The notes under the pieces: generated by a model
Told to the model about the DNA's origin: nothing
Database searches by the model: none
Seen by the model: the letters and a program-made list of their open reading frames with translations, nothing else
In this document: positions 1 through 64,000 of the stretch, piece by piece
Layout of the letters: each line of letters starts with the position of its first letter
Numbering within the stretch: the first letter of the stretch is position 1
Translations under genes and position numbers: made by a program
From: Methylocaldum sp. 14B
Lineage (GTDB): Bacteria > Pseudomonadota > Gammaproteobacteria > Methylococcales > Methylococcaceae
Direction of reading: 5' to 3'
Assembly (NCBI RefSeq): GCF_002005105.1
Contig: NZ_MSCV01000011.1
Coordinates: 1 to 64,000 of the forward strand
Length of the DNA stretch: 64,000 nt

Positions 1-10
1 AAGGGCTTTG

Positions 11-128
11 TCGGAAGGGCAGCTCTGGCGCTCCCAGAGATGCCGTTTGCGATTGGAAGGGACCGACTAAAGGTCCGTTTGCGATTGGAAGGGTCGCGAC
101 TAAAGCGACCGTTTGCGATTGGGAAGGG
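11..128. repeat. Hairpin-linker repeat array A
   Basis: Three copies of a linker GTTTGCGATTGGAAGGG (45-61, 77-93, and a variant with one extra G at 111-128) alternate with inverted repeats. The first hairpin (18-28 with 34-44) has loop CGCTC and one G-A mismatch. The second (60-64 with 72-76) and third (92-97 with 105-110) share loop GACTAAA but have different, still complementary stems. The same design recurs at 35922-36004. The array lies beyond the 3' end of fdsD and may begin before the window. Seen directly; function unknown. Conceptual peptides read through it are repeat artefacts. Confidence 0.85.
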
Positions 129-266
129 ATTGCCGACCTACGTTCTTCCCGCCCCACACGAATCCGTACACCGGGATGAAAAACGCTCTAAGCGTGTAAA
201 CCGGCTTGGACGGCGGCCCGAAATGCCAGAAAAGCATTTACAGGCCTGATTAACAATCGGCTAGCT

Positions 267-512
267 TCAGCCGTCGCCGGATTCCTTCAGCGATACGGTT
301 TCATCCGCCAGTTCGGCGACAGCTGCTCGCGGCAATTCACTCAGACCGATCCCGCCTTCCCGATGGTGAGCGATGATGGCCTTACGCATTCTAGGGTCCC
401 AGAATCTCCGGATGTGATCGGCGATGCCATGTATCGCAACGGATCGGTCCGGCTCGGCATTAAAAAAATTGCCGATGTCATTGGCCATTTTTACCAGATT
501 TTCGATATTCAT
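267..512 (-). CDS. fdsD: NAD-dependent formate dehydrogenase delta subunit
   Basis: 81-residue protein beginning MNIENLVKMANDIGNFF, the typical opening of FdsD, the small delta subunit found with soluble molybdenum/tungsten formate dehydrogenases of the Fds type. FdsD is a maturation or stability partner without cofactor motifs; none are visible here. It is the last gene of the fds cluster, after fdhD, in the same orientation, and the 44-nt gap suggests cotranscription. An AAGAAG Shine-Dalgarno-like stretch precedes the ATG. The length and the conserved FWDPRMR segment fit the family. The assignment is secure from sequence and context together. Confidence 0.9.
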   Translation of the reverse strand: MNIENLVKMANDIGNFFNAEPDRSVAIHGIADHIRRFWDPRMRKAIIAHHREGGIGLSELPRAAVAELADETVSLKESGDG

Positions 513-556
513 GATCTTCTTGTTTGAGAGGTTGAAGGCTTGGCGGCGTTAAGCGC

Positions 557-1387
557 TCAGGCCTTGCTGTGCAGCAGGCGTTGCGGATTTGCGTAAACCA
601 CATGCTTGTCGCCACGGGCAAATCCGACCAGCGTGACCCCCGCATCTTCGGCCAAGCGCACCGCGAGTCCGGTAGGCGCTGAGATCGCGGCCAGAAAACC
701 GATGCCGACGGACGCGCATTTCTGCACCATCTCATAACTGGCCCGGCTGGTTACCACCACGAAGCCACTGCCGAAATCGACACCTTGCCGCGCCAGCGCG
801 CCGATAAGCTTGTCCAGCGCATTATGTCGGCCGATATCCTCGCGAACCCACTGTATGCCTTGTCCCGGCACGGCCCAAGCCGCCGCGTGTACCGCCCCGG
901 TGATACGGTTTAACCTTTGATGCTCCGAGAGTTCGGCGAGCACCCGAATCAATTCCGGCGCCGACACTTGCACACCCTGCCCTACCGGACCCGGCCGGCG
1001 CATGGCCTGTTGGAGCGTGCGCGCACCGCAAAGCCCGCAGCCGGTCCGTCCGGCGAGATTGCGCCCTTTCTCCGCGGCACCCGCGCAACGCGCCTCCGGA
1101 ATGCGTAGGCGCACCTCGATTCCCTCGGAACGCTGGTAAACCTTTATCGACTCCACCTCGCCCGGCGACGCGACGATAGCCTCAGTAAGGCTGAACCCCA
1201 GAGCGAAATCCTCCAGATCCAAAGGCGTCGCCAGCATGACGGCATGCGATTCGCCGTTATACATCAAGGCAATCGGAGCTTCCTCGGCGATACAGTCGTC
1301 CTGATTGGCATGTTTATCGCCATGCCAGCGCTCAACCGGACTGACTCGATAACTGGGCCACCCCAATTCGGAGGCGAGAACGGCCAT
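557..1387 (-). CDS. fdhD: Formate dehydrogenase accessory sulfurtransferase FdhD
   Basis: 276 residues. FdhD transfers sulfur from a cysteine desulfurase to the bis-MGD cofactor so that formate dehydrogenase becomes active. The catalytic CGLCG motif (in TGCGLCGART) is present with both cysteines. Other family segments visible are ALGFSLTEAIV, GAVHAAAW, EDIGRHNALDKLIG and TSRASYEMVQK. It starts 10 nt after the fdsA stop, so it is almost certainly translated from the same transcript and serves the neighbouring enzyme. Length is normal for the family. Confidence 0.96.
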   Translation of the reverse strand: MAVLASELGWPSYRVSPVERWHGDKHANQDDCIAEEAPIALMYNGESHAVMLATPLDLEDFALGFSLTEAIVASPGEVESIKVYQRSEGIEVRLRIPEARCAGAAEKGRNLAGRTGCGLCGARTLQQAMRRPGPVGQGVQVSAPELIRVLAELSEHQRLNRITGAVHAAAWAVPGQGIQWVREDIGRHNALDKLIGALARQGVDFGSGFVVVTSRASYEMVQKCASVGIGFLAAISAPTGLAVRLAEDAGVTLVGFARGDKHVVYANPQRLLHSKA

Positions 1388-1396
1388 CTCGCAGTC

Positions 1397-4243
1397 TCAA
1401 CCGGTGGCCGATGTACGTTGCTCGAGCAACGCCAACTGTTCCTCCGAGAACTCCTGGTACCGGCGCTGCCATTCCGAGGGGCCGGAAACTTTGGTGACTT
1501 GCACCGCCGTCACCTTGTACTCAGGGCAATTGGTCGCCCAGTCGGAATTGTCTGTAGTAATGACATTGGCGCCCGATTCCGGAAAGTGGAAAGTGGTATA
1601 CACTACGCCCGGCTGCACCCGTTCGGTGAGGGTGGCTCTCAGTACGGTTTCGCCCGAACGGCTCTTGATGCCTACCCAGTCGCCGTCCTTGATACCGCGT
1701 TGTTCCGCATCGTGCGGATGGATTTCCAGACGATCCTCCGAATGCCAGACCGAATTCATGGTGCGGCGGGTCTGCGCACCCACGTTATATTGGGACAGGA
1801 TGCGGCCGGTAGTAAGGATCAGCGGATAACGGCTGCTGGTCCGTTCCTGGGTCGGCACGTATTCCGTCAGCATGAAGCGTCCTTTGCCGCGCACGAACTG
1901 GTCAATGTGCATGGTCGGCGTACCGATCGGTGCTTTCTCGTTGCACGGCCATTGCACGCTGCCCAGTTCGTCGAGCTTGGCGAAGCTGACGCCCGTGAAA
2001 GTCGGCACCAGCCGCGCGATCTCGTCCATAATCTCGGACGGGTGCGAATAGTTCATGGGGTAACCCAAGGCATTCGACAGCAACTGGGTTACTTCCCAGT
2101 CCTCGTAGCCGGCCAAAGGCGGCATGACTTTCCTGACTGGGGAAATACGCCGTTCGGCATTGGTGAAAGTGCCGTTCTTTTCCAGGAACGACGCGCCCGG
2201 CAGAAACACGTGGGCGAACTTCGCAGTTTCGTTCAAGAATAAGTCCTGCACCACCACGCATTCCATGGCCCGGAGGGCGGCATGGACATGCTGGGTATCC
2301 GGATCGGACTGCGCGATATCTTCACCCTCGCAATACAGCCCCTTGAAGCTTCCGTCCAGCGCGGCGCCGAACATATTGGGGATGCGCAAGCCCGGCTCGG
2401 ATTCCAGGGTTACGCCCCACGCCGATTCGAACTGGGCGCGGGTTTCGAAATCGGAAACGTGGCGATAGCCGGGGAATTCGTGCGGGAACGAACCCATGTC
2501 GCAGGAACCCTGCACGTTGTTCTGGCCGCGCAAGGGGTTCACGCCCACGCCTTCCCGTCCGATATTGCCGGTCGCCATGGCCAAATTGGCGATGCCGATC
2601 ACTGTGGTGGAACCCTGGCTGTGTTCGGTAACGCCGAGGCCGTAGTAAATCGCGGCATTGCCGCCGGTGGCGTAGAGCCTCGCCGCGGCGCGCACCGTCG
2701 CTGGCGGAACGCCGGTCACCGATTCGCTCGCTTCAGGCGAGTTGCGCTCTTCGCTGACGAAGGACTTCCACTTCTCGTAAGAGGCCGTTTCGCAGCGCTC
2801 CAGTGCGAAAGCGTCGTTTGAAAGGCCTTCAGTAACAATCACGTGGGCCAAGGCGTTGATCAGCGCCACATTGGTACCGGGGCGCAGTTTCAGATGGTAA
2901 TCGGCCTTCACATGCGCGGATCTCACCAGATCGATGTCGCGCGGGTCCGCCACGATCAGCTTGGCGCCTTCGCGGATACGGCGCTTCATCATCGAGCCGA
3001 ACACCGGATGGCCATCGGTGGGATTGGCGCCTATCACCATGATGACGTCGGCCTTCATGACCGAATCGAAAGTCTGGGTCCCGGCCGACTCGCCCAAGGT
3101 CTGCTTGAGGCCATAGCCGGTGGGCGAGTGGCAGACCCGGGCGCAGGTGTCGACGTTATTGTTGCCGAAAGCCGCGCGCACCAGCTTCTGCACCAGGTAG
3201 GTCTCCTCATTGGTGCAACGGCTGGAAGTCAAGGCGCCCACGGAATAGCGACCGTACTGGGCCTGAATACGCTTGAACTCGGATGCGGCATAGTTTATCG
3301 CTTCTTCCCAGGATACGACCTGCCATGGATCGTTGATGCTTTTCCGAATCATGGGCGTCGTAATGCGATCCTTGTGGGTCGCATAGCCGAAGGCGAAACG
3401 TCCCTTGACGCAGGAATGGCCGTGATTGGCGTGACCATCCTGGTTGGGCACCATGCGCACCACCTCGGCTCCCTTCATTTCCGCCTTGAACGAGCAACCC
3501 ACGCCGCAATAGGCGCAGGTGGTGACAATGCTGTGTTCCGGCTGGCCCTTCTCGATTACGGACTTTTCCATCAGCGTCGCAGTCGGACACGCCTGTACAC
3601 AGGCCCCGCAAGAAACGCATTCGGACTCCATGAAGGCCTGGTTCTGCCCGGGCGAAACCTTGGAGTCGAAGCCCCGGCCGTCCAGGGTCAAGGCGAAGGT
3701 ACCCTGCACTTCTTCGCAGGCACGCACGCAACGGGAGCAGACGATGCACTTGGCCGGATCGAAGGCAAAATAGGGGTTGCTGGTGTCCTTTTCGGCCTTC
3801 AGATGGTTCTCGCCCTCGTAGCCATAACGCACTTCCCTGAGGCCCACCGCGCCGGCCATATCCTGCAATTCGCAATTGCCATTGGCGGAGCAGGTGAGGC
3901 AATCCAGCGGATGGTCCGAAATGTACAGCTCCATCACCCCGCGGCGGACTTTGGCCAATCGCTCGTTCTGGGTGCAGACCTTCATGCCTTCCGCCACCGG
4001 CGTGGTGCAGGACGCGGGCAGCCCTCGTCCGCCCTCGATTTGCACCAGGCATAAGCGGCAGGAACCGAAAGGTTCCAGGCTATCCGTGGCGCACAGTTTC
4101 GGGATCTGGATGCCGATGCTGGCCGCCGCTCTGAGAACCGATGTGCCCTCGGGCACGGTCACGCTGAAGCCGTCAATTTCCAAGGTGACCAGCTTGTCGG
4201 ATTGGCTTGGGGGGGTGCCGAAGTCGTTATCACGTAGTGCCAT
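1397..4243 (-). CDS. fdsA: NAD-dependent formate dehydrogenase alpha (catalytic) subunit
   Basis: 948 residues from the ATG at 4243, which has AGGAG seven bases upstream; an in-frame start 42 nt earlier lacks such a site. The N-terminus is a NuoG-like part: a 2Fe-2S region (GSCRLCLVQI), CLTCSANGNCELQ, then two ferredoxin-type clusters (CIVCSRCVRACEE, CVSCGACVQACPTATL). The molybdopterin part begins with the 4Fe-4S motif CAYCGVGCSF and carries the active-site cysteine in ARVCHSPTGYG, so this is a Cys rather than a selenocysteine enzyme. It oxidises formate to CO2 and passes electrons to FdsB. In methylotrophs this is the last step of C1 oxidation and a main NADH source. Confidence 0.97.
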   Translation of the reverse strand: MALRDNDFGTPPSQSDKLVTLEIDGFSVTVPEGTSVLRAAASIGIQIPKLCATDSLEPFGSCRLCLVQIEGGRGLPASCTTPVAEGMKVCTQNERLAKVRRGVMELYISDHPLDCLTCSANGNCELQDMAGAVGLREVRYGYEGENHLKAEKDTSNPYFAFDPAKCIVCSRCVRACEEVQGTFALTLDGRGFDSKVSPGQNQAFMESECVSCGACVQACPTATLMEKSVIEKGQPEHSIVTTCAYCGVGCSFKAEMKGAEVVRMVPNQDGHANHGHSCVKGRFAFGYATHKDRITTPMIRKSINDPWQVVSWEEAINYAASEFKRIQAQYGRYSVGALTSSRCTNEETYLVQKLVRAAFGNNNVDTCARVCHSPTGYGLKQTLGESAGTQTFDSVMKADVIMVIGANPTDGHPVFGSMMKRRIREGAKLIVADPRDIDLVRSAHVKADYHLKLRPGTNVALINALAHVIVTEGLSNDAFALERCETASYEKWKSFVSEERNSPEASESVTGVPPATVRAAARLYATGGNAAIYYGLGVTEHSQGSTTVIGIANLAMATGNIGREGVGVNPLRGQNNVQGSCDMGSFPHEFPGYRHVSDFETRAQFESAWGVTLESEPGLRIPNMFGAALDGSFKGLYCEGEDIAQSDPDTQHVHAALRAMECVVVQDLFLNETAKFAHVFLPGASFLEKNGTFTNAERRISPVRKVMPPLAGYEDWEVTQLLSNALGYPMNYSHPSEIMDEIARLVPTFTGVSFAKLDELGSVQWPCNEKAPIGTPTMHIDQFVRGKGRFMLTEYVPTQERTSSRYPLILTTGRILSQYNVGAQTRRTMNSVWHSEDRLEIHPHDAEQRGIKDGDWVGIKSRSGETVLRATLTERVQPGVVYTTFHFPESGANVITTDNSDWATNCPEYKVTAVQVTKVSGPSEWQRRYQEFSEEQLALLEQRTSATG

Positions 4244-4315
4244 GGGATGACTCCTGAGTCGTAAGATGCGCAATGCGCACCGCAAAGCATTCGGGGCGGG
4301 CGACGCACCCTATTT

Positions 4316-5866
4316 CTAAGCAGCTTTGTCTGCCGTGGAAATGCCGAAATCCTCGGGAAAATGGTTGAGAGCGCTCAACACCGGGTACGGCGTCATGCCG
4401 CCCAACGCACAAAGCGATCCATTGAGGAGGGTATCGGAAAGATCCCGGAGGAGCGCTAGGTTTTTCTCCCGGTCTACGCCTTCAATGATCTTGTCGATTA
4501 CTTCTATGCCGCGAGTCGACCCGATTCGGCAGGGCGTACACTTGCCGCAGGACTCGATCGCGCAGAATTCCATGCCGTAGCGGGCCATCTTGGCCATGTC
4601 GACGGTGTCGTCGAAGGCCACCACGCCGCCGTGGCCGAGCACCGCCCAAATGGCGGAAAACGCTTCGTAGTCCAGCGGCGTATCGAACTGGGATTCCGGC
4701 AGGTACGCGCCCAAAGGCCCGCCGACCTGTACCGCGCGAATCGGCCTTCCGGTGGCGGAACCGCCGCCATAGTCGTAAAGGATTTCCCGTAAGGTGATAC
4801 CGAAAGCCTTCTCGATCAACCCCGGATGCTTGATGTTGCCCGCCAATTGAATCGGCAGCGTGCCGCGCGAGCGGCCCATGCCGAAATCACGGTAGTATTC
4901 GCCGCCCTTGTCGAGAATGATCGGCACCGAAGCCAGCGAAATGACGTTGTTGATGACGGTCGGCCGTCCGAACAGCCCTTCGATGGCCGGCAGCGGCGGC
5001 TTGAAGCGGACCAGTCCCCGCTTGCCTTCGAGGCTCTCGAGAAGCGAGGTTTCCTCGCCGCACACATATGCTCCGGCGCCCAAACGAACTTCCAGATCGA
5101 AGCTCTTGCCGCTGCCCAGAATGTCTTTTCCGAGGTAACCGGACCGATACGCAGTGTCGATGGCCTCGTTCAGCGCACGATGGGCATGGGGATATTCGAC
5201 GCGCAGATAAATGTAACCCTGGGTTGCACCCACCGCGAGCCCGGCGATGGTCATGCCCTCGATCAGAACTAACGGGTCCCCTTCCATGATCATGCGGTCG
5301 GAGAAAGTGCCCGAGTCGCCCTCGTCGGCGTTGCAGACGATGTATTTTATGTCCGATGCCGTATTCAACACCGTGCGCCATTTGATGCCGGTCGGAAAAG
5401 CCGCACCGCCGCGTCCGCGTAGCCCCGAGGTGGTGACCTCGTCAACGATGGCAGAGGGCTCCATGTCCAAAGCGCGGCGTAGGCCGCGAAAGCCCTGATG
5501 ACCCAGATAGTCGTCCAGGCTGACCGGATCGGTGATCCCGACGCGGGCAAAGGTCAGCCTTTCCTGATTCTTGAAATAAGGAATGGCATCGGTCGGCCCA
5601 AGGCAAAGGGAATGCGAACCGCCCTGAAGAAAACCCGCCTCGAATAAGGAAGGCACGTCGCCGATACGCACGGGCCCATAGGCTATCCGGCCTTCCTCGG
5701 TAGCCACTTCTACCAGGGGCTCCAGCCAATACATGCCACGGGAGCCGTTACGAACCAAATCGATAGCGATATTTCGTTTGGCCGCTTCGGCCCGAATGGC
5801 GGCGGCGACCTGCTCGGCGCCGAGGGAAAGCGCGCTGGAGTCTCGAGAAACGTAAACGGTCGTCAT
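4316..5866 (-). CDS. fdsB: NAD-dependent formate dehydrogenase beta subunit (FMN/NAD-binding)
   Basis: 516 residues, homologous to NuoF with an N-terminal thioredoxin-like extension. The nucleotide and FMN regions are visible as [32 protein letters not shown] and [19 protein letters not shown]. The C-terminal 4Fe-4S cluster uses [16 protein letters not shown] plus the later cysteine in GSLCALGG. It takes electrons from FdsA and reduces NAD+. Its ATG overlaps the fdsG stop (ATGA), showing translational coupling. A 72-nt gap separates it from fdsA. Length and motif order match Fds-type beta subunits. Confidence 0.96.
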
Positions 5867-6342
5867 TGCGCATCAACCTGCATATTTTCAATAATCTCGT
5901 CGAACGTCTCGGACGTCACGCGTCCGTATACGTCTTTATCGATCATGATCGATGGCGAACACGCGCAGTTGCCGAGACAATATACGGGCTCCAGGCTGAA
6001 AGCCCCGTCGCCGGTCGTTTCGTGGTAATCGATATTCAGCCGCTGCTTGGCATGAGTTTCCAGTGCCTCGGAACCCATCGCTTGGCAGGATTCGGCCCGG
6101 CACAGATAGATGGTGCGCTTGCCCGGCGGCGTGCTACGGAAATAGTGGTAAAAGCTGATGACGCCGTGCACTTCGGCGCGCGAAAGGTTCAGTTCCCCTG
6201 CGATCAGCGGGATGCTGTCCGGTGGCACATACCCTAATGCGTCTTGAATGCCGTGCAGAATCGGCAACAATGCACCAGGTTTATCCTTATCACAGCGGAT
6301 AATTTCCTGCACGTGTTCCCGATCCCATTCGTGTTCTGTCAT
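5863..6342 (-). CDS. fdsG: NAD-dependent formate dehydrogenase gamma subunit (NuoE-like)
   Basis: 159 residues from the ATG at 6342; an in-frame TTG lies 15 nt upstream, but the GAGGGG stretch just before the ATG favours the latter. It is a NuoE-like thioredoxin-fold subunit binding a 2Fe-2S cluster through [11 protein letters not shown] and [10 protein letters not shown] (four cysteines). Segments [18 protein letters not shown] and [12 protein letters not shown] are typical. First gene of the fds operon, overlapping fdsB by 4 nt. The operon promoter should lie in the AT-rich stretch above 6342. Confidence 0.95.
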
Positions 6343-6832
6343 TTGCCCCTCGCTCAACTACCTCTAAGAATGGGTGGAAATCGCACAAACTTCGATAATC
6401 GCCATTCCCTCTCACTACTTAGAAAGTAAAGTAATTTATGCATCTATATGCACATTTTAAAGGCTCGTTGTCGCTTTGCAATATCTTTCTTGACTAAATT
6501 GCTAAGCTTTTCAGCAAAGCAACAACCTCGTTGGCGGTCATGAAACGCGATCAGGACAGAGGAAGGCGTTTGGATTAAGGTCGCGGGTACTCACCCGAGC
6601 GCTGTTCGTATCGGAACGCGCAGTGCAGCCCGAGTAATATGGCTACATGGAGAAGGCGCGGTATCGGTGAGACCGATTCGACCGATGCAGTCGAGTTGCG
6701 GCTTAGTATTGAATTACGATTACTACCCCTGGTGACACGGACATCGAAATTAAGCCGATTATGACCTTGGTCTTTTACCGACCGGTTCGGCACAAAGCGA
6801 GGTTCCGCGAGTGTGGAGGATCTGATTGAAAC
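6343..6832. other. Intergenic region upstream of the fds operon
   Basis: About 490 bases without a convincing gene. The part nearest fdsG (6400-6500) is clearly AT-richer than the surroundings and contains the palindrome annotated separately, so it probably holds the fds promoter and operator. A 72-codon minus-strand open frame (6575-6793) has no recognisable features and is not called. Confidence 0.6.
6439..6452. promoter_or_regulatory. Palindrome, possible operator of the fds operon
   Basis: TGCAT-CTAT-ATGCA is a perfect inverted repeat about 90 nt upstream of the fdsG ATG, in an AT-rich patch. Fds operons are often controlled by a LysR-type regulator (FdsR) that binds short inverted repeats. 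No regulator gene is adjacent, so the link is only a suggestion. Confidence 0.3.
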
Positions 6833-6866
6833 AAGACGGCCGGGGTCCAGGTGCCCCGGCCGTCTT
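6833..6866 (-). terminator. Strong hairpin, likely terminator of the EF-hand gene
   Basis: A 13-bp perfect stem (6833-6845 with 6854-6866, AAGACGGCCGGGG) closes an 8-nt loop, 13 nt beyond the EF-hand gene stop on the minus strand. It is followed by a weak T run (GTTTC), so termination is likely but not textbook. Confidence 0.65.
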
Positions 6867-6879
6867 ATCGCCCCGAAGC

Positions 6880-7155
6880 TCAGCGCTTCTTGCTTACTTT
6901 CTCGTTATACGCGGTGATTTCCTCGGCATCGAGCTTGTCATCCTTGTTCGTGTCAGCCATGTTGAATATCTCCTCCGGGACCCCATTGGCCAGGGCGTCT
7001 TTCTTGGTTAGCGATCTCTCAGTTGACTGTTCCTCGGGCTGGGGAGTGGTGGCGCCGGGCACCGCGGGGTCGCCCGCGTCGCGGAACGCGTAGGCCGTAC
7101 CGAAGGATAGCGAAACAACAGCGGCCAGAAGGCTCAACGTAGATTTTGTAGCCAT
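6880..7155 (-). CDS. Exported EF-hand calcium-binding protein
   Basis: 91 residues from the ATG at 7155, with AAGGAG eight bases upstream; an earlier in-frame start has no such site. Residues 1-23 form a signal peptide (hydrophobic ALLAAVVSL-like core, cleavage near AYA). A canonical EF-hand loop spans 68-79, DTNKDDKLDAEE, with ligands at loop positions 1, 3, 5, 9 and 12. Only one complete loop is visible, so it may dimerise or act as a weak sensor. It stands alone, and a strong hairpin follows it. The specific role is unknown; calcium binding in the periplasm is inferred from the motif. Confidence 0.8.
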   Translation of the reverse strand: MATKSTLSLLAAVVSLSFGTAYAFRDAGDPAVPGATTPQPEEQSTERSLTKKDALANGVPEEIFNMADTNKDDKLDAEEITAYNEKVSKKR

Positions 7156-8041
7156 GGATACACTCCTTTTGATGGTTAGAGGCAGTATGGTCGGAGCCAC
7201 AACGACACCTCCAAGCAAGACCAGGGCCAATGCAACAACTTTATGATTATTGGAAATAATATGGCGAACTTCGGATATTCTTCACGAAAACCGTCGTTCT
7301 GCGACTACAGTCACAGAGCGATTGTGGATGGACACAAGATTCAACTCGGGTGCCTGTGGGAACAATGAAAGCGGGCGCGTCGAAAGGCCTTCAAAAGGCC
7401 GGGGGATTGTAAAAAAGCCGCCGGAAACGAGGGGAGCCGCCTCATAAAGCCTCCTCTGTACCAGGTGTCGAACATCGCAGAACTACGTCCGACTCTTGGC
7501 CCAGTTGGAACTGGGAGTTATGCTCGAAAGTTGACGGGCCGGCAAAATTTGACCATTACTCGGAACTGGTCGAGCGCACAAAATCGGCCCTGCGCCCCCG
7601 CGCGAGGGGAATACCTGTTGCCAATTCTCCGCTGCCGTTGGGAACCGGGGTTCCTAAAAGTATGACTACGCAATCGGCATGGAACGACCGGTTTCCCCCA
7701 TTGCCGATGGATTTCCCTCGGCTGCGGCTTGAGCACCGGTTGGCGGTTCGCGCTGAAACCGCCCCCCCGACAGCGGACGTCGTGCAGTGGCGTCATTTCC
7801 ACAAACGAGGCGCCTCCATCCACCACCGGCCCCACAGCTAAAGTCTCTGGTGATCAGCGGCAGTTCTTTTCGATCAACGCCGCGGTAACTCGGGTCTCGC
7901 ACCCGTACCTTGCATTTATGGATTTCCTATCCATGTCGGCCATGCCCTCCCAATTAGATCTGGCATAGGTTTTGCTGGTTATCGCTTAGGCCAAGTCGAC
8001 AAGCCTAAATTCTCTACCCTCGATAACTTTGGGAGACACTT
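7156..8041. other. Gene-poor intergenic region
   Basis: Nearly 900 bases with only short overlapping open frames in several directions (the longest about 105 codons on the minus strand, 7518-7835), none with a ribosome site, signal sequence or family resemblance I recognise. A short inverted repeat (AAGGCCTT, then AGGCC) sits near 7384-7400. Degraded genes cannot be excluded. Confidence 0.55.
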
Positions 8042-8260
8042 ATGAAAGTACGGCAACTACTTAGGACAGCACACCCTATTTTCTTGGCTCTACCCTTGTT
8101 GCTGATGGGATGCGAGCGATCCGAGCAACAACCCAGCATGCCGCCAAAGGAGTTAACCGCTCCGACTCCGGCCCCAGATTCCGATCTGCCTAAACCGAAC
8201 CAAACGGAAGTGGTGCCCGTCACGCCGCCCCCATCGCCAGAAAGCAATACGACACCTTAA
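8042..8260 (+). CDS. Small proline-rich lipoprotein
   Basis: 72 residues. The N-terminus has positively charged residues, a hydrophobic stretch and the lipobox LLMGC with lipidated Cys24, so it is a signal-peptidase II substrate. The mature part (about 49 residues) is rich in Pro, Ser, Thr and acidic residues without a fold motif. GGGAGA lies eight bases before the ATG. A 7-bp inverted repeat (8261-8267 with 8271-8277) directly follows the stop but lacks a T tract. Small lipoproteins of this type often act as envelope spacers or entericidin-like proteins; no function is claimed. Confidence 0.7.
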   Translation: MKVRQLLRTAHPIFLALPLLLMGCERSEQQPSMPPKELTAPTPAPDSDLPKPNQTEVVPVTPPPSPESNTTP

Positions 8261-8277
8261 ACGAGAAGCTTTCTCGT

Positions 8278-8673
8278 CCGCTCACTGGAAACAATGCGAA
8301 CAAGCCCGGATGATTGCGAGCAGGAAACGGTCGACGACTGCTCGCAATCGTTCGGATACTTACAAGCGACCGTAGCGATTCAGCCTGCCGCCGGCGGGGG
8401 AATTCAAACGCTTCCGCCCCAGTGGCGCTATGCCACCGCTACCGCTCACTGAAGGCTTCTCATCCACAGGCGCACGTTATCCACAGATGTGCCTTTCGTG
8501 ACAGAACGTTGGAATTAGCACCGGACGCGCAAAAAGCGACGTGGCCATCAACGATTGCTGCATCTCAAACGTCCATCCCGGACCATTTTACCACTGCAAG
8601 ATGAGCTGTTCGGTAGACTGCATGCGAATAGTAGAACTGAGGCTGCTTTCAGTTGGCTGTCGGACACAAACAC
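8278..8673. other. Intergenic region with DnaA-box-like sites
   Basis: About 400 bases with no credible gene. The only structure seen is the pair of 9-mers annotated at 8460-8485. Two overlapping plus-strand open frames of 93-96 codons (8314-8604 and 8555-8836) have no start signals or familiar sequence, and the second runs into the antisense of the next gene. Confidence 0.5.
8460..8485 (+). promoter_or_regulatory. Two DnaA-box-like 9-mers
   Basis: TTATCCACA (8477-8485) is an exact match to the high-affinity E. coli DnaA box, and TCATCCACA (8460-8468) differs at one position; both point the same way, 17 nt apart. No replication gene is nearby, so this is not presented as an origin. It could titrate DnaA or be chance. 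Confidence 0.35.
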
Positions 8674-10134
8674 TTATTCCAGGTTTACGTCCGGAATCAC
8701 ACAACTGACCCGACCGACGCTGTCATTCGCAAGTCCCGCAGGAATTTGCAAAAAGGTTCGAGTCGTGTTCGGTTCGATCGTTCCCGATAATACGGCTTTT
8801 AGAGGCTCCAAAAGCTCCAGATCCTTGGAATACTGAAGACAAACCACTTCGATTCCGCTGATTCGCCGTTCACTGCCGTTCTTGATAGAAAAATCGAACA
8901 ACATCGTTTTGTCTGCTGGATCTAAAGTCCAGCTAAAATCCGTCAGCTCGATCGCGCGTAGGATTTCGTATTTCGCACGCGTGTCGGAACCGGTCGGGGG
9001 CTGCACGGATTCTTCCTTGGTGAGTTCGGGCGATGAACCATCCGGCGGCGTGATCCCTTCGCCGATGCTAGTCGACGTACTCTCCCGAAGCAGGGCTTTT
9101 TCATCCAAGCTCGCCGATTCGGTCTGCCGGCGAGCTTCGTCTTGCGCGACACGTCCGTGCCGATGCTCGGCAAACCGTGTACCCAGCTGCCAAGCCGCGG
9201 TCGCAAGCAATATGGTCAGGAGCAAAGAAGCAAGCACGTGAGCGTAACGGCGGAACCATGGCTTTTGAGACCCACCCTCACGGCACTCCGCCGGCGCGGT
9301 AGCCGTTTCCTCCTCATATTCGGTTTCGCCGCGCTTCTTTGGGCTTGGGCTTATCGGGCCAGCCCCGTAACCGACCGCATCCCAAATCGCCTTTTCCTCG
9401 GGCACAATTCTGCCGGCGAACGGCGGCTTCAACTCCTTCGCACGGGCTGACGTGCCGCGCGCGTCACTTTTACTTTTGTGTTCGTTCAAAGCATGCCGAA
9501 ATGCGAGGCATGCTTCGCCAAGGTGTCTCAGAACGTCTTTGATGAATTTTTCGTACAATACTAGGCGCACTTTTTGATGAATCGGAACCTCGATCCGATC
9601 GAGAACCGCTGACAACGCATCCAATATCGCGACGGGGCTCCAGGGTGTGGCCGGTAATGAATCAAGCGCTCGGCCGACTACCTCGGCATAAGTTTCATCG
9701 AGACGACGAATACTTTGACCGTGTTGGAGTTCGACGTCCCGAACCCTGCGGGCCAGATGCTCGTCCACCGCAAATGTCCGCCGATAGCCTGGTATTTGGC
9801 CGGTCTGCCATGCACGGTCACCGGCGTCCGCGCTAGAGTTCTGCTTGCCGGCATCCTGTTGATCCGAAAAACGCGCAAACGAACCCAGCAATTCCTGGCT
9901 AAGACTTTCCGAAACGACCTCTTGATCAAGGTGAAGAGTTGTCCACACGTCGGCAAGATGATCCTGTAATGTCGAATCGAAGCTTTCGATGTTTTGAACA
10001 GCCGTCGCTAGATTCAAATCGTCCAACATGTAGCGAAAGCGATCTTGAATGACGCCTACGAATGTCGACCGATAAAGTTCGATTAATACCGGAAAATCCA
10101 TCGTATTTTTTGGTCCGTCAAGCATGGATACCAT
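8674..10134 (-). CDS. Unknown protein: DUF1631-like N-terminus, one membrane segment, C-terminal beta domain
   Basis: 486 residues; ATG at 10134 is preceded by AGGTGAG about nine bases upstream. Residues 14-220 are helical and resemble the N-terminal part of DUF1631 proteins (segments DRFRYMLDDLN and HQKVRLVLYEKFIKDVL). A charged, low-complexity linker runs about 221-295, a single membrane helix spans about 298-317, another acidic/Ser/Thr linker follows, and the last roughly 110 residues look like a beta-sandwich (LFDFSIKNGSERRISGIEV, FLQIPAGL) of the FxLYD/DUF3426 type. Topology suggests a cytoplasmic N-terminus and an external C-terminus. The family labels are by eye and uncertain; no function is known. 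Confidence 0.6.
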   Translation of the reverse strand: MVSMLDGPKNTMDFPVLIELYRSTFVGVIQDRFRYMLDDLNLATAVQNIESFDSTLQDHLADVWTTLHLDQEVVSESLSQELLGSFARFSDQQDAGKQNSSADAGDRAWQTGQIPGYRRTFAVDEHLARRVRDVELQHGQSIRRLDETYAEVVGRALDSLPATPWSPVAILDALSAVLDRIEVPIHQKVRLVLYEKFIKDVLRHLGEACLAFRHALNEHKSKSDARGTSARAKELKPPFAGRIVPEEKAIWDAVGYGAGPISPSPKKRGETEYEEETATAPAECREGGSQKPWFRRYAHVLASLLLTILLATAAWQLGTRFAEHRHGRVAQDEARRQTESASLDEKALLRESTSTSIGEGITPPDGSSPELTKEESVQPPTGSDTRAKYEILRAIELTDFSWTLDPADKTMLFDFSIKNGSERRISGIEVVCLQYSKDLELLEPLKAVLSGTIEPNTTRTFLQIPAGLANDSVGRVSCVIPDVNLE

Positions 10135-10268
10135 TTTATAATTCTCACCTATTTATGCGGCGGAACAGGAGCATGAGTCGAGGCCGGCTCCGCTAAAATA
10201 GTCGGTCGAGTTCTTCCATCTTTTCGGTTCCGCACTTCCGAACAAATTCGAAATCAGGCATCCTGCCC

Positions 10269-11018
10269 ATGAACGACAGCCTAAACGCGTCCGTTAATTC
10301 CGGCTCGAACAACTCGGTCCAAGACAGTGATTCGCACCACCGTTCCATCCGCAGCTTCACTCTCCGCCAAGGTCGATTCACCGTAGCGCAACGGAGAGCC
10401 ATGGAGGCTCTTTGGCCCATCTATGGACTAAATGTCGCCGATACGCCCCCCGATTTCGAGGCGATTTTCGGCCGGGGCGCGCCTCTGGTCGTCGAAATCG
10501 GCTTCGGTAACGGCGAAACTCTGGCACAACTCGCCGGCAACCAGCCGCAGACCAACTTCATAGGCGTAGAAGTCCACCGACCTGGCGTCGCGCAGTTGCT
10601 GGCGCGCCTAAACGAACGCGAACTAAATAATGTGCGTATTTTTTGCGCCGACGCTGTCGACATCCTGACAAATCAGATCGCTGACGGAAGCCTTTCGGGC
10701 GTGAACTTGTTTTTCCCGGATCCGTGGCCCAAAAAGCGCCACCACAAGCGCCGACTGGTCAACCCGGAATTTATCAGCCTCGTAGCGCGGAAGCTCAAGT
10801 ACGGTGGCTATTTTCATGCCGCCACGGACTGGGAAGATTATGCTCAGCACATGCTGGACGTGCTCGAACATTGCGATCGTCTTGAAAACACCGCAGGCGG
10901 GAGCAAGTTTTCCCCTCGCCCGACGCACAGAGCGTTGACCAAATTCGAACGCCGCGGACAAGAGCTCGGACACGGCGTATGGGATTTGATTTTTATCCGG
11001 CGAGCAGACGATCTTTAG
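10269..11018 (+). CDS. trmB: tRNA (guanine-N7-)-methyltransferase
   Basis: 249 residues. TrmB methylates G46 in the variable loop of tRNAs using SAM. The family signature is clear: IRSFTLRQGR near the N-terminus, the SAM-binding VVEIGFGNGETL, FIGVEVHRPGV, LFFPDPWPKKRHHKRRLV (the PDPW substrate loop), FHAATDWEDYAQHML and the C-terminal TKFERRGQELGHGVWDL. The first 25 residues are a poorly conserved extension and the start has no strong ribosome site, so a later start is possible. The 3' end overlaps the convergent dynamin-like gene by 4 nt. Confidence 0.96.
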   Translation: MNDSLNASVNSGSNNSVQDSDSHHRSIRSFTLRQGRFTVAQRRAMEALWPIYGLNVADTPPDFEAIFGRGAPLVVEIGFGNGETLAQLAGNQPQTNFIGVEVHRPGVAQLLARLNERELNNVRIFCADAVDILTNQIADGSLSGVNLFFPDPWPKKRHHKRRLVNPEFISLVARKLKYGGYFHAATDWEDYAQHMLDVLEHCDRLENTAGGSKFSPRPTHRALTKFERRGQELGHGVWDLIFIRRADDL

Positions 11019-13000
11019 CCGGCCACTGCTTCCGCGGGTTGGAACGGCTCTTCCTCCGCCTCGACCTCTGGCTGTACGTCATCCAGCTGCATCGCTTGCC
11101 GTATGGCCAGGAGTTCATCGTATTGCCGACGGAGCGGCTCCAAAGCCTGGGTGAGCGCGGCGATCTCCTGATCCAAGGAGTGACTGGATTCGTTGATCTT
11201 GCGCAATACGTCCAGCTTGCTTTCGATTACGCGTTTATGATCCCGAATTTGATGGATAAGCGGCGTAAGGGCCATGCCGGACCAACCCACCGCATCCTTG
11301 TGTGCGTGCAGAAAAAGCTCTCGGGCGCGGGCGACAACCGTTGTATAAAGCTTTACCACAACCATGCTCTGCTCCATCAAGGTTGACGAAGCACTGTCTC
11401 TGAAAGCCTCCCCTTCCTTGAATACCCGCTCCAGTTCGGCCTGATATTTCTTGAGCGAGAGCGACGGCGCCTTGAGATCGGCAAAGCCATATTCCTCCTG
11501 GAATTTTCCGTATATCCCTTTCACCAGTTTTCGACTTTCCTCAGAGATCGACACGGCTTTGACAAGCACGCCGTTCAACTCCTCGAGCACTCCCGCCATG
11601 ACCGATTTCATCCCGATCGTCGTCAGACTTCCGGCCATCTGCCGCCGAGTTCGCTTGATAATCTCATCGATGCTTTCCGGCGCCAGGGACTCGACCAAAG
11701 CCTTGGCCTGCACCGCGAACACCCGTCGGCTCGCCTGAAATTGGTTTACGCTGGCCAAATAAGCATTTTGCTGGTCTCGGGTCTCGGTCATCAGCTGCTT
11801 GATCTTGTCCCGATTATTGACATCGACATTGCGGAGATCGTTGATCTGGCGCTCGGCATCCGCTATATGGGCCTGCAGTACACCGGTCGATTCGGTAACC
11901 AAATGGCCGATCCTCTCGGTGACCGACGTCATCAGCAGATTCTGCCTCTCCTTTACCACTTTTTCGGCCAAGAAACTCTCAAAAAGATGGAGACGGCTTT
12001 TTTCCAGGAGTTCTTGGTCGCCCTTCACTTTGGCAAGCAAAGCCTGTTTGGCGGTCAAGGGAAAAATCGAGCTCGCGTCGACTTCCAAAGTTCTGGCAAC
12101 TGAGTCGATTTGGGCGCGAATCGATTTCTCGATGACGTCGTCTCCGTGCAAATCCCCCCACATCGAATCGATCTTGTTCATGACCACCGCCAGACCGCTT
12201 CTTTTCTGCTGGCCCTGGCGGGAACCCCGAACATGGTTGCACCACATATCCAGATCGCTCTTGGTAACCCCGGTATCCGCTGCAAGTACGAAGATAACCG
12301 CTTGAGCGCTGGGCAGCATGTGCAAGGTCAACTCGGGTTCCGCCCCGAGTGCGTTGAGACCGGGTGTGTCCAGAATGGTAAGGCCTTCCTTTAAGAGGTA
12401 ATGCGGAAAACTGATCAATGCGTGACGCCAGCACGGAATCTCGACGGTCTCCGGCGCCACCACCTGTCCCGGATGAAGATCTTCGTTGTACAGACCGAGC
12501 TGCTTCGCTTCTTCGAGCGGCACACGCTTGGTTGCGGTCAGCTCTTGAAATGCTTCCTGCATTTGCACCGGCGAGGTGCAATCCAATTCGATCTGCATCC
12601 AACTCTGCGGGTGTCGCTTGTATTCGCTGAGCGATGCCTGGTTCAGACGGCTCTCGATCGCCAAGAGTCGGATATAGGCACCGCCTTCGGGGTCGTAAAA
12701 GATCTCCGTCGGACACATGGTTGTTCTTCCGGGAGATGATGGCAAAAGCCGAACACCGGTATCCGAGAAAAACAAAGCGTTAATGAGCTCGGTCTTGCCT
12801 CGCGAAAATTCGGCGGCGAAGGCAAGCACAATACGATCCGCGCGCAAGCTGTCGAGCATGCCCAGAAGAGTTTCATTTACGGCATCGCTGTTCAATTCAT
12901 GCTGATCAAGCCAGGAACGATATCGCTCAACCGCCTGGCTCAGTTGCTCACGCCACTGGCCGTAGCCTCGCAGCTTGTCTTCTAAATGAATGATGCTCAT
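11015..13000 (-). CDS. Bacterial dynamin-like GTPase
   Basis: 661 residues. GTPase motifs are in order: P-loop EFSRGKTE at about 64-71, a switch I region with PGRTTMCPTEI at 90-100, G3 motif DTPG at 211-214 and G4 motif NKID at 275-278. Long helical, heptad-rich stretches follow (about 340-640), as expected for the neck and stalk of dynamins. Bacterial dynamin-like proteins remodel or protect membranes. There is no transmembrane helix, and a hydrophobic paddle is not obvious by eye. It is a single gene rather than the tandem pair often seen. The last 20 residues are acidic. Family assignment is good; cellular role unknown. Confidence 0.85.
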   Translation of the reverse strand: MSIIHLEDKLRGYGQWREQLSQAVERYRSWLDQHELNSDAVNETLLGMLDSLRADRIVLAFAAEFSRGKTELINALFFSDTGVRLLPSSPGRTTMCPTEIFYDPEGGAYIRLLAIESRLNQASLSEYKRHPQSWMQIELDCTSPVQMQEAFQELTATKRVPLEEAKQLGLYNEDLHPGQVVAPETVEIPCWRHALISFPHYLLKEGLTILDTPGLNALGAEPELTLHMLPSAQAVIFVLAADTGVTKSDLDMWCNHVRGSRQGQQKRSGLAVVMNKIDSMWGDLHGDDVIEKSIRAQIDSVARTLEVDASSIFPLTAKQALLAKVKGDQELLEKSRLHLFESFLAEKVVKERQNLLMTSVTERIGHLVTESTGVLQAHIADAERQINDLRNVDVNNRDKIKQLMTETRDQQNAYLASVNQFQASRRVFAVQAKALVESLAPESIDEIIKRTRRQMAGSLTTIGMKSVMAGVLEELNGVLVKAVSISEESRKLVKGIYGKFQEEYGFADLKAPSLSLKKYQAELERVFKEGEAFRDSASSTLMEQSMVVVKLYTTVVARARELFLHAHKDAVGWSGMALTPLIHQIRDHKRVIESKLDVLRKINESSHSLDQEIAALTQALEPLRRQYDELLAIRQAMQLDDVQPEVEAEEEPFQPAEAVAG

Positions 13001-13082
13001 CTCCGACTCTCGACCCGATCGTCTAGTGGAATAAAGTGCAATTCTGGGGACAGTTGGGATGAAGTTTAGACCAATTCAAAAT

Positions 13083-13382
13083 TCAGTCCATTTTCGAGAG
13101 CTCTGCCCACCATGCCGGCCAGCGTTTTGGAGAGCAGATTTTGAACCGCTTATCCCGGCCGGTTTCACCGGCCAGCAAAACCACATCGCGTTTGGCGACG
13201 CCGAAAACGTCTGCCAGGAAGTCGATTAGATAACGGTTTGCTTTGCCGTCGACAGGCGGCGCTTTGATGCGGATCTTGAGCCGATCGCCATGCAAACCCG
13301 CAATCTCGTCCTTACCGGCGCGAGGTTGTACGTGGACGTTCAGCACCAGTGCCTGGCCGTCCCAGGTATACCAATCGCTCAA
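13083..13382 (-). CDS. yggU: DUF167 (YggU) family protein
   Basis: 99 residues with the YggU core NVHVQPRAGKDEIAG, RLKIRIKAPPVDGKANRYLIDFLA and VLLAGETGRDKRFKI. The function of this small alpha/beta family is not established. The start is a TTG one base after the yggT stop, implying coupled translation; no ATG lies in frame nearby. It is the last gene of the yggS-proC-yggT-yggU set, a conserved gammaproteobacterial order, which supports the assignment. Confidence 0.88.
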   Translation of the reverse strand: MSDWYTWDGQALVLNVHVQPRAGKDEIAGLHGDRLKIRIKAPPVDGKANRYLIDFLADVFGVAKRDVVLLAGETGRDKRFKICSPKRWPAWWAELSKMD

Positions 13383-13383
13383 G

Positions 13384-13965
13384 TCAGTTCAGCAGATTCG
13401 TGAGTTGCTGCAGCGGGGGCAGCACAAGCATTTTGGCGAGTTGTATGCCGATCAAGGGGATCAACGGCGAGAGATCGATACCCCCTATCGGCGGCAAAAG
13501 CCGACGGCTGAAGCGAAGCAGCGGCTCGGTAAGGCTGTAAAGGAGGGAAACCGCGGGGTTATAGCTCCCTGGACTGACCCAACTCAGGACCGCACGGATG
13601 ATGATGGCGAAAAAATAGACATTGAACAGCAAATCCAAGAGCTGCACGACAGCCCACAGACTCAATGCCGCAAATGTGATCCGCGTATCCTGAAGCACGA
13701 ATATCAGATAGCCGCTCAGCATTTGCAGCCCCAGCATCAAGACGAGCGAAGCCGTGTCGACGCGGCCGACGGACGGAATAAAGCGGCGGAACATGCGAAG
13801 CGGCGGGTGCGTGATCTTGATCAAGAACTGGGAAATCGGATTGTAGTAATCCGCATCGACCCACTGAAACAAGAACCGCAGCAGTATCGCGAATATATAA
13901 AGGCTGAAGAGCGTATCGATCAGAAAAACAGCGGGATTCACCAGAAAATCCGGAGACATCGTCAA
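13384..13965 (-). CDS. yggT: YggT family membrane protein
   Basis: 193 residues with two repeats of the YGGT unit. Each repeat has a membrane helix pair and the signature W-[VS]-x-[DP]-x-x-NP (FQWVDADYYNPISQFLIKIT and LSWVSPGSYNPAVSLL), followed by a PLLR/PPLRMFRRF motif. Family members are inner-membrane proteins linked to osmotic or envelope functions. The ATG overlaps the proC stop by 4 nt, so the two are translationally coupled. Length and duplication are normal for proteobacterial YggT. Confidence 0.92.
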   Translation of the reverse strand: MTMSPDFLVNPAVFLIDTLFSLYIFAILLRFLFQWVDADYYNPISQFLIKITHPPLRMFRRFIPSVGRVDTASLVLMLGLQMLSGYLIFVLQDTRITFAALSLWAVVQLLDLLFNVYFFAIIIRAVLSWVSPGSYNPAVSLLYSLTEPLLRFSRRLLPPIGGIDLSPLIPLIGIQLAKMLVLPPLQQLTNLLN

Positions 13966-14786
13966 CCTCCCAGTTGCTTGGACAATTCTGCCGCCCGCGC
14001 ATTTGCCGCCTTCATGGCGTCAAGCACGAGGCTACGAAGGCTTCCGCACTCGAATATCTCTATTGCCTTTTCCGTAGTACCGCCGGGCGAGGTAACCCTT
14101 CTTCTCAATTCCGCCGGACCGTCTTCGGATTCTATGGCGATGCGCGCCGCACCAAGCGCCGTCTGCTGGGTAAGAAGCCGCGCCGTAGCTTTGTCCATTC
14201 CCATTTCGGTCGCCGCATCCTCCATGGCCTCCATGAACAGAAAAAAGTAAGCGGGTCCGCTTCCGGAAAGCGCCGTCACCAAATCCAGGAGCTCTTCCTT
14301 TTCTACCCACACTGCGATGCCGACGGCACGGACTATCGCTTCCGCCACACTTCTATGTTCGGCGCTCGCTCGATCGTTCGCGTGCAATGCGGTAGCCCCC
14401 GTTTTCACGAGCGCCGGAGTATTGGGCATACAGCGCACGATGCTCGCGCCGCCACCCAGCCAGTGGTCCAGGGCGGCCTCGCGAACACCCGCGGCGATGC
14501 TGATCATCAGGGGGCCGCGTTGCCGCACGGGGCCGGCAATTTCTCGAGCCACCTGTTCAAGAATCTGCGGTTTAACGGCCAGCAACACGGTCTGGGAGCG
14601 CTCGACCAAGGATTTGTTATCTTCGAACGTATGGACGCCGAAACGGCTGGCCAAATCCTTCAGCTTCGCGGTGTCGACGTCCGACACGAAAATATTGTCC
14701 GCCGGATAGCCATCCGAAACGAGACCGCCGATCAGGCTGCTCGCCATATTTCCGGCGCCGATAAACCCTAAAGTTTGCTTTTTCAT
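13962..14786 (-). CDS. proC: Pyrroline-5-carboxylate reductase
   Basis: 274 residues. ProC reduces 1-pyrroline-5-carboxylate to proline with NAD(P)H, the last step of proline synthesis. The Rossmann motif GFIGAGNMA (7-15) is at the N-terminus, followed by VLLAVKPQ, SIAAGV, the MPNTPALV loop and, near the C-terminus, the P5CR signature region LSGSGPAYFFLFMEAMEDAA and TSPGGTTEKAI. It lies between yggS and yggT as in other Gammaproteobacteria. Length is typical. Confidence 0.97.
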   Translation of the reverse strand: MKKQTLGFIGAGNMASSLIGGLVSDGYPADNIFVSDVDTAKLKDLASRFGVHTFEDNKSLVERSQTVLLAVKPQILEQVAREIAGPVRQRGPLMISIAAGVREAALDHWLGGGASIVRCMPNTPALVKTGATALHANDRASAEHRSVAEAIVRAVGIAVWVEKEELLDLVTALSGSGPAYFFLFMEAMEDAATEMGMDKATARLLTQQTALGAARIAIESEDGPAELRRRVTSPGGTTEKAIEIFECGSLRSLVLDAMKAANARAAELSKQLGG

Positions 14787-14875
14787 TTGAAATCATCTCC
14801 GAACCAACGGACGTATTCTAACCGAGACACGGCCCCAAAAACGTCCCGTTCGCCGTATAAGCCGACAAGTGTCCC

Positions 14876-15601
14876 TCAGCCGTCCGAAACGCTCCCGGCA
14901 TCGAGCACGGCCATGTCACGGCCTGGCCTCGGCCCGAACAGCGCCGTGCCGATACGTACCATGGTCGAACCTTCCATGACCGCCGCTTCGAGGTCGTCGG
15001 ACATCCCCATGGACAGCGTATCGAGCCCAAGGTGGCCCAAGCGTTCCGCGGCTTGCCGCAAGCTCCGGAACGATGCGCGCTGAAGGTCGATCGTGTCCGT
15101 CGGGGCCGGAATGGCCATAAGCCCGCGGACGCGAAGCCTAGGCAGTTCCGCGATCGCTTCGACCAACCCGTCGAGCTCCTCCGGGGCAACGCCCGATTTC
15201 GTCGCTTCTCCGCTGACGTTGACTTGAATGCAGATGTTGAGCGGCGGCAGCTCTTCGGGACGCTGATCGCTCAGGCGCTCCGCGATCTTGAAACGGTCGA
15301 CGCTATGTACCCAGGAAAAACGAGCCGCGATCGACCTGGTTTTGTTGGATTGAATGGGTCCGATGAAATGCCAGCCGATATCGTAATGCGCCAACTTATC
15401 TTGCTTGGCCAGAGCCTCTTGAACGTAGTTCTCCCCGAACTCCCGCTGACCGCAGTAATAAGCGGCGGCAATCGCCTCTGCAGGCTGAGTCTTGCTTACG
15501 GCGATCAGCCGAACCGAACCCCGGCATCGACCGGCTGCCGTCTCCGCGAGTCGAATTCGCTCGCGTACGGCGTCCAGGCGCTGTTGTATTTGACTCCTCA
15601 T
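14876..15601 (-). CDS. yggS: YggS family pyridoxal phosphate homeostasis protein
   Basis: 241 residues from ATG at 15601; an upstream in-frame extension of 22 residues is less family-like. Family motifs: RLIAVSKTQP with the PLP-binding lysine, FGENYVQEA, HFIGPIQSNK, VNVSGEATKSG, RGLMAIPAP and LSMGMSDDLEAAV, then RIGTALFGPR. It binds PLP and helps control free PLP and amino-acid balance; no catalytic activity is known for the family. It is divergent from pilT with 88 nt between the starts, which must contain promoters for both directions. A 89-nt gap separates it from proC. Confidence 0.94.
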   Translation of the reverse strand: MRSQIQQRLDAVRERIRLAETAAGRCRGSVRLIAVSKTQPAEAIAAAYYCGQREFGENYVQEALAKQDKLAHYDIGWHFIGPIQSNKTRSIAARFSWVHSVDRFKIAERLSDQRPEELPPLNICIQVNVSGEATKSGVAPEELDGLVEAIAELPRLRVRGLMAIPAPTDTIDLQRASFRSLRQAAERLGHLGLDTLSMGMSDDLEAAVMEGSTMVRIGTALFGPRPGRDMAVLDAGSVSDG

Positions 15602-15689
15602 GTTGCTGATACGTTTGTCTATACTTGCCCGGAGGGTAAGGGTATCTACCGACCAACGCTTACACAAGAGCCATTACAGAAGAGAATCC

Positions 15690-16724
15690 ATGGATATCGC
15701 CGAACTGCTCGCTTTCTCCGTCAAGAACAATGCATCCGACCTGCATTTGTCCGCCGGACTTCCGCCGATGATCCGCGTGGATGGCGACATACGCCGCATC
15801 AATGTGCCGGCGCTCGACCACAAAGAGGTGCACGCGCTGATCTACGACATCATGAACGACAAGCAGCGGCGCGATTACGAGGAGTTTCTGGAGACCGACT
15901 TTTCGTTCGAGCTCCCCGGCGTCGCGCGATTTCGTGTCAACTCGTTCAACCAGGACCGGGGCGCGGCGGCGGTATTTCGAACCATTCCGTCCAAGGTTTT
16001 GACATTGGAGGAACTGGGTTGCCCCAAATTTTTCCAGGACGTCACCATGCACCCTCGCGGCCTGATCGTGGTCACCGGGCCCACCGGCTCGGGCAAATCG
16101 ACCACCCTCGCCGCGATGATCGACCACATCAACTCGAACCAGTACTCTCATATCCTGACGATTGAAGACCCCATCGAGTTCGTGCACTCCAGCAAAAAAT
16201 CGTTGATCAACCAACGCGAAGTTCACCGGGATACTTTGGGTTTCAACGAAGCCTTGCGCTCGGCTCTGCGCGAAGACCCCGACGTGATTCTGGTCGGCGA
16301 AATGCGCGACCTGGAAACCATCCGCCTCGCGTTGACCGCCGCCGAAACCGGTCACTTGGTTTTCGGTACCCTGCACACCAACTCGGCTGCCAAGACCATA
16401 GACCGCGTCATCGACGTTTTCCCGGCCGCCGAAAAAGGCATTATTCGGTCGATGCTGTCCGAATCCCTGCAGGCCGTGATCTCCCAGACTCTGCTCAAGA
16501 AAAATGGCGGCGGACGCACGGCGGCCTGGGAGATCATGGTGGGCACGCCGGCGATCCGCAACCTCATCCGCGAAGACAAGGTCGCACAGATGTACTCGGC
16601 CATCCAGACCGGTCGCAAGGACGGCATGCAAACGCTCGACCAGCACTTGCAGGAACTGGTCGAAAAAGGCGTCGTGGCGCGTGCCGCCGCTCGGGTCAGA
16701 GCCGTCAATAAAGCCGCATTCTAA
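15690..16724 (+). CDS. pilT: Type IV pilus twitching motility ATPase PilT
   Basis: 344 residues from ATG 15690 (GAAGAGA upstream). PilT is the hexameric cytoplasmic motor that depolymerises type IV pili. Visible are the N-terminal ASDLHLSAGLPP, Walker A GPTGSGKS at 130-137, the Asp box EDPIEFVH, Walker B region VILVGEMRDLETI and the His box GHLVFGTLHTNSA. The retraction-linked AIRNLIRE motif is present. An upstream in-frame extension is ignored because the family starts at MDIAELL. Pairing with pilU matches twitching-capable Gammaproteobacteria; no other pilus genes are in the window. Confidence 0.97.
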   Translation: MDIAELLAFSVKNNASDLHLSAGLPPMIRVDGDIRRINVPALDHKEVHALIYDIMNDKQRRDYEEFLETDFSFELPGVARFRVNSFNQDRGAAAVFRTIPSKVLTLEELGCPKFFQDVTMHPRGLIVVTGPTGSGKSTTLAAMIDHINSNQYSHILTIEDPIEFVHSSKKSLINQREVHRDTLGFNEALRSALREDPDVILVGEMRDLETIRLALTAAETGHLVFGTLHTNSAAKTIDRVIDVFPAAEKGIIRSMLSESLQAVISQTLLKKNGGGRTAAWEIMVGTPAIRNLIREDKVAQMYSAIQTGRKDGMQTLDQHLQELVEKGVVARAAARVRAVNKAAF

Positions 16725-16741
16725 AGCCGGAGAACAAGCTC

Positions 16742-17863
16742 GTGGACTTCGAATCCTTGCTCATGCTGATGACGCAGAAAAAAGCGTCCGACCTCTTCAT
16801 CACCACCAATAAAGAACCGTGCATGAAGATCGACGGCGTCATTCAGCCGATATCGAACGCCAAGCTGAGCAAAGAGCAGGCGCGGCAGATCGTTATCGGG
16901 ATCATGAACCAACGCCAGCGCGACGAATTCGAGAATACCAAGGAGTGCAATTTCGCGATTTCAGCGCCCGGCCTAGGTCGCTTCCGCGTCAGCGCCTTCA
17001 TTCAAAGAGACACCGCCGGAATGGTGTTACGGCGGATCGAAACGAACATTCCGACGGTCGATGATCTGAATCTGCCGCCGATCCTCAATGAATTATCGAT
17101 GACCAAACGCGGCTTGATCCTGTTCGTCGGTGCGACCGGAACGGGAAAATCCACATCGCTGGCGGCCATCATCAAACATCGGAACGAGCATTCGAGCGGG
17201 CATATCATCACGATCGAAGACCCGCTGGAATATGTGCATCCGCATGCCGGCTGCATCGTCACCCAGCGCGAGGTCGGGATCGATACCGAATCCTACGAGG
17301 TGGCGCTCAAGAATACGCTGCGGCAGGCACCCGACGTTATTCTGATCGGGGAAATCCGGACCCGCGAGACGATGCAGCATGCCATCACCTTTGCCGAGAC
17401 GGGCCATCTCTGCCTTAGCACGCTGCACGCCAACAACGCCAATCAGGCGTTGGACCGAATCCTTCACTTTTTTCCTGAAGAGATGCACCCGCAGCTATTC
17501 ATGGATCTATCCCTCAACCTCCGGGGCATCATCGCTCAACAGCTCATTCGCAGGGCCGATGGCAAGGGACGATATCCGGCGGTGGAAATTCTCTTGAACA
17601 CCCCGCTCGCTTCAGATCTCATCCGAAAAGGCGAGGTACATAAGCTGAAGGAACTGATGAAACATTCACGGGAACAGGGTATGCAAACCTTCGATCAAGC
17701 CTTGTACGATCTGTACAAGGCCGGAAAGATCACGTACGAGGATGCCCTACATGCCGCGGATTCGAAAAACGAAGTCAGACTGATGATCAAGCTGGGCGAG
17801 GAAGGCAACCTCGAGAAATATGCGGGCCGGAATGACACCATGTCCATCGCGGACGACAATTGA
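16742..17863 (+). CDS. pilU: PilT/PilU-type pilus retraction ATPase PilU
   Basis: 373 residues starting at a GTG (16742) with GGAG upstream, 17 nt after pilT. Walker A GATGTGKS at 130-137, EDPLEYVH, VILIGEIRTRETM, and LSTLHANNANQALDRI define the secretion ATPase core. The longer, acidic C-terminal tail (after about 345) distinguishes PilU from PilT. PilU assists PilT in powering pilus retraction and depends on it in the species studied. Same operon as pilT by spacing. Confidence 0.95.
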   Translation: MDFESLLMLMTQKKASDLFITTNKEPCMKIDGVIQPISNAKLSKEQARQIVIGIMNQRQRDEFENTKECNFAISAPGLGRFRVSAFIQRDTAGMVLRRIETNIPTVDDLNLPPILNELSMTKRGLILFVGATGTGKSTSLAAIIKHRNEHSSGHIITIEDPLEYVHPHAGCIVTQREVGIDTESYEVALKNTLRQAPDVILIGEIRTRETMQHAITFAETGHLCLSTLHANNANQALDRILHFFPEEMHPQLFMDLSLNLRGIIAQQLIRRADGKGRYPAVEILLNTPLASDLIRKGEVHKLKELMKHSREQGMQTFDQALYDLYKAGKITYEDALHAADSKNEVRLMIKLGEEGNLEKYAGRNDTMSIADDN

Positions 17864-17943
17864 CCTCCTCGTAAAAACTCCACGCCCTTTACCTGCGTTC
17901 TGATCAGTACGCGAGACGGATGCGACGCTCGTCCTTCCCCGCT

Positions 17944-18878
<935 letters not shown>

Positions 18879-18882
<4 letters not shown>

Positions 18883-20666
18883 TGGCCGCGCATGAACAAG
18901 CGGTTCAGATCCTTGAGGCTTAGCTCGACCCAGGTCGGGCGCCCGTGGTTGCACTGGCCGCTGCGCTCCGTCGCTTCCATGTCGCGGAGCAGCGTGTTCA
19001 TTTCCGGCACGGTCAGCTTGCGGTTGGCCCTGATCGATCCGTGGCAGGCCATGGTCGCCAGAACCTCGTTCATGGACTGCTCGATCCGGACGCTCCGTCC
19101 ATGCTGGTTGAGATCGGCCAACACATCGCGCACCAGGCGCTCGCCATCCGCATCCGCCAGCAAGGCCGGCACCGCTCGCAACATGAGCGTATCCGGGCCG
19201 CTTCGGCGAAGTTCGATGCCCAGGGTTTCGAATACAGCGGACGCCTCCTCCGCCAAGTCGGCTTCGGCTGCGGTAACCTGAATTCGGATAGGCAGCAGCA
19301 AGGGCTGCATCGGAACCGATCCCGCGCAGACCTGCTCCTTCAGCTTTTCATAGGTGATGCGTTCGTGGGCGGCGTGAGCGTCCACCACGATCAGCCCGTT
19401 GCGGCTCTCGGCCAGAATGAAAGCGCCATGAAGATGCGCCACCGCAAAACCGAGTGGCGGAGTCGTTTGCTCATCTGGCTCCGGTTCCTGCGGCGCTTCC
19501 GGCTTAGGAGCCGGAGCGGAATAAAGATCGGCATAACTTTGAATCGCCTCGGCCACTTGCAACGGCAGCGTAGCTTGGCGGTGCGGTTTAGAAAACTCGG
19601 GTGCCGAAACTGCACGCGCCGGCCTGTCTTCCGGATGGGGCACCGCCTCGGCCTCGACAGCCCGCGGCTTGATCTCGGCCAAAGCCCGGTGCAACGCGCG
19701 AAACAGAAAATCGTGCACCGTCCGGGAATCGCGGAAACGCACTTCGAGTTTGGCGGGATGAGCATTGACATCGACCAACGTCGGGTCCAGCTCCAGATAC
19801 AGCACGTACACCGGCTGGCGCCCGTGGTAAAGCACGTCCTGATAAGCTTGCTTCACGGCATAGCTCACCAGCTTGTCCCGGACCAAACGCCCGTTGACGT
19901 AGAAGAACTGCATGTCGGCCTGGCTGCGGGAGAACGTCGGAAACCCCACCCACCCGGAAAGCCTGAGACCCGCCGCCGAAAACTCCACCGCCAGCGCGTT
20001 TTCCAGAAACGCCTCACCGAGCACCAAGGCCAGGCGTCGCTCGATTTCGGCCTGGGTTTCCGCCGGCCGCAAGCTCAATACCGTCCGCTCGTCGTGCTTC
20101 AAGGAAAATCCCACTTCAAACCGGCTCAGCGCCATACGCTTGATCAGTGTTTCGATATGGGAGAACTCGGTCTTTTCCGACCGGAGAAACTTCCGGCGCG
20201 CCGGCGTGTTGTAGAAGAGATCGCGAACCTCCACCGTCGTGCCTTCGGGATGGGCCGCCGGCTGCACGTCGAAATCGGTTTCCGTCCCGTCCGCGGTGAC
20301 ACGCCAGGCGCAACGCTCGCCGCGTATCCGCGAGGTCAGCGTCAAGCGCGCCACCGAACTGATGCTGGGCAAAGCTTCGCCCCGGAATCCCATGCTGGAG
20401 ACCCGCTCCAGATCCTCCAGACTGGCGATTTTGCTGGTGGCGTGCCTGGACAGGGCGAGCGGCAATTCCTCTCTATCGATGCCGCAGCCGTCGTCGCGGA
20501 TGCGCATCATGCGCAATCCGCCCTGTTCCACGTCGATGGCTACCGAGCGCGCGGCGGCGTCAAAGGCATTTTCGACCAATTCTTTCACCACCGAGGCGGG
20601 GCGCTCGACCACCTCCCCGGCGGCGATTTGGTTTATGAGTTGCGGAGGGAGAATGCGGATGGGCAT
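18879..20666 (-). CDS. mutL: DNA mismatch repair protein MutL
   Basis: 595 residues from ATG 20666 ([20 protein letters not shown]); an upstream 20-residue extension is not part of the family. The GHKL ATPase motifs are present: the ELVENAFDA helix, DDGCGI, RHATSKI and [11 protein letters not shown]. The C-terminal domain has [12 protein letters not shown], which fits the DQHA(X)2E(X)4E endonuclease motif with Q replaced by A, and CNHGRPTW, a form of CPHGRP. This suggests a nicking MutL as in Pseudomonas rather than the MutH-dependent E. coli type. A Pro/Glu-rich linker covers about 340-400. Confidence 0.96.
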
Positions 20667-20815
20667 GGCAGATGGAATCGGCGATCGAGAAAACGGTTTG
20701 GCGGTTAGACAGAACCGCGGGAGCAAGGATTCAATACCTTGCTATTCTCGGGAAAATACAGAAATTATGAAAGACGGGGATAAAGGTGCTTTTGCCGACC
20801 TTCGGCGCAAGCGTT

Positions 20816-22162
20816 CTATTTTCGAATGACCGGCTTCTTGCCGTCGGATTCGGCCACGCTCTCCAGAGCATCGGCCATGCGCAGATCGACCGGAACCATC
20901 GGCCGAATTTCGGCGAAATAATTGCGGATGCCGTCGAATATGGCGCGAGCCACCTGATCCTGATGGCTCGAATTGCGCAGATTACGCTCTTCGTCCGGAT
21001 TGGATATGAACGCCGTCTCCACCAGTATCGAGGGAACGTCCGGCGACTTGAGCACCGCAAAACCGGCTTTTTGCACGTCTCGGTGATGTAGATGGAAATC
21101 CTTTCTTAGCTCTCCCAATACCTTTGCGGCCGCGCGGTTGCTGGCGTCTAGCGTGGCGGTTTGCGACAGATCGAGCAGCACCGAGGCCAGCAATTTGTCT
21201 TTTCCCCCGAGCTGAACGCCGCCCACCAAAGCGGCGTTTTCCCGGTCCGCCAGCCAGCGCGCCGCTTCGCTGGAAGCGCCGTGATCCGACAGAATGAATA
21301 CGGAAGACCCCTTTACGTCATTGGCGACGTAGGCGTCCGCGTGCAGGGAAATAAACAAATCCGCCTTCGCCTTGCGGGCGAGTTCCGCCCGTTCGCGCAA
21401 ATCGACGAACTGATCGCTCTTGCGCACCATGACCGCCCGCATGCCCGGTTCGGCTCGGATCAGCCGTTCGAGCTTGCGGGCGATAGCCAGCACCACGTCT
21501 TTTTCATAGGTTCCGTTGGGACCAATCGCCCCGGTATCTTTGCCGCCGTGGCCGGCGTCGATGACGATCACCCGCTCCTTGGCCAGCGCCGGCTTCAGGA
21601 AACGGACCGGCCTCGCTTCGCCCGGCGAGCTTCCGGCCTTGGCCGCGACCGGCTTGGGAGCCGCTTTCGGCGCCGCAGCAATCTTAGTCGGTTTTGCCGA
21701 TTTGACCGGCTCCTTGGAAGCCGCCTTGTCTCCCGCCGGTGCGGCCGAAACCGGGGGCGTCAGTTCGAGCACCAGGCGCGAGCTTCCCTTGAGACGGGTG
21801 ACGTAAGACTTGTATCCGGCCGGGCGTTTAAGATCGAGCAAAATCCTGGGGCTGTCCTTGGCCTTGCCCGAAACCGGAATGAGCTTCGCGATCAGGGGAT
21901 GGGACGCCGGGGGTTGTCCGAGTTTTCCGGACAGGGAAATATTTTCGAAGTCGATTTGCAGCTGATTCGGCTTGCTTCCGCGGGAGATTCGGTATTTGGG
22001 CGGCGCCGAGAAATCGAAAACCAGCCGTGAACTCTGCGCGGCGGACTCAAGCTTCACCGAGTTCATCTGCACGGGCGCGCCGAAAACCAGCGGCGCGTAG
22101 CCGCAAAACGTGAACACCAGCCATGTGATTAGAGTTTTTTTTTCCATGAACGAAGCCGCCAT
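20816..22162 (-). CDS. amiB: N-acetylmuramoyl-L-alanine amidase (AmiA/AmiB/AmiC type)
   Basis: 448 residues from ATG 22162 (a second ATG at 22147 is possible). A signal peptide ends near VFGA. An AMIN domain follows (VKLESAAQSSRLVFDFS and the SRLVLELTPP region), then a Pro/Ala/Lys-rich linker, then an Amidase_3 domain with the zinc-site segments IDAGHGGKDTGAIG, RAELARKAKADLFISLHADA and the catalytic Glu in ILVETAFISNPDEE. It cleaves peptide stems from peptidoglycan during daughter-cell separation. There is no LysM domain. Location between tsaE and mutL is the usual one for amiB. Confidence 0.94.
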   Translation of the reverse strand: MAASFMEKKTLITWLVFTFCGYAPLVFGAPVQMNSVKLESAAQSSRLVFDFSAPPKYRISRGSKPNQLQIDFENISLSGKLGQPPASHPLIAKLIPVSGKAKDSPRILLDLKRPAGYKSYVTRLKGSSRLVLELTPPVSAAPAGDKAASKEPVKSAKPTKIAAAPKAAPKPVAAKAGSSPGEARPVRFLKPALAKERVIVIDAGHGGKDTGAIGPNGTYEKDVVLAIARKLERLIRAEPGMRAVMVRKSDQFVDLRERAELARKAKADLFISLHADAYVANDVKGSSVFILSDHGASSEAARWLADRENAALVGGVQLGGKDKLLASVLLDLSQTATLDASNRAAAKVLGELRKDFHLHHRDVQKAGFAVLKSPDVPSILVETAFISNPDEERNLRNSSHQDQVARAIFDGIRNYFAEIRPMVPVDLRMADALESVAESDGKKPVIRK

Positions 22163-22218
22163 GCGTGAAAGCCCCCGGAAAACATAGTCCGAGCTGCGGA
22201 AAACCGCAAGGAAATAGG

Positions 22219-22674
22219 CTACTCGGCTTGCAGCCTGGCCAATACGGCTACACCGGAGTCGGTGCCGGCCGTTATCTCCGCGATGCGCCCCGTACCCGAT
22301 ATTTCCAGGCGGATCTCGAGATCCGCCTCGGGCAATAGCCCCGCGCCGCGCTCCGGCCATTCGATGAAGCAAACCGCGTTCGGCCGTAGATAGTCCCGGA
22401 ACCCCATCCACTCCAACTCTTCCGGATCGTTCAGCCGGTACAAATCGAAATGGTAAACGATCCGCTCCTCGATCGGGTATTCTTCGACCAGCGTGAAAGT
22501 CGGGCTTTTCACCGGCCCCGAAAAGCCAGCTGCCCGGAGCCAGCCGCGCACGAAGGTGGTTTTGCCGGCGCCGAGGTTTCCGAGCAGGAAGACGAGCCCG
22601 TTCGACGACATGGCTCGATAGACGCGCTCGGCGAATGCGAGCGTTTCCGCCTCGTCCCTAAGAGTCACTTTCAT
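22219..22674 (-). CDS. tsaE: tRNA threonylcarbamoyladenosine biosynthesis ATPase
   Basis: 151 residues from ATG 22674. TsaE is the P-loop ATPase that works with TsaB and TsaD to make t6A37 in tRNA. P-loop GNLGAGKT is at 32-39, followed by the family hallmarks SPTFTLVEEY, HFDLYRL and FIEWPE. The ATG overlaps the nnrD stop (ATGA), so translation is coupled. Much longer frames through this region belong to antisense or out-of-gene extension and are not used. Confidence 0.95.
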   Translation of the reverse strand: MKVTLRDEAETLAFAERVYRAMSSNGLVFLLGNLGAGKTTFVRGWLRAAGFSGPVKSPTFTLVEEYPIEERIVYHFDLYRLNDPEELEWMGFRDYLRPNAVCFIEWPERGAGLLPEADLEIRLEISGTGRIAEITAGTDSGVAVLARLQAE

Positions 22675-24158
22675 AAATTGACGAGCCGGCGCAAAGGATC
22701 CATCAAATCGCAGGCCAAGAGTCCCCTTTCGCCGGCCTTCGCCGCCTCGTCGCCCGCCGCGGCATGCAATTGCACGCCCAAGGCCGCCGCCCCGAAAAGA
22801 TCCAGACGTTGCGCCAGCAATCCCGCGATAACGCCGGTCAGCACGTCGCCCATGCCGCCGCTGGCCATGCCGGGATTGCCGGCGGTACAGACATAGGGCA
22901 ATCCGTCCGGACCGCAGACCAGGCTGCCGGAACCTTTCAATACGGCTACGCCGCCGAACTTCGCCTGAAGGTCCCGAACGGCGCTGAATCGATCTTTCTG
23001 TATGTCCGCGGAAGACGAGTCGAGCAGCCGCGCCGCTTCCCCCGGATGGGGCGTGATGGTCCAGTTGTCCCGTTTGCGGGGGCTTTCCGCCAGAAGATTG
23101 AGCGCGTCGGCATCCGCCACGACCGGCAAATCGGTTTCCAACACCGTGCCGAGCAGCGCCTTCGCCCATTCCGAACGGCCCAGGCCAGGCCCGATAGCAA
23201 CGACCGTGGCCCGCTCCAAGGGTATCCGCAAGTCCTCGGTGGTTTCGACGCCGTGGCACATCAGCTCCGGCCGGGTCAGGTTGAGCGAGTCGGCATGGGA
23301 CTTCCGCGTGGCGATGCTAATCAACCCCGCTCCAACCCGAGCCGCGGCCTCGGCGGCCATGCGGGCGGCACCGCTGTAACCGCAATCGCCGCCGACCACC
23401 AGCACGTGGCCGAAATGGCCCTTATGGGCATAACGCGGACGCGCCGGCAAGCCGCGTTCCCACGGCGGCAGCAGCATGGCCGAAGGTTCGACGGAATATC
23501 GCACTTCCGGCGGTGTGCCCAGATCGGCAAAGACGATCTCGCCTGTGTATTCCGGACCTTCGCCGGTAAAGAGCCCCTGCTTGAGACCGATGAACGTCAC
23601 GGTCAAATCGGCCTTGACGGCAACGCCCAGAGCGGAACCGGTATCGGCATGAAGCCCGGACGGAATATCCAGCGCCATCACCCGACCGGAGAACCGGTTG
23701 ACGGCCCTGATCACGTCCGCGTAAAGTCCGTCGACCTTCCGATCCAACCCGGTGCCCAAAAGTCCGTCGACCAGCACTTCCGCACCCTCGAAATCGGCCG
23801 GGATAAAATCCAATATTTCGCCGCCCGTCGCTCGATAATCCTGGTAAGCCGCCAGGGCATCCCCCTTGAGATTCGCGGGCGGCGAAACCGGATAAACCCG
23901 CACGTCCATCCCCGCCTCGTGCGCCAAGCGGGCGACCACATAAGCGTCTCCCCCGTTGTTGCCGCCGCCGCAAATCGCCGACAGCGTGCGCGCTCCCGGC
24001 CAGCGTTCGTGCAAAGCGGCAAAGGCCGATGCGCCGGCGCGGCGCATCAACTCGATGCCGGGAATGCCCACCGTTTCGATGGCATAACGGTCCATGGCGC
24101 GCACGTCCTCCGCGCGATAAAGATCCTTCGGGAAACTTCGGCTGTATCGTTCGCTCAT
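22671..24158 (-). CDS. nnrD: Bifunctional NAD(P)H-hydrate epimerase / ADP-dependent NAD(P)H-hydrate dehydratase
   Basis: 495 residues from ATG 24158 (a TTG 21 nt upstream is less likely). The N-terminal YjeF epimerase domain shows GGGNNGGDAYVVARL and DIPSGLHADTG; the C-terminal ribokinase-like dehydratase domain shows KGHFGHVLVVGGD, GPGLGRSEWAK, TPHPGEAARLL and the nucleotide-site GMASGGMGDVLTGVIAGLLAQ. The enzyme repairs hydrated NADH and NADPH. Also known as nnrE-nnrD fusion or yjeF. Gene order nnrD-tsaE-amiB is conserved. It diverges from queG, with 77 nt between starts. Confidence 0.95.
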   Translation of the reverse strand: MSERYSRSFPKDLYRAEDVRAMDRYAIETVGIPGIELMRRAGASAFAALHERWPGARTLSAICGGGNNGGDAYVVARLAHEAGMDVRVYPVSPPANLKGDALAAYQDYRATGGEILDFIPADFEGAEVLVDGLLGTGLDRKVDGLYADVIRAVNRFSGRVMALDIPSGLHADTGSALGVAVKADLTVTFIGLKQGLFTGEGPEYTGEIVFADLGTPPEVRYSVEPSAMLLPPWERGLPARPRYAHKGHFGHVLVVGGDCGYSGAARMAAEAAARVGAGLISIATRKSHADSLNLTRPELMCHGVETTEDLRIPLERATVVAIGPGLGRSEWAKALLGTVLETDLPVVADADALNLLAESPRKRDNWTITPHPGEAARLLDSSSADIQKDRFSAVRDLQAKFGGVAVLKGSGSLVCGPDGLPYVCTAGNPGMASGGMGDVLTGVIAGLLAQRLDLFGAAALGVQLHAAAGDEAAKAGERGLLACDLMDPLRRLVNL

Positions 24159-24235
24159 AACCCAGTAAGCTGTACCCAAACTACGCTCGTTCCGTTTACA
24201 TTCTGGCTCAAACTCCGCACCGCCTCCACACTTCT

Positions 24236-25345
24236 GTGACTTCGTCCGCTCGCGATTACTCCGCTCTCGCCGCCAAAATCAAGACCTGGGGCAAAGAACT
24301 CGGCTTTCAGCAGGTCGGAATAGCCGATACCGACCTTTCTGCGGCCGAACAGCAGCTTCAAGAATGGATAGACGAGGGATTCCACGGAGAAATGGACTAC
24401 ATGGCGCGGCATGGCACCAAGCGCAGCCGTCCGGAAGAGCTGGTTCCCGGTACGCTCCGGCTCATCAGCGTACGCATGGATTATCTCCCGGAGAATCGAA
24501 CCACGGTTAGGGAGCGGCTGGACGACCAGACCGCCGCGTTCATCTCCCGCTACGCCCTCGGCCGCGATTACCACAAGGTGCTCCGCAAGCGCTTACAGCA
24601 ATTGGCCGAGCGCATCGCAGTCGAAATCGGCCCCTTCGGTTATAGGGTCTTCGTCGACAGCGCGCCGGTGCTGGAAAAGGCGCTCGCCGCCAAAGCCGGG
24701 CTCGGCTGGATCGGCAAGCACACCAATTTGATCAACCGCAAAGCAGGCTCGATGTTCTTCCTGGGGGAGATTTACACCGATCTCCCCTTGCCCATCGATG
24801 CCGAAACGACCAATCACTGCGGGAGCTGCACCGCCTGCATGGAGGTCTGCCCCACCCAAGCGATCGTTGCGCCTTATCGCCTTGACGCCCGGCGCTGCAT
24901 CTCCTATCTGACCATCGAGTTGCGCGGACCGATTCCCGAAGAATTTCGCACCGCCATCGGCAACCGCATCTACGGCTGTGACGACTGCCAGCTCGTATGC
25001 CCGTGGAACCGCTATGCGCGGCTGACCGAGGAAGCGGATTTCATGCCGCGCCACGGTCTCGATACCGCCGGGCTGATCGACCTTTTCCGCTGGGATGAAG
25101 CGACGTTTCTACATAAGACCGAAGGCTCTGCCATACGCCGCATCGGTTACGAACGCTGGATCAGGAATATCGCCGTGGCCTTGGGTAACGCTGAAACGTC
25201 TACTAAAATCGTCGACGCGTTACGAGCGCGGATAGACGACCCGTTGCCTTTGATCAGGGAGCACGTGCGCTGGGCGCTTGCACGGCACTGCTCCAACGAG
25301 CGACAGCCGCACCGTGCGGGAGCCCAAGCGTCTTCTACGTCCTAA
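24236..25345 (+). CDS. queG: Epoxyqueuosine reductase
   Basis: 369 residues from a GTG at 24236. QueG reduces epoxyqueuosine to queuosine in tRNA, the last step of the pathway, using cobalamin and two 4Fe-4S clusters. Cluster motifs CGSCTACMEVCP and CDDCQLVCPWN are intact. Other family segments: GMADYM-like GEMDYMARH, SARYALGRDYH-like SRYALGRDYHKVLRKRL, SAPVLEKALAAKAGLGWIGKH and DARRCISYLTIELRG. The stop codon lies inside the terminal repeat of the inverted-repeat element at 25343, so the very C-terminus may have been reshaped by that element. Confidence 0.96.
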   Translation: MTSSARDYSALAAKIKTWGKELGFQQVGIADTDLSAAEQQLQEWIDEGFHGEMDYMARHGTKRSRPEELVPGTLRLISVRMDYLPENRTTVRERLDDQTAAFISRYALGRDYHKVLRKRLQQLAERIAVEIGPFGYRVFVDSAPVLEKALAAKAGLGWIGKHTNLINRKAGSMFFLGEIYTDLPLPIDAETTNHCGSCTACMEVCPTQAIVAPYRLDARRCISYLTIELRGPIPEEFRTAIGNRIYGCDDCQLVCPWNRYARLTEEADFMPRHGLDTAGLIDLFRWDEATFLHKTEGSAIRRIGYERWIRNIAVALGNAETSTKIVDALRARIDDPLPLIREHVRWALARHCSNERQPHRAGAQASSTS

Positions 25346-25494
25346 AGAAGCTCTGATTAAGAGCGTATCCCAGTAGGCCGTTCGCCCTGAGCCCTTCGAC
25401 TCGGCTCAGGACAGGCTTGTCGAACGCTCTCCTGAGCCTGCCCTGAGCCTGTCGAAGGGGCATGAACGGAATCCACTTGCTCAGAGCTTCCTTA
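25343..25494. repeat. MITE/REP-like element with 14-bp terminal inverted repeats
   Basis: The ends TAAAGAAGCTCTGA (25343-25356) and TCAGAGCTTCCTTA (25481-25494) are inverted repeats with one mismatch. Inside, from 25376, is a block of CTGAGCC/TTCGAC/GGCTCAGG-type inverted repeats that recurs at 56011-56088. Both convergent neighbours, queG and the CsgG-like lipoprotein gene, take their TAA stop from the terminal repeats. No transposase is encoded; a mobilised-in-trans MITE or a bidirectional terminator are both possible. Confidence 0.75.
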
Positions 25495-26433
25495 ACGCCG
25501 CGTTTTCTTAGTGGCGGGAGCCGATGCTTTGACAAAGGCGGGACCCTTGATGCGAAGCTGGTCGGACAATTGCTTCAGAGTATCGTTGAGCGCGGCGCGG
25601 GTCGCCTGACCCAGGGCGCTCGCTGCAAACGCGGATTCCCCGCCCCCGACGCCGAACAAAGAGAAACCGCTGGTGGCGGATTCGGAGGTGAAGGAGCCGT
25701 GGGAAGTAATCGTTCCCACCATGCGGCCGCTGCTAGGCTCGACCACTTGCAGGTCCATGCCCACCGCCCCGGTTCGCCGGGCCTTGGTGTTTTCCCAAGT
25801 CGGATTGGCGGCAGATACGGCAGCACCGGCGATGCCCGCGGCGGGTGTCCCCGAAACGGCGCCCGCGATGCCGAGCACTGTTCCTGCCCAGCCGAGCGAT
25901 CCACCTTTGCGCTCGTCGTTGGCTTCGGCAACCTCGTTGAATTCCGTGATCGTACCCTTGATCACGAACGGCCCGACCTCGCCGGGATTCAGCAGCTTTG
26001 CGGGATTGCTTTCGTTCTTGCGGTAATGTTCGTAGTCGACGACCACGATGTTCCCTACGTTGCCGAGGGCACTGATTAATTGCGCGGCGACGCCTTGCCC
26101 GACGCGATCGCTCATACCTTGATGGTCGGGCGTGTAAGCCCCCGGTGCCGTAGGTGCGGCCCCTCCGAGAATACCCCAGCCGAAGGGTCCCCAGCCGTAG
26201 CGGGCCCCGGTCGGAGCCTGTGTCACGCCGCCCCCCGAACCGGTTCCGACACTCAAAGGCTCCACCGTGACGACGTACATGGGTTGAGAACCGTCGAACG
26301 GAATCCGCACCACTTCCACCTGCGTCGAAACCGGCGCCACGTGCGTGGCCTGCACCGACGATTTATCCACCGTCGCCGCGCAGCTCACGAGAAATGGAAC
26401 CGCTGCCCCCACTAACCAAGACTTTAGTTTCAT
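25492..26433 (-). CDS. CsgG/HfaB-like lipoprotein
   Basis: 313 residues from ATG 26433 with GGAGAAG six bases upstream; the longer upstream frame has no support. The N-terminus is a lipoprotein signal with lipobox FLVSC (Cys18). The body resembles CsgG/HfaB outer-membrane proteins: RVGQGVAAQLISALGNVGNIVVVDYEHY, FVIKGTITEFNEVAE, a Gly/Ala-rich stretch and VGMDLQVVEPSSGRMVGTITSHG. CsgG forms a secretion channel for curli, HfaB anchors holdfast. No curli or holdfast genes lie nearby, so the partner is unknown. The C-terminus is basic (KKTRR) and its stop is in the inverted repeat element. Confidence 0.72.
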   Translation of the reverse strand: MKLKSWLVGAAVPFLVSCAATVDKSSVQATHVAPVSTQVEVVRIPFDGSQPMYVVTVEPLSVGTGSGGGVTQAPTGARYGWGPFGWGILGGAAPTAPGAYTPDHQGMSDRVGQGVAAQLISALGNVGNIVVVDYEHYRKNESNPAKLLNPGEVGPFVIKGTITEFNEVAEANDERKGGSLGWAGTVLGIAGAVSGTPAAGIAGAAVSAANPTWENTKARRTGAVGMDLQVVEPSSGRMVGTITSHGSFTSESATSGFSLFGVGGGESAFAASALGQATRAALNDTLKQLSDQLRIKGPAFVKASAPATKKTRR

Positions 26434-26636
26434 TATTCTTCTCCGGTTATTTTCGTTTGTTGTCGTCCCACGCCGAAAGTCCGGCGTAAACCCACGCCGT
26501 TGAAGGTTAGCACACTGCACTACCGCGTCCCAAAGCTGCCGCGCCAAGCCGATGCGGCGGATTCGGCGTTCCGCCCTCCCTCGACATAGCGTAAAATCCG
26601 GTGCATTCGTCTCCAACTCGTAAGGAGTTAACGCCC

Positions 26637-27023
26637 ATGAACTTTTTTTTTCGCGTGCTGCTCGCCGCAATCGCTTTGTCCGCCCTGCAAACCGTCCGGG
26701 CGGAAGACGAATGGCAGGGCACCACCCTTTCGGACCAGACTCTGGAGAAAGTCAACCTGGCTTTAGTCGCATACCAGACCTGCGTCAACAGCGAAACCCG
26801 TGCGCGGGTCGGCGAGCAGGCGGATTCGCGTGCACTCACCGATCGCGTTTTGAAAACGTGCGAAGAGAAGCTGTCGAAGGTCAAGGCGGCGTTCGATAGC
26901 GAAAAAGTACCCGGCACGATCTCCGAACGATATATGCGCAGCCGCCGTACTCAGGCCGCACGTCAGGTCCTGCGCACATTGATGGGTGCTCAGGCGGCTC
27001 AAGCCGCGACCGGGCAGCCCTAA
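26637..27023 (+). CDS. Small periplasmic protein of unknown function
   Basis: 128 residues from ATG 26637 with AAGGAG upstream. Residues 1-22 form a signal peptide (FFFRVLLAAIALSAL core, cleavage near VRA). The mature region is helical and charged with two cysteines (YQTCVNSE and LKTCEEKL), about 30-40 residues apart, which could form a disulfide. No family is recognised. It precedes the DUF2760-Hsp70 genes in the same orientation with a 120-nt gap, so a functional connection is possible but unproven. Confidence 0.75.
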   Translation: MNFFFRVLLAAIALSALQTVRAEDEWQGTTLSDQTLEKVNLALVAYQTCVNSETRARVGEQADSRALTDRVLKTCEEKLSKVKAAFDSEKVPGTISERYMRSRRTQAARQVLRTLMGAQAAQAATGQP

Positions 27024-27143
27024 TACGATCGTCCTACCCCGCGCTTAGTTTTCGGCCGGCTGTCCCGCCGATGCCGGCGGCTGTATTTGCCGCACCAACC
27101 GCGCCTGCGTCCCAGGGCACCACTCAACGCAAAGAGGATCCGA

Positions 27144-27785
27144 ATGCAATTCGACCCAACTCTCATTCCGACCACGCTCGACGCCGTACACATCGGACTT
27201 GCAGCCCTCGTGGTCATTCTGCTGATTCTGCAGATCCTTCTGCTGTCCGTAGCCGTCATCGCTTTGATGCGCCGTGGGCGGCGGGCAGCCGAACCAGTCG
27301 TTGCGCCGGTCCCCGCCGGACCGGCCCCCGTTCCGGTCAGGGAGGCACCCAAACCCTTGGAAGTCGTCAAACCGGAACGGCCGGAGCCGGTGGTTGTCAA
27401 AGAAGCCACACCGGATGCGGCCCTACAGCTTCTCGGACTTTTGCAGAAAGAAGCCCGTTTTATCGACTTCGTTCAGGAGAACGTCGGCGCCTATTCCGAC
27501 GCCGAGATCGGCGCGGCGGCTCGAGTCGTACACGAGGGATGCCGCAAAGTATTGAGCCAGCATTTCGAGCTTGAACCGGTGCGCAAAGAGCAGGAGAACT
27601 CCCGCGTTACTCTGCCCAAAGGCTTCGACGCTTCAAGCGTAAGGCCCACGGGCAACATCGTCGGCGATCCGCCGTTCACCGGCACATTGATACACCGCGG
27701 CTGGCGCGCTACGGCCGTCAGACTGCCCAAGATCGCCGAAGGACATGACGTACGCATCATCGCCCAAGCAGAGGTGGAATTGTGA
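27144..27785 (+). CDS. DUF2760 domain membrane protein
   Basis: 213 residues from ATG 27144 (AGAGGA upstream). A single membrane helix is at about 17-42 (AALVVILLILQILLLSVAVIAL), followed by a Pro/Val-rich linker (50-85) and the DUF2760 domain: ALQLLGLLQKEARFIDFVQENV, VVHEGCRKVL, NSRVTLPKGFDA and GTLIHRGWRA. The domain's function is unknown. It overlaps the following Hsp70 gene by 4 nt (GTGA). DUF2760 genes commonly sit next to atypical Hsp70 genes, which suggests a membrane-anchored partner for the chaperones. Confidence 0.85.
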   Translation: MQFDPTLIPTTLDAVHIGLAALVVILLILQILLLSVAVIALMRRGRRAAEPVVAPVPAGPAPVPVREAPKPLEVVKPERPEPVVVKEATPDAALQLLGLLQKEARFIDFVQENVGAYSDAEIGAAARVVHEGCRKVLSQHFELEPVRKEQENSRVTLPKGFDASSVRPTGNIVGDPPFTGTLIHRGWRATAVRLPKIAEGHDVRIIAQAEVEL

Positions 27786-29770
27786 GCGAAACCCAGTATT
27801 CCGTCGGCATCGACCTCGGCACGACCAACAGCGTCGTGTCCTATGTCGATCTCAGCCAGTGCGACGGCGAAAAAGCGCCGATCGAGGTTTTGGATATCCC
27901 GCAATTGACGTCGCCCGGTACGGTCGGCGAAAAAAGGCAGTTGCCTTCGTTTCTTTACCAGGCTCACGAGGCCGAGCTCGCACCGAGCGACATCGTGTTG
28001 CCCTGGAACGAACATCCGGAAGCCATCGTCGGTGACCTGGCAAGGCAACTCGGCGGCAAAACGCCCATCCGGCTGGTAAGCAGCGCCAAGAGCTGGCTAT
28101 CTCACAGCGGCGTCGATTGCCGCGCGCCAATTCTGCCCGTTCAGTCACCGGAGGAAGTAAAGCGCGTTTCGCCTCTTCAAGCGTCGATCGAATATCTCCG
28201 CCACATGCGTGACGCATGGAACGACCGCTATCCCGACGCGCCCCTGAGCGAGCAGGAACTGGTGATCACCGTACCGGCGTCCTTTGATCCGGCGGCTCGG
28301 GAACTGACCGTGGAAGCCGCCCACGCCGTGGGCCTGCGCCAGGCCATTCTGCTCGAGGAGCCGCAGTCGGCGCTGTACAGCTGGATTCAGACCAGCGAAG
28401 GAAAATGGCGCGAGCAGGTCAAGCCGGGCGACATCATTCTCGTCGTGGACGTAGGCGGCGGTACCACCGATTTGTCGCTGATCGCCGTGACCGAGGAGGA
28501 AGGCAATCTGATCCTCAACCGCGTCGCCATCGGCGATCACATTCTCCTCGGCGGGGACAACATGGACCTCGCCTTGGCTTATGTCTTGAAAATGAAGCTC
28601 GAAGCCGAGGGCAAACGGCTGGAACCTTGGCAGATCCAGGCACTCATGCACGGCTGCCGGGACGCCAAGGAATCCTTGCTGTCCGACTCGGATACCGACG
28701 AAGTCGCCGTCGTCGTCCCCAGCCGCGGTTCGTCGCTCATCGGCGGCACGCTGCGTACCAGCCTGACCCGCGACGAGGTCGGACGTACCCTGGTCGAAGG
28801 CTTCTTTCCGAAGGTGCAAATCACAGACCGTCCTGCCGTTCAGGCTCGCACCGGTCTGACCACCCTGGGCCTTCCGTATGCCAAGGACGCACGGATCACC
28901 TGTCATCTCGCCGCCTTCCTGAGCCGACAGATCGGCGCGACCGGCGAATTGCAGGGATTCAACCTCCCTGCCGATGCCCAGTTCCTGCATCCGACCGCGC
29001 TGCTCCTCAACGGGGGTGTATTCAAGTCCGAGGCGCTCGAAAAGCGCTTGCTCGATGTACTCAATAGCTGGCTTCAGGCCGACGACGCACCGCATGCCCG
29101 ACTGCTGCACGGCGCCGACCTGGATCTAGCCGTGGCCCGTGGTGCCGCTTATTACGGCTATGTCCGCAAAGGTCGTGGGGTCCGCATCCGCGGCGGCACC
29201 GGTGCTGCCTATTACGTGGGCGTCGAGAGCGCCATGCCCGCCGTACCGGGCTTCGCCCCGCCGATCGAGGCCCTGTGCATCGCGCCTTTCGGCATGGAGG
29301 AAGGTACCGAGGCGGATCTGCCGCCTTACGAGTTCGGATTGGTCGTGGGCGAGCCAGTGCGCTTCCGTTTCTTCGCGTCCAACGTCCGCCGCGACGACGT
29401 GGTCGGCACGCGCCTCGACTACTGGTCGGAAGACGAAATGGAAGAACTGGACGAAATCGAGGTCACCTTGCCGGCAGAAGAGTACCAGGCGGGCGATGTG
29501 GTCCCGGTTCATTTGGCCGCCAGGGTCACCGAAGTGGGCACGCTGCAACTGGAAGCGGTCGCTAAGGACGGCGACAAACGCTGGAACGTCGAATTCGATG
29601 TCCGTGCAGGCGAAAAGCCCTTGCCGTCGGATGAAAATGTCGCACCGGAGGAACCGATCTTAGGCAATCTCTCCGAGCGGGCGACCGAAACCGCATCCGA
29701 CGAAGCAGCTTCGGAAGCACCTGGCGACGACGCTTCGGCCAAAAAAAGTTTTTGGTCTTTCAATAAATAA
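27782..29770 (+). CDS. Atypical Hsp70 family protein (first of pair)
   Basis: 662 residues from a GTG overlapping the DUF2760 stop. The actin-like ATPase domain is intact: phosphate 1 motif GIDLGTTNSVVSY (9-21), ITVPASFDPAARELT, phosphate 2 motif VVDVGGGTTDLSLI (about 220-233) and HPTALLLNGGVFKS for the adenosine site. The region after about 440 is not DnaK-like and ends in an acidic low-complexity tail without an EEVD. There is no DnaJ or GrpE gene nearby. Likely a specialised chaperone acting with the next gene and the DUF2760 protein; substrates unknown. Confidence 0.88.
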   Translation: MSETQYSVGIDLGTTNSVVSYVDLSQCDGEKAPIEVLDIPQLTSPGTVGEKRQLPSFLYQAHEAELAPSDIVLPWNEHPEAIVGDLARQLGGKTPIRLVSSAKSWLSHSGVDCRAPILPVQSPEEVKRVSPLQASIEYLRHMRDAWNDRYPDAPLSEQELVITVPASFDPAARELTVEAAHAVGLRQAILLEEPQSALYSWIQTSEGKWREQVKPGDIILVVDVGGGTTDLSLIAVTEEEGNLILNRVAIGDHILLGGDNMDLALAYVLKMKLEAEGKRLEPWQIQALMHGCRDAKESLLSDSDTDEVAVVVPSRGSSLIGGTLRTSLTRDEVGRTLVEGFFPKVQITDRPAVQARTGLTTLGLPYAKDARITCHLAAFLSRQIGATGELQGFNLPADAQFLHPTALLLNGGVFKSEALEKRLLDVLNSWLQADDAPHARLLHGADLDLAVARGAAYYGYVRKGRGVRIRGGTGAAYYVGVESAMPAVPGFAPPIEALCIAPFGMEEGTEADLPPYEFGLVVGEPVRFRFFASNVRRDDVVGTRLDYWSEDEMEELDEIEVTLPAEEYQAGDVVPVHLAARVTEVGTLQLEAVAKDGDKRWNVEFDVRAGEKPLPSDENVAPEEPILGNLSERATETASDEAASEAPGDDASAKKSFWSFNK

Positions 29771-29779
29771 TCCTGCAAA

Positions 29780-29802
29780 CCGCAGGGGCAATGCCCCTGC
29801 GG
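29780..29802 (+). promoter_or_regulatory. Intercistronic hairpin between the two Hsp70 genes
   Basis: A perfect 9-bp stem (29780-29788 with 29794-29802, CCGCAGGGG) has the loop CAATG, which contains the first in-frame ATG of the downstream gene. It could reduce readthrough, stabilise the upstream mRNA or hide that ATG. There is no T tract, so it is not called a terminator. Confidence 0.5.
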
Positions 29803-29814
29803 CCATCCTCACCC

Positions 29815-32607
29815 ATGCCCGCATCATCAAGCCAGACGCCTCGCTATCTTGTCGGCATCGATCTCGGCACGACCCACACCGTGGTCGCCCATGCAGACCT
29901 CACCAAAGGTACTCCGGCCGAAATCGAGCTTTTTCAAATCGACCAATTGGTTGCGCCGGGCGAAGTGGCGGCTGAACCGCTGCTGCCGTCTGTTCGCTAT
30001 CACGCATCGCCGGACGAACTGACCGTAGCGGACGTGCGATTGCCCTGGCCTTCTTCGGAGCCGGAGTCGGCTTATCGTCCGATCATCGGCAAGCTGGCGC
30101 GGATCTTGGGCTCGAAAAGCCAGGGACGTTTCGTGACCAGTGCCAAGAGCTGGCTGTCCCATGCCGCCGCGGACCGGACCGCCGCTATCCTCCCCTGGGG
30201 CGCGCCGGAGGAGATTCCGAAAATCTCTCCGGTCGAAGCCAGCGCGAGCTACCTCCGCCACGTGCGTTCGGCCTGGAATCATCACCATCCCGAGGCGCCA
30301 CTGGAAGAGCAGGAGATCGTGGTGACCGTACCGGCCTCATTCGACGAGGCCGCACGCACTCTAACGCTCGAAGCCACCCGGCTGGCCGGATTCGCGACAG
30401 TGCGCCTGCTCGAAGAGCCGCAAGCGGTCTGTTACGACTGGCTCTGGAACCACCGCCAGTCCTTACGTCAGCAGCTCGGCGGCGTGCGCTTGCTGCTGGT
30501 CTGCGACGTCGGCGGCGGCACCACGGACCTGACCTTGATCAAGGTCGAGCCAGGCGAGGACGAACCCAAGCTCACCCGTATCGCCGTCGGCAATCATCTG
30601 ATGCTGGGCGGGGATAACATCGATCTCACCTTGGCTCATCTTGCGGAACGCCGCCTGGTGGGCGAGGATCGAAAGCTGTCTGCGGCCGAGCTTTCCCAAC
30701 TGGTCGAACAATGCCGGTTAGCCAAGGAACGGCTGCTGGCTCCCGATGCGCCGGAAGCCGCGACCGTAACACTACTCGGCACGGGAGCCCGGCTCATCGG
30801 AGGCGCGCGCTCGGTCGAGCTGACCCGAAGCGAGGTCCATGGCATCGCTCTCGACGGTTTTTTCCCGATGGTGAGCCTCGCCGATCATCCCGACCGAAAA
30901 CGCAGCGGCGTCGTCGAATTCGGCCTGCCCTACGCCGCCGATCCCGCGATCAGCAAGCATCTGGCTGCTTTTCTGATTCACCACTTCGAAACTGCGCGAG
31001 AGGCCCTCGGATCGGACTCCGCCGACCCCATTCCCGATGCCGTTCTTCTCAACGGTGGCGTGTTCCGCAGCTCGACCATAGCCCAGCGTCTCGTAGAACT
31101 TGTGACGTTCTGGGGAAAACAACGCCCCGTCCTGCTCAAAAACGACCGTCCCGATCTGGCAGTAGCCTACGGCGCGGTAGCCTACGGACTCGCGCGGCGC
31201 GGCCATGCCGTTCAGCGCATAGGCGGCGGCTCGGCGCGCAGCTATTTTCTGGTGGTAGAAACCGGCCGGGACGAGATCCCCAAGGGTATCTGCATTCTGC
31301 CGCGGGGGACCGACGAGGGCCGGGAGATCGTGTTGACCGACCGCACCTTCCTGCTCAGGCTAGGACAACCGGTGCGTTTCAACCTGGCCTCAACCAGCGA
31401 GGACCGGCGTTTCCAGCCGGGAGACCTTGCCGAAATCGACGGAGACCGTTTCGTTCACTTGCCGCCCCTCGCTGCTGTCTTGGAGCGGGAAAGCGCACAA
31501 GGGCGAACGGAGCAAGCCGTGCAGATCGCCGCATCCCTAACCGAGGTCGGCACTCTCGATTTGCACTGCGTAGCAGCCGACGATCCCGACCGGCGATGGA
31601 GGATCGAGTTCCAATTGCGGCAGGCCGTCCCGCAGACGGTTTTGCCCGAAGCCCGGCACTACCCGCGCCTCGATGAAGCCGTCGAGAAAGTCCGCCTGGT
31701 GTTTGGGAAAAAAGCGAAAGCGGCCGACACCAAGCTGGTCAAAGGATTGCGCGGCGAACTTGAAAAGATTCTCGGACCGCGAGCGGATTGGGACACCGCC
31801 TTATTACGCGATTTGTTCGGCGCCCTGCTGGAAGGCCTGCCTCATCGGCGGCGATCGGCCGAGCACGAGCGCCTGTGGTTCAGCCTGACCGGATATTGCC
31901 TCCGTCCCGGATTCGGCTATCCCTTGGACGATTGGCGGGTTGAACAGGTCTTCGCGATTTACGGGCAAGGTCTGCAATTCGTCAACGAAATCCAGAACTG
32001 GACTGAATGGTGGACGTTCTGGCGCCGCCTGGCTGGCGGCTTGAACGAAAAGGCGCAGCTTTCGATATTCAAGGATGTGGCCGACTTCATCAATCCGGAA
32101 ACCGCCAAGCGCGGCAATCTCCCTGCCCTCGCCAAAAAGCGCAGCTATGAGGACATGGTGAGACTTGCGGCCGTACTGGAACGGCTCCCCGTATCCCAAA
32201 AGGCCGAATTGGGAAGCTGGCTTCTCCAGCGCCTGTCCAAGCCCAGCGAACCCGCCGAAAGCTGGTGGGCGCTAGGCCGCGTCGGTGCTCGCGTACCGTT
32301 CCACGGCAGCGTGCATAACGTGGTTTCCCGCGTCACGGCCGGGGAATGGCTGGCCCAGATCCTGAGCCGCGACTTCAAAAAAGAGCCGCATGCCGGCTTC
32401 GCCGCCGCTCTCATCGCGAGACTCAGCGGTGACCGGGAGCGTGACATCGATCCGGCGCTGAGGCAACGCGTCATCGAGCGGCTGAGAGTCGGCAAAGCGC
32501 CGGACTCCTGGATTGGCATGGTGTCCGAAGTAAAAGAACTTTCCGAAGCCGACGAAAAACGCATCTTCGGCGAGGCATTGCCCCCCGGCCTGAAGCTGAT
32601 TGCCTGA
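29815..32607 (+). CDS. Atypical Hsp70 family protein with DUF3731-like C-terminus (second of pair)
   Basis: 930 residues if translation starts at ATG 29815; an ATG at 29791 sits in the loop of a hairpin and is less likely, but neither has a clear ribosome site. The ATPase domain has GIDLGTTHTVVAHAD, VTVPASFDEAARTLT, LVCDVGGGTTDLTLI and DAVLLNGGVFRSS. After about residue 600 a long non-DnaK region follows (RLDEAVEKVRLVFGKKA, HRRRSAEHERLWFSLTGYCLRPGFG, IQNWTEWWTFWRRLAGGL), matching DUF3731. It shares about the same N-terminal architecture as the preceding gene, so the two are likely ancient paralogues working together. Confidence 0.88.
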   Translation: MPASSSQTPRYLVGIDLGTTHTVVAHADLTKGTPAEIELFQIDQLVAPGEVAAEPLLPSVRYHASPDELTVADVRLPWPSSEPESAYRPIIGKLARILGSKSQGRFVTSAKSWLSHAAADRTAAILPWGAPEEIPKISPVEASASYLRHVRSAWNHHHPEAPLEEQEIVVTVPASFDEAARTLTLEATRLAGFATVRLLEEPQAVCYDWLWNHRQSLRQQLGGVRLLLVCDVGGGTTDLTLIKVEPGEDEPKLTRIAVGNHLMLGGDNIDLTLAHLAERRLVGEDRKLSAAELSQLVEQCRLAKERLLAPDAPEAATVTLLGTGARLIGGARSVELTRSEVHGIALDGFFPMVSLADHPDRKRSGVVEFGLPYAADPAISKHLAAFLIHHFETAREALGSDSADPIPDAVLLNGGVFRSSTIAQRLVELVTFWGKQRPVLLKNDRPDLAVAYGAVAYGLARRGHAVQRIGGGSARSYFLVVETGRDEIPKGICILPRGTDEGREIVLTDRTFLLRLGQPVRFNLASTSEDRRFQPGDLAEIDGDRFVHLPPLAAVLERESAQGRTEQAVQIAASLTEVGTLDLHCVAADDPDRRWRIEFQLRQAVPQTVLPEARHYPRLDEAVEKVRLVFGKKAKAADTKLVKGLRGELEKILGPRADWDTALLRDLFGALLEGLPHRRRSAEHERLWFSLTGYCLRPGFGYPLDDWRVEQVFAIYGQGLQFVNEIQNWTEWWTFWRRLAGGLNEKAQLSIFKDVADFINPETAKRGNLPALAKKRSYEDMVRLAAVLERLPVSQKAELGSWLLQRLSKPSEPAESWWALGRVGARVPFHGSVHNVVSRVTAGEWLAQILSRDFKKEPHAGFAAALIARLSGDRERDIDPALRQRVIERLRVGKAPDSWIGMVSEVKELSEADEKRIFGEALPPGLKLIA

Positions 32608-32620
32608 TGCGGCGAAGTCC

Positions 32621-32651
32621 GTAGGATGCGCTGAACGAAGGGAAGCGCATC
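32621..32651. repeat. Short REP-like inverted repeat
   Basis: GATGCGCT (32625-32632) and AGCGCATC (32644-32651) are perfect inverted repeats preceded by GTAG. The form GTAGGATGCGCT-N11-AGCGCATC resembles short palindromic repeats scattered in many proteobacterial genomes. It lies just after the second Hsp70 gene and may aid mRNA stability or termination. Confidence 0.6.
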
Positions 32652-32796
32652 GTTAGCGATAAGCTGCCGGAGCCATAAAGCCGCCCATTCCCATTCAGCT
32701 TCCGTTCAGGAACAGAAGACTATCTTCATCCTGCCGGCAAATCTCACGGGTTTGAATCCGGCGCCAGTTTCGAGTTTTTGAACGGGGGATCAAGTC

Positions 32797-33261
32797 ATGA
32801 GACCGCTGAATAAAATCATAGCCCTAAGCACAATCGCCTTACTCGCCTTTGCATCGGGCGCGCGCGCCGACCGCGACCATTGGGGCCACGGCCATCATCG
32901 CGGCCACCACGATCATGGGTATCGTCACCATGGTCACTACGATCATGGACATCATCACCACGGCCATGATCATCACCGCCCGAGAGTGATTCACCATTAC
33001 TACGAGCCTGCGCCACGTTATTACCGGCCGCCGCGCGTGGTACATCGCCATATTCACCATTACCAGCCGCCGCGAGTCGTCTATCACGACGATTACCCTT
33101 CCTATTACGGCCGTAGCAGCGGTTTGTCCGGAGCCATACCGATCGTCGCGGGTGGCGTCCTCGGCGGCATGGTTGGAGAACAAGTCGGCTACGGCAATCA
33201 TGGCGCCATCATCGCCGGCTCGGTAGCCGGAGCCGTCTTGGGACACGAGATCGGCCACTGA
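32797..33261 (+). CDS. Exported His-rich glycine-zipper protein
   Basis: 154 residues; GGGGGA precedes the ATG. A signal peptide ends near GARA (24). Residues 25-90 are extraordinarily rich in His (with Asp, Gly, Tyr and Arg), in repeats such as HGHHRGHHDHGYRHHGH, a likely metal-binding segment. The C-terminus (about 108-154) is a glycine-zipper 2TM-type region (AIPIVAGGVLGGMVGEQVG, AIIAGSVAGAVLGHEIGH) as in SlyB/RcnB-associated outer-membrane proteins. It may buffer nickel, zinc or copper at the envelope; the metal is not predictable from sequence. A PepSY-like gene and a two-component system follow. Confidence 0.8.
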   Translation: MRPLNKIIALSTIALLAFASGARADRDHWGHGHHRGHHDHGYRHHGHYDHGHHHHGHDHHRPRVIHHYYEPAPRYYRPPRVVHRHIHHYQPPRVVYHDDYPSYYGRSSGLSGAIPIVAGGVLGGMVGEQVGYGNHGAIIAGSVAGAVLGHEIGH

Positions 33262-33404
33262 TCCAGGAACATCATTGACCCGTGGCTTGGTAGAGCCCGT
33301 TGTCGGTCTGGAAACGACAGTGTTATTCTGCGCTCACCTCAGTGCCGGGCGGCATTTTGCGGCCCGGCTCATACTTCGGAAACGCCCTAGTCGCATCGAG
33401 CCGC

Positions 33405-33701
33405 GTGATAAACAAACGCTTTTTGTCCTTCACCCTGGGCTGTTCGCTGCTGATGGCATTTCCGTCCTATTCACAGCCGCCGTTCGGTCCGGAGGGTTTG
33501 ATGACGCCGTTCATCGCGCGCCAGCCTCAGTTCGGGCCCGGCATAAGCCTAGACGAGGCTGTTCAGCGCATCCGGCGTGAAACCGGCGGTCGCATACTGG
33601 CTGCCGATACCATCAGAAATAACGGCACGATCACTTATCGCATCAAAGTGCTCATGCCGGACGGCCGCGTGCGCGTCTTCCATGTCGACGCCAACCGATG
33701 A
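33405..33701 (+). CDS. Small exported PepSY-like protein
   Basis: 98 residues if it starts at GTG 33405 (GAG nine bases upstream), which gives a tidy signal peptide (VINKRFLSFTLGCSLLMAF, cleavage near SYS). A TTG at 33300 would add 35 residues lacking signal character. The C-terminal part, SLDEAVQRIRRETGGRILAAD and YRIKVLMPDGRVRVFHVDA, has the PepSY pattern (helix then a short beta hairpin). Such proteins are commonly encoded just before PhoP/PhoQ-type regulators and may modulate the sensor or inhibit proteases in the periplasm. Confidence 0.75.
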   Translation: MINKRFLSFTLGCSLLMAFPSYSQPPFGPEGLMTPFIARQPQFGPGISLDEAVQRIRRETGGRILAADTIRNNGTITYRIKVLMPDGRVRVFHVDANR

Positions 33702-33816
33702 GACACCAAAGGCGCCAGTCCGGAATGATCGCTGCGGTTGGCTCCCGTGCCGAAACTCCGCTGCCACGAGTGATGTCGGCTAAGTCCCTCAAACAAGCTG
33801 CGTTCAAGCGAGTTTC

Positions 33817-34500
33817 ATGCGCCTACTGATCGTCGAAGATGAAACCGAGCTCCGCTCTCAGCTGAAGTCGCGCTTGCAAGCCCTCGGTTACGCTGTCGAC
33901 ACCGCGGCCGACGGCAAGGAAGCAGTTTTTATGGGAAACGAATATCCGTTCGATCTGGCTATCGTCGATTTAGGGCTGCCGCTGGTGTCCGGCATCGACG
34001 TCATCAGACATTGGCGCGCCGACGGCATCAACTTTCCGATTCTGATCCTCACCGCGCGCGACCGCTGGCAAGACAAGGTGGAAGGGCTGGACGCCGGAGC
34101 CGACGATTACCTGAGCAAACCCTTCCATTTCGAAGAACTGCTCGCCCGGACCAAGGCGCTGTTGAGGCGGTCCGCCGGCATCGCGCAATCCCTGCTGCGG
34201 TGCGGCCCTATCGTGCTCGATACCGGAGCACAGAGCGTACGTGTCGACGGCCAGCCGGTGGAGTTGACCGCGCAGGAATACAAGGTTCTCGAATATCTGA
34301 TGCTGAATACCGGCAAGGTCATCTCCAAAACGGCCCTAACCGAACACATCTACGACCAGGAATTCGATCTGGACAGCAACGTGATCGAAGTCTTCATCGC
34401 CAGGCTGCGTCGGAAACTCGATCCCCAGAACGTCCATCGCCCCATAGAGACGCTCCGCGGACGCGGCTACCGGTTTACCCTGGAACGCACGCCCGGATGA
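33817..34500 (+). CDS. OmpR/PhoP family response regulator
   Basis: 227 residues. Receiver domain 1-115 with acidic pocket E7/D8, phospho-acceptor D51 (IVDLGLP) and K101 (KPF). The C-terminal winged helix (about 130-225) has ELTAQEYKVLEYLMLNTGKVISK and the DSNVIEVFIARLRRKLD and RGRGYRF motifs of OmpR/PhoB DNA-binding domains. The stop overlaps the start of the downstream kinase gene by 4 nt. The closest look is PhoP/QseB-like; the signal is unknown. The PepSY-like gene upstream may belong to the same unit. Confidence 0.93.
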   Translation: MRLLIVEDETELRSQLKSRLQALGYAVDTAADGKEAVFMGNEYPFDLAIVDLGLPLVSGIDVIRHWRADGINFPILILTARDRWQDKVEGLDAGADDYLSKPFHFEELLARTKALLRRSAGIAQSLLRCGPIVLDTGAQSVRVDGQPVELTAQEYKVLEYLMLNTGKVISKTALTEHIYDQEFDLDSNVIEVFIARLRRKLDPQNVHRPIETLRGRGYRFTLERTPG

Positions 34501-35867
34501 CCTATTCCCTTCGGACGAGGGGACTGCTCGTCGCCAGTGTGGTGCTGATCGCCTTTCTCAGCGCAACCGGGCTGGTCCTCGACAAGGCCTTCCGCGACAG
34601 CGCAAAGGCGGCCATGCGCGACAGGCTGCAAGGGTTTGTCTATACCCTTCTGGCCGGCTCGGAACTCGATGCCCGAGGCGTCATGAAGGGCCCCGAAAAC
34701 CTGCATGAGCCTCGCTTCAATCAAACCGGGTCCGGGCTTTACGCCGACATCCGTCGAGGCAACCGCAAGCCGGATTGGCGATCCCCCTCCGCAGCGGGTA
34801 TTGAAATTCCCTCGACACTCACACCCCAGACCGGCACTGCCACATTCAGCAGCGCCGTATTGGAAGACGGCACGCCGGTTTATGTGCTCAGTTTCAGCGT
34901 ACTGTGGGAGGAAGAGGGGCGCAGAAGACCGGTTCGCTGCGTGTTTCGCGTGGCCGAGACCCTGGACGGATTCTACGCAGAAGTCAATCAATTCCGGCGC
35001 AGTCTCTGGAGCTGGCTCGGAGCCGCGGCGCTAGTGCTGCTACTGGTGCAAGGCGCTATTCTCCGCTGGGCGTTCTCGCCGCTCCGCCGGGTCGCGGCCG
35101 ACCTTTCGGCCATCGAGGCGGGCCATGCCGACAAACTCGTTGGCCAGTATCCGGAAGAACTGCGCGGACTGACCGACAACCTCAATGCTCTGTTGGAGAA
35201 TGCACAGTCCCACCTTGCCCGGTATCGGGATGCGCTGGGCGATCTCGCGCACAGCCTGAAAACCCCGCTCGCCGTGTTGCGCGGCGCCATCGAAAAACAG
35301 AATTCGGACGCCGACAGCGAAATCGGCGCGGTAGCCCAGGAACAGATCGACCGCATGACTCGAATTATCGAGTACCAACTGAAGCGAGCCGCCGCCTCCG
35401 GGCGAACCCACCTGACTCCGCCGGTCAGTGTCGCGGAAAAGTCCCGCCAAGTCGCGGCCGCACTGGCCAAGGTCTATGCCGAAAAACAGGTCGACTGCCG
35501 AATCATGGTCGAGGACGACGTCGTCTTTCACGGCGACGAGGGCGATTTGCTCGAGATCCTTGGGAACCTACTCGACAATGCCTTCAAGTGGTGTCGAAGC
35601 CGAGTCGAACTGAGCGCCCGGACGGTTTTGGAACCGCTGGGAACGAGCTCGCATCTCGAATTGCGGGTGGACGACGACGGCCCCGGAATTGCCGAAGATG
35701 TGGCCGAGCGCGTTACCCGCCGCGGTGAGCGCACCGATACCTCGGTGCCGGGACACGGCCTGGGCCTCGCCATCGTGGATTCCATCGTGCGGACCTATCT
35801 CGGCCAGCTCGTGATCGAGCGAAGCCCGCTCGGGGGGGCAGCAATCCTGATTCGGAATGTCGGCTAA
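34497..35867 (+). CDS. Sensor histidine kinase (PhoQ-like)
   Basis: 456 residues from ATG 34497, overlapping the regulator stop. Two membrane helices (about 8-28 and 172-190) flank a periplasmic sensor of about 140 residues. A HAMP-like segment follows, then the dimerisation helix with LGDLAHSLKTPLAVLRG (His252), N box ILGNLLDNAFKW, and G boxes DDDGPGI and GHGLGLAIVDSIV. The H-box and ATP-lid pattern resemble PhoQ, which senses Mg2+ and cationic peptides in enterics; that specific signal is not claimed here. It pairs with the regulator just upstream. Confidence 0.92.
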   Translation: MTYSLRTRGLLVASVVLIAFLSATGLVLDKAFRDSAKAAMRDRLQGFVYTLLAGSELDARGVMKGPENLHEPRFNQTGSGLYADIRRGNRKPDWRSPSAAGIEIPSTLTPQTGTATFSSAVLEDGTPVYVLSFSVLWEEEGRRRPVRCVFRVAETLDGFYAEVNQFRRSLWSWLGAAALVLLLVQGAILRWAFSPLRRVAADLSAIEAGHADKLVGQYPEELRGLTDNLNALLENAQSHLARYRDALGDLAHSLKTPLAVLRGAIEKQNSDADSEIGAVAQEQIDRMTRIIEYQLKRAAASGRTHLTPPVSVAEKSRQVAAALAKVYAEKQVDCRIMVEDDVVFHGDEGDLLEILGNLLDNAFKWCRSRVELSARTVLEPLGTSSHLELRVDDDGPGIAEDVAERVTRRGERTDTSVPGHGLGLAIVDSIVRTYLGQLVIERSPLGGAAILIRNVG

Positions 35868-35921
35868 CATGGTCCGCATCGAATAGTTCGATAAATTGTC
35901 TCGAATTCGATCTAATGAAAG

Positions 35922-36004
35922 GGTTATCCGGGCGCTCCCCGGATGACCGTTTGCGATTGGAAGGGCGGCTTCGGCGCTCCCGAAGACGCCGTTTGCGATT
36001 GGAA
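35922..36004. repeat. Hairpin-linker repeat array B
   Basis: Same family as the array at 11-128. An 11-pair hairpin (35922-35932 with 35938-35948, one G-U pair) with loop CGCTC is followed by linker GTTTGCGATTGGAAGGG (35949-35965), a second hairpin (35964-35974 with 35980-35990, one G-A mismatch, the same loop) and a partial linker GTTTGCGATTGGAA (35991-36004). The stems of the two hairpins differ completely yet stay paired. It lies 56 nt before the TelA-family start codon, in the probable leader or promoter region. Confidence 0.85.
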
Positions 36005-36059
36005 TGTGAATTCGCCTTTTACTCACTACTTTTTACCGTATTTTCATCCGGAGAAAACC

Positions 36060-37277
36060 ATGGCCGAAGCCACTTCGAACGACACTCTGACCTTGACTCC
36101 GCCCCAGCCGGTCCCCGAAATCGACGAGGAACAGGCGACCAGCATGGTTAAACTGGATCAGGAAACCATTTCCAAATTGGACGAGAAAATTGCGGAATTC
36201 CTGCACACCGTCCTAGCCGCCGATGTGAACGACGCCGAATTCCGGGAACGGCTATCCGGCGTACACAACATGGGCAATCGCGAGATCAGGGCCGCGGCAA
36301 CGGTTTCGAACCGGCTTCTGGAACGCCCGGTACGGGCCATGAAATCCGGAGTGTATGACGAGTCTTCGAGCATCTCGAAATCGCTTCAGGAACTGCGCGC
36401 GACCGTGGAGCAGCTCGACCCTTCGCGTCAGGGCGACCTCCTGGCCCCGCGGAAACTCCTCGGAATCATTCCGCTCGGCAACAAGCTCAAAAATTACTTC
36501 GAAAGCTATCAATCCGCGCAAACGCATCTGAACGCCATCATCCAGGCGCTCTACAATGGCCAGGACGAGCTCCGCAAAGACAATGCCGCTTTGGAGCAGG
36601 AAAAAATTCATGCCTGGGAAGTCATGCAAAGGCTCGAGCAATACATCTATGTGGGGAAAAAACTTGACGAGGCCATTGAACGCCGCCTACCGGAAATCGA
36701 GGCGCAAGATCCCGAGAAAGCGCGCGTCGTCCGCGAGGAGATGCTTTTTTATACGCGCCAGAAAGTTCAGGATCTGCTGACCCAGATGGCGGTGACGATC
36801 CAGGGTTATTTATCGATGGACATGATTCGCAAGAACAACCTGGAGCTGATCAAAGGCGTCGACCGAGCCACGTCGACGACCATATCGGCACTGCGAACCG
36901 CGGTCATCGTGGCGCAAGCGCTGACCGATCAAAAGCTGGTGCTGGATCAGATTTCAGCCTTGAACACCACCACCGGCAATCTCATCGCCTCCACGTCGCG
37001 CCTCCTGAAACAGCAAGCGGCCCGTACTCACGAACAAGCCGCCAGTTCGGCGGTATCCCTGGATCAGCTGAAACAGGCGTTCGAGAATATCTACGAGACC
37101 ATGGATGCGATAGCGACATACAAGACTCAGGCGCTCGGCAATATGAAGGAGACCGTCAAGCTTCTAACGCACGAAGTCGATAAAGCCAAGACCTATCTCG
37201 ACCGGGTTCGGAGCGAACAGCAAGCCGAGGTCATCAAAGAATTCGAATTGGACGAATCGGACGAGATTCGGCTCTAA
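36060..37277 (+). CDS. TelA/toxic anion resistance family protein
   Basis: 405 residues from ATG 36060. Long helical protein without signal peptide or membrane segment. TelA features are seen: the conserved PRKLLGIIPLGNKLKNYFESYQ-type segment, DELRKDNAALEQEK, YIYVGKKLDEAI, LFYTRQKVQDLLTQMAVTIQGYLSMDMIRKNNLELIKGVDRA and ALRTAVIVAQALTDQKLVLDQI. The family was named for tellurite resistance (TelA/KlaA) and is often found with TerD-like stress proteins, which are absent here. A role in envelope stress is inferred. Upstream in-frame residues run through repeat array B and are not counted. A hairpin terminator follows. Confidence 0.93.
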   Translation: MAEATSNDTLTLTPPQPVPEIDEEQATSMVKLDQETISKLDEKIAEFLHTVLAADVNDAEFRERLSGVHNMGNREIRAAATVSNRLLERPVRAMKSGVYDESSSISKSLQELRATVEQLDPSRQGDLLAPRKLLGIIPLGNKLKNYFESYQSAQTHLNAIIQALYNGQDELRKDNAALEQEKIHAWEVMQRLEQYIYVGKKLDEAIERRLPEIEAQDPEKARVVREEMLFYTRQKVQDLLTQMAVTIQGYLSMDMIRKNNLELIKGVDRATSTTISALRTAVIVAQALTDQKLVLDQISALNTTTGNLIASTSRLLKQQAARTHEQAASSAVSLDQLKQAFENIYETMDAIATYKTQALGNMKETVKLLTHEVDKAKTYLDRVRSEQQAEVIKEFELDESDEIRL

Positions 37278-37311
37278 AGCGAGCCCGACAGCGGAAGAGC
37301 GTCTCGCTTTT
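37276..37311 (+). terminator. Likely terminator after the TelA family gene
   Basis: AAAGCGAG (37276-37283) pairs with CTCGCTTT (37303-37310), closing a 19-nt loop and ending in a T run of four. The 5' arm overlaps the TelA stop codon. The loop contains AGAGCG, also found in the inverted repeat at 62343-62377. Confidence 0.5.
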
Positions 37312-38242
37312 ACAACCAGATTCTGCTCCGGCAGAACACGGCGAATCCAGAACGAGGTGGGTAAGCAAGAGACTTGGACTCCAAAGCCTGTTAGGAACTC
37401 CGTTAGCCAATTGCATTATCGAGGCTAGGGAACCCTGTTGAGTCAACCGATATCTTGGCCTAGATGATTGATTCTTCGAAGTATCCGTGAAAGCTCGTAA
37501 CAGGTTCGTTGGCCGGCGCCAGTTCCGCTGAGGTGGCATGATGCCCCTAAACACAATACGAAGAACTGCGCCAGATGCATCACGACGCCGGCCGCTCGTC
37601 GGTCGCAATGTCGTAAGCTTCGCGTTATCGACAATTCCGACCGACTAGCCAACGAGGCGGCATCGGATGGTCATGCGAGGGGGAATGGCGCGGAGCAATA
37701 AAGCATCATCCCCGACAGACCGTTTCACCTTCTGCTCGTTCGTATTCGAACTGTCAATCCCTTTCCATTCGGCTCGGCTGCGTCGGAATAGTTTGAGTGC
37801 TCGGTGTCTCCTGTTTCTGGCACTCGTTTTCACTCCCGTTCGCGTCCCGCCGGTGGGCTTCTAACGGCTCATTCCATCCCTTTCGGACCGGATAAACGCG
37901 CCGACGCCCAATGACTTTGATACACCCGTTCTGCATATAAGTTCTTCCTGTTGTCTTTTCCTAACACGAGGCTATCGTTTCTATTTGACAAACTAATGAC
38001 GCAACGGGTTCTTTGGTGTCCCGCAAGATCCGGTAGCGCGCCATTCGACCTCGGAAGATTCCCAAACTGTAGAAAAAATCGGTCACATGCGCGCTAGAAT
38101 CACCTTCAAGGGGCAAAACACCTACAAACTGCCACTCTTAAGCTAGAATACGGAATCTCCTTAGCCGCCCTGGCTCATCGAACGTCGATGACTTCACTTA
38201 TCCACTTATCTTCTGCGACGACTCAAATAGGAGACCTACCCT
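37312..38242. other. Intergenic region without recognised genes
   Basis: About 930 bases, somewhat AT-richer than neighbours. Only short open frames occur (up to about 70 codons wholly inside, on both strands) with no ribosome site, signal sequence or family resemblance. Decayed genes are possible but I cannot name any. Confidence 0.5.
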
Positions 38243-38443
38243 ATGAACAAACATGTCGGACACGACCATCTTTCCGGTAACCGTTTCCAGATCGTCGGCT
38301 TGGATCCGGCGGCAAACACGGTAGCGATACAATACGATCCCAACGCTTGGATGCCGAATGCCGAACCCAATCAACAGATGACATGGACCGAATTCGTCAG
38401 TCATCTGATCAACGGCCATTTTGAAATCTATCGCGGGACTTGA
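38243..38443 (+). CDS. Small unknown protein
   Basis: 66 residues with AGGAG nine bases before the ATG, which argues that it is real. It is soluble, with no signal peptide or membrane segment. It has an orderly sequence (FQIVGLDPAANTVAIQYDPNAW, MTWTEFVSHLINGHFE) that looks like a folded domain rather than a chance frame. No family recognised. Its 3' end overlaps the convergent GlpQ-like gene by 35 nt, which is unusual and makes the exact ends of both worth checking. Confidence 0.55.
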   Translation: MNKHVGHDHLSGNRFQIVGLDPAANTVAIQYDPNAWMPNAEPNQQMTWTEFVSHLINGHFEIYRGT

Positions 38444-39650
38444 TCCCTTTGTTTTTCTTGCCTGCACGCGCGGCGACTGCCGTATCGGGAAACTCCGAAA
38501 ATACGCCATCGACGCCTAAGCTATAAAACTGGTGGTACTCCTTCAGCGGATCGCCGCCATAGTCGCTTGCCAGATAGCGAGACTCGTCGCGAAACGTCCA
38601 GGCGTGAACGAACAGGCCGACACTGTGCGCATCCCGAACGACAGCGGTCGGGTACCCCAATTTCTCACCGTAATCATTCTCCGACGCGCCGACTTCGCCG
38701 GGATCGGCAAGACCGATCAAATAACGTTTCCATGGTCCGATTCCGTCGGCATAGGTTTTGATTTCCATTAGCCCCTCCGGAGTCAAAAGGTCCGCATAGG
38801 TACGGGGATCGCCGCCTGCGGTGAAATCGTACGGCTTGCCGGGTATCGGGCCGCCACCCGGCGCAACACCATCCCCATCGATGAGCTGCACGAGCCGGAC
38901 CTCCGTCATCTTCCTCAAGGCTTTCAAATTGTCCGTCTCGAAGGACTGGATCACTACAGGAGCCGCTCTTCCGTTCAGTCCGTGTCGCTTCAGCATCTCG
39001 ACCAGTTTCTCCTCCAGCGGCAGGCCGACCGAGCGATGGTAAGTGGGGTGCTTGGTTTCCGGATAAATGCCGATGACCCGTCCGCTCCGTTCACTTGCTC
39101 GTTTTGCCAATTCAACCACTTCCTGGAAGGTCGGGATTTCGAAGCGGTCGTTGAACTGCTGCGGGCGGAACGGAAGACGTTGCCTGGCGCGCAATGTCTT
39201 AATTTCGGCAAGCGTGAAATCGTCGGCAAACCAGCCCTCCGCCTGTCTCCCGTCGATGATCTTGGAAGTGCGGCGGGCGGCGAACTCGGGATGCTCGGCA
39301 ACATCGGTGGTTTCGCTGATGTTTAGCTCGTGACGCACGATCAACATCCCATCCTTGGTGGACACCAGATCGGGCTCGATAAAGTCCGCGCCTTGCTCGA
39401 TCGCGAGCTCATACGCTGCAAGCGTATGTTCCGGCAAATAGCCGCTAGCGCCACGGTGGGCGATGACGACGGGCGGTGCTCCGCTTAAGGTCGGAAAGCT
39501 TGAGTGAGGCGTACAACCGGTCATGATCAGAATGCAGCAGACGCTAAATCCAAACCCATTGGTTCGGAGATTCTGCCTATTCCATGCACACTTGAAAACG
39601 GGATTTTTCGAACGCGATATCGCCGATTTCGACAGCCAACAAACATACAT
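38409..39650 (-). CDS. Glycerophosphodiester phosphodiesterase, GlpQ-like, probably a lipoprotein
   Basis: About 413 residues if it starts at ATG 39650, with GGAGAG upstream; the start is uncertain because this ATG lies inside the end of the upstream phosphatase gene. A hydrophobic segment ending in LIMTGC (possible lipobox) precedes the catalytic domain. GDPD motifs: VIAHRGASGYLPEHTLAAY with the catalytic His, FIEPDLVSTKDGMLIVRHE, IYPETKHPTYH, and DGVFSEFPDTA. The enzyme hydrolyses glycerophosphodiesters to glycerol-3-phosphate and alcohol, normally in the periplasm. C-terminus is basic. Coupled or overlapping translation with the phosphatase is likely. Confidence 0.82.
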   Translation of the reverse strand: MYVCWLSKSAISRSKNPVFKCAWNRQNLRTNGFGFSVCCILIMTGCTPHSSFPTLSGAPPVVIAHRGASGYLPEHTLAAYELAIEQGADFIEPDLVSTKDGMLIVRHELNISETTDVAEHPEFAARRTSKIIDGRQAEGWFADDFTLAEIKTLRARQRLPFRPQQFNDRFEIPTFQEVVELAKRASERSGRVIGIYPETKHPTYHRSVGLPLEEKLVEMLKRHGLNGRAAPVVIQSFETDNLKALRKMTEVRLVQLIDGDGVAPGGGPIPGKPYDFTAGGDPRTYADLLTPEGLMEIKTYADGIGPWKRYLIGLADPGEVGASENDYGEKLGYPTAVVRDAHSVGLFVHAWTFRDESRYLASDYGGDPLKEYHQFYSLGVDGVFSEFPDTAVAARAGKKNKGIKSRDRFQNGR

Positions 39651-40908
39651 CGTCTTCGAACTCTCCATGGAGAGACGGGCCACGAACACCGTTGAGCAGT
39701 TCCTGAACCAGTACCTCGCCCGATTGGCTCATGGTCGCTGCCGCTAACTCCAGCAAACGCTCCTGGCCGAGGATGTCGTCGTCCTCCCCCCGGATTTCGA
39801 ACAGTCCGTCGGTGAAGAGCAGCACGGCATCCCGCGCCTTCAATTCGGCGCTACCGGTACGATAAGTCACGTCGGGTCTCACGCCGAGTACGCCGCCATT
39901 GCTCGATTGCGCGCAATCCAGGTGCACTGCGCGTCCGGATCCCCGACGTAGGTGGATGGGGCAAGGATGTCCGGCATTGGCGTATCGGAGCTGGCCGCCT
40001 CCGATATCGATCACCAACGAAAAAGCCGAGACAAACGTCGACAGATTGCTGCACTTCAAAATCTCGCAAAGACTTCGGTTCAGCGACGTCAGTAACCTGC
40101 CCGGATCGCTGGCCGCCTCGCGATGATTCTGTATCAACGCCCCCATCATCGCCATCACCAAGGCTGCCTGCACACCGTGCCCCATAACATCAGCGATCAG
40201 AATGGCGATAGCATCGTCGGCGATCGGAAAAACCTCGAAAAAATCGCCGCTTACCAGACCGAGGGGGGCATAGTGGCTGAAAATGCGTACAACACTTGAG
40301 TCCGGCGCGACCTCGGGAGGAATGGTCGGCACCGTCCGCGGCAACATGGCCAGCTGTACCTCGCGGGCCATGCGCAAGTCTTCCGTCAACTGCTGATTGC
40401 GTCGGCTGATTTCGGCCTGCTTTTGCTCCAATTGCACGATGCTTTGCATCAACAGCCGGGTCTGGAGGCGGACCAAGGTTTGCACCGAAATAAGCCCCAG
40501 GAACGTGCATCTATCGTCGACCAACAGCACGTCCTGATTGAAGCTTTCGCCGGTCCGCGAAAACACGCGCTGAAGCACGTCCGCCCAAAGCTGGTTGATG
40601 TTGATCAACAAAGGCTGTGCGACCAGATGATCGCGGACCGGCGCCGTTCCGAACAGCGAGAACCCGTATTGAGAGCCGAGACACATGCCGATTTCGTGGC
40701 GCGCGCACAGGCCGATCACGCGTTTCCTGTCGAGGACGGCCATGAAGCTGACGTCAGCCTGCCGGAACTTCTCCTGGACGCGAGCCAGAGGCTCGTTCTG
40801 CTGAACGCAGGTTCTGTGATCCACCAAGTTTTCCCAGTCGACGCTCGCCATCTCGGAAATCGATTCGGTGAGGCCAATCGGGTTCTGTCCTGTTTCTAAA
40901 TCGTTCAT
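39577..40908 (-). CDS. PP2C-type (SpoIIE/RsbU) phosphatase with CBS domains
   Basis: 443 residues from ATG 40908 (another ATG at 40977 would add 23). The N-terminal half has a CBS pair (VQEKFRQADVSFMAVLDRKRVIGLC; VLLVDDRCTFLGLIS). A coiled segment (LQTRLLMQSIVQLEQKQAEISRRNQQL) links to a C-terminal PPM/SpoIIE domain with LGLVSGDFFEVF, ILIADVMGHGVQAALVM, LRYANAGHPCP, LLFTDGLFEI and EFEDDVCLLAVEI. This design dephosphorylates anti-anti-sigma proteins in partner-switching systems. No anti-sigma or STAS gene is adjacent, so the target is unknown. It shares its 3' end with the GlpQ-like start. Confidence 0.88.
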   Translation of the reverse strand: MNDLETGQNPIGLTESISEMASVDWENLVDHRTCVQQNEPLARVQEKFRQADVSFMAVLDRKRVIGLCARHEIGMCLGSQYGFSLFGTAPVRDHLVAQPLLININQLWADVLQRVFSRTGESFNQDVLLVDDRCTFLGLISVQTLVRLQTRLLMQSIVQLEQKQAEISRRNQQLTEDLRMAREVQLAMLPRTVPTIPPEVAPDSSVVRIFSHYAPLGLVSGDFFEVFPIADDAIAILIADVMGHGVQAALVMAMMGALIQNHREAASDPGRLLTSLNRSLCEILKCSNLSTFVSAFSLVIDIGGGQLRYANAGHPCPIHLRRGSGRAVHLDCAQSSNGGVLGVRPDVTYRTGSAELKARDAVLLFTDGLFEIRGEDDDILGQERLLELAAATMSQSGEVLVQELLNGVRGPSLHGEFEDDVCLLAVEIGDIAFEKSRFQVCME

Positions 40909-41094
40909 TGCTAGGATTTCCGCACTTTGGCGTTCCAACTCGTTACCCGCTATCTTACCGGAATCGGGATGTGCCATTGTGCTGAATGCGCCGGCTTAGT
41001 CCGTACGGCTTTTCCGACCGCGGCGTTTCGGATTTCGAAACTTTCCCGCCCTTTTTCGTTCGAAGTGTCAACTTCTCGTTTAGAATCTAGACCC

Positions 41095-42144
41095 ATGCCG
41101 AACACTGGCTATCCGGATACAGCAAATCCGTTCCAATCGCTCCGAAAAATGAGTTCCAGACCCAAACTCCAACGCAACCGTCAGCGGCGCAGGCTGGGCG
41201 GCGTATGCGCAGGGATCGCGGATTATTTAGGCGTAGACGTCACGCTGGTGCGTTTTCTCTTCGTCCTATCCGTGTTCTTTTCGTTCAGCCTGACGATGTG
41301 GATTTATCTGGCGCTTTGGGCTCTGTTGCCGGCCGGAACCGAGGCGCCGATGCCGGACGTGTCCTGGCGTCTGTCCCGGGAACTCAGACGGGTCGAGAAA
41401 CTGGTCCGCAAGGCCCATCGCCGGTTGCCGGCGCCAATCGCCGACGAGGTTCAGGAAACCTTCGACGTAATCAAGATCATCGCGCCCTATTTCGAACATA
41501 CCGGTCTTGCGCCGAGAACGATCGATTCGCTAAGGGAGCAGGCGTTGCTGCGTTTTCCGGCCATCCTGAAACAAATGCTGCCCTTCCCCGTAAACCTGCC
41601 TCCTTTCAAACGCGCACACATGGAACTGGCGGAACTGAAGGATGAGCTTCAACGCGCCTCGAACGAATTGATCGATCAGGAGATACACCTCACCGTGGGC
41701 GATGCCGACATGATTTCGCCGCACGTAAGGTTATGGAAGGAACGGCTCGCGCCTCTCAGAGAAATACTGCGCGAACGTGCGAGTGAAAGCACCTTGCGCA
41801 CGCTGCAACAAATCGAAGAAAAATTGGCGTTCCTCATGGATAGGACCGATAGCGGCGGCGATGTGTTCGATTTAACGCCTTTCGAGGTGCGCAAGATCGC
41901 TTTCGATTATCTGCCGGATACCGTCAACCAATATCTGCAACTTCCGCCGGCCTTGGCGCGCTCGCAACAGTTGAGCAGCGGCAAGACCGCCGAGGAATCG
42001 CTCAACGACCAACTGAACTTGCTTGATCGCGCCCTGCACGATCTTGCGAAAAGCCTGTTTGAAAAGGACGCCCAAGGGTTGCTGGTGCACGGACGATTCC
42101 TCAAGGAAAAATTCGCCGAGCAATCCTTCCGGCTGCCGGATTGA
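41095..42144 (+). CDS. PspC-domain protein with long C-terminal helical region
   Basis: 349 residues if it starts at ATG 41095 (another ATG at 41149). The N-terminal PspC domain is clear: RRLGGVCAGIADYLGVDVTLVRFLFVLSVFFSFS followed by a membrane-helix segment WIYLALWALLPA. The rest (about 100-349) is a soluble, charged helical region without an identifiable domain. PspC-like domains act in phage-shock or envelope stress signalling in the inner membrane. No other psp genes are here. The gene is divergent from the phosphatase. Confidence 0.8.
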   Translation: MPNTGYPDTANPFQSLRKMSSRPKLQRNRQRRRLGGVCAGIADYLGVDVTLVRFLFVLSVFFSFSLTMWIYLALWALLPAGTEAPMPDVSWRLSRELRRVEKLVRKAHRRLPAPIADEVQETFDVIKIIAPYFEHTGLAPRTIDSLREQALLRFPAILKQMLPFPVNLPPFKRAHMELAELKDELQRASNELIDQEIHLTVGDADMISPHVRLWKERLAPLREILRERASESTLRTLQQIEEKLAFLMDRTDSGGDVFDLTPFEVRKIAFDYLPDTVNQYLQLPPALARSQQLSSGKTAEESLNDQLNLLDRALHDLAKSLFEKDAQGLLVHGRFLKEKFAEQSFRLPD

Positions 42145-42282
42145 ATGCAGCAGCGGCCAAAACGCTCCGGAACCAAAGGTGTGTATGGCCCACGCCGGCC
42201 CCGCCAGTACCGAATTACTGCTGCCATGCCGCCAACTCGAGGTGATCCATCGTCGAATAATTTTTTGTATGACAAAGCGAGT

Positions 42283-42309
42283 TTGTCCCCGTGGCCGTTG
42301 CGTTACAAT
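42283..42309 (+). promoter_or_regulatory. Candidate sigma-70 promoter of glyA
   Basis: TTGTCC (42283-42288) and TACAAT (42304-42309) are separated by 15 bp (16 if the -35 is taken as TTTGTC), about 40 nt before the glyA ATG at 42349. Motifs fit but the spacer is short, so the call is tentative. Confidence 0.4.
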
Positions 42310-42348
42310 ATGCCATTCATCTAACCACCAGCCTGTAGGTTCGCTTTT

Positions 42349-43605
42349 ATGTTTAGCAAGGGTATGGAAATCGCGGGATTCGACGACGAACTGTGGTCTG
42401 CCATTGAAAAAGAAGAAAGAAGACAAGAAGACCATATCGAGCTGATTGCTTCCGAAAACTACGCCAGTCCCCGTGTGTTGCAAGCACAAGGCACCGTGCT
42501 CACCAATAAGTATGCCGAGGGTTATCCCGGCAAACGGTACTACGGCGGCTGCGAGTATGTGGATATCGTCGAGAGTCTGGCTATCGAACGCGCAAAGGAA
42601 CTGTTCGGTGCCGATTTCGCCAACGTCCAGCCTCACTCCGGCTCGCAGGCCAATGCGGCGGTCTATATGGCCCTGCTCGAACCCGGCGACACCATACTCG
42701 GCATGAGCTTGGCCCACGGCGGCCACCTGACCCACGGCGCCAAGGTCAATTTCTCCGGCAAGATTTACAACGCCATCCAGTACGGTCTCAATCCGGCGAC
42801 CGGCCATATCGATTATGAACAGGTCGAAACCCTGGCCAAGGAGCACCGGCCGAAGATGATCGTTGCCGGTTTCTCGGCCTACTCGCGCGTTGTCGACTGG
42901 CAGCGCTTCCGCGACATCGCCGATTCGGTCGGCGCCTTTCTGGTCGTGGACATGGCGCATGTCGCGGGACTGGTCGCGGCCGGTGTCTACCCGAGCCCGG
43001 TACAAATCGCCGACGTCACCACGACGACCACCCACAAGACCCTCCGCGGCCCGCGCGGCGGCTTGATTCTGGCGAAATCCAATCCGGATATCGAAAAGAA
43101 ACTGAACTCACTGGTTTTCCCCGGCATTCAAGGCGGACCTTTGATGCATGTGATCGCGGCGAAAGCCGTCGCCTTGAAGGAAGCCGCACAGCCGGAATTC
43201 AAGCAATACCAGGCGAACGTCGTCGAAAATGCGCGCGCCATGGCGCAACGCTTCATCGACCGCGGGTACAAAATCGTCTCCGGCGGCACCGACAACCATT
43301 TGTTCCTTGTGGACCTAATCGAGAAGGGACTTACCGGCAAACTGGCGGACGAAACATTGGGACGAGCCAACATTACCGTAAACAAGAATGCCGTTCCGAA
43401 CGATCCCCAGTCACCGTTCGTCACCAGCGGCATTCGCGTCGGCACTCCGGCTGTCACCACCCGCGGTTTCACCAAGCTCGATTGCGAAACGCTGGCCGGA
43501 TGGATGTGCGACGTACTCGACGAGCCGCAGAACGAATCGGTCATCGAGCGAGTAAAAGAGGACGTGCTCCAGCTTTGCCGCAGATATCCCGTCTACGCGG
43601 ATTGA
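42349..43605 (+). CDS. glyA: Serine hydroxymethyltransferase
   Basis: 418 residues. GlyA interconverts serine and glycine with tetrahydrofolate and PLP. Motifs: [52 protein letters not shown], and [14 protein letters not shown] with the PLP lysine at 230. Full length and unbroken. The AGGT before the ATG and the promoter call upstream support the start. Followed by nrdR as in many Gammaproteobacteria. In C1-utilisers it can also feed the serine pathway. Confidence 0.98.
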
Positions 43606-43672
43606 GCGTTTTTTCTCGGAGCGACGCGGATTTCTTACCGGGCTGCGCCGTTCCGCTTTCAAAAAAACAATA

Positions 43673-44182
43673 ATGCGCTGTCCATTTTGCGGTGCTCAAG
43701 ACACCCGAGTAATCGACTCTCGCTTGTCACAAGAAGGCGATCAGGTACGTCGGCGCCGCGAATGCACTGAATGCAGGGAACGCTTCACGACCTACGAAAC
43801 TGCGGAGCTGAATATGCCTCGGGTGATCAAGGCCAACGGCAGCCGTGAACCGTTCCGCGAAGAAAAACTTCGCGCCGGCATTCTTCGCTCCCTCGAAAAG
43901 CGACCGGTGGGGAGCGACCGGATTGAGGCGGCCATCAATCGCATCAAAAAGAAGCTATTGGCCCGCGGCGAGCGCGAAGTCTCATCGCGACTGATCGGCG
44001 AAAGCGTGATGCAAGAACTCAGCGGGCTTGACCATGTCGCTTATGTTCGGTTTGCCTCGGTGTACCGCAGCTTCGAGGACGTGAACGAGTTTCGCGAGGT
44101 CATCGATCGTCTCGAGAAACAGCCGAATCCGGATGAAAAGAAGGATCAGCCGGACTTGTTCGGCGACGATTCGGAGCCATAG
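43673..44182 (+). CDS. nrdR: Transcriptional repressor NrdR
   Basis: 169 residues. Zinc ribbon [15 protein letters not shown] plus [17 protein letters not shown] at the N-terminus, then an ATP-cone domain ([39 protein letters not shown]). NrdR represses ribonucleotide reductase genes by binding NrdR boxes when its nucleotide state changes. No nrd gene is in the window. Follows glyA by 67 nt and precedes ribD by 4 nt, suggesting one operon through the riboflavin genes. Confidence 0.97.
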
Positions 44183-44186
44183 CCCG

Positions 44187-45299
44187 ATGGAGCTATCTAC
44201 GGTTTTTGCCCGCGAAGATGCGGAATTCATGTCTCGTGCGCTGCATCTAGCCGAACGGGGTTTATACACGACCGATCCCAATCCGCGCGTCGGTTGCGTC
44301 ATCGTCAAAGACGGCCAAATCGTCGGCGAGGGCTGGCATCGACAAGCGGGCGGCCCTCACGCCGAAGTCGAGGCGCTCCGGCAAAGCGGCGCGCGGGCGC
44401 ACGGCGCGACTGCCTACGTCAGCCTGGAGCCGTGCTGCCATCACGGCAAAACGCCGCCTTGTACGGACGCTCTGATTTCGGCCGGGATCGCCCGCGTGGT
44501 CGCGGCCATGAAAGATCCGAATCCACGGGTTGCGGGCGAGGGTCTGAAAACACTCAGAGACGCCGGCGTGGACGTCGCCTGCGGGCTTTTGGAAAACGCG
44601 GCTACGGCACTGAATCCCGGTTTCTGCAAACGCATGAAAACCGGCCGGCCTTATATCCGCAGCAAACTGGCCATGAGCCTGGACGGTCGCACCGCCCTGC
44701 CCTCCGGCGAAAGCAAATGGATTACCGGCGAGGACGCTCGCCGCGACGCCCATCGTTTGCGGGCCAGAAGCTCCGCCATCGTGACCGGAATCGGCACGGC
44801 GCTGCAAGACGACCCGGAACTGACGGCACGCTTGCCGGAAACGGCGGGAGAGATTTTGCAGCCGGTCCGTGTCGTCCTCGACTCCCGGCTGCGCATGGCC
44901 GCGAACATGCATCTCGCCGGCGGGGGGAACCGCGCGGTGGTCTTGACGACCGTGTCGGACGAGGAACGAACTCAGACCTTATCGGACAGCTTCGACATCG
45001 AAACCCTGCCCGCAACGCTTGACGGGCGACTGGACTTGACGGCGGTCGTCGACTGGCTCGGACACCATCAATTCAACGAAGTTCTGGTGGAAGCCGGCCC
45101 GACTCTGAACGGCGCCTTGCTCCGGGAAAACCTGGTCGACGAATGGGTGATATATCTCGCGCCGGTGGTTTTGGGCGATAAGGCGCGCGGACTATTCCAC
45201 TTGCCGGATTTGACCCGGATGGCCGAGCGGTTCGAGCTGACGATTAGCGACGTGCGGCAGGTCGGGCGCGACCTCAGGCTGACCTTGCTCAGGCAGTAG
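44187..45299 (+). CDS. ribD: Bifunctional riboflavin deaminase/reductase
   Basis: 370 residues from ATG 44187, a few bases after the nrdR stop. The N-terminal deaminase domain has the zinc-site HAEVEAL and PCCHHGKTPPCTDALI; the C-terminal reductase has KLAMSLDGRTALPSGESKWITGEDARRDAHRLRARS and EAGPTLNGALL. The enzyme deaminates and reduces the pyrimidine intermediate after GTP cyclohydrolase II. A T run (GTTTTTTT) follows the stop, before ribE. Confidence 0.96.
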   Translation: MELSTVFAREDAEFMSRALHLAERGLYTTDPNPRVGCVIVKDGQIVGEGWHRQAGGPHAEVEALRQSGARAHGATAYVSLEPCCHHGKTPPCTDALISAGIARVVAAMKDPNPRVAGEGLKTLRDAGVDVACGLLENAATALNPGFCKRMKTGRPYIRSKLAMSLDGRTALPSGESKWITGEDARRDAHRLRARSSAIVTGIGTALQDDPELTARLPETAGEILQPVRVVLDSRLRMAANMHLAGGGNRAVVLTTVSDEERTQTLSDSFDIETLPATLDGRLDLTAVVDWLGHHQFNEVLVEAGPTLNGALLRENLVDEWVIYLAPVVLGDKARGLFHLPDLTRMAERFELTISDVRQVGRDLRLTLLRQ

Positions 45300-45328
45300 C
45301 GTTTTTTTGAATCACCAACGAGCTCTTT

Positions 45329-45985
45329 ATGTTCACCGGCATTATCCAAGCAATCGGAACAATAACCCGCATCGAGCCTAAAGGCGGCGATTGCCGCTTG
45401 ACGGTCGCTACGGGCAAACTGCCTTTCGCCGATGTCCAATTGGGCGACAGCATCGCGGTCAACGGCGTGTGCTTGACGGCAATCGAACTCGGAGACCGGT
45501 TTTTCGCCGCCGATGTCTCGCGCGAAACCCTGTCGCGCACCACATTGGGTGAAGCCAAAGCCGGAACCCATGTCAATCTGGAACTCGCCCTGCTCCCTAC
45601 CACCCGCCTCGGAGGGCATCTCGTCAGCGGCCATGTGGATGGCGTGGGCACGGTGGTCGACGAGCGCGCCGAAGCCCGCTCGGTGCGGTTTACCATCGAA
45701 ACGCCGGCCGGTTTGGCGAAATACATCGCCGAGAAAGGCTCGATTTGCGTAGACGGGATCAGCCTGACGGTGAACGAAGTGAACGGCAATCGATTCGGTA
45801 TCAACATCGTTCCCCATACCTTGGCCGAGACCACTTTGGGCGAAACTGGCGTGGGGCAGCGGGTGAACCTCGAAGTGGACATCCTGGCCCGTTATCTGGA
45901 GCGCCTTCTGCTCGGCGATCGCGCCGCCGAAAGCGGGCCGGCCATCACCGAAGAACTTCTCAAGAATACCGGCTTTATCTCCTGA
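45329..45985 (+). CDS. ribE: Riboflavin synthase alpha subunit
   Basis: 218 residues with two lumazine-binding repeats: MFTGIIQAIG, GVCLTAIEL and GHVDGVGTVVDE in the first or at the junction, then GSICVDGISLTVNEV and NIVPHTLAETTLG in the second. It dismutates two molecules of 6,7-dimethyl-8-ribityllumazine to riboflavin. Named ribE in most bacteria and ribC in E. coli. No FMN riboswitch is seen near the gene cluster. Separated from ribD by 29 nt. Confidence 0.96.
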   Translation: MFTGIIQAIGTITRIEPKGGDCRLTVATGKLPFADVQLGDSIAVNGVCLTAIELGDRFFAADVSRETLSRTTLGEAKAGTHVNLELALLPTTRLGGHLVSGHVDGVGTVVDERAEARSVRFTIETPAGLAKYIAEKGSICVDGISLTVNEVNGNRFGINIVPHTLAETTLGETGVGQRVNLEVDILARYLERLLLGDRAAESGPAITEELLKNTGFIS

Positions 45986-45987
45986 AC

Positions 45988-47091
45988 ATGAACAGCATCG
46001 AAGAAATCATCGAGGACATCCGCCTCGGCAAAATGGTCGTCATCATGGATGACGAGGACCGCGAAAACGAGGGTGATCTTGTCATGGCAGCCGTGCACAC
46101 ACGTCCCCAGGACATCAATTTTATGGCGCGTTACGGCCGCGGACTGATCTGCCTGACGTTGACCCGCGAACGCTGCCAGCAGCTGCGCTTGCCCTTGATG
46201 GTGAACGAGAACAAGACGCCGCATTCCACGAATTTCACTGTATCCATCGAAGCCGCAAGCGGTGTCACCACCGGGATTTCGGCCGCGGACCGCGCCCGCA
46301 CCATTCTTTGTGCTGTAGCGCCGGACGCCAAGCCGGACGATTTGGTGCAGCCGGGTCATGTTTTTCCGCTGATGGCGCAACCGGGAGGGGTGCTCAATCG
46401 CGCCGGACACACCGAGGCCGGCTGCGACTTCGCTCGGCTGGCAGGGCTCGAGCCCGCCGCGGTGATCGTGGAGATCCTCAACGAAGACGGCTCCATGGCC
46501 CGTGGCCCCGATTTGGAGAAATTCGCGCAAGAGCATGGACTCAAGATCGGAACGATCGCCGATTTGATTCATTACCGGATTCAGAACGAAAAGACCGTGG
46601 AGCGGATCTGCTCCTGCGATTTTCCGACGGAATTCGGTCAATTCCGTTTGCACGCCTATCAGGATCAAGTCGACAAGCGCCTGCATCTGGCGCTGACCAT
46701 GGGAAAAGTTGCTGGCGACGAGCCGATACTGGTCCGGGTGCACGGACGCAATCTCCTTAGCGATCTTTTCGGTGCCAGACGGAACGACAGCGGACTGCCC
46801 CTGCGCAATGCCATGAAACGTATTGCCGACGAAGGGCGCGGAGTGTTGGTGGTTATCCGCAAGGAGGAGGACGACAAGTTTCTGGTCGAACGCATACACC
46901 AGTATCAGATGGAAGATAACGGCATCGAAATGGCTGTCGACGAGCCGAAGACCGACGATTGGCGCACCACCGGAACGGGTGCGCAAATCCTGGCCGATTT
47001 GGGTGTGCACAAGCTCCGCGTATTGGGCGCGCCGAAAAAATACCTTGGCTTATCCGGCTACGGGCTGGAAGTCGTCGAATACGTTTCCTGA
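45988..47091 (+). CDS. ribB: 3,4-dihydroxy-2-butanone 4-phosphate synthase with degenerate GTP cyclohydrolase II-like domain
   Basis: 367 residues from ATG 45988, two bases after ribE. The N-terminal RibB domain is intact, with the acidic loop [23 protein letters not shown]-like [10 protein letters not shown] and [15 protein letters not shown]. The C-terminal domain resembles RibA, but the zinc motif expected as C-X10-C-X-C is replaced in [19 protein letters not shown], which has no cysteines. Such proteins are called RibBX in Proteobacteria, in which GTP cyclohydrolase II is supplied by a separate ribA. So this gene likely provides only the ribulose-5-phosphate reaction. Confidence 0.93.
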
Positions 47092-47110
47092 GAATATAGA
47101 GAGAACATCG

Positions 47111-47590
47111 ATGTCCGATATCAAAACCTACGAAGGCCAACTCTTGGTCCAGGGCGCCCGCTTCTGCATCGTGGCGTCACGCTTCAACAGCTTCATCGTC
47201 GACCATCTGGTTGCCGGCGCGGTGGATGCCCTTTTGCGGCACGGCGCGAAAAAAGAGGATATCCATCTGGTCAAGACGCCCGGGGCCTACGAACTGCCGC
47301 TGGCGGTGCAGAAAGCGGCAGCCTCGAAGCGCTACGATGCCATCGTGGCCGTCGGCGCTGTCATTCGCGGCTCAACGCCTCATTTCGACTATGTGGCCGG
47401 CGAATGCGTGAAGGGCATCAGCAGCATCTCGCTCAAGCATGAAATTCCGGTCGCCTTCGGCGTCCTCACGGTGGATACCATAGAACAGGCCATCGAACGG
47501 GCCGGAACCAAGGCCGGCAACAAAGGCGCCGAGGCAGCGTTATCCGCGGTCGAGATGGTCAACTTATTGAACCAGATAGGTTCGGCATGA
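47111..47590 (+). CDS. ribH: 6,7-dimethyl-8-ribityllumazine synthase
   Basis: 159 residues from ATG 47111; a longer in-frame extension overlaps ribB and is ignored. Motifs: [52 protein letters not shown] and [20 protein letters not shown] with the catalytic-pocket residues. It condenses the pyrimidine with dihydroxybutanone phosphate. Its stop overlaps the nusB start (ATGA). Length is normal. Confidence 0.97.
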
Positions 47591-48183
47591 GTAATGCGCG
47601 AACCATGGCGCGCCGCTGCGCGGTACAGGCCGTTTATCAATGGCAGTTGAGCGACGCCGATCTGTCGGCGATCGAAGCCCAGTTCCTGGGTGAATTGAAG
47701 GAGGCAAAGGTCCTTTTCAGACGATATAAGAGCGGATACGACCTGACCGATCACGAACAAAATCTGCTCGAAGAATCGCTCGAGAAATACTGCCGCCAGA
47801 GGGAAACGGAAGATCAGCAGCCCGAAAGGCCGCCGCTCGACGAGCTGATCGAGCATTGCTGCGCACCCGAAATCAACGCCCGTTATTTTAAGGAACTGCT
47901 GCATGGCGTGCCCGAACACCTTCACACGATCGATTCGGCGCTGGGCGAATTCGCCGATCGCCCGGTTGCCGAAATCGACCCAGTGGAGCGGGCCATCCTT
48001 AGGATCAGCGCATATGAGCTGCTGTTCCGCCTGGAAATACCGTACCGGGTGGTGCTCAACGAAGGCATCGATCTCGCCAAGCACTTCGGAGCCACGGAAA
48101 GCCATAAGTACATCAACGGCATCTTGGATCGCTTAGCCCGTAAGCACCGCACGGCGGAAATACAAACGCGGCATAAAACCTAG
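47587..48183 (+). CDS. nusB: Transcription antitermination factor NusB with an insertion
   Basis: 198 residues, compared with about 140 for E. coli NusB. The N-terminus [15 protein letters not shown] and the C-terminal half [48 protein letters not shown] are conserved. Roughly residues 37-92 are extra, charged and helical, and lie before [13 protein letters not shown], the normal continuation. NusB binds boxA RNA with S10 to promote antitermination in rRNA transcription. The insertion could add a contact or be a lineage trait. Coupled to ribH. Confidence 0.95.
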
Positions 48184-48219
48184 CAGTTGCCGCACTACCC
48201 TTCTACTTTGCACAATGCC

Positions 48220-49182
48220 ATGGCCTTAGGTGAGTTCGAACTGATTCGCCGTTTTTTCACCGATCAAACCGTCAAGCATCCGTCCACGATTTTGGGCGTC
48301 GGCGACGATTGCGCTTTACTGCGCGTCGAGGAAGGCGAGGATCTGGCTGTAACCGCCGATACGCTGGTGGAAGGAGTCCATTTCCTGTCCGATGTCGATC
48401 CGGAAAGCCTGGGCCACAAGGTACTGGCCGTTAATCTCAGCGATCTCGCCGCGATGGGAGCGAAGCCCAAGTGGGTGGTGCTCGCGCTTACCCTTCCCCA
48501 TGCCGACGCCGCTTGGCTGCAAAGTTTCGCAAAGGGTTTTTTCGCTTTGGCCGAGCGCTACGGCGTCGAATTGATCGGCGGAGATACCACCCGCGGCCCT
48601 TTGACGATTACCGTACAAGCCCTTGGCCTCACGCCGCGAGACAGCGCTCTTCGACGTTCCGGCGCGCGTCCCGGCGACCTGATTTATTTGACCGGCGAAT
48701 TGGGCGCCGCAGGGCTGGGACTCAAGATGCGTCAGGGCCGAACCGGTATCGAAGACCAAACGGCCATTGCCCATCTGGAAAGACCGGAACCCCGCGTCGA
48801 TATCGGCTTGAAGCTGCGCGGCTTGGCTAACAGCGGTATCGACGTGTCCGACGGACTTGCCGCCGATCTCGGACATATCTTGGAAGCTAGCGGCGTAGGC
48901 GCGACGCTAGCCTGGGAACGGTTGCCATTACCGGACGGGGTACGCCGTTATATCGAGGAAACGGGCGACTGGCGGATGCCGTTATCGGCGGGCGACGATT
49001 ACGAACTTTGTTTCACCGTTCCGCCGGGAAATCGGGAGAAGTTGGAGCGCTGCCTAACGACAGGCGGTTTTCCGTTCGCCCTGATTGGCCAAATCGAGCC
49101 GCAAACCGGCCTGAGACTCTTCAAAGACGGCAGGTCCATCGAGCTTTCCCAAGACGGATATCAGCACTTTTCCAGTGATTAA
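48220..49182 (+). CDS. thiL: Thiamine-monophosphate kinase
   Basis: 320 residues from ATG 48220; a TTG 33 nt upstream is in frame but less likely. Motifs of the ThiL/PurM fold: ILGVGDDCALL, ADTLVEGVHF, KVLAVNLSDLAAMGAKP, LIGGDTTRGPLTI and SGIDVSDGLAADLGHI, plus SAGDDYELCFT. It phosphorylates thiamine monophosphate to thiamine diphosphate using ATP. Position after nusB and before pgpA is conserved; the stop overlaps the pgpA start by 8 nt. Confidence 0.96.
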   Translation: MALGEFELIRRFFTDQTVKHPSTILGVGDDCALLRVEEGEDLAVTADTLVEGVHFLSDVDPESLGHKVLAVNLSDLAAMGAKPKWVVLALTLPHADAAWLQSFAKGFFALAERYGVELIGGDTTRGPLTITVQALGLTPRDSALRRSGARPGDLIYLTGELGAAGLGLKMRQGRTGIEDQTAIAHLERPEPRVDIGLKLRGLANSGIDVSDGLAADLGHILEASGVGATLAWERLPLPDGVRRYIEETGDWRMPLSAGDDYELCFTVPPGNREKLERCLTTGGFPFALIGQIEPQTGLRLFKDGRSIELSQDGYQHFSSD

Positions 49183-49687
49183 TCAGACAATAAAAACAAG
49201 GTCCCATCGCCTCATCAAACCGGCGGAGATTTTCGGTAATCCCGCGTGCTTCCTGGCATTCGGCTTCGGTTCCGGTCTTGCGCCGGTCGCACCGGGAACC
49301 TTCGGAACGCTGGTCGCCGTTCCGATCTACTTGCTGGCAGCCAATCTAAGCACCCCGTTTTATGCACTCACCGTAATCGTCTTGTTGATCGCCGGCGTTT
49401 ATATCTGCGGGCGGTGCGAGCAACAGCTCAACGTGCAGGATCATCCGGGCATCGTGTGGGACGAGATTACCGGCTTTCTCATCACCATGATGTTCGCGCC
49501 GGCCTCCTGGGAATGGGTGCTCGCCGGCTTCCTGGCCTTTCGTCTTTTCGACATCTGGAAACCCTGGCCGATCGCCATGCTCGACCGTAGCGTTCACGGC
49601 GGACTCGGAATAATGCTCGATGATGGATTGGCCGGTATTTACGCAGCCATTTGCTTAATATTGTTACGAACGGGATTCGGAATCTGA
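49175..49687 (+). CDS. pgpA: Phosphatidylglycerophosphatase A
   Basis: 170 residues from a GTG at 49175 inside the end of thiL. Inner-membrane enzyme dephosphorylating phosphatidylglycerol phosphate. Visible: FGFGSGLAPVAPGTFGTLVAVP, membrane segments near 54-75 and 100-120, GIVWDEITGFLI with acidic metal ligands, and FRLFDIWKPWPI-MLDR-HGGLGIMLDDGLAG. All are PgpA signatures. An independent promoter for the tRNA follows the gene. Confidence 0.95.
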   Translation: MINQTIKTRSHRLIKPAEIFGNPACFLAFGFGSGLAPVAPGTFGTLVAVPIYLLAANLSTPFYALTVIVLLIAGVYICGRCEQQLNVQDHPGIVWDEITGFLITMMFAPASWEWVLAGFLAFRLFDIWKPWPIAMLDRSVHGGLGIMLDDGLAGIYAAICLILLRTGFGI

Positions 49688-49729
49688 AGATCCGAAGAGC
49701 CTGTTTCGTTACCCAAAGTAAACGTTGGA

Positions 49730-49758
49730 TTGCATCGAGGAAGCATTTACGGTATAGT
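49730..49758 (+). promoter_or_regulatory. Promoter of the initiator tRNA gene
   Basis: TTGCAT (49730-49735) and TATAGT (49753-49758) have the ideal 17-bp spacing, and the -10 ends 12 nt before the tRNA. A good sigma-70 promoter by sequence. Confidence 0.7.
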
Positions 49759-49770
49759 ACTCTGAATTGA

Positions 49771-49847
<77 letters not shown>

Positions 49848-49858
49848 ACAATTTGAGG

Positions 49859-49888
49859 GCTTACAGATCAACATCTGTAGGCTTTTTT
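49859..49888 (+). terminator. Rho-independent terminator of the tRNA gene
   Basis: Stem GCTTACAGAT (49859-49868) with ATCTGTAGGC (49873-49882), loop CAAC, followed by six T (49883-49888). One T-G wobble pair. Textbook terminator 11 nt beyond the tRNA. Confidence 0.88.
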
Positions 49889-50123
49889 CGTTTCTGGCGA
49901 TCCCGTTGATACGCAGAAACCGAGCCGTCTCTTTTCCTCCTGCCGAACGTCTGATTAACGCCCGAGTTGCCAACCGGGTTTGCCCGCTCCGCCTGGATCG
50001 CGACATAAAGCCGCACGATCCGATGTTCTTCTGAGCAAGCACGCTTTGTGTGCCGAACTGTGGTTATGTCCTGAGCGATAAACTAAGCTTGGTTCACCAG
50101 TCCCAGCACAATAACAAATCATA

Positions 50124-52235
50124 ATGGCTCACTTCCTCTACTTTGGAGAAGACGCCTCCCTGGCGCTTCTCGTACAGGCACGTCTAACGAAACTTGGTCA
50201 TCGCGTCGATATCGCCGCAAGCTGCGACGAGGCTCTGGAAACGCTGGCTAGGGAACAGTACGACCTCGTGATTCTCGATCAATTTATTCCTGGGAAGGAC
50301 GGACTGACCACCCTTCGTGAAATACTGGCCTTGCCGTTCGTCCCCGGCGTCATCGTGATTTGTAGAGAGCACGCCTTTGATGTCGCTGTCGAGGCTCTTC
50401 GGCTTGGCGCCACGGATTATGTCGTAAAGGACGAGCACGAGGCATTCTTCGATCTTTTGCCGTCTGTCATTCAAAAGGTTCTCGACCGAGAACGCTTGCT
50501 CCGCGCCCAGAAAGAATCGGAAAACCGGGATCGAATTGCCGAGATGTTGTTTCATAACGTCACCGAGGGTGTCCTGATCACCGATTCCGAAACGCGCATT
50601 ATCGCGATCAATCCCGCATTCAGCTCGATCACCGGTTACGCGCCCGAGGAGGTCGTCGGCAATACGCCGGCTATTCTGAGCTCAGGCAGACACGACAAGG
50701 CATTTTATAGGAGCATGTGGGAGGCTATCGATCTGACCGGACAATGGAAGGGCGAGATCTGGAACAAGCGGAAGAATCAGGACATTTATCCTCAATGGCT
50801 CACCATCAATGTCGTACGAGACGAGAACGGCCGGTTGTTGAACTACATCGCGACCATATCGGACATCACCGAACGCAAGAAGATCGAAGATCGTCTCCGC
50901 AATCTCACTCATTACGACACGCTGACAGGGCTTCCCAATCGCGAACTGTTCAATAAACGACTGAATGAAGCCATCAATCGGACCAGGCAAAACAATACCG
51001 GCCTCGCACTGCTGTTCGTCGACCTCGACCGGTTCAAAACCGTCAACGATTCCCTGGGTCATAACGCCGGCGACGAATTGCTGCGGCAGGTCGCCGCGCG
51101 CATCAAGCAGTCGGTCAGAGAGAGCGACGTGACGGCGCGCTTGGGAAGCGATGAATTCACGGTCATTCTGGAGAACATCACGGAGCCGCAAAAGGCGCAA
51201 ATCGTTGCACAAAAGATTATCCATGCGCTGAACAAGCCGATTAACCTGAAACGTCATCAAGTTTTCATTTCGCCTAGTATCGGAATCGCGTTCTACCCGT
51301 CGGACGCTACCGAGATGGAAGAATTGGTCAAGAATGCCGACCGCGCCATGTACACGGCTAAGTGCGAGGGACGCAACAACTTCAAATTTTATTCGCCCGG
51401 CATGAATGCCGCGGCCCTGGAACGACTCACACTGGAAACCCAACTGCGGTTGGCTTTGGAGAAGAACCAGTTCGTCCTGAGCTATCAGCCGCAAATCAAT
51501 CTTCAAACCGGAAGCGTCATCGGAGTCGAGGCCCTGATTCGGTGGAACCACCCCGAGTTTGGGCTTGTACCGCCGGATCAGTTCATACCCTTGCTCGAGG
51601 AAACCAATCTGATCCTGCCGGTCGGCGAATGGGTCTTGCGGGCCGGGTGCCGGCAACTCGGCGAATGGCACAAACTGGGGCTGTATCCGTTACGCCTGGC
51701 CGTCAATATTTCCGTCCGGCAATATCGTCTCGATCATCTTGTTCCGTTACTCGATGCCATCATTGCTGAAACACAAGTCGACCCGAGCTGCCTGGAACTG
51801 GAAATTACCGAGAGCATCATGATCGAAAACCTCGACGCCACACTGCAAATCTTCGAGGCGTTCCGAAACCGAGGCATCCGGATTTCGATCGACGACTTCG
51901 GTACCGGCTATTCCTCTTTAAGCTACTTACAGCGATTGCCGATCGACGCACTGAAGATCGATCGCTCGTTCATCCAGAACATTCATACCTCAGCGAGCGA
52001 CAGGACGATCACCAAAGCCATCATCTCAATGGCGCACAGCTTGGGAATCAAGGTTATTGCCGAGGGCATCGAAAATGCGCGCCACTTGCACTTTCTAAGA
52101 GAACAACGCTGCGAAGAAGGACAAGGTTATTTCATTCAACGAGCCATGCCCGCCCATGAGTTGACTGACTGGTTGCTGAGCCGTGCGCCATGTCGGCAAA
52201 GCATCCATGATACGGAAACTGTTACGACCGAATAA
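50124..52235 (+). CDS. REC-PAS-GGDEF-EAL cyclic-di-GMP signalling protein
   Basis: 703 residues. Receiver domain 1-120 with D52 (LDQFIPGKDG) and K102; PAS about 140-255 ending in DITERKKIEDRLR; GGDEF domain about 265-430 with LTGLPNRELF, FVDLDRFKTVNDSLGHNAGD and the active loop ARLGSDEFTVIL, which has Ser at the second position of GGDEF; EAL domain about 440-690 with EALIRW, ELEITESIMIE, DDFGTGYSSLSYL, LKIDRSFI and EGIE. The EAL residues are intact, so phosphodiesterase activity is likely; the diguanylate cyclase may be weak or regulatory. Probably a two-component output without a nearby kinase. Confidence 0.92.
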   Translation: MAHFLYFGEDASLALLVQARLTKLGHRVDIAASCDEALETLAREQYDLVILDQFIPGKDGLTTLREILALPFVPGVIVICREHAFDVAVEALRLGATDYVVKDEHEAFFDLLPSVIQKVLDRERLLRAQKESENRDRIAEMLFHNVTEGVLITDSETRIIAINPAFSSITGYAPEEVVGNTPAILSSGRHDKAFYRSMWEAIDLTGQWKGEIWNKRKNQDIYPQWLTINVVRDENGRLLNYIATISDITERKKIEDRLRNLTHYDTLTGLPNRELFNKRLNEAINRTRQNNTGLALLFVDLDRFKTVNDSLGHNAGDELLRQVAARIKQSVRESDVTARLGSDEFTVILENITEPQKAQIVAQKIIHALNKPINLKRHQVFISPSIGIAFYPSDATEMEELVKNADRAMYTAKCEGRNNFKFYSPGMNAAALERLTLETQLRLALEKNQFVLSYQPQINLQTGSVIGVEALIRWNHPEFGLVPPDQFIPLLEETNLILPVGEWVLRAGCRQLGEWHKLGLYPLRLAVNISVRQYRLDHLVPLLDAIIAETQVDPSCLELEITESIMIENLDATLQIFEAFRNRGIRISIDDFGTGYSSLSYLQRLPIDALKIDRSFIQNIHTSASDRTITKAIISMAHSLGIKVIAEGIENARHLHFLREQRCEEGQGYFIQRAMPAHELTDWLLSRAPCRQSIHDTETVTTE

Positions 52236-52444
52236 GCCAGGACGCTAGCCGCCCGCCTGACACGTTTTCTCGCCTGGTGTAGCGTTCGCGGAGGAAGGCG
52301 CTACGCGTCGCAAATATCGTCGTCCCCTATATCGGCCACGCCGCCGAATTCCATTTGATTGCCGCCCGAGAGAAGAATACCCTGTTGAGCCCGCGCACAC
52401 TTTGCACGGTCTAGTCAACACTAACAAAAAAGAGGAAAACGACA

Positions 52445-53068
52445 ATGCAAAATGTCATGCTTCAGGTGATCAACGCACTTGCGAAATTCGGATTGGACAA
52501 ACTGGAAAGGGCTCTGATCTTCGGCGCCGTGCTGGTCGTGGCTCTGGCGTTCGCCACCGGCACCGTTCAGATGTCGCAAGTCTGGTTTGCGTTTCTGTTT
52601 CGCTGGCTGCATGTGCTTTCGGGCGTCATGTGGATCGGTCTGCTGTGGTACTTCAACTTTGTCCAAATCCCGTCCATGCCCAAGATCCCGGACGAACAAA
52701 AGCCAGCGATCGGCAAGGTCATCGCACCGGCCGCTCTGTTCTGGTTCCGCTGGGCTGCCTTGTCGACCGTAGTCACCGGACTGATCCTGGCGATCCTGAA
52801 CGGCTACGTCATCCAGGCCCTGCTGTTGGGCTACTTCAAGGGCGGACAGGCTACCTATATCGGTCTCGGTATGTGGCTTGGCCTGATCATGGCCTACAAC
52901 GTGTGGAACATCATTTGGCCGAATCAGAAGAAGGCGCTGGGGCTGGTCGAAGCCACGGATGACGAGAAAAAGACGGCCGCGCGGACAGCGATGCTGGCCA
53001 GCCGCTTCAACACCATGTCCTCGATCCCGATGCTTTACTTCATGGTCGCCGCCCAAAACCTGGCGTAG
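52445..53068 (+). CDS. PuuD-like (urate hydroxylase N-terminal type) membrane protein
   Basis: 207 residues with AGAGGAA upstream. Four or more membrane helices (about 24-44, 47-70, 92-118, 126-148 by eye). The segment FRWLHVLSGVMWIGLLWYFNFVQIPSMP matches the PuuD/DUF989 family, the membrane part of a urate hydroxylase; here it is short and without the cytochrome c domain of full PuuD. A role in urate metabolism is therefore not assured. Some databases label close relatives as antitermination proteins, which is a naming error. Ends at a strong bidirectional terminator. Confidence 0.78.
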   Translation: MQNVMLQVINALAKFGLDKLERALIFGAVLVVALAFATGTVQMSQVWFAFLFRWLHVLSGVMWIGLLWYFNFVQIPSMPKIPDEQKPAIGKVIAPAALFWFRWAALSTVVTGLILAILNGYVIQALLLGYFKGGQATYIGLGMWLGLIMAYNVWNIIWPNQKKALGLVEATDDEKKTAARTAMLASRFNTMSSIPMLYFMVAAQNLA

Positions 53069-53084
53069 GGGGTTCATCGAAATC

Positions 53085-53121
53085 AAAAAGGGATTCCGGT
53101 TTAAGCTCGGAATCCCTTTTT
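53085..53121. terminator. Bidirectional terminator between convergent genes
   Basis: A perfect 14-bp stem, AAAAAGGGATTCCG (53085-53098) with CGGAATCCCTTTTT (53108-53121), and 9-nt loop. The T run at one end and A run at the other serve the plus-strand PuuD-like gene and the minus-strand small membrane gene. Confidence 0.85.
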
Positions 53122-53173
53122 CCGTGTATCGAACCTAGAATCGGTTGCTCGGTAGCTACCGAAAAATGACCGA

Positions 53174-53473
53174 TTACGATTCCCGAACATTGGCTTTCAA
53201 CAGGACGAACTTGTAAACCAACACGGCACATAATGCGCCCACCAAAATCCAGGAGTGACCGATCAGGAACGCCGACATTCCGGTTTTCGCCGCTCCTCTG
53301 AGTGAGGACAGGTACGGTTTGGAAACCAAGATCATCCACGCCCAGGCCGGCACCTGGTAAGCGATGGCTCCCGCGACACCCCAGTGCAGCGACTTCAATC
53401 CCAACCGCTCTGCGGTCCGGTAATACCAATAAATGATGCCTATGGTGAGCAATATGGAAATGAATAGCGGCAT
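53174..53473 (-). CDS. Small membrane protein of unknown function
   Basis: 99 residues with three hydrophobic segments: about 2-16 (LFISILLTIGIIYWYY), 30-50 (WGVAGAIAYQVPAWAWMIL) and 66-90 (AFLIGHSWILVGALCAVLVYKFVLL). No cofactor or domain motif. Codon use and reading frame are normal, and a terminator lies 53 nt downstream, so it is likely real. It is convergent with the PuuD-like gene; no function can be assigned. Confidence 0.65.
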   Translation of the reverse strand: MPLFISILLTIGIIYWYYRTAERLGLKSLHWGVAGAIAYQVPAWAWMILVSKPYLSSLRGAAKTGMSAFLIGHSWILVGALCAVLVYKFVLLKANVRES

Positions 53474-53649
53474 ATCAGCATAACCTCGCTTGACTGGTAG
53501 GAATCGACGCGACCGAGCCGCGGCCTGGGCAGCAAGGCTGCCCGCAATCGGATTATCCTACCTGTGGTATCGCCGCGAAAGAGCGGCGATTGCCGTTCCT
53601 TTCTCTCGCCACGCTGGCCTGCACCTGGTGCGGCCTAGCGCTAAACCGA

Positions 53650-54411
53650 TCAGGATGTCGTGCTTTGCCCGCTTCTGAAGGCACTGATGATTTCCATCGG
53701 CAACGGAAACACAATGGTTGAAGATCTGTCGCCCGCAACCTCGGTCAGGGTCTGGAGATAGCGTAGTTCGATGGCTCTGGGGGCCTGCGCCAATGTCCGA
53801 GCCGCTTCGACCAGGCGTTGCGAAGCCTGAAACTCGCCTTCGGCGTGTATCACTTTGGCGCGGCGTTCCCGCTCCGCCTCCGCCTGTCGCGCAATGGCTC
53901 GAACCATGCTCTCATCCAAGTCGACATGCTTGATCTCCACATTGGATACTTTGATGCCCCAGGCATCCGTCTGCTGATCGAGGACGCCCTGTATGTCGAT
54001 GTTCAATTTCTCGCGTTCCGCCAGCATCTCGTCCAGTTCGTGCTGGCCGAGCACCGAACGCAAGGTTGTCTGCGCGAGCTGACTGGTCGCTTCGTAATAG
54101 TTGGCCACCTGAATGATCGCGTTGGCCGGATCGATCACCCGAAAAAAGACGATCGCATTCACCTTGACCGAAACATTGTCCCGCGAAATCACATCCTGGG
54201 TCGGAACGTCCATCACGATGGTCCGGAGATCTACCTTGACCATCTGCTGAATGATCGGAATGACGATGAACAGTCCCGGTCCCTTGACCTTGTAGAATCG
54301 GCCCAGCAGAAAGATGACGCCTCGCTCGTATTCGCGCAGCACTTTGATCGCCGCGAACAGAAACATCAGTACGATGACGGCGAGAAAAACGACGAAATAG
54401 GTGGTGATCAT
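53650..54411 (-). CDS. Slipin (stomatin-like SPFH) membrane protein
   Basis: 253 residues from ATG 54411, which overlaps the nfeD stop. One membrane helix (about 3-24) then an SPFH/PHB domain: [82 protein letters not shown], and coiled segments rich in Glu/Arg ([20 protein letters not shown]). Prokaryotic stomatins cluster with NfeD proteases, which cleave their C-terminus; this pairing is seen here. Confidence 0.93.
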
Positions 54412-55799
54412 GGCTCTAGCTCCTTTCGTTCTTCTAATGGCGCGACGTTGAGAATTAATCCGTCCATTCCTTTTACGCGAACGCGTTGACCCTTGTGCAC
54501 CGCAATCCCGGTTCGCGCCGTCCAGATTTCGCTTCGGACATGGATTCTGCCCAATTCCTGGAAGTCCTCCAGGGCGGTCCCCACCGCACCGATCAGCTCT
54601 TCGCGCCCGGTGACGACGGCCTTGTGCCGCGACCGCAAGATCAGGCCTACCGCAACGCCGAAGAACATCAGGCTGGCCAGGGCGAATGCCGCAATCACGG
54701 CCCAACTGAGGCCGACGCCGGGCATTCGTTCGGTGTCGATCAGGATTACGCTGCCGATGATGAACGCCGCGATGCCGCCTAGCCCGAGCGCCCCGAAACT
54801 CGGCGCGAACGCTTCGGCGATCATCAGACCGATGCCGACGATGATCAGGGCGAGACCGGCATAATTGACCGGCAGGACCTGAAAGGCATACATCGCCAGC
54901 AGGAGGGAAATGACGCCGACCGTGCCCGGTACGATGGATCCGGGGTTGTAAAATTCGAGAATGAGTCCGTACACCCCGATCATCATCAGGATGTATGCAA
55001 CATTGGGATTGGTGATGACGGCGAGAAGACGGCTGCGCCAATCGGGATCGATCGCTTCCACGGCGGCCCCGGTCAAATCGAGCGTTACGGAGCGGCCCAA
55101 CACGTCGACCTGCCGTCCGTGCAATTTCGCCAGCAAAGTAGGAACATCGGACGCGACGATGTCGATGACGTGCATCTTAAGCGCTTCCTCGGCGGTAAGA
55201 CTGACCCCTTCGCGCACCGATTTCTCGGCCCAGTCGGCGTTTCGGCCCCGAAGCTGAGCAAGACCGCGCAGATAGGCCACCGCGTCATTGATTATCTTCT
55301 TGGACATGGCGTCGCCGGAGTCGCGCGGCGCTTTCGGCTCATCCTTATCGTTCGGCCCGGGCTTGCCTTCGTTTCCTCCCGGTGCGCCGATGGCGACCGG
55401 CGTCGCGGCGCCCAGATTGGTGGCGGGTGCCATCGCAGCAACATGGCTGGCATAAAGAATATAAGTCCCTGCGCTGGCCGCCCGGGCTCCGCTTGGGGCG
55501 ACGTAGGACACTATCGGAAAGGGCGAAGCCAGAATCATTCGGATGATGTCGCGCATCGCCGTGTCGAGGCCGCCCGGCGTATCCATCCGAATGATTGCCA
55601 GGCTCGCATTTCGAGCTTCGGCATCCTTCAGCGCACGGTCGATATAATCGCTGGTCGCAGGCCCCACAGGACCATCTATCGTCAATTGCGCAACCACCTT
55701 CGGCGGCGGAGCCGGACGTTCGGACGGCTGCTCGGCTCCACCCGCGATCTCCGCCGTGAGCCACAACCCGATAAAGATGACGATGATATTTCGCAGCAT
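54408..55799 (-). CDS. NfeD family membrane-bound serine protease (ClpP-like)
   Basis: 463 residues from ATG 55799 with GGAG upstream. Signal-like first helix (3-20), then a ClpP-class protease domain: [26 protein letters not shown] and the catalytic Ser region [25 protein letters not shown], with a Lys-containing [23 protein letters not shown]. Four to five membrane helices span about 270-390, and a soluble OB-fold NfeD domain follows ([20 protein letters not shown]). The family cleaves partner stomatins; the slipin gene is coupled downstream. This is a full-length NfeD. Confidence 0.92.
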
Positions 55800-55986
55800 C
55801 CGTTCTCCGCGACTCCCGGTGAATGTGTTTGACCTTTCCGAGGCGGAGCTCGCCGGCAAGCCTCCGGTTCCGATTGATTCTTCTCTTTCTCGGACTCTCT
55901 TATACCGCTAACGGTTCTCGGGCGGCAAATCTCTTCTCGCGCGACGCTTCAGGTGTATGGGAACTACGCAGACGCAAAAACCGGAT

Positions 55987-56120
55987 GCGCGCCGAAAGCC
56001 TATCTCGGTCGGCCGTTCGCCCTGAGCCCTTCGACTTGGTTCAGGACAGGCCCTTCGACGGTGCTCAGGACAGGCTTGTCGAAGGGTTTGGGGACCTACC
56101 AGAATAGGCTCTAAGCGCGC
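55987..56120. repeat. MITE/REP-like element related to the one at 25343
   Basis: Its core 56011-56088 repeats the block GGCCGTTCGCCCTGAGCCCT of the element at 25376 with further CTTCGAC/CTCAGGACAGG inverted copies. The flanks 55987-56003 and 56104-56120 are inverted repeats (13 of 17 matches by eye). It lies in the 330-bp gap between nfeD and the carbonic anhydrase gene. No protein-coding capacity. Confidence 0.65.
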
Positions 56121-56132
56121 CGACTGGAAGGG

Positions 56133-56780
56133 TCAACCCTCGGGCAGATCCGTGTACTGGTAAATCGGATGAATCAGCGTTTCGGGCGGAAGCCGGATGA
56201 GTTCTTTGATGATTCCATCTTTCAGGCCATATACACACCCGTGCAGTACCGGGCGTTGATGGCGTTTCCATGCATGCTGGATTACCGAGGTGTGCGCGAG
56301 CGTCTGAACCTGTTCGATGACGTTGAGCTCCACCAATCTCTCCGCCCGCGCTTCTTCGGTCTCCAGCGCATTGATCTCGGACTGGTGCAAACGGTACACG
56401 TCCTTGATATGCATCAGCCATTTGTTGACGATCAGCAGTTCCGAGCGTTGCGGGCTGAGCGCCGCCCGGATGCCGCCGCAGTTGTAATGCCCGCATACGA
56501 TCACGTGGCTCACCTTGAGCACGTCGACCGCATACTGGATCACGCTGAGACTATTGAAGTCGGTGGTAATGACCTGATTGGCGATGTTCCGGTGTACGAA
56601 AATCTCGCCGGGCTGAGCATTGACGATGATTTCCGCCGGAACCCGGCTATCGGAACACCCGATCCACAAAAAATCCGGTGTCTGAGCGTTAGCCAACCGC
56701 GAAAAGTATTCCGGCTCCCGGATCGTTTTTTCTTCGGCCCATGCTTTGTTTTCCAATAATAGTTTCTCGAACGGTCTCAT
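56133..56780 (-). CDS. can: Beta-class carbonic anhydrase
   Basis: 215 residues. Zinc ligands C42, D44 ([10 protein letters not shown]), H98 and C101 (VCGHYNCGG) are in place. Other family segments: [37 protein letters not shown] and [16 protein letters not shown] precedes the ATG. It interconverts CO2 and bicarbonate, and in a C1-oxidising cell it may supply bicarbonate or release CO2 made by formate dehydrogenase. Named for the E. coli can type. Confidence 0.95.
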
Positions 56781-56908
56781 AGTTGCCTCTTCAAATGTTC
56801 GTTAATCGGCGTTTGACGGTGCCGGTCCAGATACCGACGCTGCACGCATTGGACCGGCCTGCGGCCAAATGCGTCACGCACTCGCGACGTACTCATCGCC
56901 CGAGCTTG

Positions 56909-58291
56909 CTACTTGAAATTCTCTTGAGTGCCCACTGCCTCGTTTACATGACCATGCACATGATCTTGCACTAAGATCCCTCCGGCCCCTCGCATGGCCA
57001 CCATGGAATAGTGAGCGTCCGAATTCCTTTGAGAAAGAGACAAAGGCACCGCTGCCACAAAAGCTACGAGAACCATTACCGGAGTTTGCTTCAATCGGCT
57101 CGGCCGTACCGCAAAAACCGGAAAGAGCGAGTCGCTCGCTCCATCATCGTGCCAAGCGGCCGACAAGGAACTCCGCCCGCTCTGAACTTTCCATGGGCTA
57201 GACTTCAACCACGCCATCGTGCGGGCGGTAAGCAAGAGCAACGCGCAGCCGCCCAAATTGACCGCCGTAAGCGCCGCGACCTCGTGACCGAATTGGTCCA
57301 AGAACATACCGCCGACATAGGAAAGCGCCATCGTTACGATGAATATCGGCAGCGACTGCTGACCCATTTCGATAATGGGCCGGACGGCCTTCGAATTCAG
57401 CCAATGTTCCCGGTTCCGCAGGAATGTCGTGACGAGATAGGCCAAGGCCATGAAATACACCCACCGTAACGGCCCGAGATGGGTCTTGTCCAGCCAGGGC
57501 AGCAAACCGGCGTGGAGTTGAATCAGGAACTCGGTCGGCCGGAGCGCCGGCTCGGGACTCAGCGGCAAAGACAGAATCACGAACGCCACACAGATTGCCG
57601 CCAGCCATATCTTGTGTCCGGGAGGTTTAATCCAGCCGGATCCGAAGGCGAAGCCGGTGAAAAAAATCAGCTGCCAGCCGAACGGATTGAAAAACCAGGG
57701 GCGATCGCTGTGCAGGTCCGCCGAAAGCTCCAGTCCGTATCGCCACATGGCGAGGTAAACACCGATAGGGAAGGCGAAGGCCAGCGCTATATGAATGCGG
57801 GACAGCGTCCACACCACCGGTATCCACAACATGACCACCAGATACATCGGCAGAATATCGAAATAATTCGGAACATACCGTAGGGAAATCAATCCCAGAA
57901 GGGCCTCCTGAGTATCATCGAAAAAATATCGAATATTGAGACGGTGGATATAATCCGGCTCTTCGAAAACCGCGTTGCCCAGCACGCAAACAGCCGCCAA
58001 AAGCATGAACAGAGCAAGGTGGGCGCCGTAGATTTGCCCACAGCGGTAAAACACCCGAACGCTGCCCAACCATAAACCGGACGTGCGGAAACTGCGGCCA
58101 TAAGCGATGGCCGCTGCATAGCCGGAGAGAAACACGAAGACCTCGGCCGCATCGCTCAAGCCGAAACGAGACGGGGTATAAAGCAGCAGCTCGTTGGCGG
58201 GGATGTGATTGATAAAGATAATCAGCAAGGCAAGGCCGCGAAAAAAATCGAGCTTAAGGTTTCGCTGTTTGTGTAAGCTTTGTCCGGTCAT
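56909..58291 (-). CDS. OpgC-like acyltransferase membrane protein
   Basis: 460 residues, about 10 membrane helices. The N-terminus KQRNLKLDFFRGLALLIIFINHIPAN and FGLSDAAEVFVFLSGYAAAIAYG match OpgC, which succinylates osmoregulated periplasmic glucans (OPG). The tail from about 375 onward is not part of the usual protein: a charged stretch, one more hydrophobic segment (VMVLVAFVAAVPLSL) and a soluble end. No opgG/opgH genes are nearby. The tail could be native or could be a start of an unrelated frame joined by read-through. Confidence 0.83.
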   Translation of the reverse strand: MTGQSLHKQRNLKLDFFRGLALLIIFINHIPANELLLYTPSRFGLSDAAEVFVFLSGYAAAIAYGRSFRTSGLWLGSVRVFYRCGQIYGAHLALFMLLAAVCVLGNAVFEEPDYIHRLNIRYFFDDTQEALLGLISLRYVPNYFDILPMYLVVMLWIPVVWTLSRIHIALAFAFPIGVYLAMWRYGLELSADLHSDRPWFFNPFGWQLIFFTGFAFGSGWIKPPGHKIWLAAICVAFVILSLPLSPEPALRPTEFLIQLHAGLLPWLDKTHLGPLRWVYFMALAYLVTTFLRNREHWLNSKAVRPIIEMGQQSLPIFIVTMALSYVGGMFLDQFGHEVAALTAVNLGGCALLLLTARTMAWLKSSPWKVQSGRSSLSAAWHDDGASDSLFPVFAVRPSRLKQTPVMVLVAFVAAVPLSLSQRNSDAHYSMVAMRGAGGILVQDHVHGHVNEAVGTQENFK

Positions 58292-58403
58292 CGGGATCTT
58301 AATCTGTCGACGAAAATATGCACCGGGTCCACGCTGACTTAGACACTCACCCCATAGCGCTCTCGGCGCGGGCGCCCTAACGCTCCATTCTATAATCCGA
58401 AGC

Positions 58404-58420
58404 TTTCACAAACCTTTCAT
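58404..58420 (+). promoter_or_regulatory. Direct repeat, possible response-regulator box
   Basis: TTTCAC (58404-58409) and TTTCAT (58415-58420) start 11 bp apart, the spacing typical of OmpR/PhoB-type sites, about 17 nt before the start codon of the response-regulator gene. Suggests autoregulation; not proven. Confidence 0.35.
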
Positions 58421-58436
58421 AACGCTTGTTTGACTT

Positions 58437-59108
58437 ATGAAGATTCTACTCGTGGAGGATGATACCGTTCTGGCCGACGGCCTCACGCACGTGCTCGGTC
58501 AATCGGGCTACGCGGTCACCGGTGCGGCTTCGGGAGCTTATGCCGAATCCGCACTGCTCACCCAAAGCTTCGATTTGGTCATTCTGGACCTGGGACTGCC
58601 CGACATGGAGGGCTGCGAACTATTGCGAAGGTTGCGAGCGCGGAAAAATCCCGTTCCCGTCTTGGTCCTGACCGCACGAGATGCCCTGAATGACCGAATC
58701 AAGGGTCTCGAATGGGGCGCGGACGACTACATGGTCAAGCCTTTCGACCTCCGAGAGTTGGAGGCAAGAATTCACGCTCTGATACGTCGCCGTTATGGAG
58801 GATTCGGCGATCTCACGGTCGGCCGATTGACGCTGGACACCCTGAATCGCCAAGTGCTGGTGGACGATGCACCCATCATTCTGTCCGCGCGAGAATACGG
58901 AGTGCTCGAGGCGCTGTTGATCCAGGCCGGGCGGGTGGTCAGCAAGGACCGTATCGCCCAGCGCCTGTCGGCGGGAAACGAAGAACTGGGAGACAACGCC
59001 ATCGAAGTCTATATTCACAGGCTGCGCAAACGGATGGAGGCATTCGGCGTGAGAATCCGGACTGTGCGCGGCCTAGGCTATTTACTCGAAAAAGACACCG
59101 ATGGCTAA
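58437..59108 (+). CDS. OmpR family response regulator (QseB/PmrA-like)
   Basis: 223 residues. Receiver with D51 (ILDLGLPDMEG) and K101 (KPFDLRELEA), winged helix with LSAREYGVLEALLIQAGRVVSK, NAIEVYIHRLRKRMEAFGVRIRTVRGLGYLL. Overlaps the downstream kinase gene by 8 nt. The sequence is closest to QseB/PmrA-type regulators. A direct repeat upstream may be its own binding site. Confidence 0.93.
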   Translation: MKILLVEDDTVLADGLTHVLGQSGYAVTGAASGAYAESALLTQSFDLVILDLGLPDMEGCELLRRLRARKNPVPVLVLTARDALNDRIKGLEWGADDYMVKPFDLRELEARIHALIRRRYGGFGDLTVGRLTLDTLNRQVLVDDAPIILSAREYGVLEALLIQAGRVVSKDRIAQRLSAGNEELGDNAIEVYIHRLRKRMEAFGVRIRTVRGLGYLLEKDTDG

Positions 59109-60486
59109 AGTCCAGAGCCTCCGAACCCAGTTTCTGCTGCGCTTGGCGCTCCCTCTCGCCCTGTTCGTGGTGCTGGACGCCATAGCCTCCTATTACATCG
59201 CGTTTCATTACGCCAATGCGGCCTATGACCGCTGGCTGCTCGACTCGGCACGCTCGCTGGCGCAGGAAGTCAAGGCCCAGAAAGGCAAGGTGACCTTCGA
59301 ACTGCCACCCACCGCATTGGAGATTTTCCAGTGGGACGAGGTGGATCAAACCTTCTTCAAAATCGAATCGTCCCGCCACGGATTCATGGCCGGGGACAAA
59401 CGAGTTCCACCTCCGCCCGACTTGGCTTCGGTCCGCGATCAGCCGGTGTATTTCGACAGTATGATTCAAAACCACAGCGTCCGGGTGGTTTCCATGCTCG
59501 CCACGCCCAAGGACAGTTCCGAGGAAGTCTTGGTCCAGGTTGCCGAGACGATAAGGAAAAGACGCAGCATGATGACCGACATTCTCCTGGCCGAGCTGGT
59601 ACCCCAATTTTTGCTGGTTTTTGGCGCGGGGCTGTACATCTGGATAGGCATCAACCGGGGCCTGCATCCGCTAAACACATTGACGCGCGAAATCGCCCAA
59701 CGCTCGCCGCGCGACCTCGCGCCGATCCCGGATACCGGCGTACCTCTCGAAGTGCTCACGCTGACCCATACCATCAACGATCTACTCGCGAGGCTCTCCA
59801 CGGCAATCACTGCCCAGCAGCGCTTCATCGCCAATGCCGCGCACCAGCTGCGAACCCCGTTGGCCGGCCTGAAAGTCCAGGCGGAGCGTGCTCTGCGGGA
59901 AACCGAGCTGGCGACGATGCGCCCCGCCCTCGCGCAAATCCGAAACTGCGCCGACCGGGCATCGCGGTTGAGCACGCAGCTCCTGGTGCTGGCGCGCTCG
60001 GAAACGGCTCTGGGCGGCCCTCGCCCCGGTTCGCGGGCGGACCTCCGCGCCATCGCAAGGGATGCCTGTATGGATTGGGTGCCGAGAGCGCTGCAACGCG
60101 ATATGGATCTGAGCTTCGAAGGACCGCAGGCTCCGGTGTACGTGCAAGGCGAGGAAACCCTGCTCCGCGAATTGCTCAACAATCTCCTGGACAACGCCAT
60201 CCGCTACGGACGCGATCATGGCCAAATTACGGTACGGCTCGCGGCGGATAGCCATCCATGCCTCATCGTGGAAGATGATGGGCCGGGCATTCCGGATTCC
60301 GAGGCGGACAGGATTTTTGAGAGGTTTTATCGCCCCCCGGGCAGTCCCGGCGACGGCTGCGGGCTCGGGCTTGCGATCGTCAAAGAAATTGCCGAGCAGC
60401 ATGACGCGCGGGTCCGGCTGTCACGTTCCGATCACGGCGGAGCGCGGATCGAAGTTCTCTTTCAAGACCGAGAACCGTTTTTTTGA
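59101..60486 (+). CDS. Sensor histidine kinase (QseC/PmrB-like)
   Basis: 461 residues. Membrane helices at about 12-35 and 162-183 flank a periplasmic sensor (about 36-160) rich in charged residues. HAMP-like region, then H box FIANAAHQLRTPLAGLKVQ (His248), N box LLNNLLDNAIRYG, G1 box EDDGPGIPDSEADRIFERFYRP and G2 box GCGLGLAIVKEIA. The architecture of sensor with an N-terminal 2CSK domain fits QseC/PmrB-type kinases. It forms a pair with the regulator just upstream. Confidence 0.92.
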   Translation: MAKVQSLRTQFLLRLALPLALFVVLDAIASYYIAFHYANAAYDRWLLDSARSLAQEVKAQKGKVTFELPPTALEIFQWDEVDQTFFKIESSRHGFMAGDKRVPPPPDLASVRDQPVYFDSMIQNHSVRVVSMLATPKDSSEEVLVQVAETIRKRRSMMTDILLAELVPQFLLVFGAGLYIWIGINRGLHPLNTLTREIAQRSPRDLAPIPDTGVPLEVLTLTHTINDLLARLSTAITAQQRFIANAAHQLRTPLAGLKVQAERALRETELATMRPALAQIRNCADRASRLSTQLLVLARSETALGGPRPGSRADLRAIARDACMDWVPRALQRDMDLSFEGPQAPVYVQGEETLLRELLNNLLDNAIRYGRDHGQITVRLAADSHPCLIVEDDGPGIPDSEADRIFERFYRPPGSPGDGCGLGLAIVKEIAEQHDARVRLSRSDHGGARIEVLFQDREPFF

Positions 60487-60536
60487 GCTGAGAAACTCTT
60501 CCGGCGAACCGACTGGCAAAGCCTACCTTCGGCCGG

Positions 60537-61541
60537 TTACTCGCTATGGAGGTAGAGCACCGTGGAATTTAGCAAATAAATCGCAAAGAGCCCGAGGCTG
60601 ATCCAGCCCACTGTTTTGAAGACACGCGTCGCCGGTCGATAGAGAATGCCCACGATCGCGAGGCCAGTCATGATTACGGCCGACATCGCCGACGCGCCGT
60701 GGATGGCCGATACGTTGGATAACAAAGGCCCTGGGTGGTAAAACAGATCGTCGATCGCAATAATCAAAATGTTGAAAAGATTGCTCCCCAGGAGATTGGC
60801 GATCGCCATGTCGAGTGCCCCGAGCCGCAAAGCACCCAGAGTAACCGTGAGTTCGGGCATCGAGGTGACTATCGGGACCAGCAGCGTGCCGACGAATGAC
60901 GTGTGCCACCCCATGGCCGTCGCGAGCTTGGTCGCGATGAACGGCATCCATACGCCGGCGGCGACTACGACCACCACGGCCCCACCATAACTCACGATCG
61001 CGCGGCGCAGCGAGATGCCGGCATAACGATCGGTAACCTCTTCCGCGAACTCGATCACCTGCTGCTTTTCGTAATGAAAAATCGAACGCACGGCGATCAA
61101 ATACATCAGAACGATAACAGGCATATAAACGCCTACATGCCCTATGGCCCAACCGTTTCGCTGTCCGAGGAGAACGTTGAACCCCACCAGGCCGATCATG
61201 ACCACTCCAAAACCCGCGGAGAGAATATGGCCCTGGCCGGCGCGGCGATAAATCGATTCTTTACGGTGGAGGAAATCGACCACGACCAGAATCATCAGAT
61301 TTAAAACGCAAGCACCGAGCACATTACCCACGGCGATGTTCGGCGCCGATGCGAGCGTGACCGAGCTTAACCCGGTAATCAACTCGGGCAACGATGTCGC
61401 GGTGGCAAGCATGACCAGTCCCACCCAGTTTCCCGAGAGGCCGGTCTTGTCAGCAATGACATCGCCGTATAACGAAAGCTTCGTTCCGGCATAAGCGATC
61501 AAGAGGAAGCAAGCGGCAAATTCCGCCCAAATACTGAACAT
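60537..61541 (-). CDS. CaCA family sodium/calcium exchanger
   Basis: 334 residues from ATG 61541; earlier in-frame residues are not membrane-like. About ten membrane helices in two repeats, each with the ion-binding motif of the family: ATATSLPELITGLSSV and IVTSMPELTVTLGAL, plus NVLGACVLNLMILV and NLLGSNLFNILII. It likely exports Ca2+ in exchange for Na+ or H+. The direction and ion are assumed from the family. A second view is a K+-dependent exchanger. Convergent with the kinase gene. Confidence 0.9.
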   Translation of the reverse strand: MFSIWAEFAACFLLIAYAGTKLSLYGDVIADKTGLSGNWVGLVMLATATSLPELITGLSSVTLASAPNIAVGNVLGACVLNLMILVVVDFLHRKESIYRRAGQGHILSAGFGVVMIGLVGFNVLLGQRNGWAIGHVGVYMPVIVLMYLIAVRSIFHYEKQQVIEFAEEVTDRYAGISLRRAIVSYGGAVVVVVAAGVWMPFIATKLATAMGWHTSFVGTLLVPIVTSMPELTVTLGALRLGALDMAIANLLGSNLFNILIIAIDDLFYHPGPLLSNVSAIHGASAMSAVIMTGLAIVGILYRPATRVFKTVGWISLGLFAIYLLNSTVLYLHSE

Positions 61542-61869
61542 TATTGGATATTGATTGTGTTTCGTGACAAGTCGCAGGGTTCGCCCGCTCCATCGCCGCA
61601 TAGGGTTGCCGCATGATCCCCCTCTGCGGACGGGACGGAGGCAAAAGTTGGCGCGTAGTTTAACGTCTTTTCACGAGACCTCCGATTAACCGCATTTCAC
61701 CGGGCCGTGGGGCGAAATCGGAGTATGGGTGTTTGCATGTTTACATGAGCTCGGCACCTTCCCCTCGTAATAGTCCATAGAGACCGAGACCGGCGTTCGT
61801 GCTATTAGTAATTTTCATTCGATGTTGTCGGGCAGCTTCCGAATAAGGATGCGAAACAGGAGGGAATCC
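61542..61869. other. Intergenic region
   Basis: About 330 bases between divergent genes with no other gene; promoters for both directions should lie here, but none stands out clearly. A palindromic stretch near 61735-61746 (CATGTTTACATG) is present; its meaning is unknown. Confidence 0.4.
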
Positions 61870-62238
61870 ATGCGCCACAAAATCTCGATCGCCCTGGCGG
61901 CAGCCGTATCGAGTCTGCTATTTGTCGCGAATCCGGTCTGGGCGGCTAAGAAATCTCTGGACAAGGCGACTGTCGTCGCGGGGACCGAAGCCGATCGCGA
62001 TAAGTCCTACCCCGGCTGGGAGGGTTTCCAACCATTCGGGGAAAAACAAAAAGAAGGCGGAACCGGTCAGCCGGAGACGGGACAGCAACCCCAAGGCGAA
62101 GGCCAGCAGCCCCAACCCGGGATGGAGCAACGGCAGCCCGAAGGCGAGCAAGGTACGGGCAGTCCCGGCGGGGCAACGGGCGGAGACAGCGGCACGGAAG
62201 GCGGAGAAGGCGGCTCCGAAGACGGGCAAAACCAATAG
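61870..62238 (+). CDS. Exported low-complexity Gln/Pro/Gly/Glu-rich protein
   Basis: 122 residues from ATG 61870 with AGGAGG upstream. Signal peptide 1-25 (hydrophobic AAAVSSLLFVANPVWA, cleavage after WAA). A short ordered part (26-60, TEADRDKSYPGWEGFQPFG) is followed by a disordered tail with EGQQPQPG-type repeats and a Gly/Ser/Glu-rich end. No function known. Tails like this occur in secreted or wall-spanning proteins. Standing alone, it is flanked by an inverted repeat downstream. Confidence 0.7.
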   Translation: MRHKISIALAAAVSSLLFVANPVWAAKKSLDKATVVAGTEADRDKSYPGWEGFQPFGEKQKEGGTGQPETGQQPQGEGQQPQPGMEQRQPEGEQGTGSPGGATGGDSGTEGGEGGSEDGQNQ

Positions 62239-62342
62239 ATTTTCACATCGGGTTTGCGGCCGACGCTAAACAGAAGCGCCTTTCGAGCGCCAACGCGAAT
62301 CCAGCACGAAAACCCCGATCTCGCTCAGATGACGGAGGAAAC

Positions 62343-62377
62343 GAGACGCTCTAGGGACGGCTGGCTAAGAGCGTCTC
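62343..62377. repeat. 10-bp inverted repeat
   Basis: GAGACGCTCT (62343-62352) and AGAGCGTCTC (62368-62377), perfect, with 15 nt between. Lies 76 nt before the BON-lipoprotein gene. Might be a hairpin of the preceding transcript or a regulator site; no T run. The same 10-mer AGAGCGTCTC is in the loop of the TelA gene hairpin (37296-37305). Confidence 0.5.
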
Positions 62378-62453
62378 ATGCTTCAAGTACGACTGGATTG
62401 AACGAGCATTTGGGCTTGGCTACTGCCGTAGATCGAAACCAGGCAAGGAAAAA

Positions 62454-62780
62454 ATGAAACGGCGATATTTCCTGGTGTCCATTGCGGTGCTCGTCCTGAC
62501 CGGCTGCGCCAATTCGGAAGGCAAGAAGACGGAGTTCGGCGCCAATGCCGACGACGTTACTATTGCGAGCAGGGTCAAGGCAGCGCTTTTACAGGACATT
62601 TATGTCGGCGGTCTCGGCATCCAGGTGCAAGCCCATCAGGGGCATGTGCAACTCGGCGGTTTCGTTCCCGACGAGGATCAACGCCGGCATGCCGAGGCGA
62701 TCACGCGCGGAATCCGAGGCGTCAAGTCGGTCGAGAACAACATCCGCGTCAGACAGAAACGCGACGAGCCGCGGTTTTAG
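62454..62780 (+). CDS. BON-domain lipoprotein
   Basis: 108 residues. Lipoprotein signal with lipobox VLTGC (Cys18). One BON domain covers about 33-102: DVTIASRVKAALLQDIYVGGLGIQVQAHQGHVQLGGFV, then AEAITRGIRGVKSVENNIRV, the usual alternation of a helix, beta hairpin and helix. BON proteins of the OsmY/DolP type bind or stabilise the outer membrane under stress. GC-rich and normal codon use; the AAGGAAAAA run upstream gives a ribosome site. Confidence 0.88.
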   Translation: MKRRYFLVSIAVLVLTGCANSEGKKTEFGANADDVTIASRVKAALLQDIYVGGLGIQVQAHQGHVQLGGFVPDEDQRRHAEAITRGIRGVKSVENNIRVRQKRDEPRF

Positions 62781-62936
62781 GAAACCCCGTCGTGGAGCTG
62801 AGACTTGGCGTCAGGCTTCTCGGGAGACTGTTTGTTCTTTTCGGTTCGTTCGTCGTCGCCTTTCTTATCGGCTCGGTTTGATTTCGCGTTGCCGCACCTG
62901 CCGGCGCGAGGAATGTTCCCTTGTTCGGCCCGGTCC

Positions 62937-63545
62937 TTATCGCCGCTCTCGCCAGAAATGAATTCGGTCGGGCGACATTCCGTATCGCGAGTAGCGTCTT
63001 GCGTCGTGCCCATACGGGAACGGATATCCGCTAAAACTCGAATAATCGCGAAAAATGGGGACTCCGGGATAAGTCCATAACGGAAAATAGACCGGCTGAG
63101 GATATTGGCAATACTGAGCGGCCTCGGCGTCCACCATAGCCGCGCGTGCCGATTGCCATGCCGCCAGGGCTTCCAGCTCGCGAACCCGGACCAAGCGTTC
63201 TTCACGCGCTTCCGCCGCTTTCCGAGCCGCCTCGGCCGCCTGCTGCTCTTTCCATTCCTCCAATCGCGCAATCGCCTCGGGGTCGGGTTTGGTGACCTTG
63301 ATATGCATCCGACGGCAACTCCTCGAAGCCGGTTCATCGGTATATAACAACCCGGCATCGGTTCGGCATTTGTAGATCTCCGCCGAATGCACCGGTCGAA
63401 ACCACAAGACCGCGATGCTCGCGAGAAGGCAGAACAAAAGGCACCTGATCGGACTCGATTTCCCTGAGCTGACGGCGACTCCCTTCCGCACGCCTTCGTT
63501 CTCTGCCCCTGTCGCTAAATCGCCCATTACGCGCTTAGTGACCAT
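62937..63545 (-). CDS. DUF4124-domain exported protein
   Basis: 202 residues from ATG 63545 with GGAAG seven bases upstream; a TTG farther up and an ATG at 63527 are alternatives. A membrane-like signal segment at about 35-55 (LLFCLLASIAVLWF) is followed by a DUF4124 start, AEIYKCRTDAGLLYTDEPA, then a coiled, Ala/Glu-rich stretch and a Tyr/Pro/Phe-rich C-terminus. DUF4124 proteins are periplasmic with no known role. The unusually long N-terminus (about 34 residues) before the hydrophobic segment makes the start less sure. Confidence 0.72.
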   Translation of the reverse strand: MVTKRVMGDLATGAENEGVRKGVAVSSGKSSPIRCLLFCLLASIAVLWFRPVHSAEIYKCRTDAGLLYTDEPASRSCRRMHIKVTKPDPEAIARLEEWKEQQAAEAARKAAEAREERLVRVRELEALAAWQSARAAMVDAEAAQYCQYPQPVYFPLWTYPGVPIFRDYSSFSGYPFPYGHDARRYSRYGMSPDRIHFWRERR

Positions 63546-63729
63546 ATCGCTACTTCCGTACGATTCGGGCAACGTCAAGCAATTAGACCCGCGTTCCGCC
63601 CCTTCCGTTCTTGGATAAGAGCCGACCGTGGCGCCGATCGGTTCGGCGCGATCGTCGCCGTCCGTTTGTCCCTTAGCCGATGACGAACTACATTAATGTG
63701 AGCTTCGTTCAATACACACGATCGACCAA

Positions 63730-64000
63730 TGCGCGGTAACGATAACGCCGATTTCGACGATTACACGGTGCTGAAACTCCAGCTCGATGCTGCGCAAGGT
63801 TCGCAGGAATCCACAGCCGATTACAGACTCACCGATCATTACTCCTTGTGCGGCACAGTGGGCCAGGGGGGCGTGGGGCGGGTGCTGCTCGGTTTCGACG
63901 AGCGCATTGGGCGTCAGGTGGCCATCAAGGAAATGCTCGCGTCGAACGAAGCCGTCGACCCCACCATCAGGCTCCGTTTTCTCCGCGAGGCCCAAATCAC
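63730..64000 (+). CDS. Serine/threonine protein kinase, N-terminal part
   Basis: Open reading frame from ATG 63730 to the window end, about 90 codons with no stop. After a 35-residue leader, the kinase N-lobe begins: glycine loop GQGGVGRV (45-52) and VAIKE with the ATP-contacting lysine (K67), then the start of the C helix (LRFLREAQ). This matches Hanks-type bacterial Ser/Thr kinases such as PknB-like or formylglycine-coupled types. The rest lies outside the window; substrate and domains unknown. No strong ribosome site is seen. Confidence 0.85.

Follow-up and report, generated by a model that had tools for sequence, protein, structure and literature searches.

How a row of hairpins can keep its loops and linker while its stems change, and what such a row represents, is the question raised by the left end of the window (the whole 64,000-nt stretch of Methylocaldum sp. 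14B DNA analyzed here). A sequence-only reading had described a hairpin array with changing but complementary stems at this place, and the array is real: five head-to-tail units of 42, 32, 34, 42 and 42 bp, of the form AAG-hairpin-GTTTGCGATTGG, lie over two loci, including two more units at 35919-36002, where the same system had been noticed. The 17-nt linker of that reading is also present, at 45-61, 77-93 and 111-127 in the first array and at 35949-35965 and 35991-36007 at the second locus, and is better divided into the unit end GTTTGCGATTGG and the start of the next unit, AAGGG. The third linker reads GTTTGCGATTGGGAAGG, its reported extra G being contributed by the flanking REP. The features are as follows.

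1-14, plus strand: remnant of a GTAG-type REP palindrome left of the first array; the window starts inside the palindrome, and the left context is the same at other host array sites (L001, L029, L109).
15-56, plus strand: unit A, 42 bp, AAG + 27-nt hairpin at 18-44 (loop CGCTC) + GTTTGCGATTGG; from linker search and fold.
57-88, plus strand: unit B, 32 bp, AAG + 17-nt hairpin at 60-76 (loop GACTAAA) + GTTTGCGATTGG; from linker search and fold.
89-122, plus strand: unit C, 34 bp, AAG + 19-nt hairpin at 92-110 (loop GACTAAA) + GTTTGCGATTGG; from linker search and fold.
123-141, minus strand: right arm of the REP palindrome that hosts the array, GTAGGTCGGCAATCCCTTC on the minus strand; such REPs surround the RAYT gene at G000:C21:80217 (G000 being the host).
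35919-35960, plus strand: unit D, 42 bp, hairpin at 35922-35948 (loop CGCTC); from sequence and fold.
35961-36002, plus strand: unit E, 42 bp, hairpin at 35964-35990 (loop CGCTC); from sequence and fold.

Two main hairpin types are thus found, one of 27 nt with an 11-bp stem and the loop CGCTC, the other of 17-19 nt with a 5-6-bp stem and the loop GACTAAA. The first array (15-122) sits within a GTAG-type palindrome, the right arm of which is GGGAAGGGATTGCCGACCTAC. With up to three mismatches, the linker matched five times in the window, against a mean of 0.19 in shuffled sequence. Folded as RNA, the plus strand of both regions was more stable than all 200 shuffles (z of -3.06 and -3.01), while the minus strands were weaker (z of -2.26 and -1.70, with 5 and 13 of 200 shuffles equally good).

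These units are probably very small, non-autonomous mobile elements of the form AAGGG-stem-loop-stem-CC-GTTTGCGATTGG, 32-42 bp long, moved by a putative trans-acting enzyme which would read their fold and join them at GG. What is observed is that units are dispersed with constant ends, nest in each other, stand in arrays that turn over, keep their fold and are missing from one clean empty site. The fact that the stems change yet stay paired suggests that this DNA is mobilized via its folded shape.

Dispersal was clear in the host, a methane oxidizer, where 250 copies of the linker (at most two mismatches) were found in the 5.62-Mb genome, against none for the reversed control. The stricter pattern GGAAGG-N13..28-GTTTGCGATTGG occurred at 240 places in the host and, among 311 genomes of the order, at 393 places in 11 genomes, with a single reversed-control match in all. 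These places were distributed as 240 in G000, 61 in G003, 20 in G002 (placed in the host's own genus), 19 in G030, 17 in G001, 14 in G005, 13 in G017, 5 in G009, 2 in G037, and 1 each in G006 and G016. The linker is thus far from confined to the two window loci, being dispersed genome-wide in the host and present in ten further genomes of the order. In a sample of the class, the pattern was found in one of 369 genomes, the host itself. A scan for exact 17-mer matches in named genome contigs returned 30 stretches, with units on contigs labeled Methylococcaceae bacterium isolate 8, on a MAG labeled Methyloversatilis universalis and, as a single unit, in a Sulfuritalea MAG; in most of the other 17-mer matches printed, no hairpin was visible by eye. 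The family is centered on Methylococcaceae. These distribution figures come from the pattern searches and not from a covariance-model search of 398 genomes of the phylum, which found the host only and was a poor test, as 15 first-look candidates were scored per genome. One 321-base array had no match in the plasmid and phage collections, and no description of this unit family was found in the open-access papers searched.

The parse of units with distinct contexts gave 215 units, 149 with 27-nt and 66 with 19-nt hairpins, including 86 different 27-nt sequences; it sought these two lengths only, so that 17-nt units fall outside the count, and allowed up to two linker mismatches, the 19-nt set containing a few evident false calls. 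Both ends were highly constant, as GGAAG preceded 192 of the 215 hairpins and the exact 12-nt linker was present in 201. Covariation was evaluated on 77 chosen hairpins of the 86, nine being set aside (three led by CAAAC, one whose lead was shifted, and five picked by hand without a strict rule); an alignment of 13 short units, one row of which was badly placed, was excluded from the counts. Standard pairs occupied 93.0% of the 847 stem cells, against 71.1% after shuffling and 32.5-52.4% when the arms were slid by 1-3 columns. Double-sided changes were seen in 9 of the 11 stem pairs, and the covariation score reached 0.629, against 0.202 for shuffled and at most 0.126 for slid stems. Two measures were weaker: the number of double-change pairs was matched by 15 of 500 shuffles, and that of further pair types by 33 of 500. 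The compensatory change proposed from the window alone is thus confirmed on these 77 hairpins, whose stems do covary.

Diversity was considerable, with 86, 18 and 14 distinct hairpins in three length classes, and single-linkage clustering gave 15 stem classes at two differences and 9 at three, merging into 2 at five. In a set of 86 27-nt hairpins slightly different from that of the parse, mismatches clustered at stem positions 3 and 5, with G.A at position 5 in 24 of 86. What varies is the stem sequence; pairing and the stem length class are constant, and so are loop and linker, which are nearly invariant among units. Covariation in a DNA palindrome can have its source in hairpin-templated repair as well as in selection, and thus does not by itself prove an RNA. 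A role as functional RNA hairpins (for stability, termination or protein binding), for which the units would be retained, with spread as a secondary matter, would be in line with the conserved pairing and with the mismatches on the linker strand: among 86 distinct 27-nt hairpins, G.T outnumbers A.C there by 34 to 18, as it might if this strand were the folding one. This excess is, however, weak (p ~0.04 by a hand normal approximation over cells that are not independent) and falls to 36 against 22 (p ~0.09) when the three hairpin classes are taken together, while array content differs between relatives. Moreover, for the structured-RNA option of the sequence-only reading, nothing points to a known RNA: the only Rfam match at gathering score in the window was a tRNA, and the array loci L154, L119 and L143 gave sub-threshold matches only. 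We consider this explanation quite unlikely.

Mobility was indicated by comparison with relatives. In a dnaE2-like gene of the host (L024, contig C5, ~127.8 kb), 126 bp of units stand in frame and add 42 residues; this insert has three linkers, one of its units being nested and inverted, and its outer arms are mismatched. The same site is uninterrupted in four relatives (G003, G001, G002 and G017); for no other unit array was a clean empty site with its two flanks found. The best NCBIfam match of the gene was error-prone DNA polymerase, with a score under the full-length cut-off, as only part of the gene was read. Arrays also turn over. Between L018 of the host and L150 of G003, an alignment of 653 bp at 95.9% identity runs through most of the array; L018 continues with exactly one additional 42-bp unit, after which both have AAAGGATTCCCGACC. 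Beyond it the sequences diverge, so that the evidence of orthology stops short of the right flank. Both flanks align between L100 and L141, with different units inside, whereas at L123 the left flank alone aligns with G003, which has no array there. At the place orthologous to the D-E pair, which has a histidine kinase gene on one side and a TelA gene on the other, both flanks align, and G003 has no recognizable unit, G001 degenerate nested units and G002 other sequence. Unit content likewise varies among copies of a recurrent host REP site. The mobile palindromic element, which the sequence-only reading had listed beside a structured RNA and a protein-binding repeat, is therefore supported by genome-wide dispersal, by the empty site in orthologs and by arrays that differ from one relative to another.

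Many copies are carried by larger elements, and independent insertions are therefore far fewer than copies. By eye, arrays at L008, L025, L124 and other loci seem to be carried in larger elements with TAGAGCRTTTTC-like ends, and the mobile DNA seems layered, a larger element containing a REP which contains a unit. The 42-bp length preserves the reading frame, and in-frame 42-bp units were also present in a sigma-54 activator (L126), in a TraW/TrbC-like gene (L092) and, in G016 (L233), within a long ORF named helicase-like by eye. Six-frame openness, observed in 64 of 86 42-bp units against 10% of mononucleotide shuffles, was given no evidential weight, since the linker is common to all of them.

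The junctions allow two readings: a GG is followed by an inserted AAGGG-hairpin-GTTTGCGATTGG, or it is preceded by an inserted GGAAGGG-hairpin-GTTTGCGATT. The GG is common to both and does not tell which strand moves. After removal of similar flanks, 33 sites were kept from 281 site rows, with flanks of GG|A: G at -2 in 33 of 33, G at -1 in 30 and A at +1 in 27, the GG being partly built in, as the site caller requires three of five matches to GGAAG. At the second window locus, the left neighbor is GA and not GG. No target duplication was seen at the dnaE2-like empty site or at the 33 junctions, where only the ambiguous GG, with the following A, is shared. By eye, REP loops and unit loops are among the insertion sites, as are palindromes resembling CCCTCTCCC-GGGAGAGGG and CCGGCA-GGGA-TGCCGG; indeed, several arrays contain units inside unit loops, in opposite orientation. 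Rejoined sites showed a modest preference for foldable sequence, with 22% of 27 sites (6 of the 33 being left out) at or below -8 kcal/mol against 8% of the background (p 0.02).

Such a shared GG could also be microhomology, and hairpins might spread without any dedicated enzyme, through template switching during replication, pairing then being kept by hairpin-templated repair. Chimeric arms and deletion derivatives do exist, for example GGTCATCCCAGGACGGCC in L018 and L150. Template switching should nevertheless yield ragged ends, while both ends are alike in nearly all parsed units (the 192 and 201 of 215 given above), which makes this explanation unlikely.

In the mobile-element reading that we favor, a trans-acting enzyme would recognize the folded strand by its loop, stem geometry and linker rather than by stem sequence, and would join the unit end to GG. 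Since each unit ends in TTGG next to AAGG, an inserted unit would recreate the GG|AAGG target, allowing arrays and inverted nests to grow: new units landing at the end of a unit would build head-to-tail arrays by self-targeting, and those landing in a unit loop, the complement of which is GGAG, would give nested inverted units. Were the unit to circularize, the joint would read GATTGGAAGGG. Tentatively, and with somewhat less than even confidence, the enzyme may be a single-strand transposase of HUH/Y1-like type, with pairing maintained by selection on the fold and perhaps also by a repair of one arm for which the other arm of the hairpin is the template. The replication-strand bias expected of such a transposase was absent, 28 arrays of G003 being split 16 to 12 by hand count.

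An IS607-like serine recombinase, which would use GG at the element ends and in the target without duplication, was also considered. The unit junctions look like those of published IS607 insertions, which, according to passages of PMC6188088, occur at GG with (G)GG preferred, have GG termini and leave no duplication; these elements encode their own transposase, unlike the units (PMC6188088). Of 38 family genomes, however, 4 (G011, G013, G021 and G026) pass the cut-off of the curated TnpA model NF033518, none of them with the unit pattern, and the 10 unit-bearing genomes searched (all but G037) do not; the host has one 30-bit match, against a cut-off of 110 bits. A length of 32-42 bp also seems short for the complexes that would form at the ends, and we know of no IS607 enzyme that reads hairpins. 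A recombinase of this type is therefore very unlikely to move the units.

With the enzyme named, our preferred explanation could take the form of an unusual REP family mobilized by a RAYT of the lineage (a REPtron), in which GGAAG 5' of the hairpin replaces GTAG. Units and REPs are both small, high-copy palindromes with a conserved 5' motif, and the host has seven Y1/RAYT genes. RAYTs act on folded single strands, TnpA-REP recognizing the fold, and cut 5' or 3' of the REP (PMC8266576, in part), and published REP families differ in stem (PMC3733652, in part). By contrast, the GTAG/CGTC tags are absent from the units, and three of the RAYT genes adjoin other repeats, by eye: C21:80217 is flanked by GTAGGTCGG REPs, C4:82438 by GTAGGGCGGG repeats and C31:23280 by GTAGGCTGGG-like hairpins, while those on C1, C48 and C5 have no obvious repeat in the printed flanks. 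The nearest units are one nested pair ~200 bp from the C4 RAYT, on a single side, and sampled stretches of G017, G009 and G030 bear units and no GTAGGTCGG[CG]AATCC REP. Nor did Y1_Tnp presence track the units, being found in 35 of 38 family genomes, unit-bearing or not; G016 has one unit and no Y1 match. This form of the explanation is possible but doubtful. As owners of the units, the RAYTs were rejected: in the flanks fetched for the seven host Y1_Tnp genes (~3 to 14 kb per side), no gene was bordered by units both left and right, and three adjoin other repeats.

Two other repeat types were also rejected. CRISPR does not fit, as the "spacers" are hairpins and the copies are dispersed. Integron attC sites carry GTTRRRY/RYYYAAC boxes, which by eye do not fit the units.

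The units were also compared with known elements. REPs and REPINs of the GTAG and CGTC super-families are, in the relevant passages of PMC3733652, short high-copy palindromes which are mostly intergenic and also intragenic; the units are short and high-copy too (240 pattern places in the host). The CGTC families are described there as being without a dedicated transposase; for the units, too, the searches revealed no mobilizing enzyme. The same source reports, in the part concerned, REP subsets with different stems, REPs inside other palindromes and some families without transposase (PMC3733652). The claim that the units are unlike known REP families therefore holds for the tag and for the RAYT, none of which was seen with units on both sides, and less well for the stem subsets and for the location inside palindromes, which some published REPs share. 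Directly at the hairpin, the GTAG/CGTC tag is replaced by GGAAG in the five preceding bases (192 of 215) and by a 3' tail GTTTGCG; the whole tail GTTTGCGATTGG, the head-to-tail arrays of 32-42 bp and the insertion into their own loops also set the units apart from REPs.

The SMR-A/PATE elements of Haloquadratum walsbyi are likewise short, transposase-free and without target duplication; SMR-A inserts into palindromes, namely the near-terminal ones of other mobile elements, and SMR mobilization is called enigmatic (PMC3119063, in the sections concerned). SMR-A is, however, ~110 bp long with terminal inverted repeats, and PATEs have near-terminal palindromes of IS605 type, whereas in the 32-42-bp units one hairpin takes up most of the length (PMC3119063, in part). 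As in IS200/IS605-derived PATEs, target duplication is absent and the flank motif fixed, and the units may descend from an IS200/IS605-type element; by eye, AAAC (or AAG) did not clearly pair, as a guide would, with the CC/GG site, and an unsystematic look revealed no full-length IS605-type element with unit ends. The GC clusters of yeast mtDNA (PMC4478555) and the Volvox organelle repeats (PMC2670323) are, in the passages concerned, short palindromes too, which move or have spread by a mechanism yet to be proven; among the Volvox repeats a loop recurs and copies lie inside each other (PMC2670323), and the mobile GC42 cluster is 42 nt long, like the 42-bp unit (PMC4478555). GC42 nevertheless uses an AG target and has conserved stems, in contrast to the GG target and diversified stems of the units, and both organellar groups differ from them in sequence (PMC4478555, PMC2670323, in part). 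MITE features are lacking, as by eye the ends AAGGG and GATTGG are not inverted repeats, and at the junctions the GG alone is shared, with no target duplication. The units thus have traits in common with each known kind, differ from REP, MITE and IS607 elements in one or more of the defining features tested for each, and are kin to short palindromic mobile repeats. Whether they form a distinct class of minimal mobile DNA of 32-42 bp is rather doubtful; in such a class, a putative recombinase would read fold, loop and linker and not stem sequence, a GG|A core regenerated by the unit would give self-targeted, cassette-like arrays and nests, and the 42-bp form would enter genes in frame.

If the mobile-element reading is true, the units would rank, to our knowledge, with the smallest mobile DNA and would be a clear example from nature of a stem whose fold, and not sequence, is kept; they would also be a tractable equivalent, in bacteria, of the organellar palindrome clusters. 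The ~100 natural hairpin variants with fixed loop and linker indicate which parts a recognizing enzyme could need, and the mobile units add 14-residue modules to reading frames.

Several neighboring repeats were observed along with the units. L129 (contig C21, 79.8-83.9 kb of the host) contains a RAYT gene bordered on either side by many GTAGGTCGGNAATCC REPs, and is the REPtron of the REP family that hosts many unit arrays. L013, L121 and other loci contain additional families of palindromic repeats, among them CCGGCAGGGATTGCCGG and GTAGGATGTGCCGACGAAGG..., the latter hosting units. At L154:963-1346 (G003), a unit array adjoins a regular repeat with 69-70-bp spacing and weak, sub-threshold matches to CRISPR direct repeats. 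Finally, the G003 sequence that follows the divergence of L150 also stands after a REP in L269: the two GTAG-type REPs end in CCGACC, the following sequence is identical, and in L269 it leads into an ORF which by eye resembles an IS110-type transposase, so that it is probably an insertion sequence targeting REPs.
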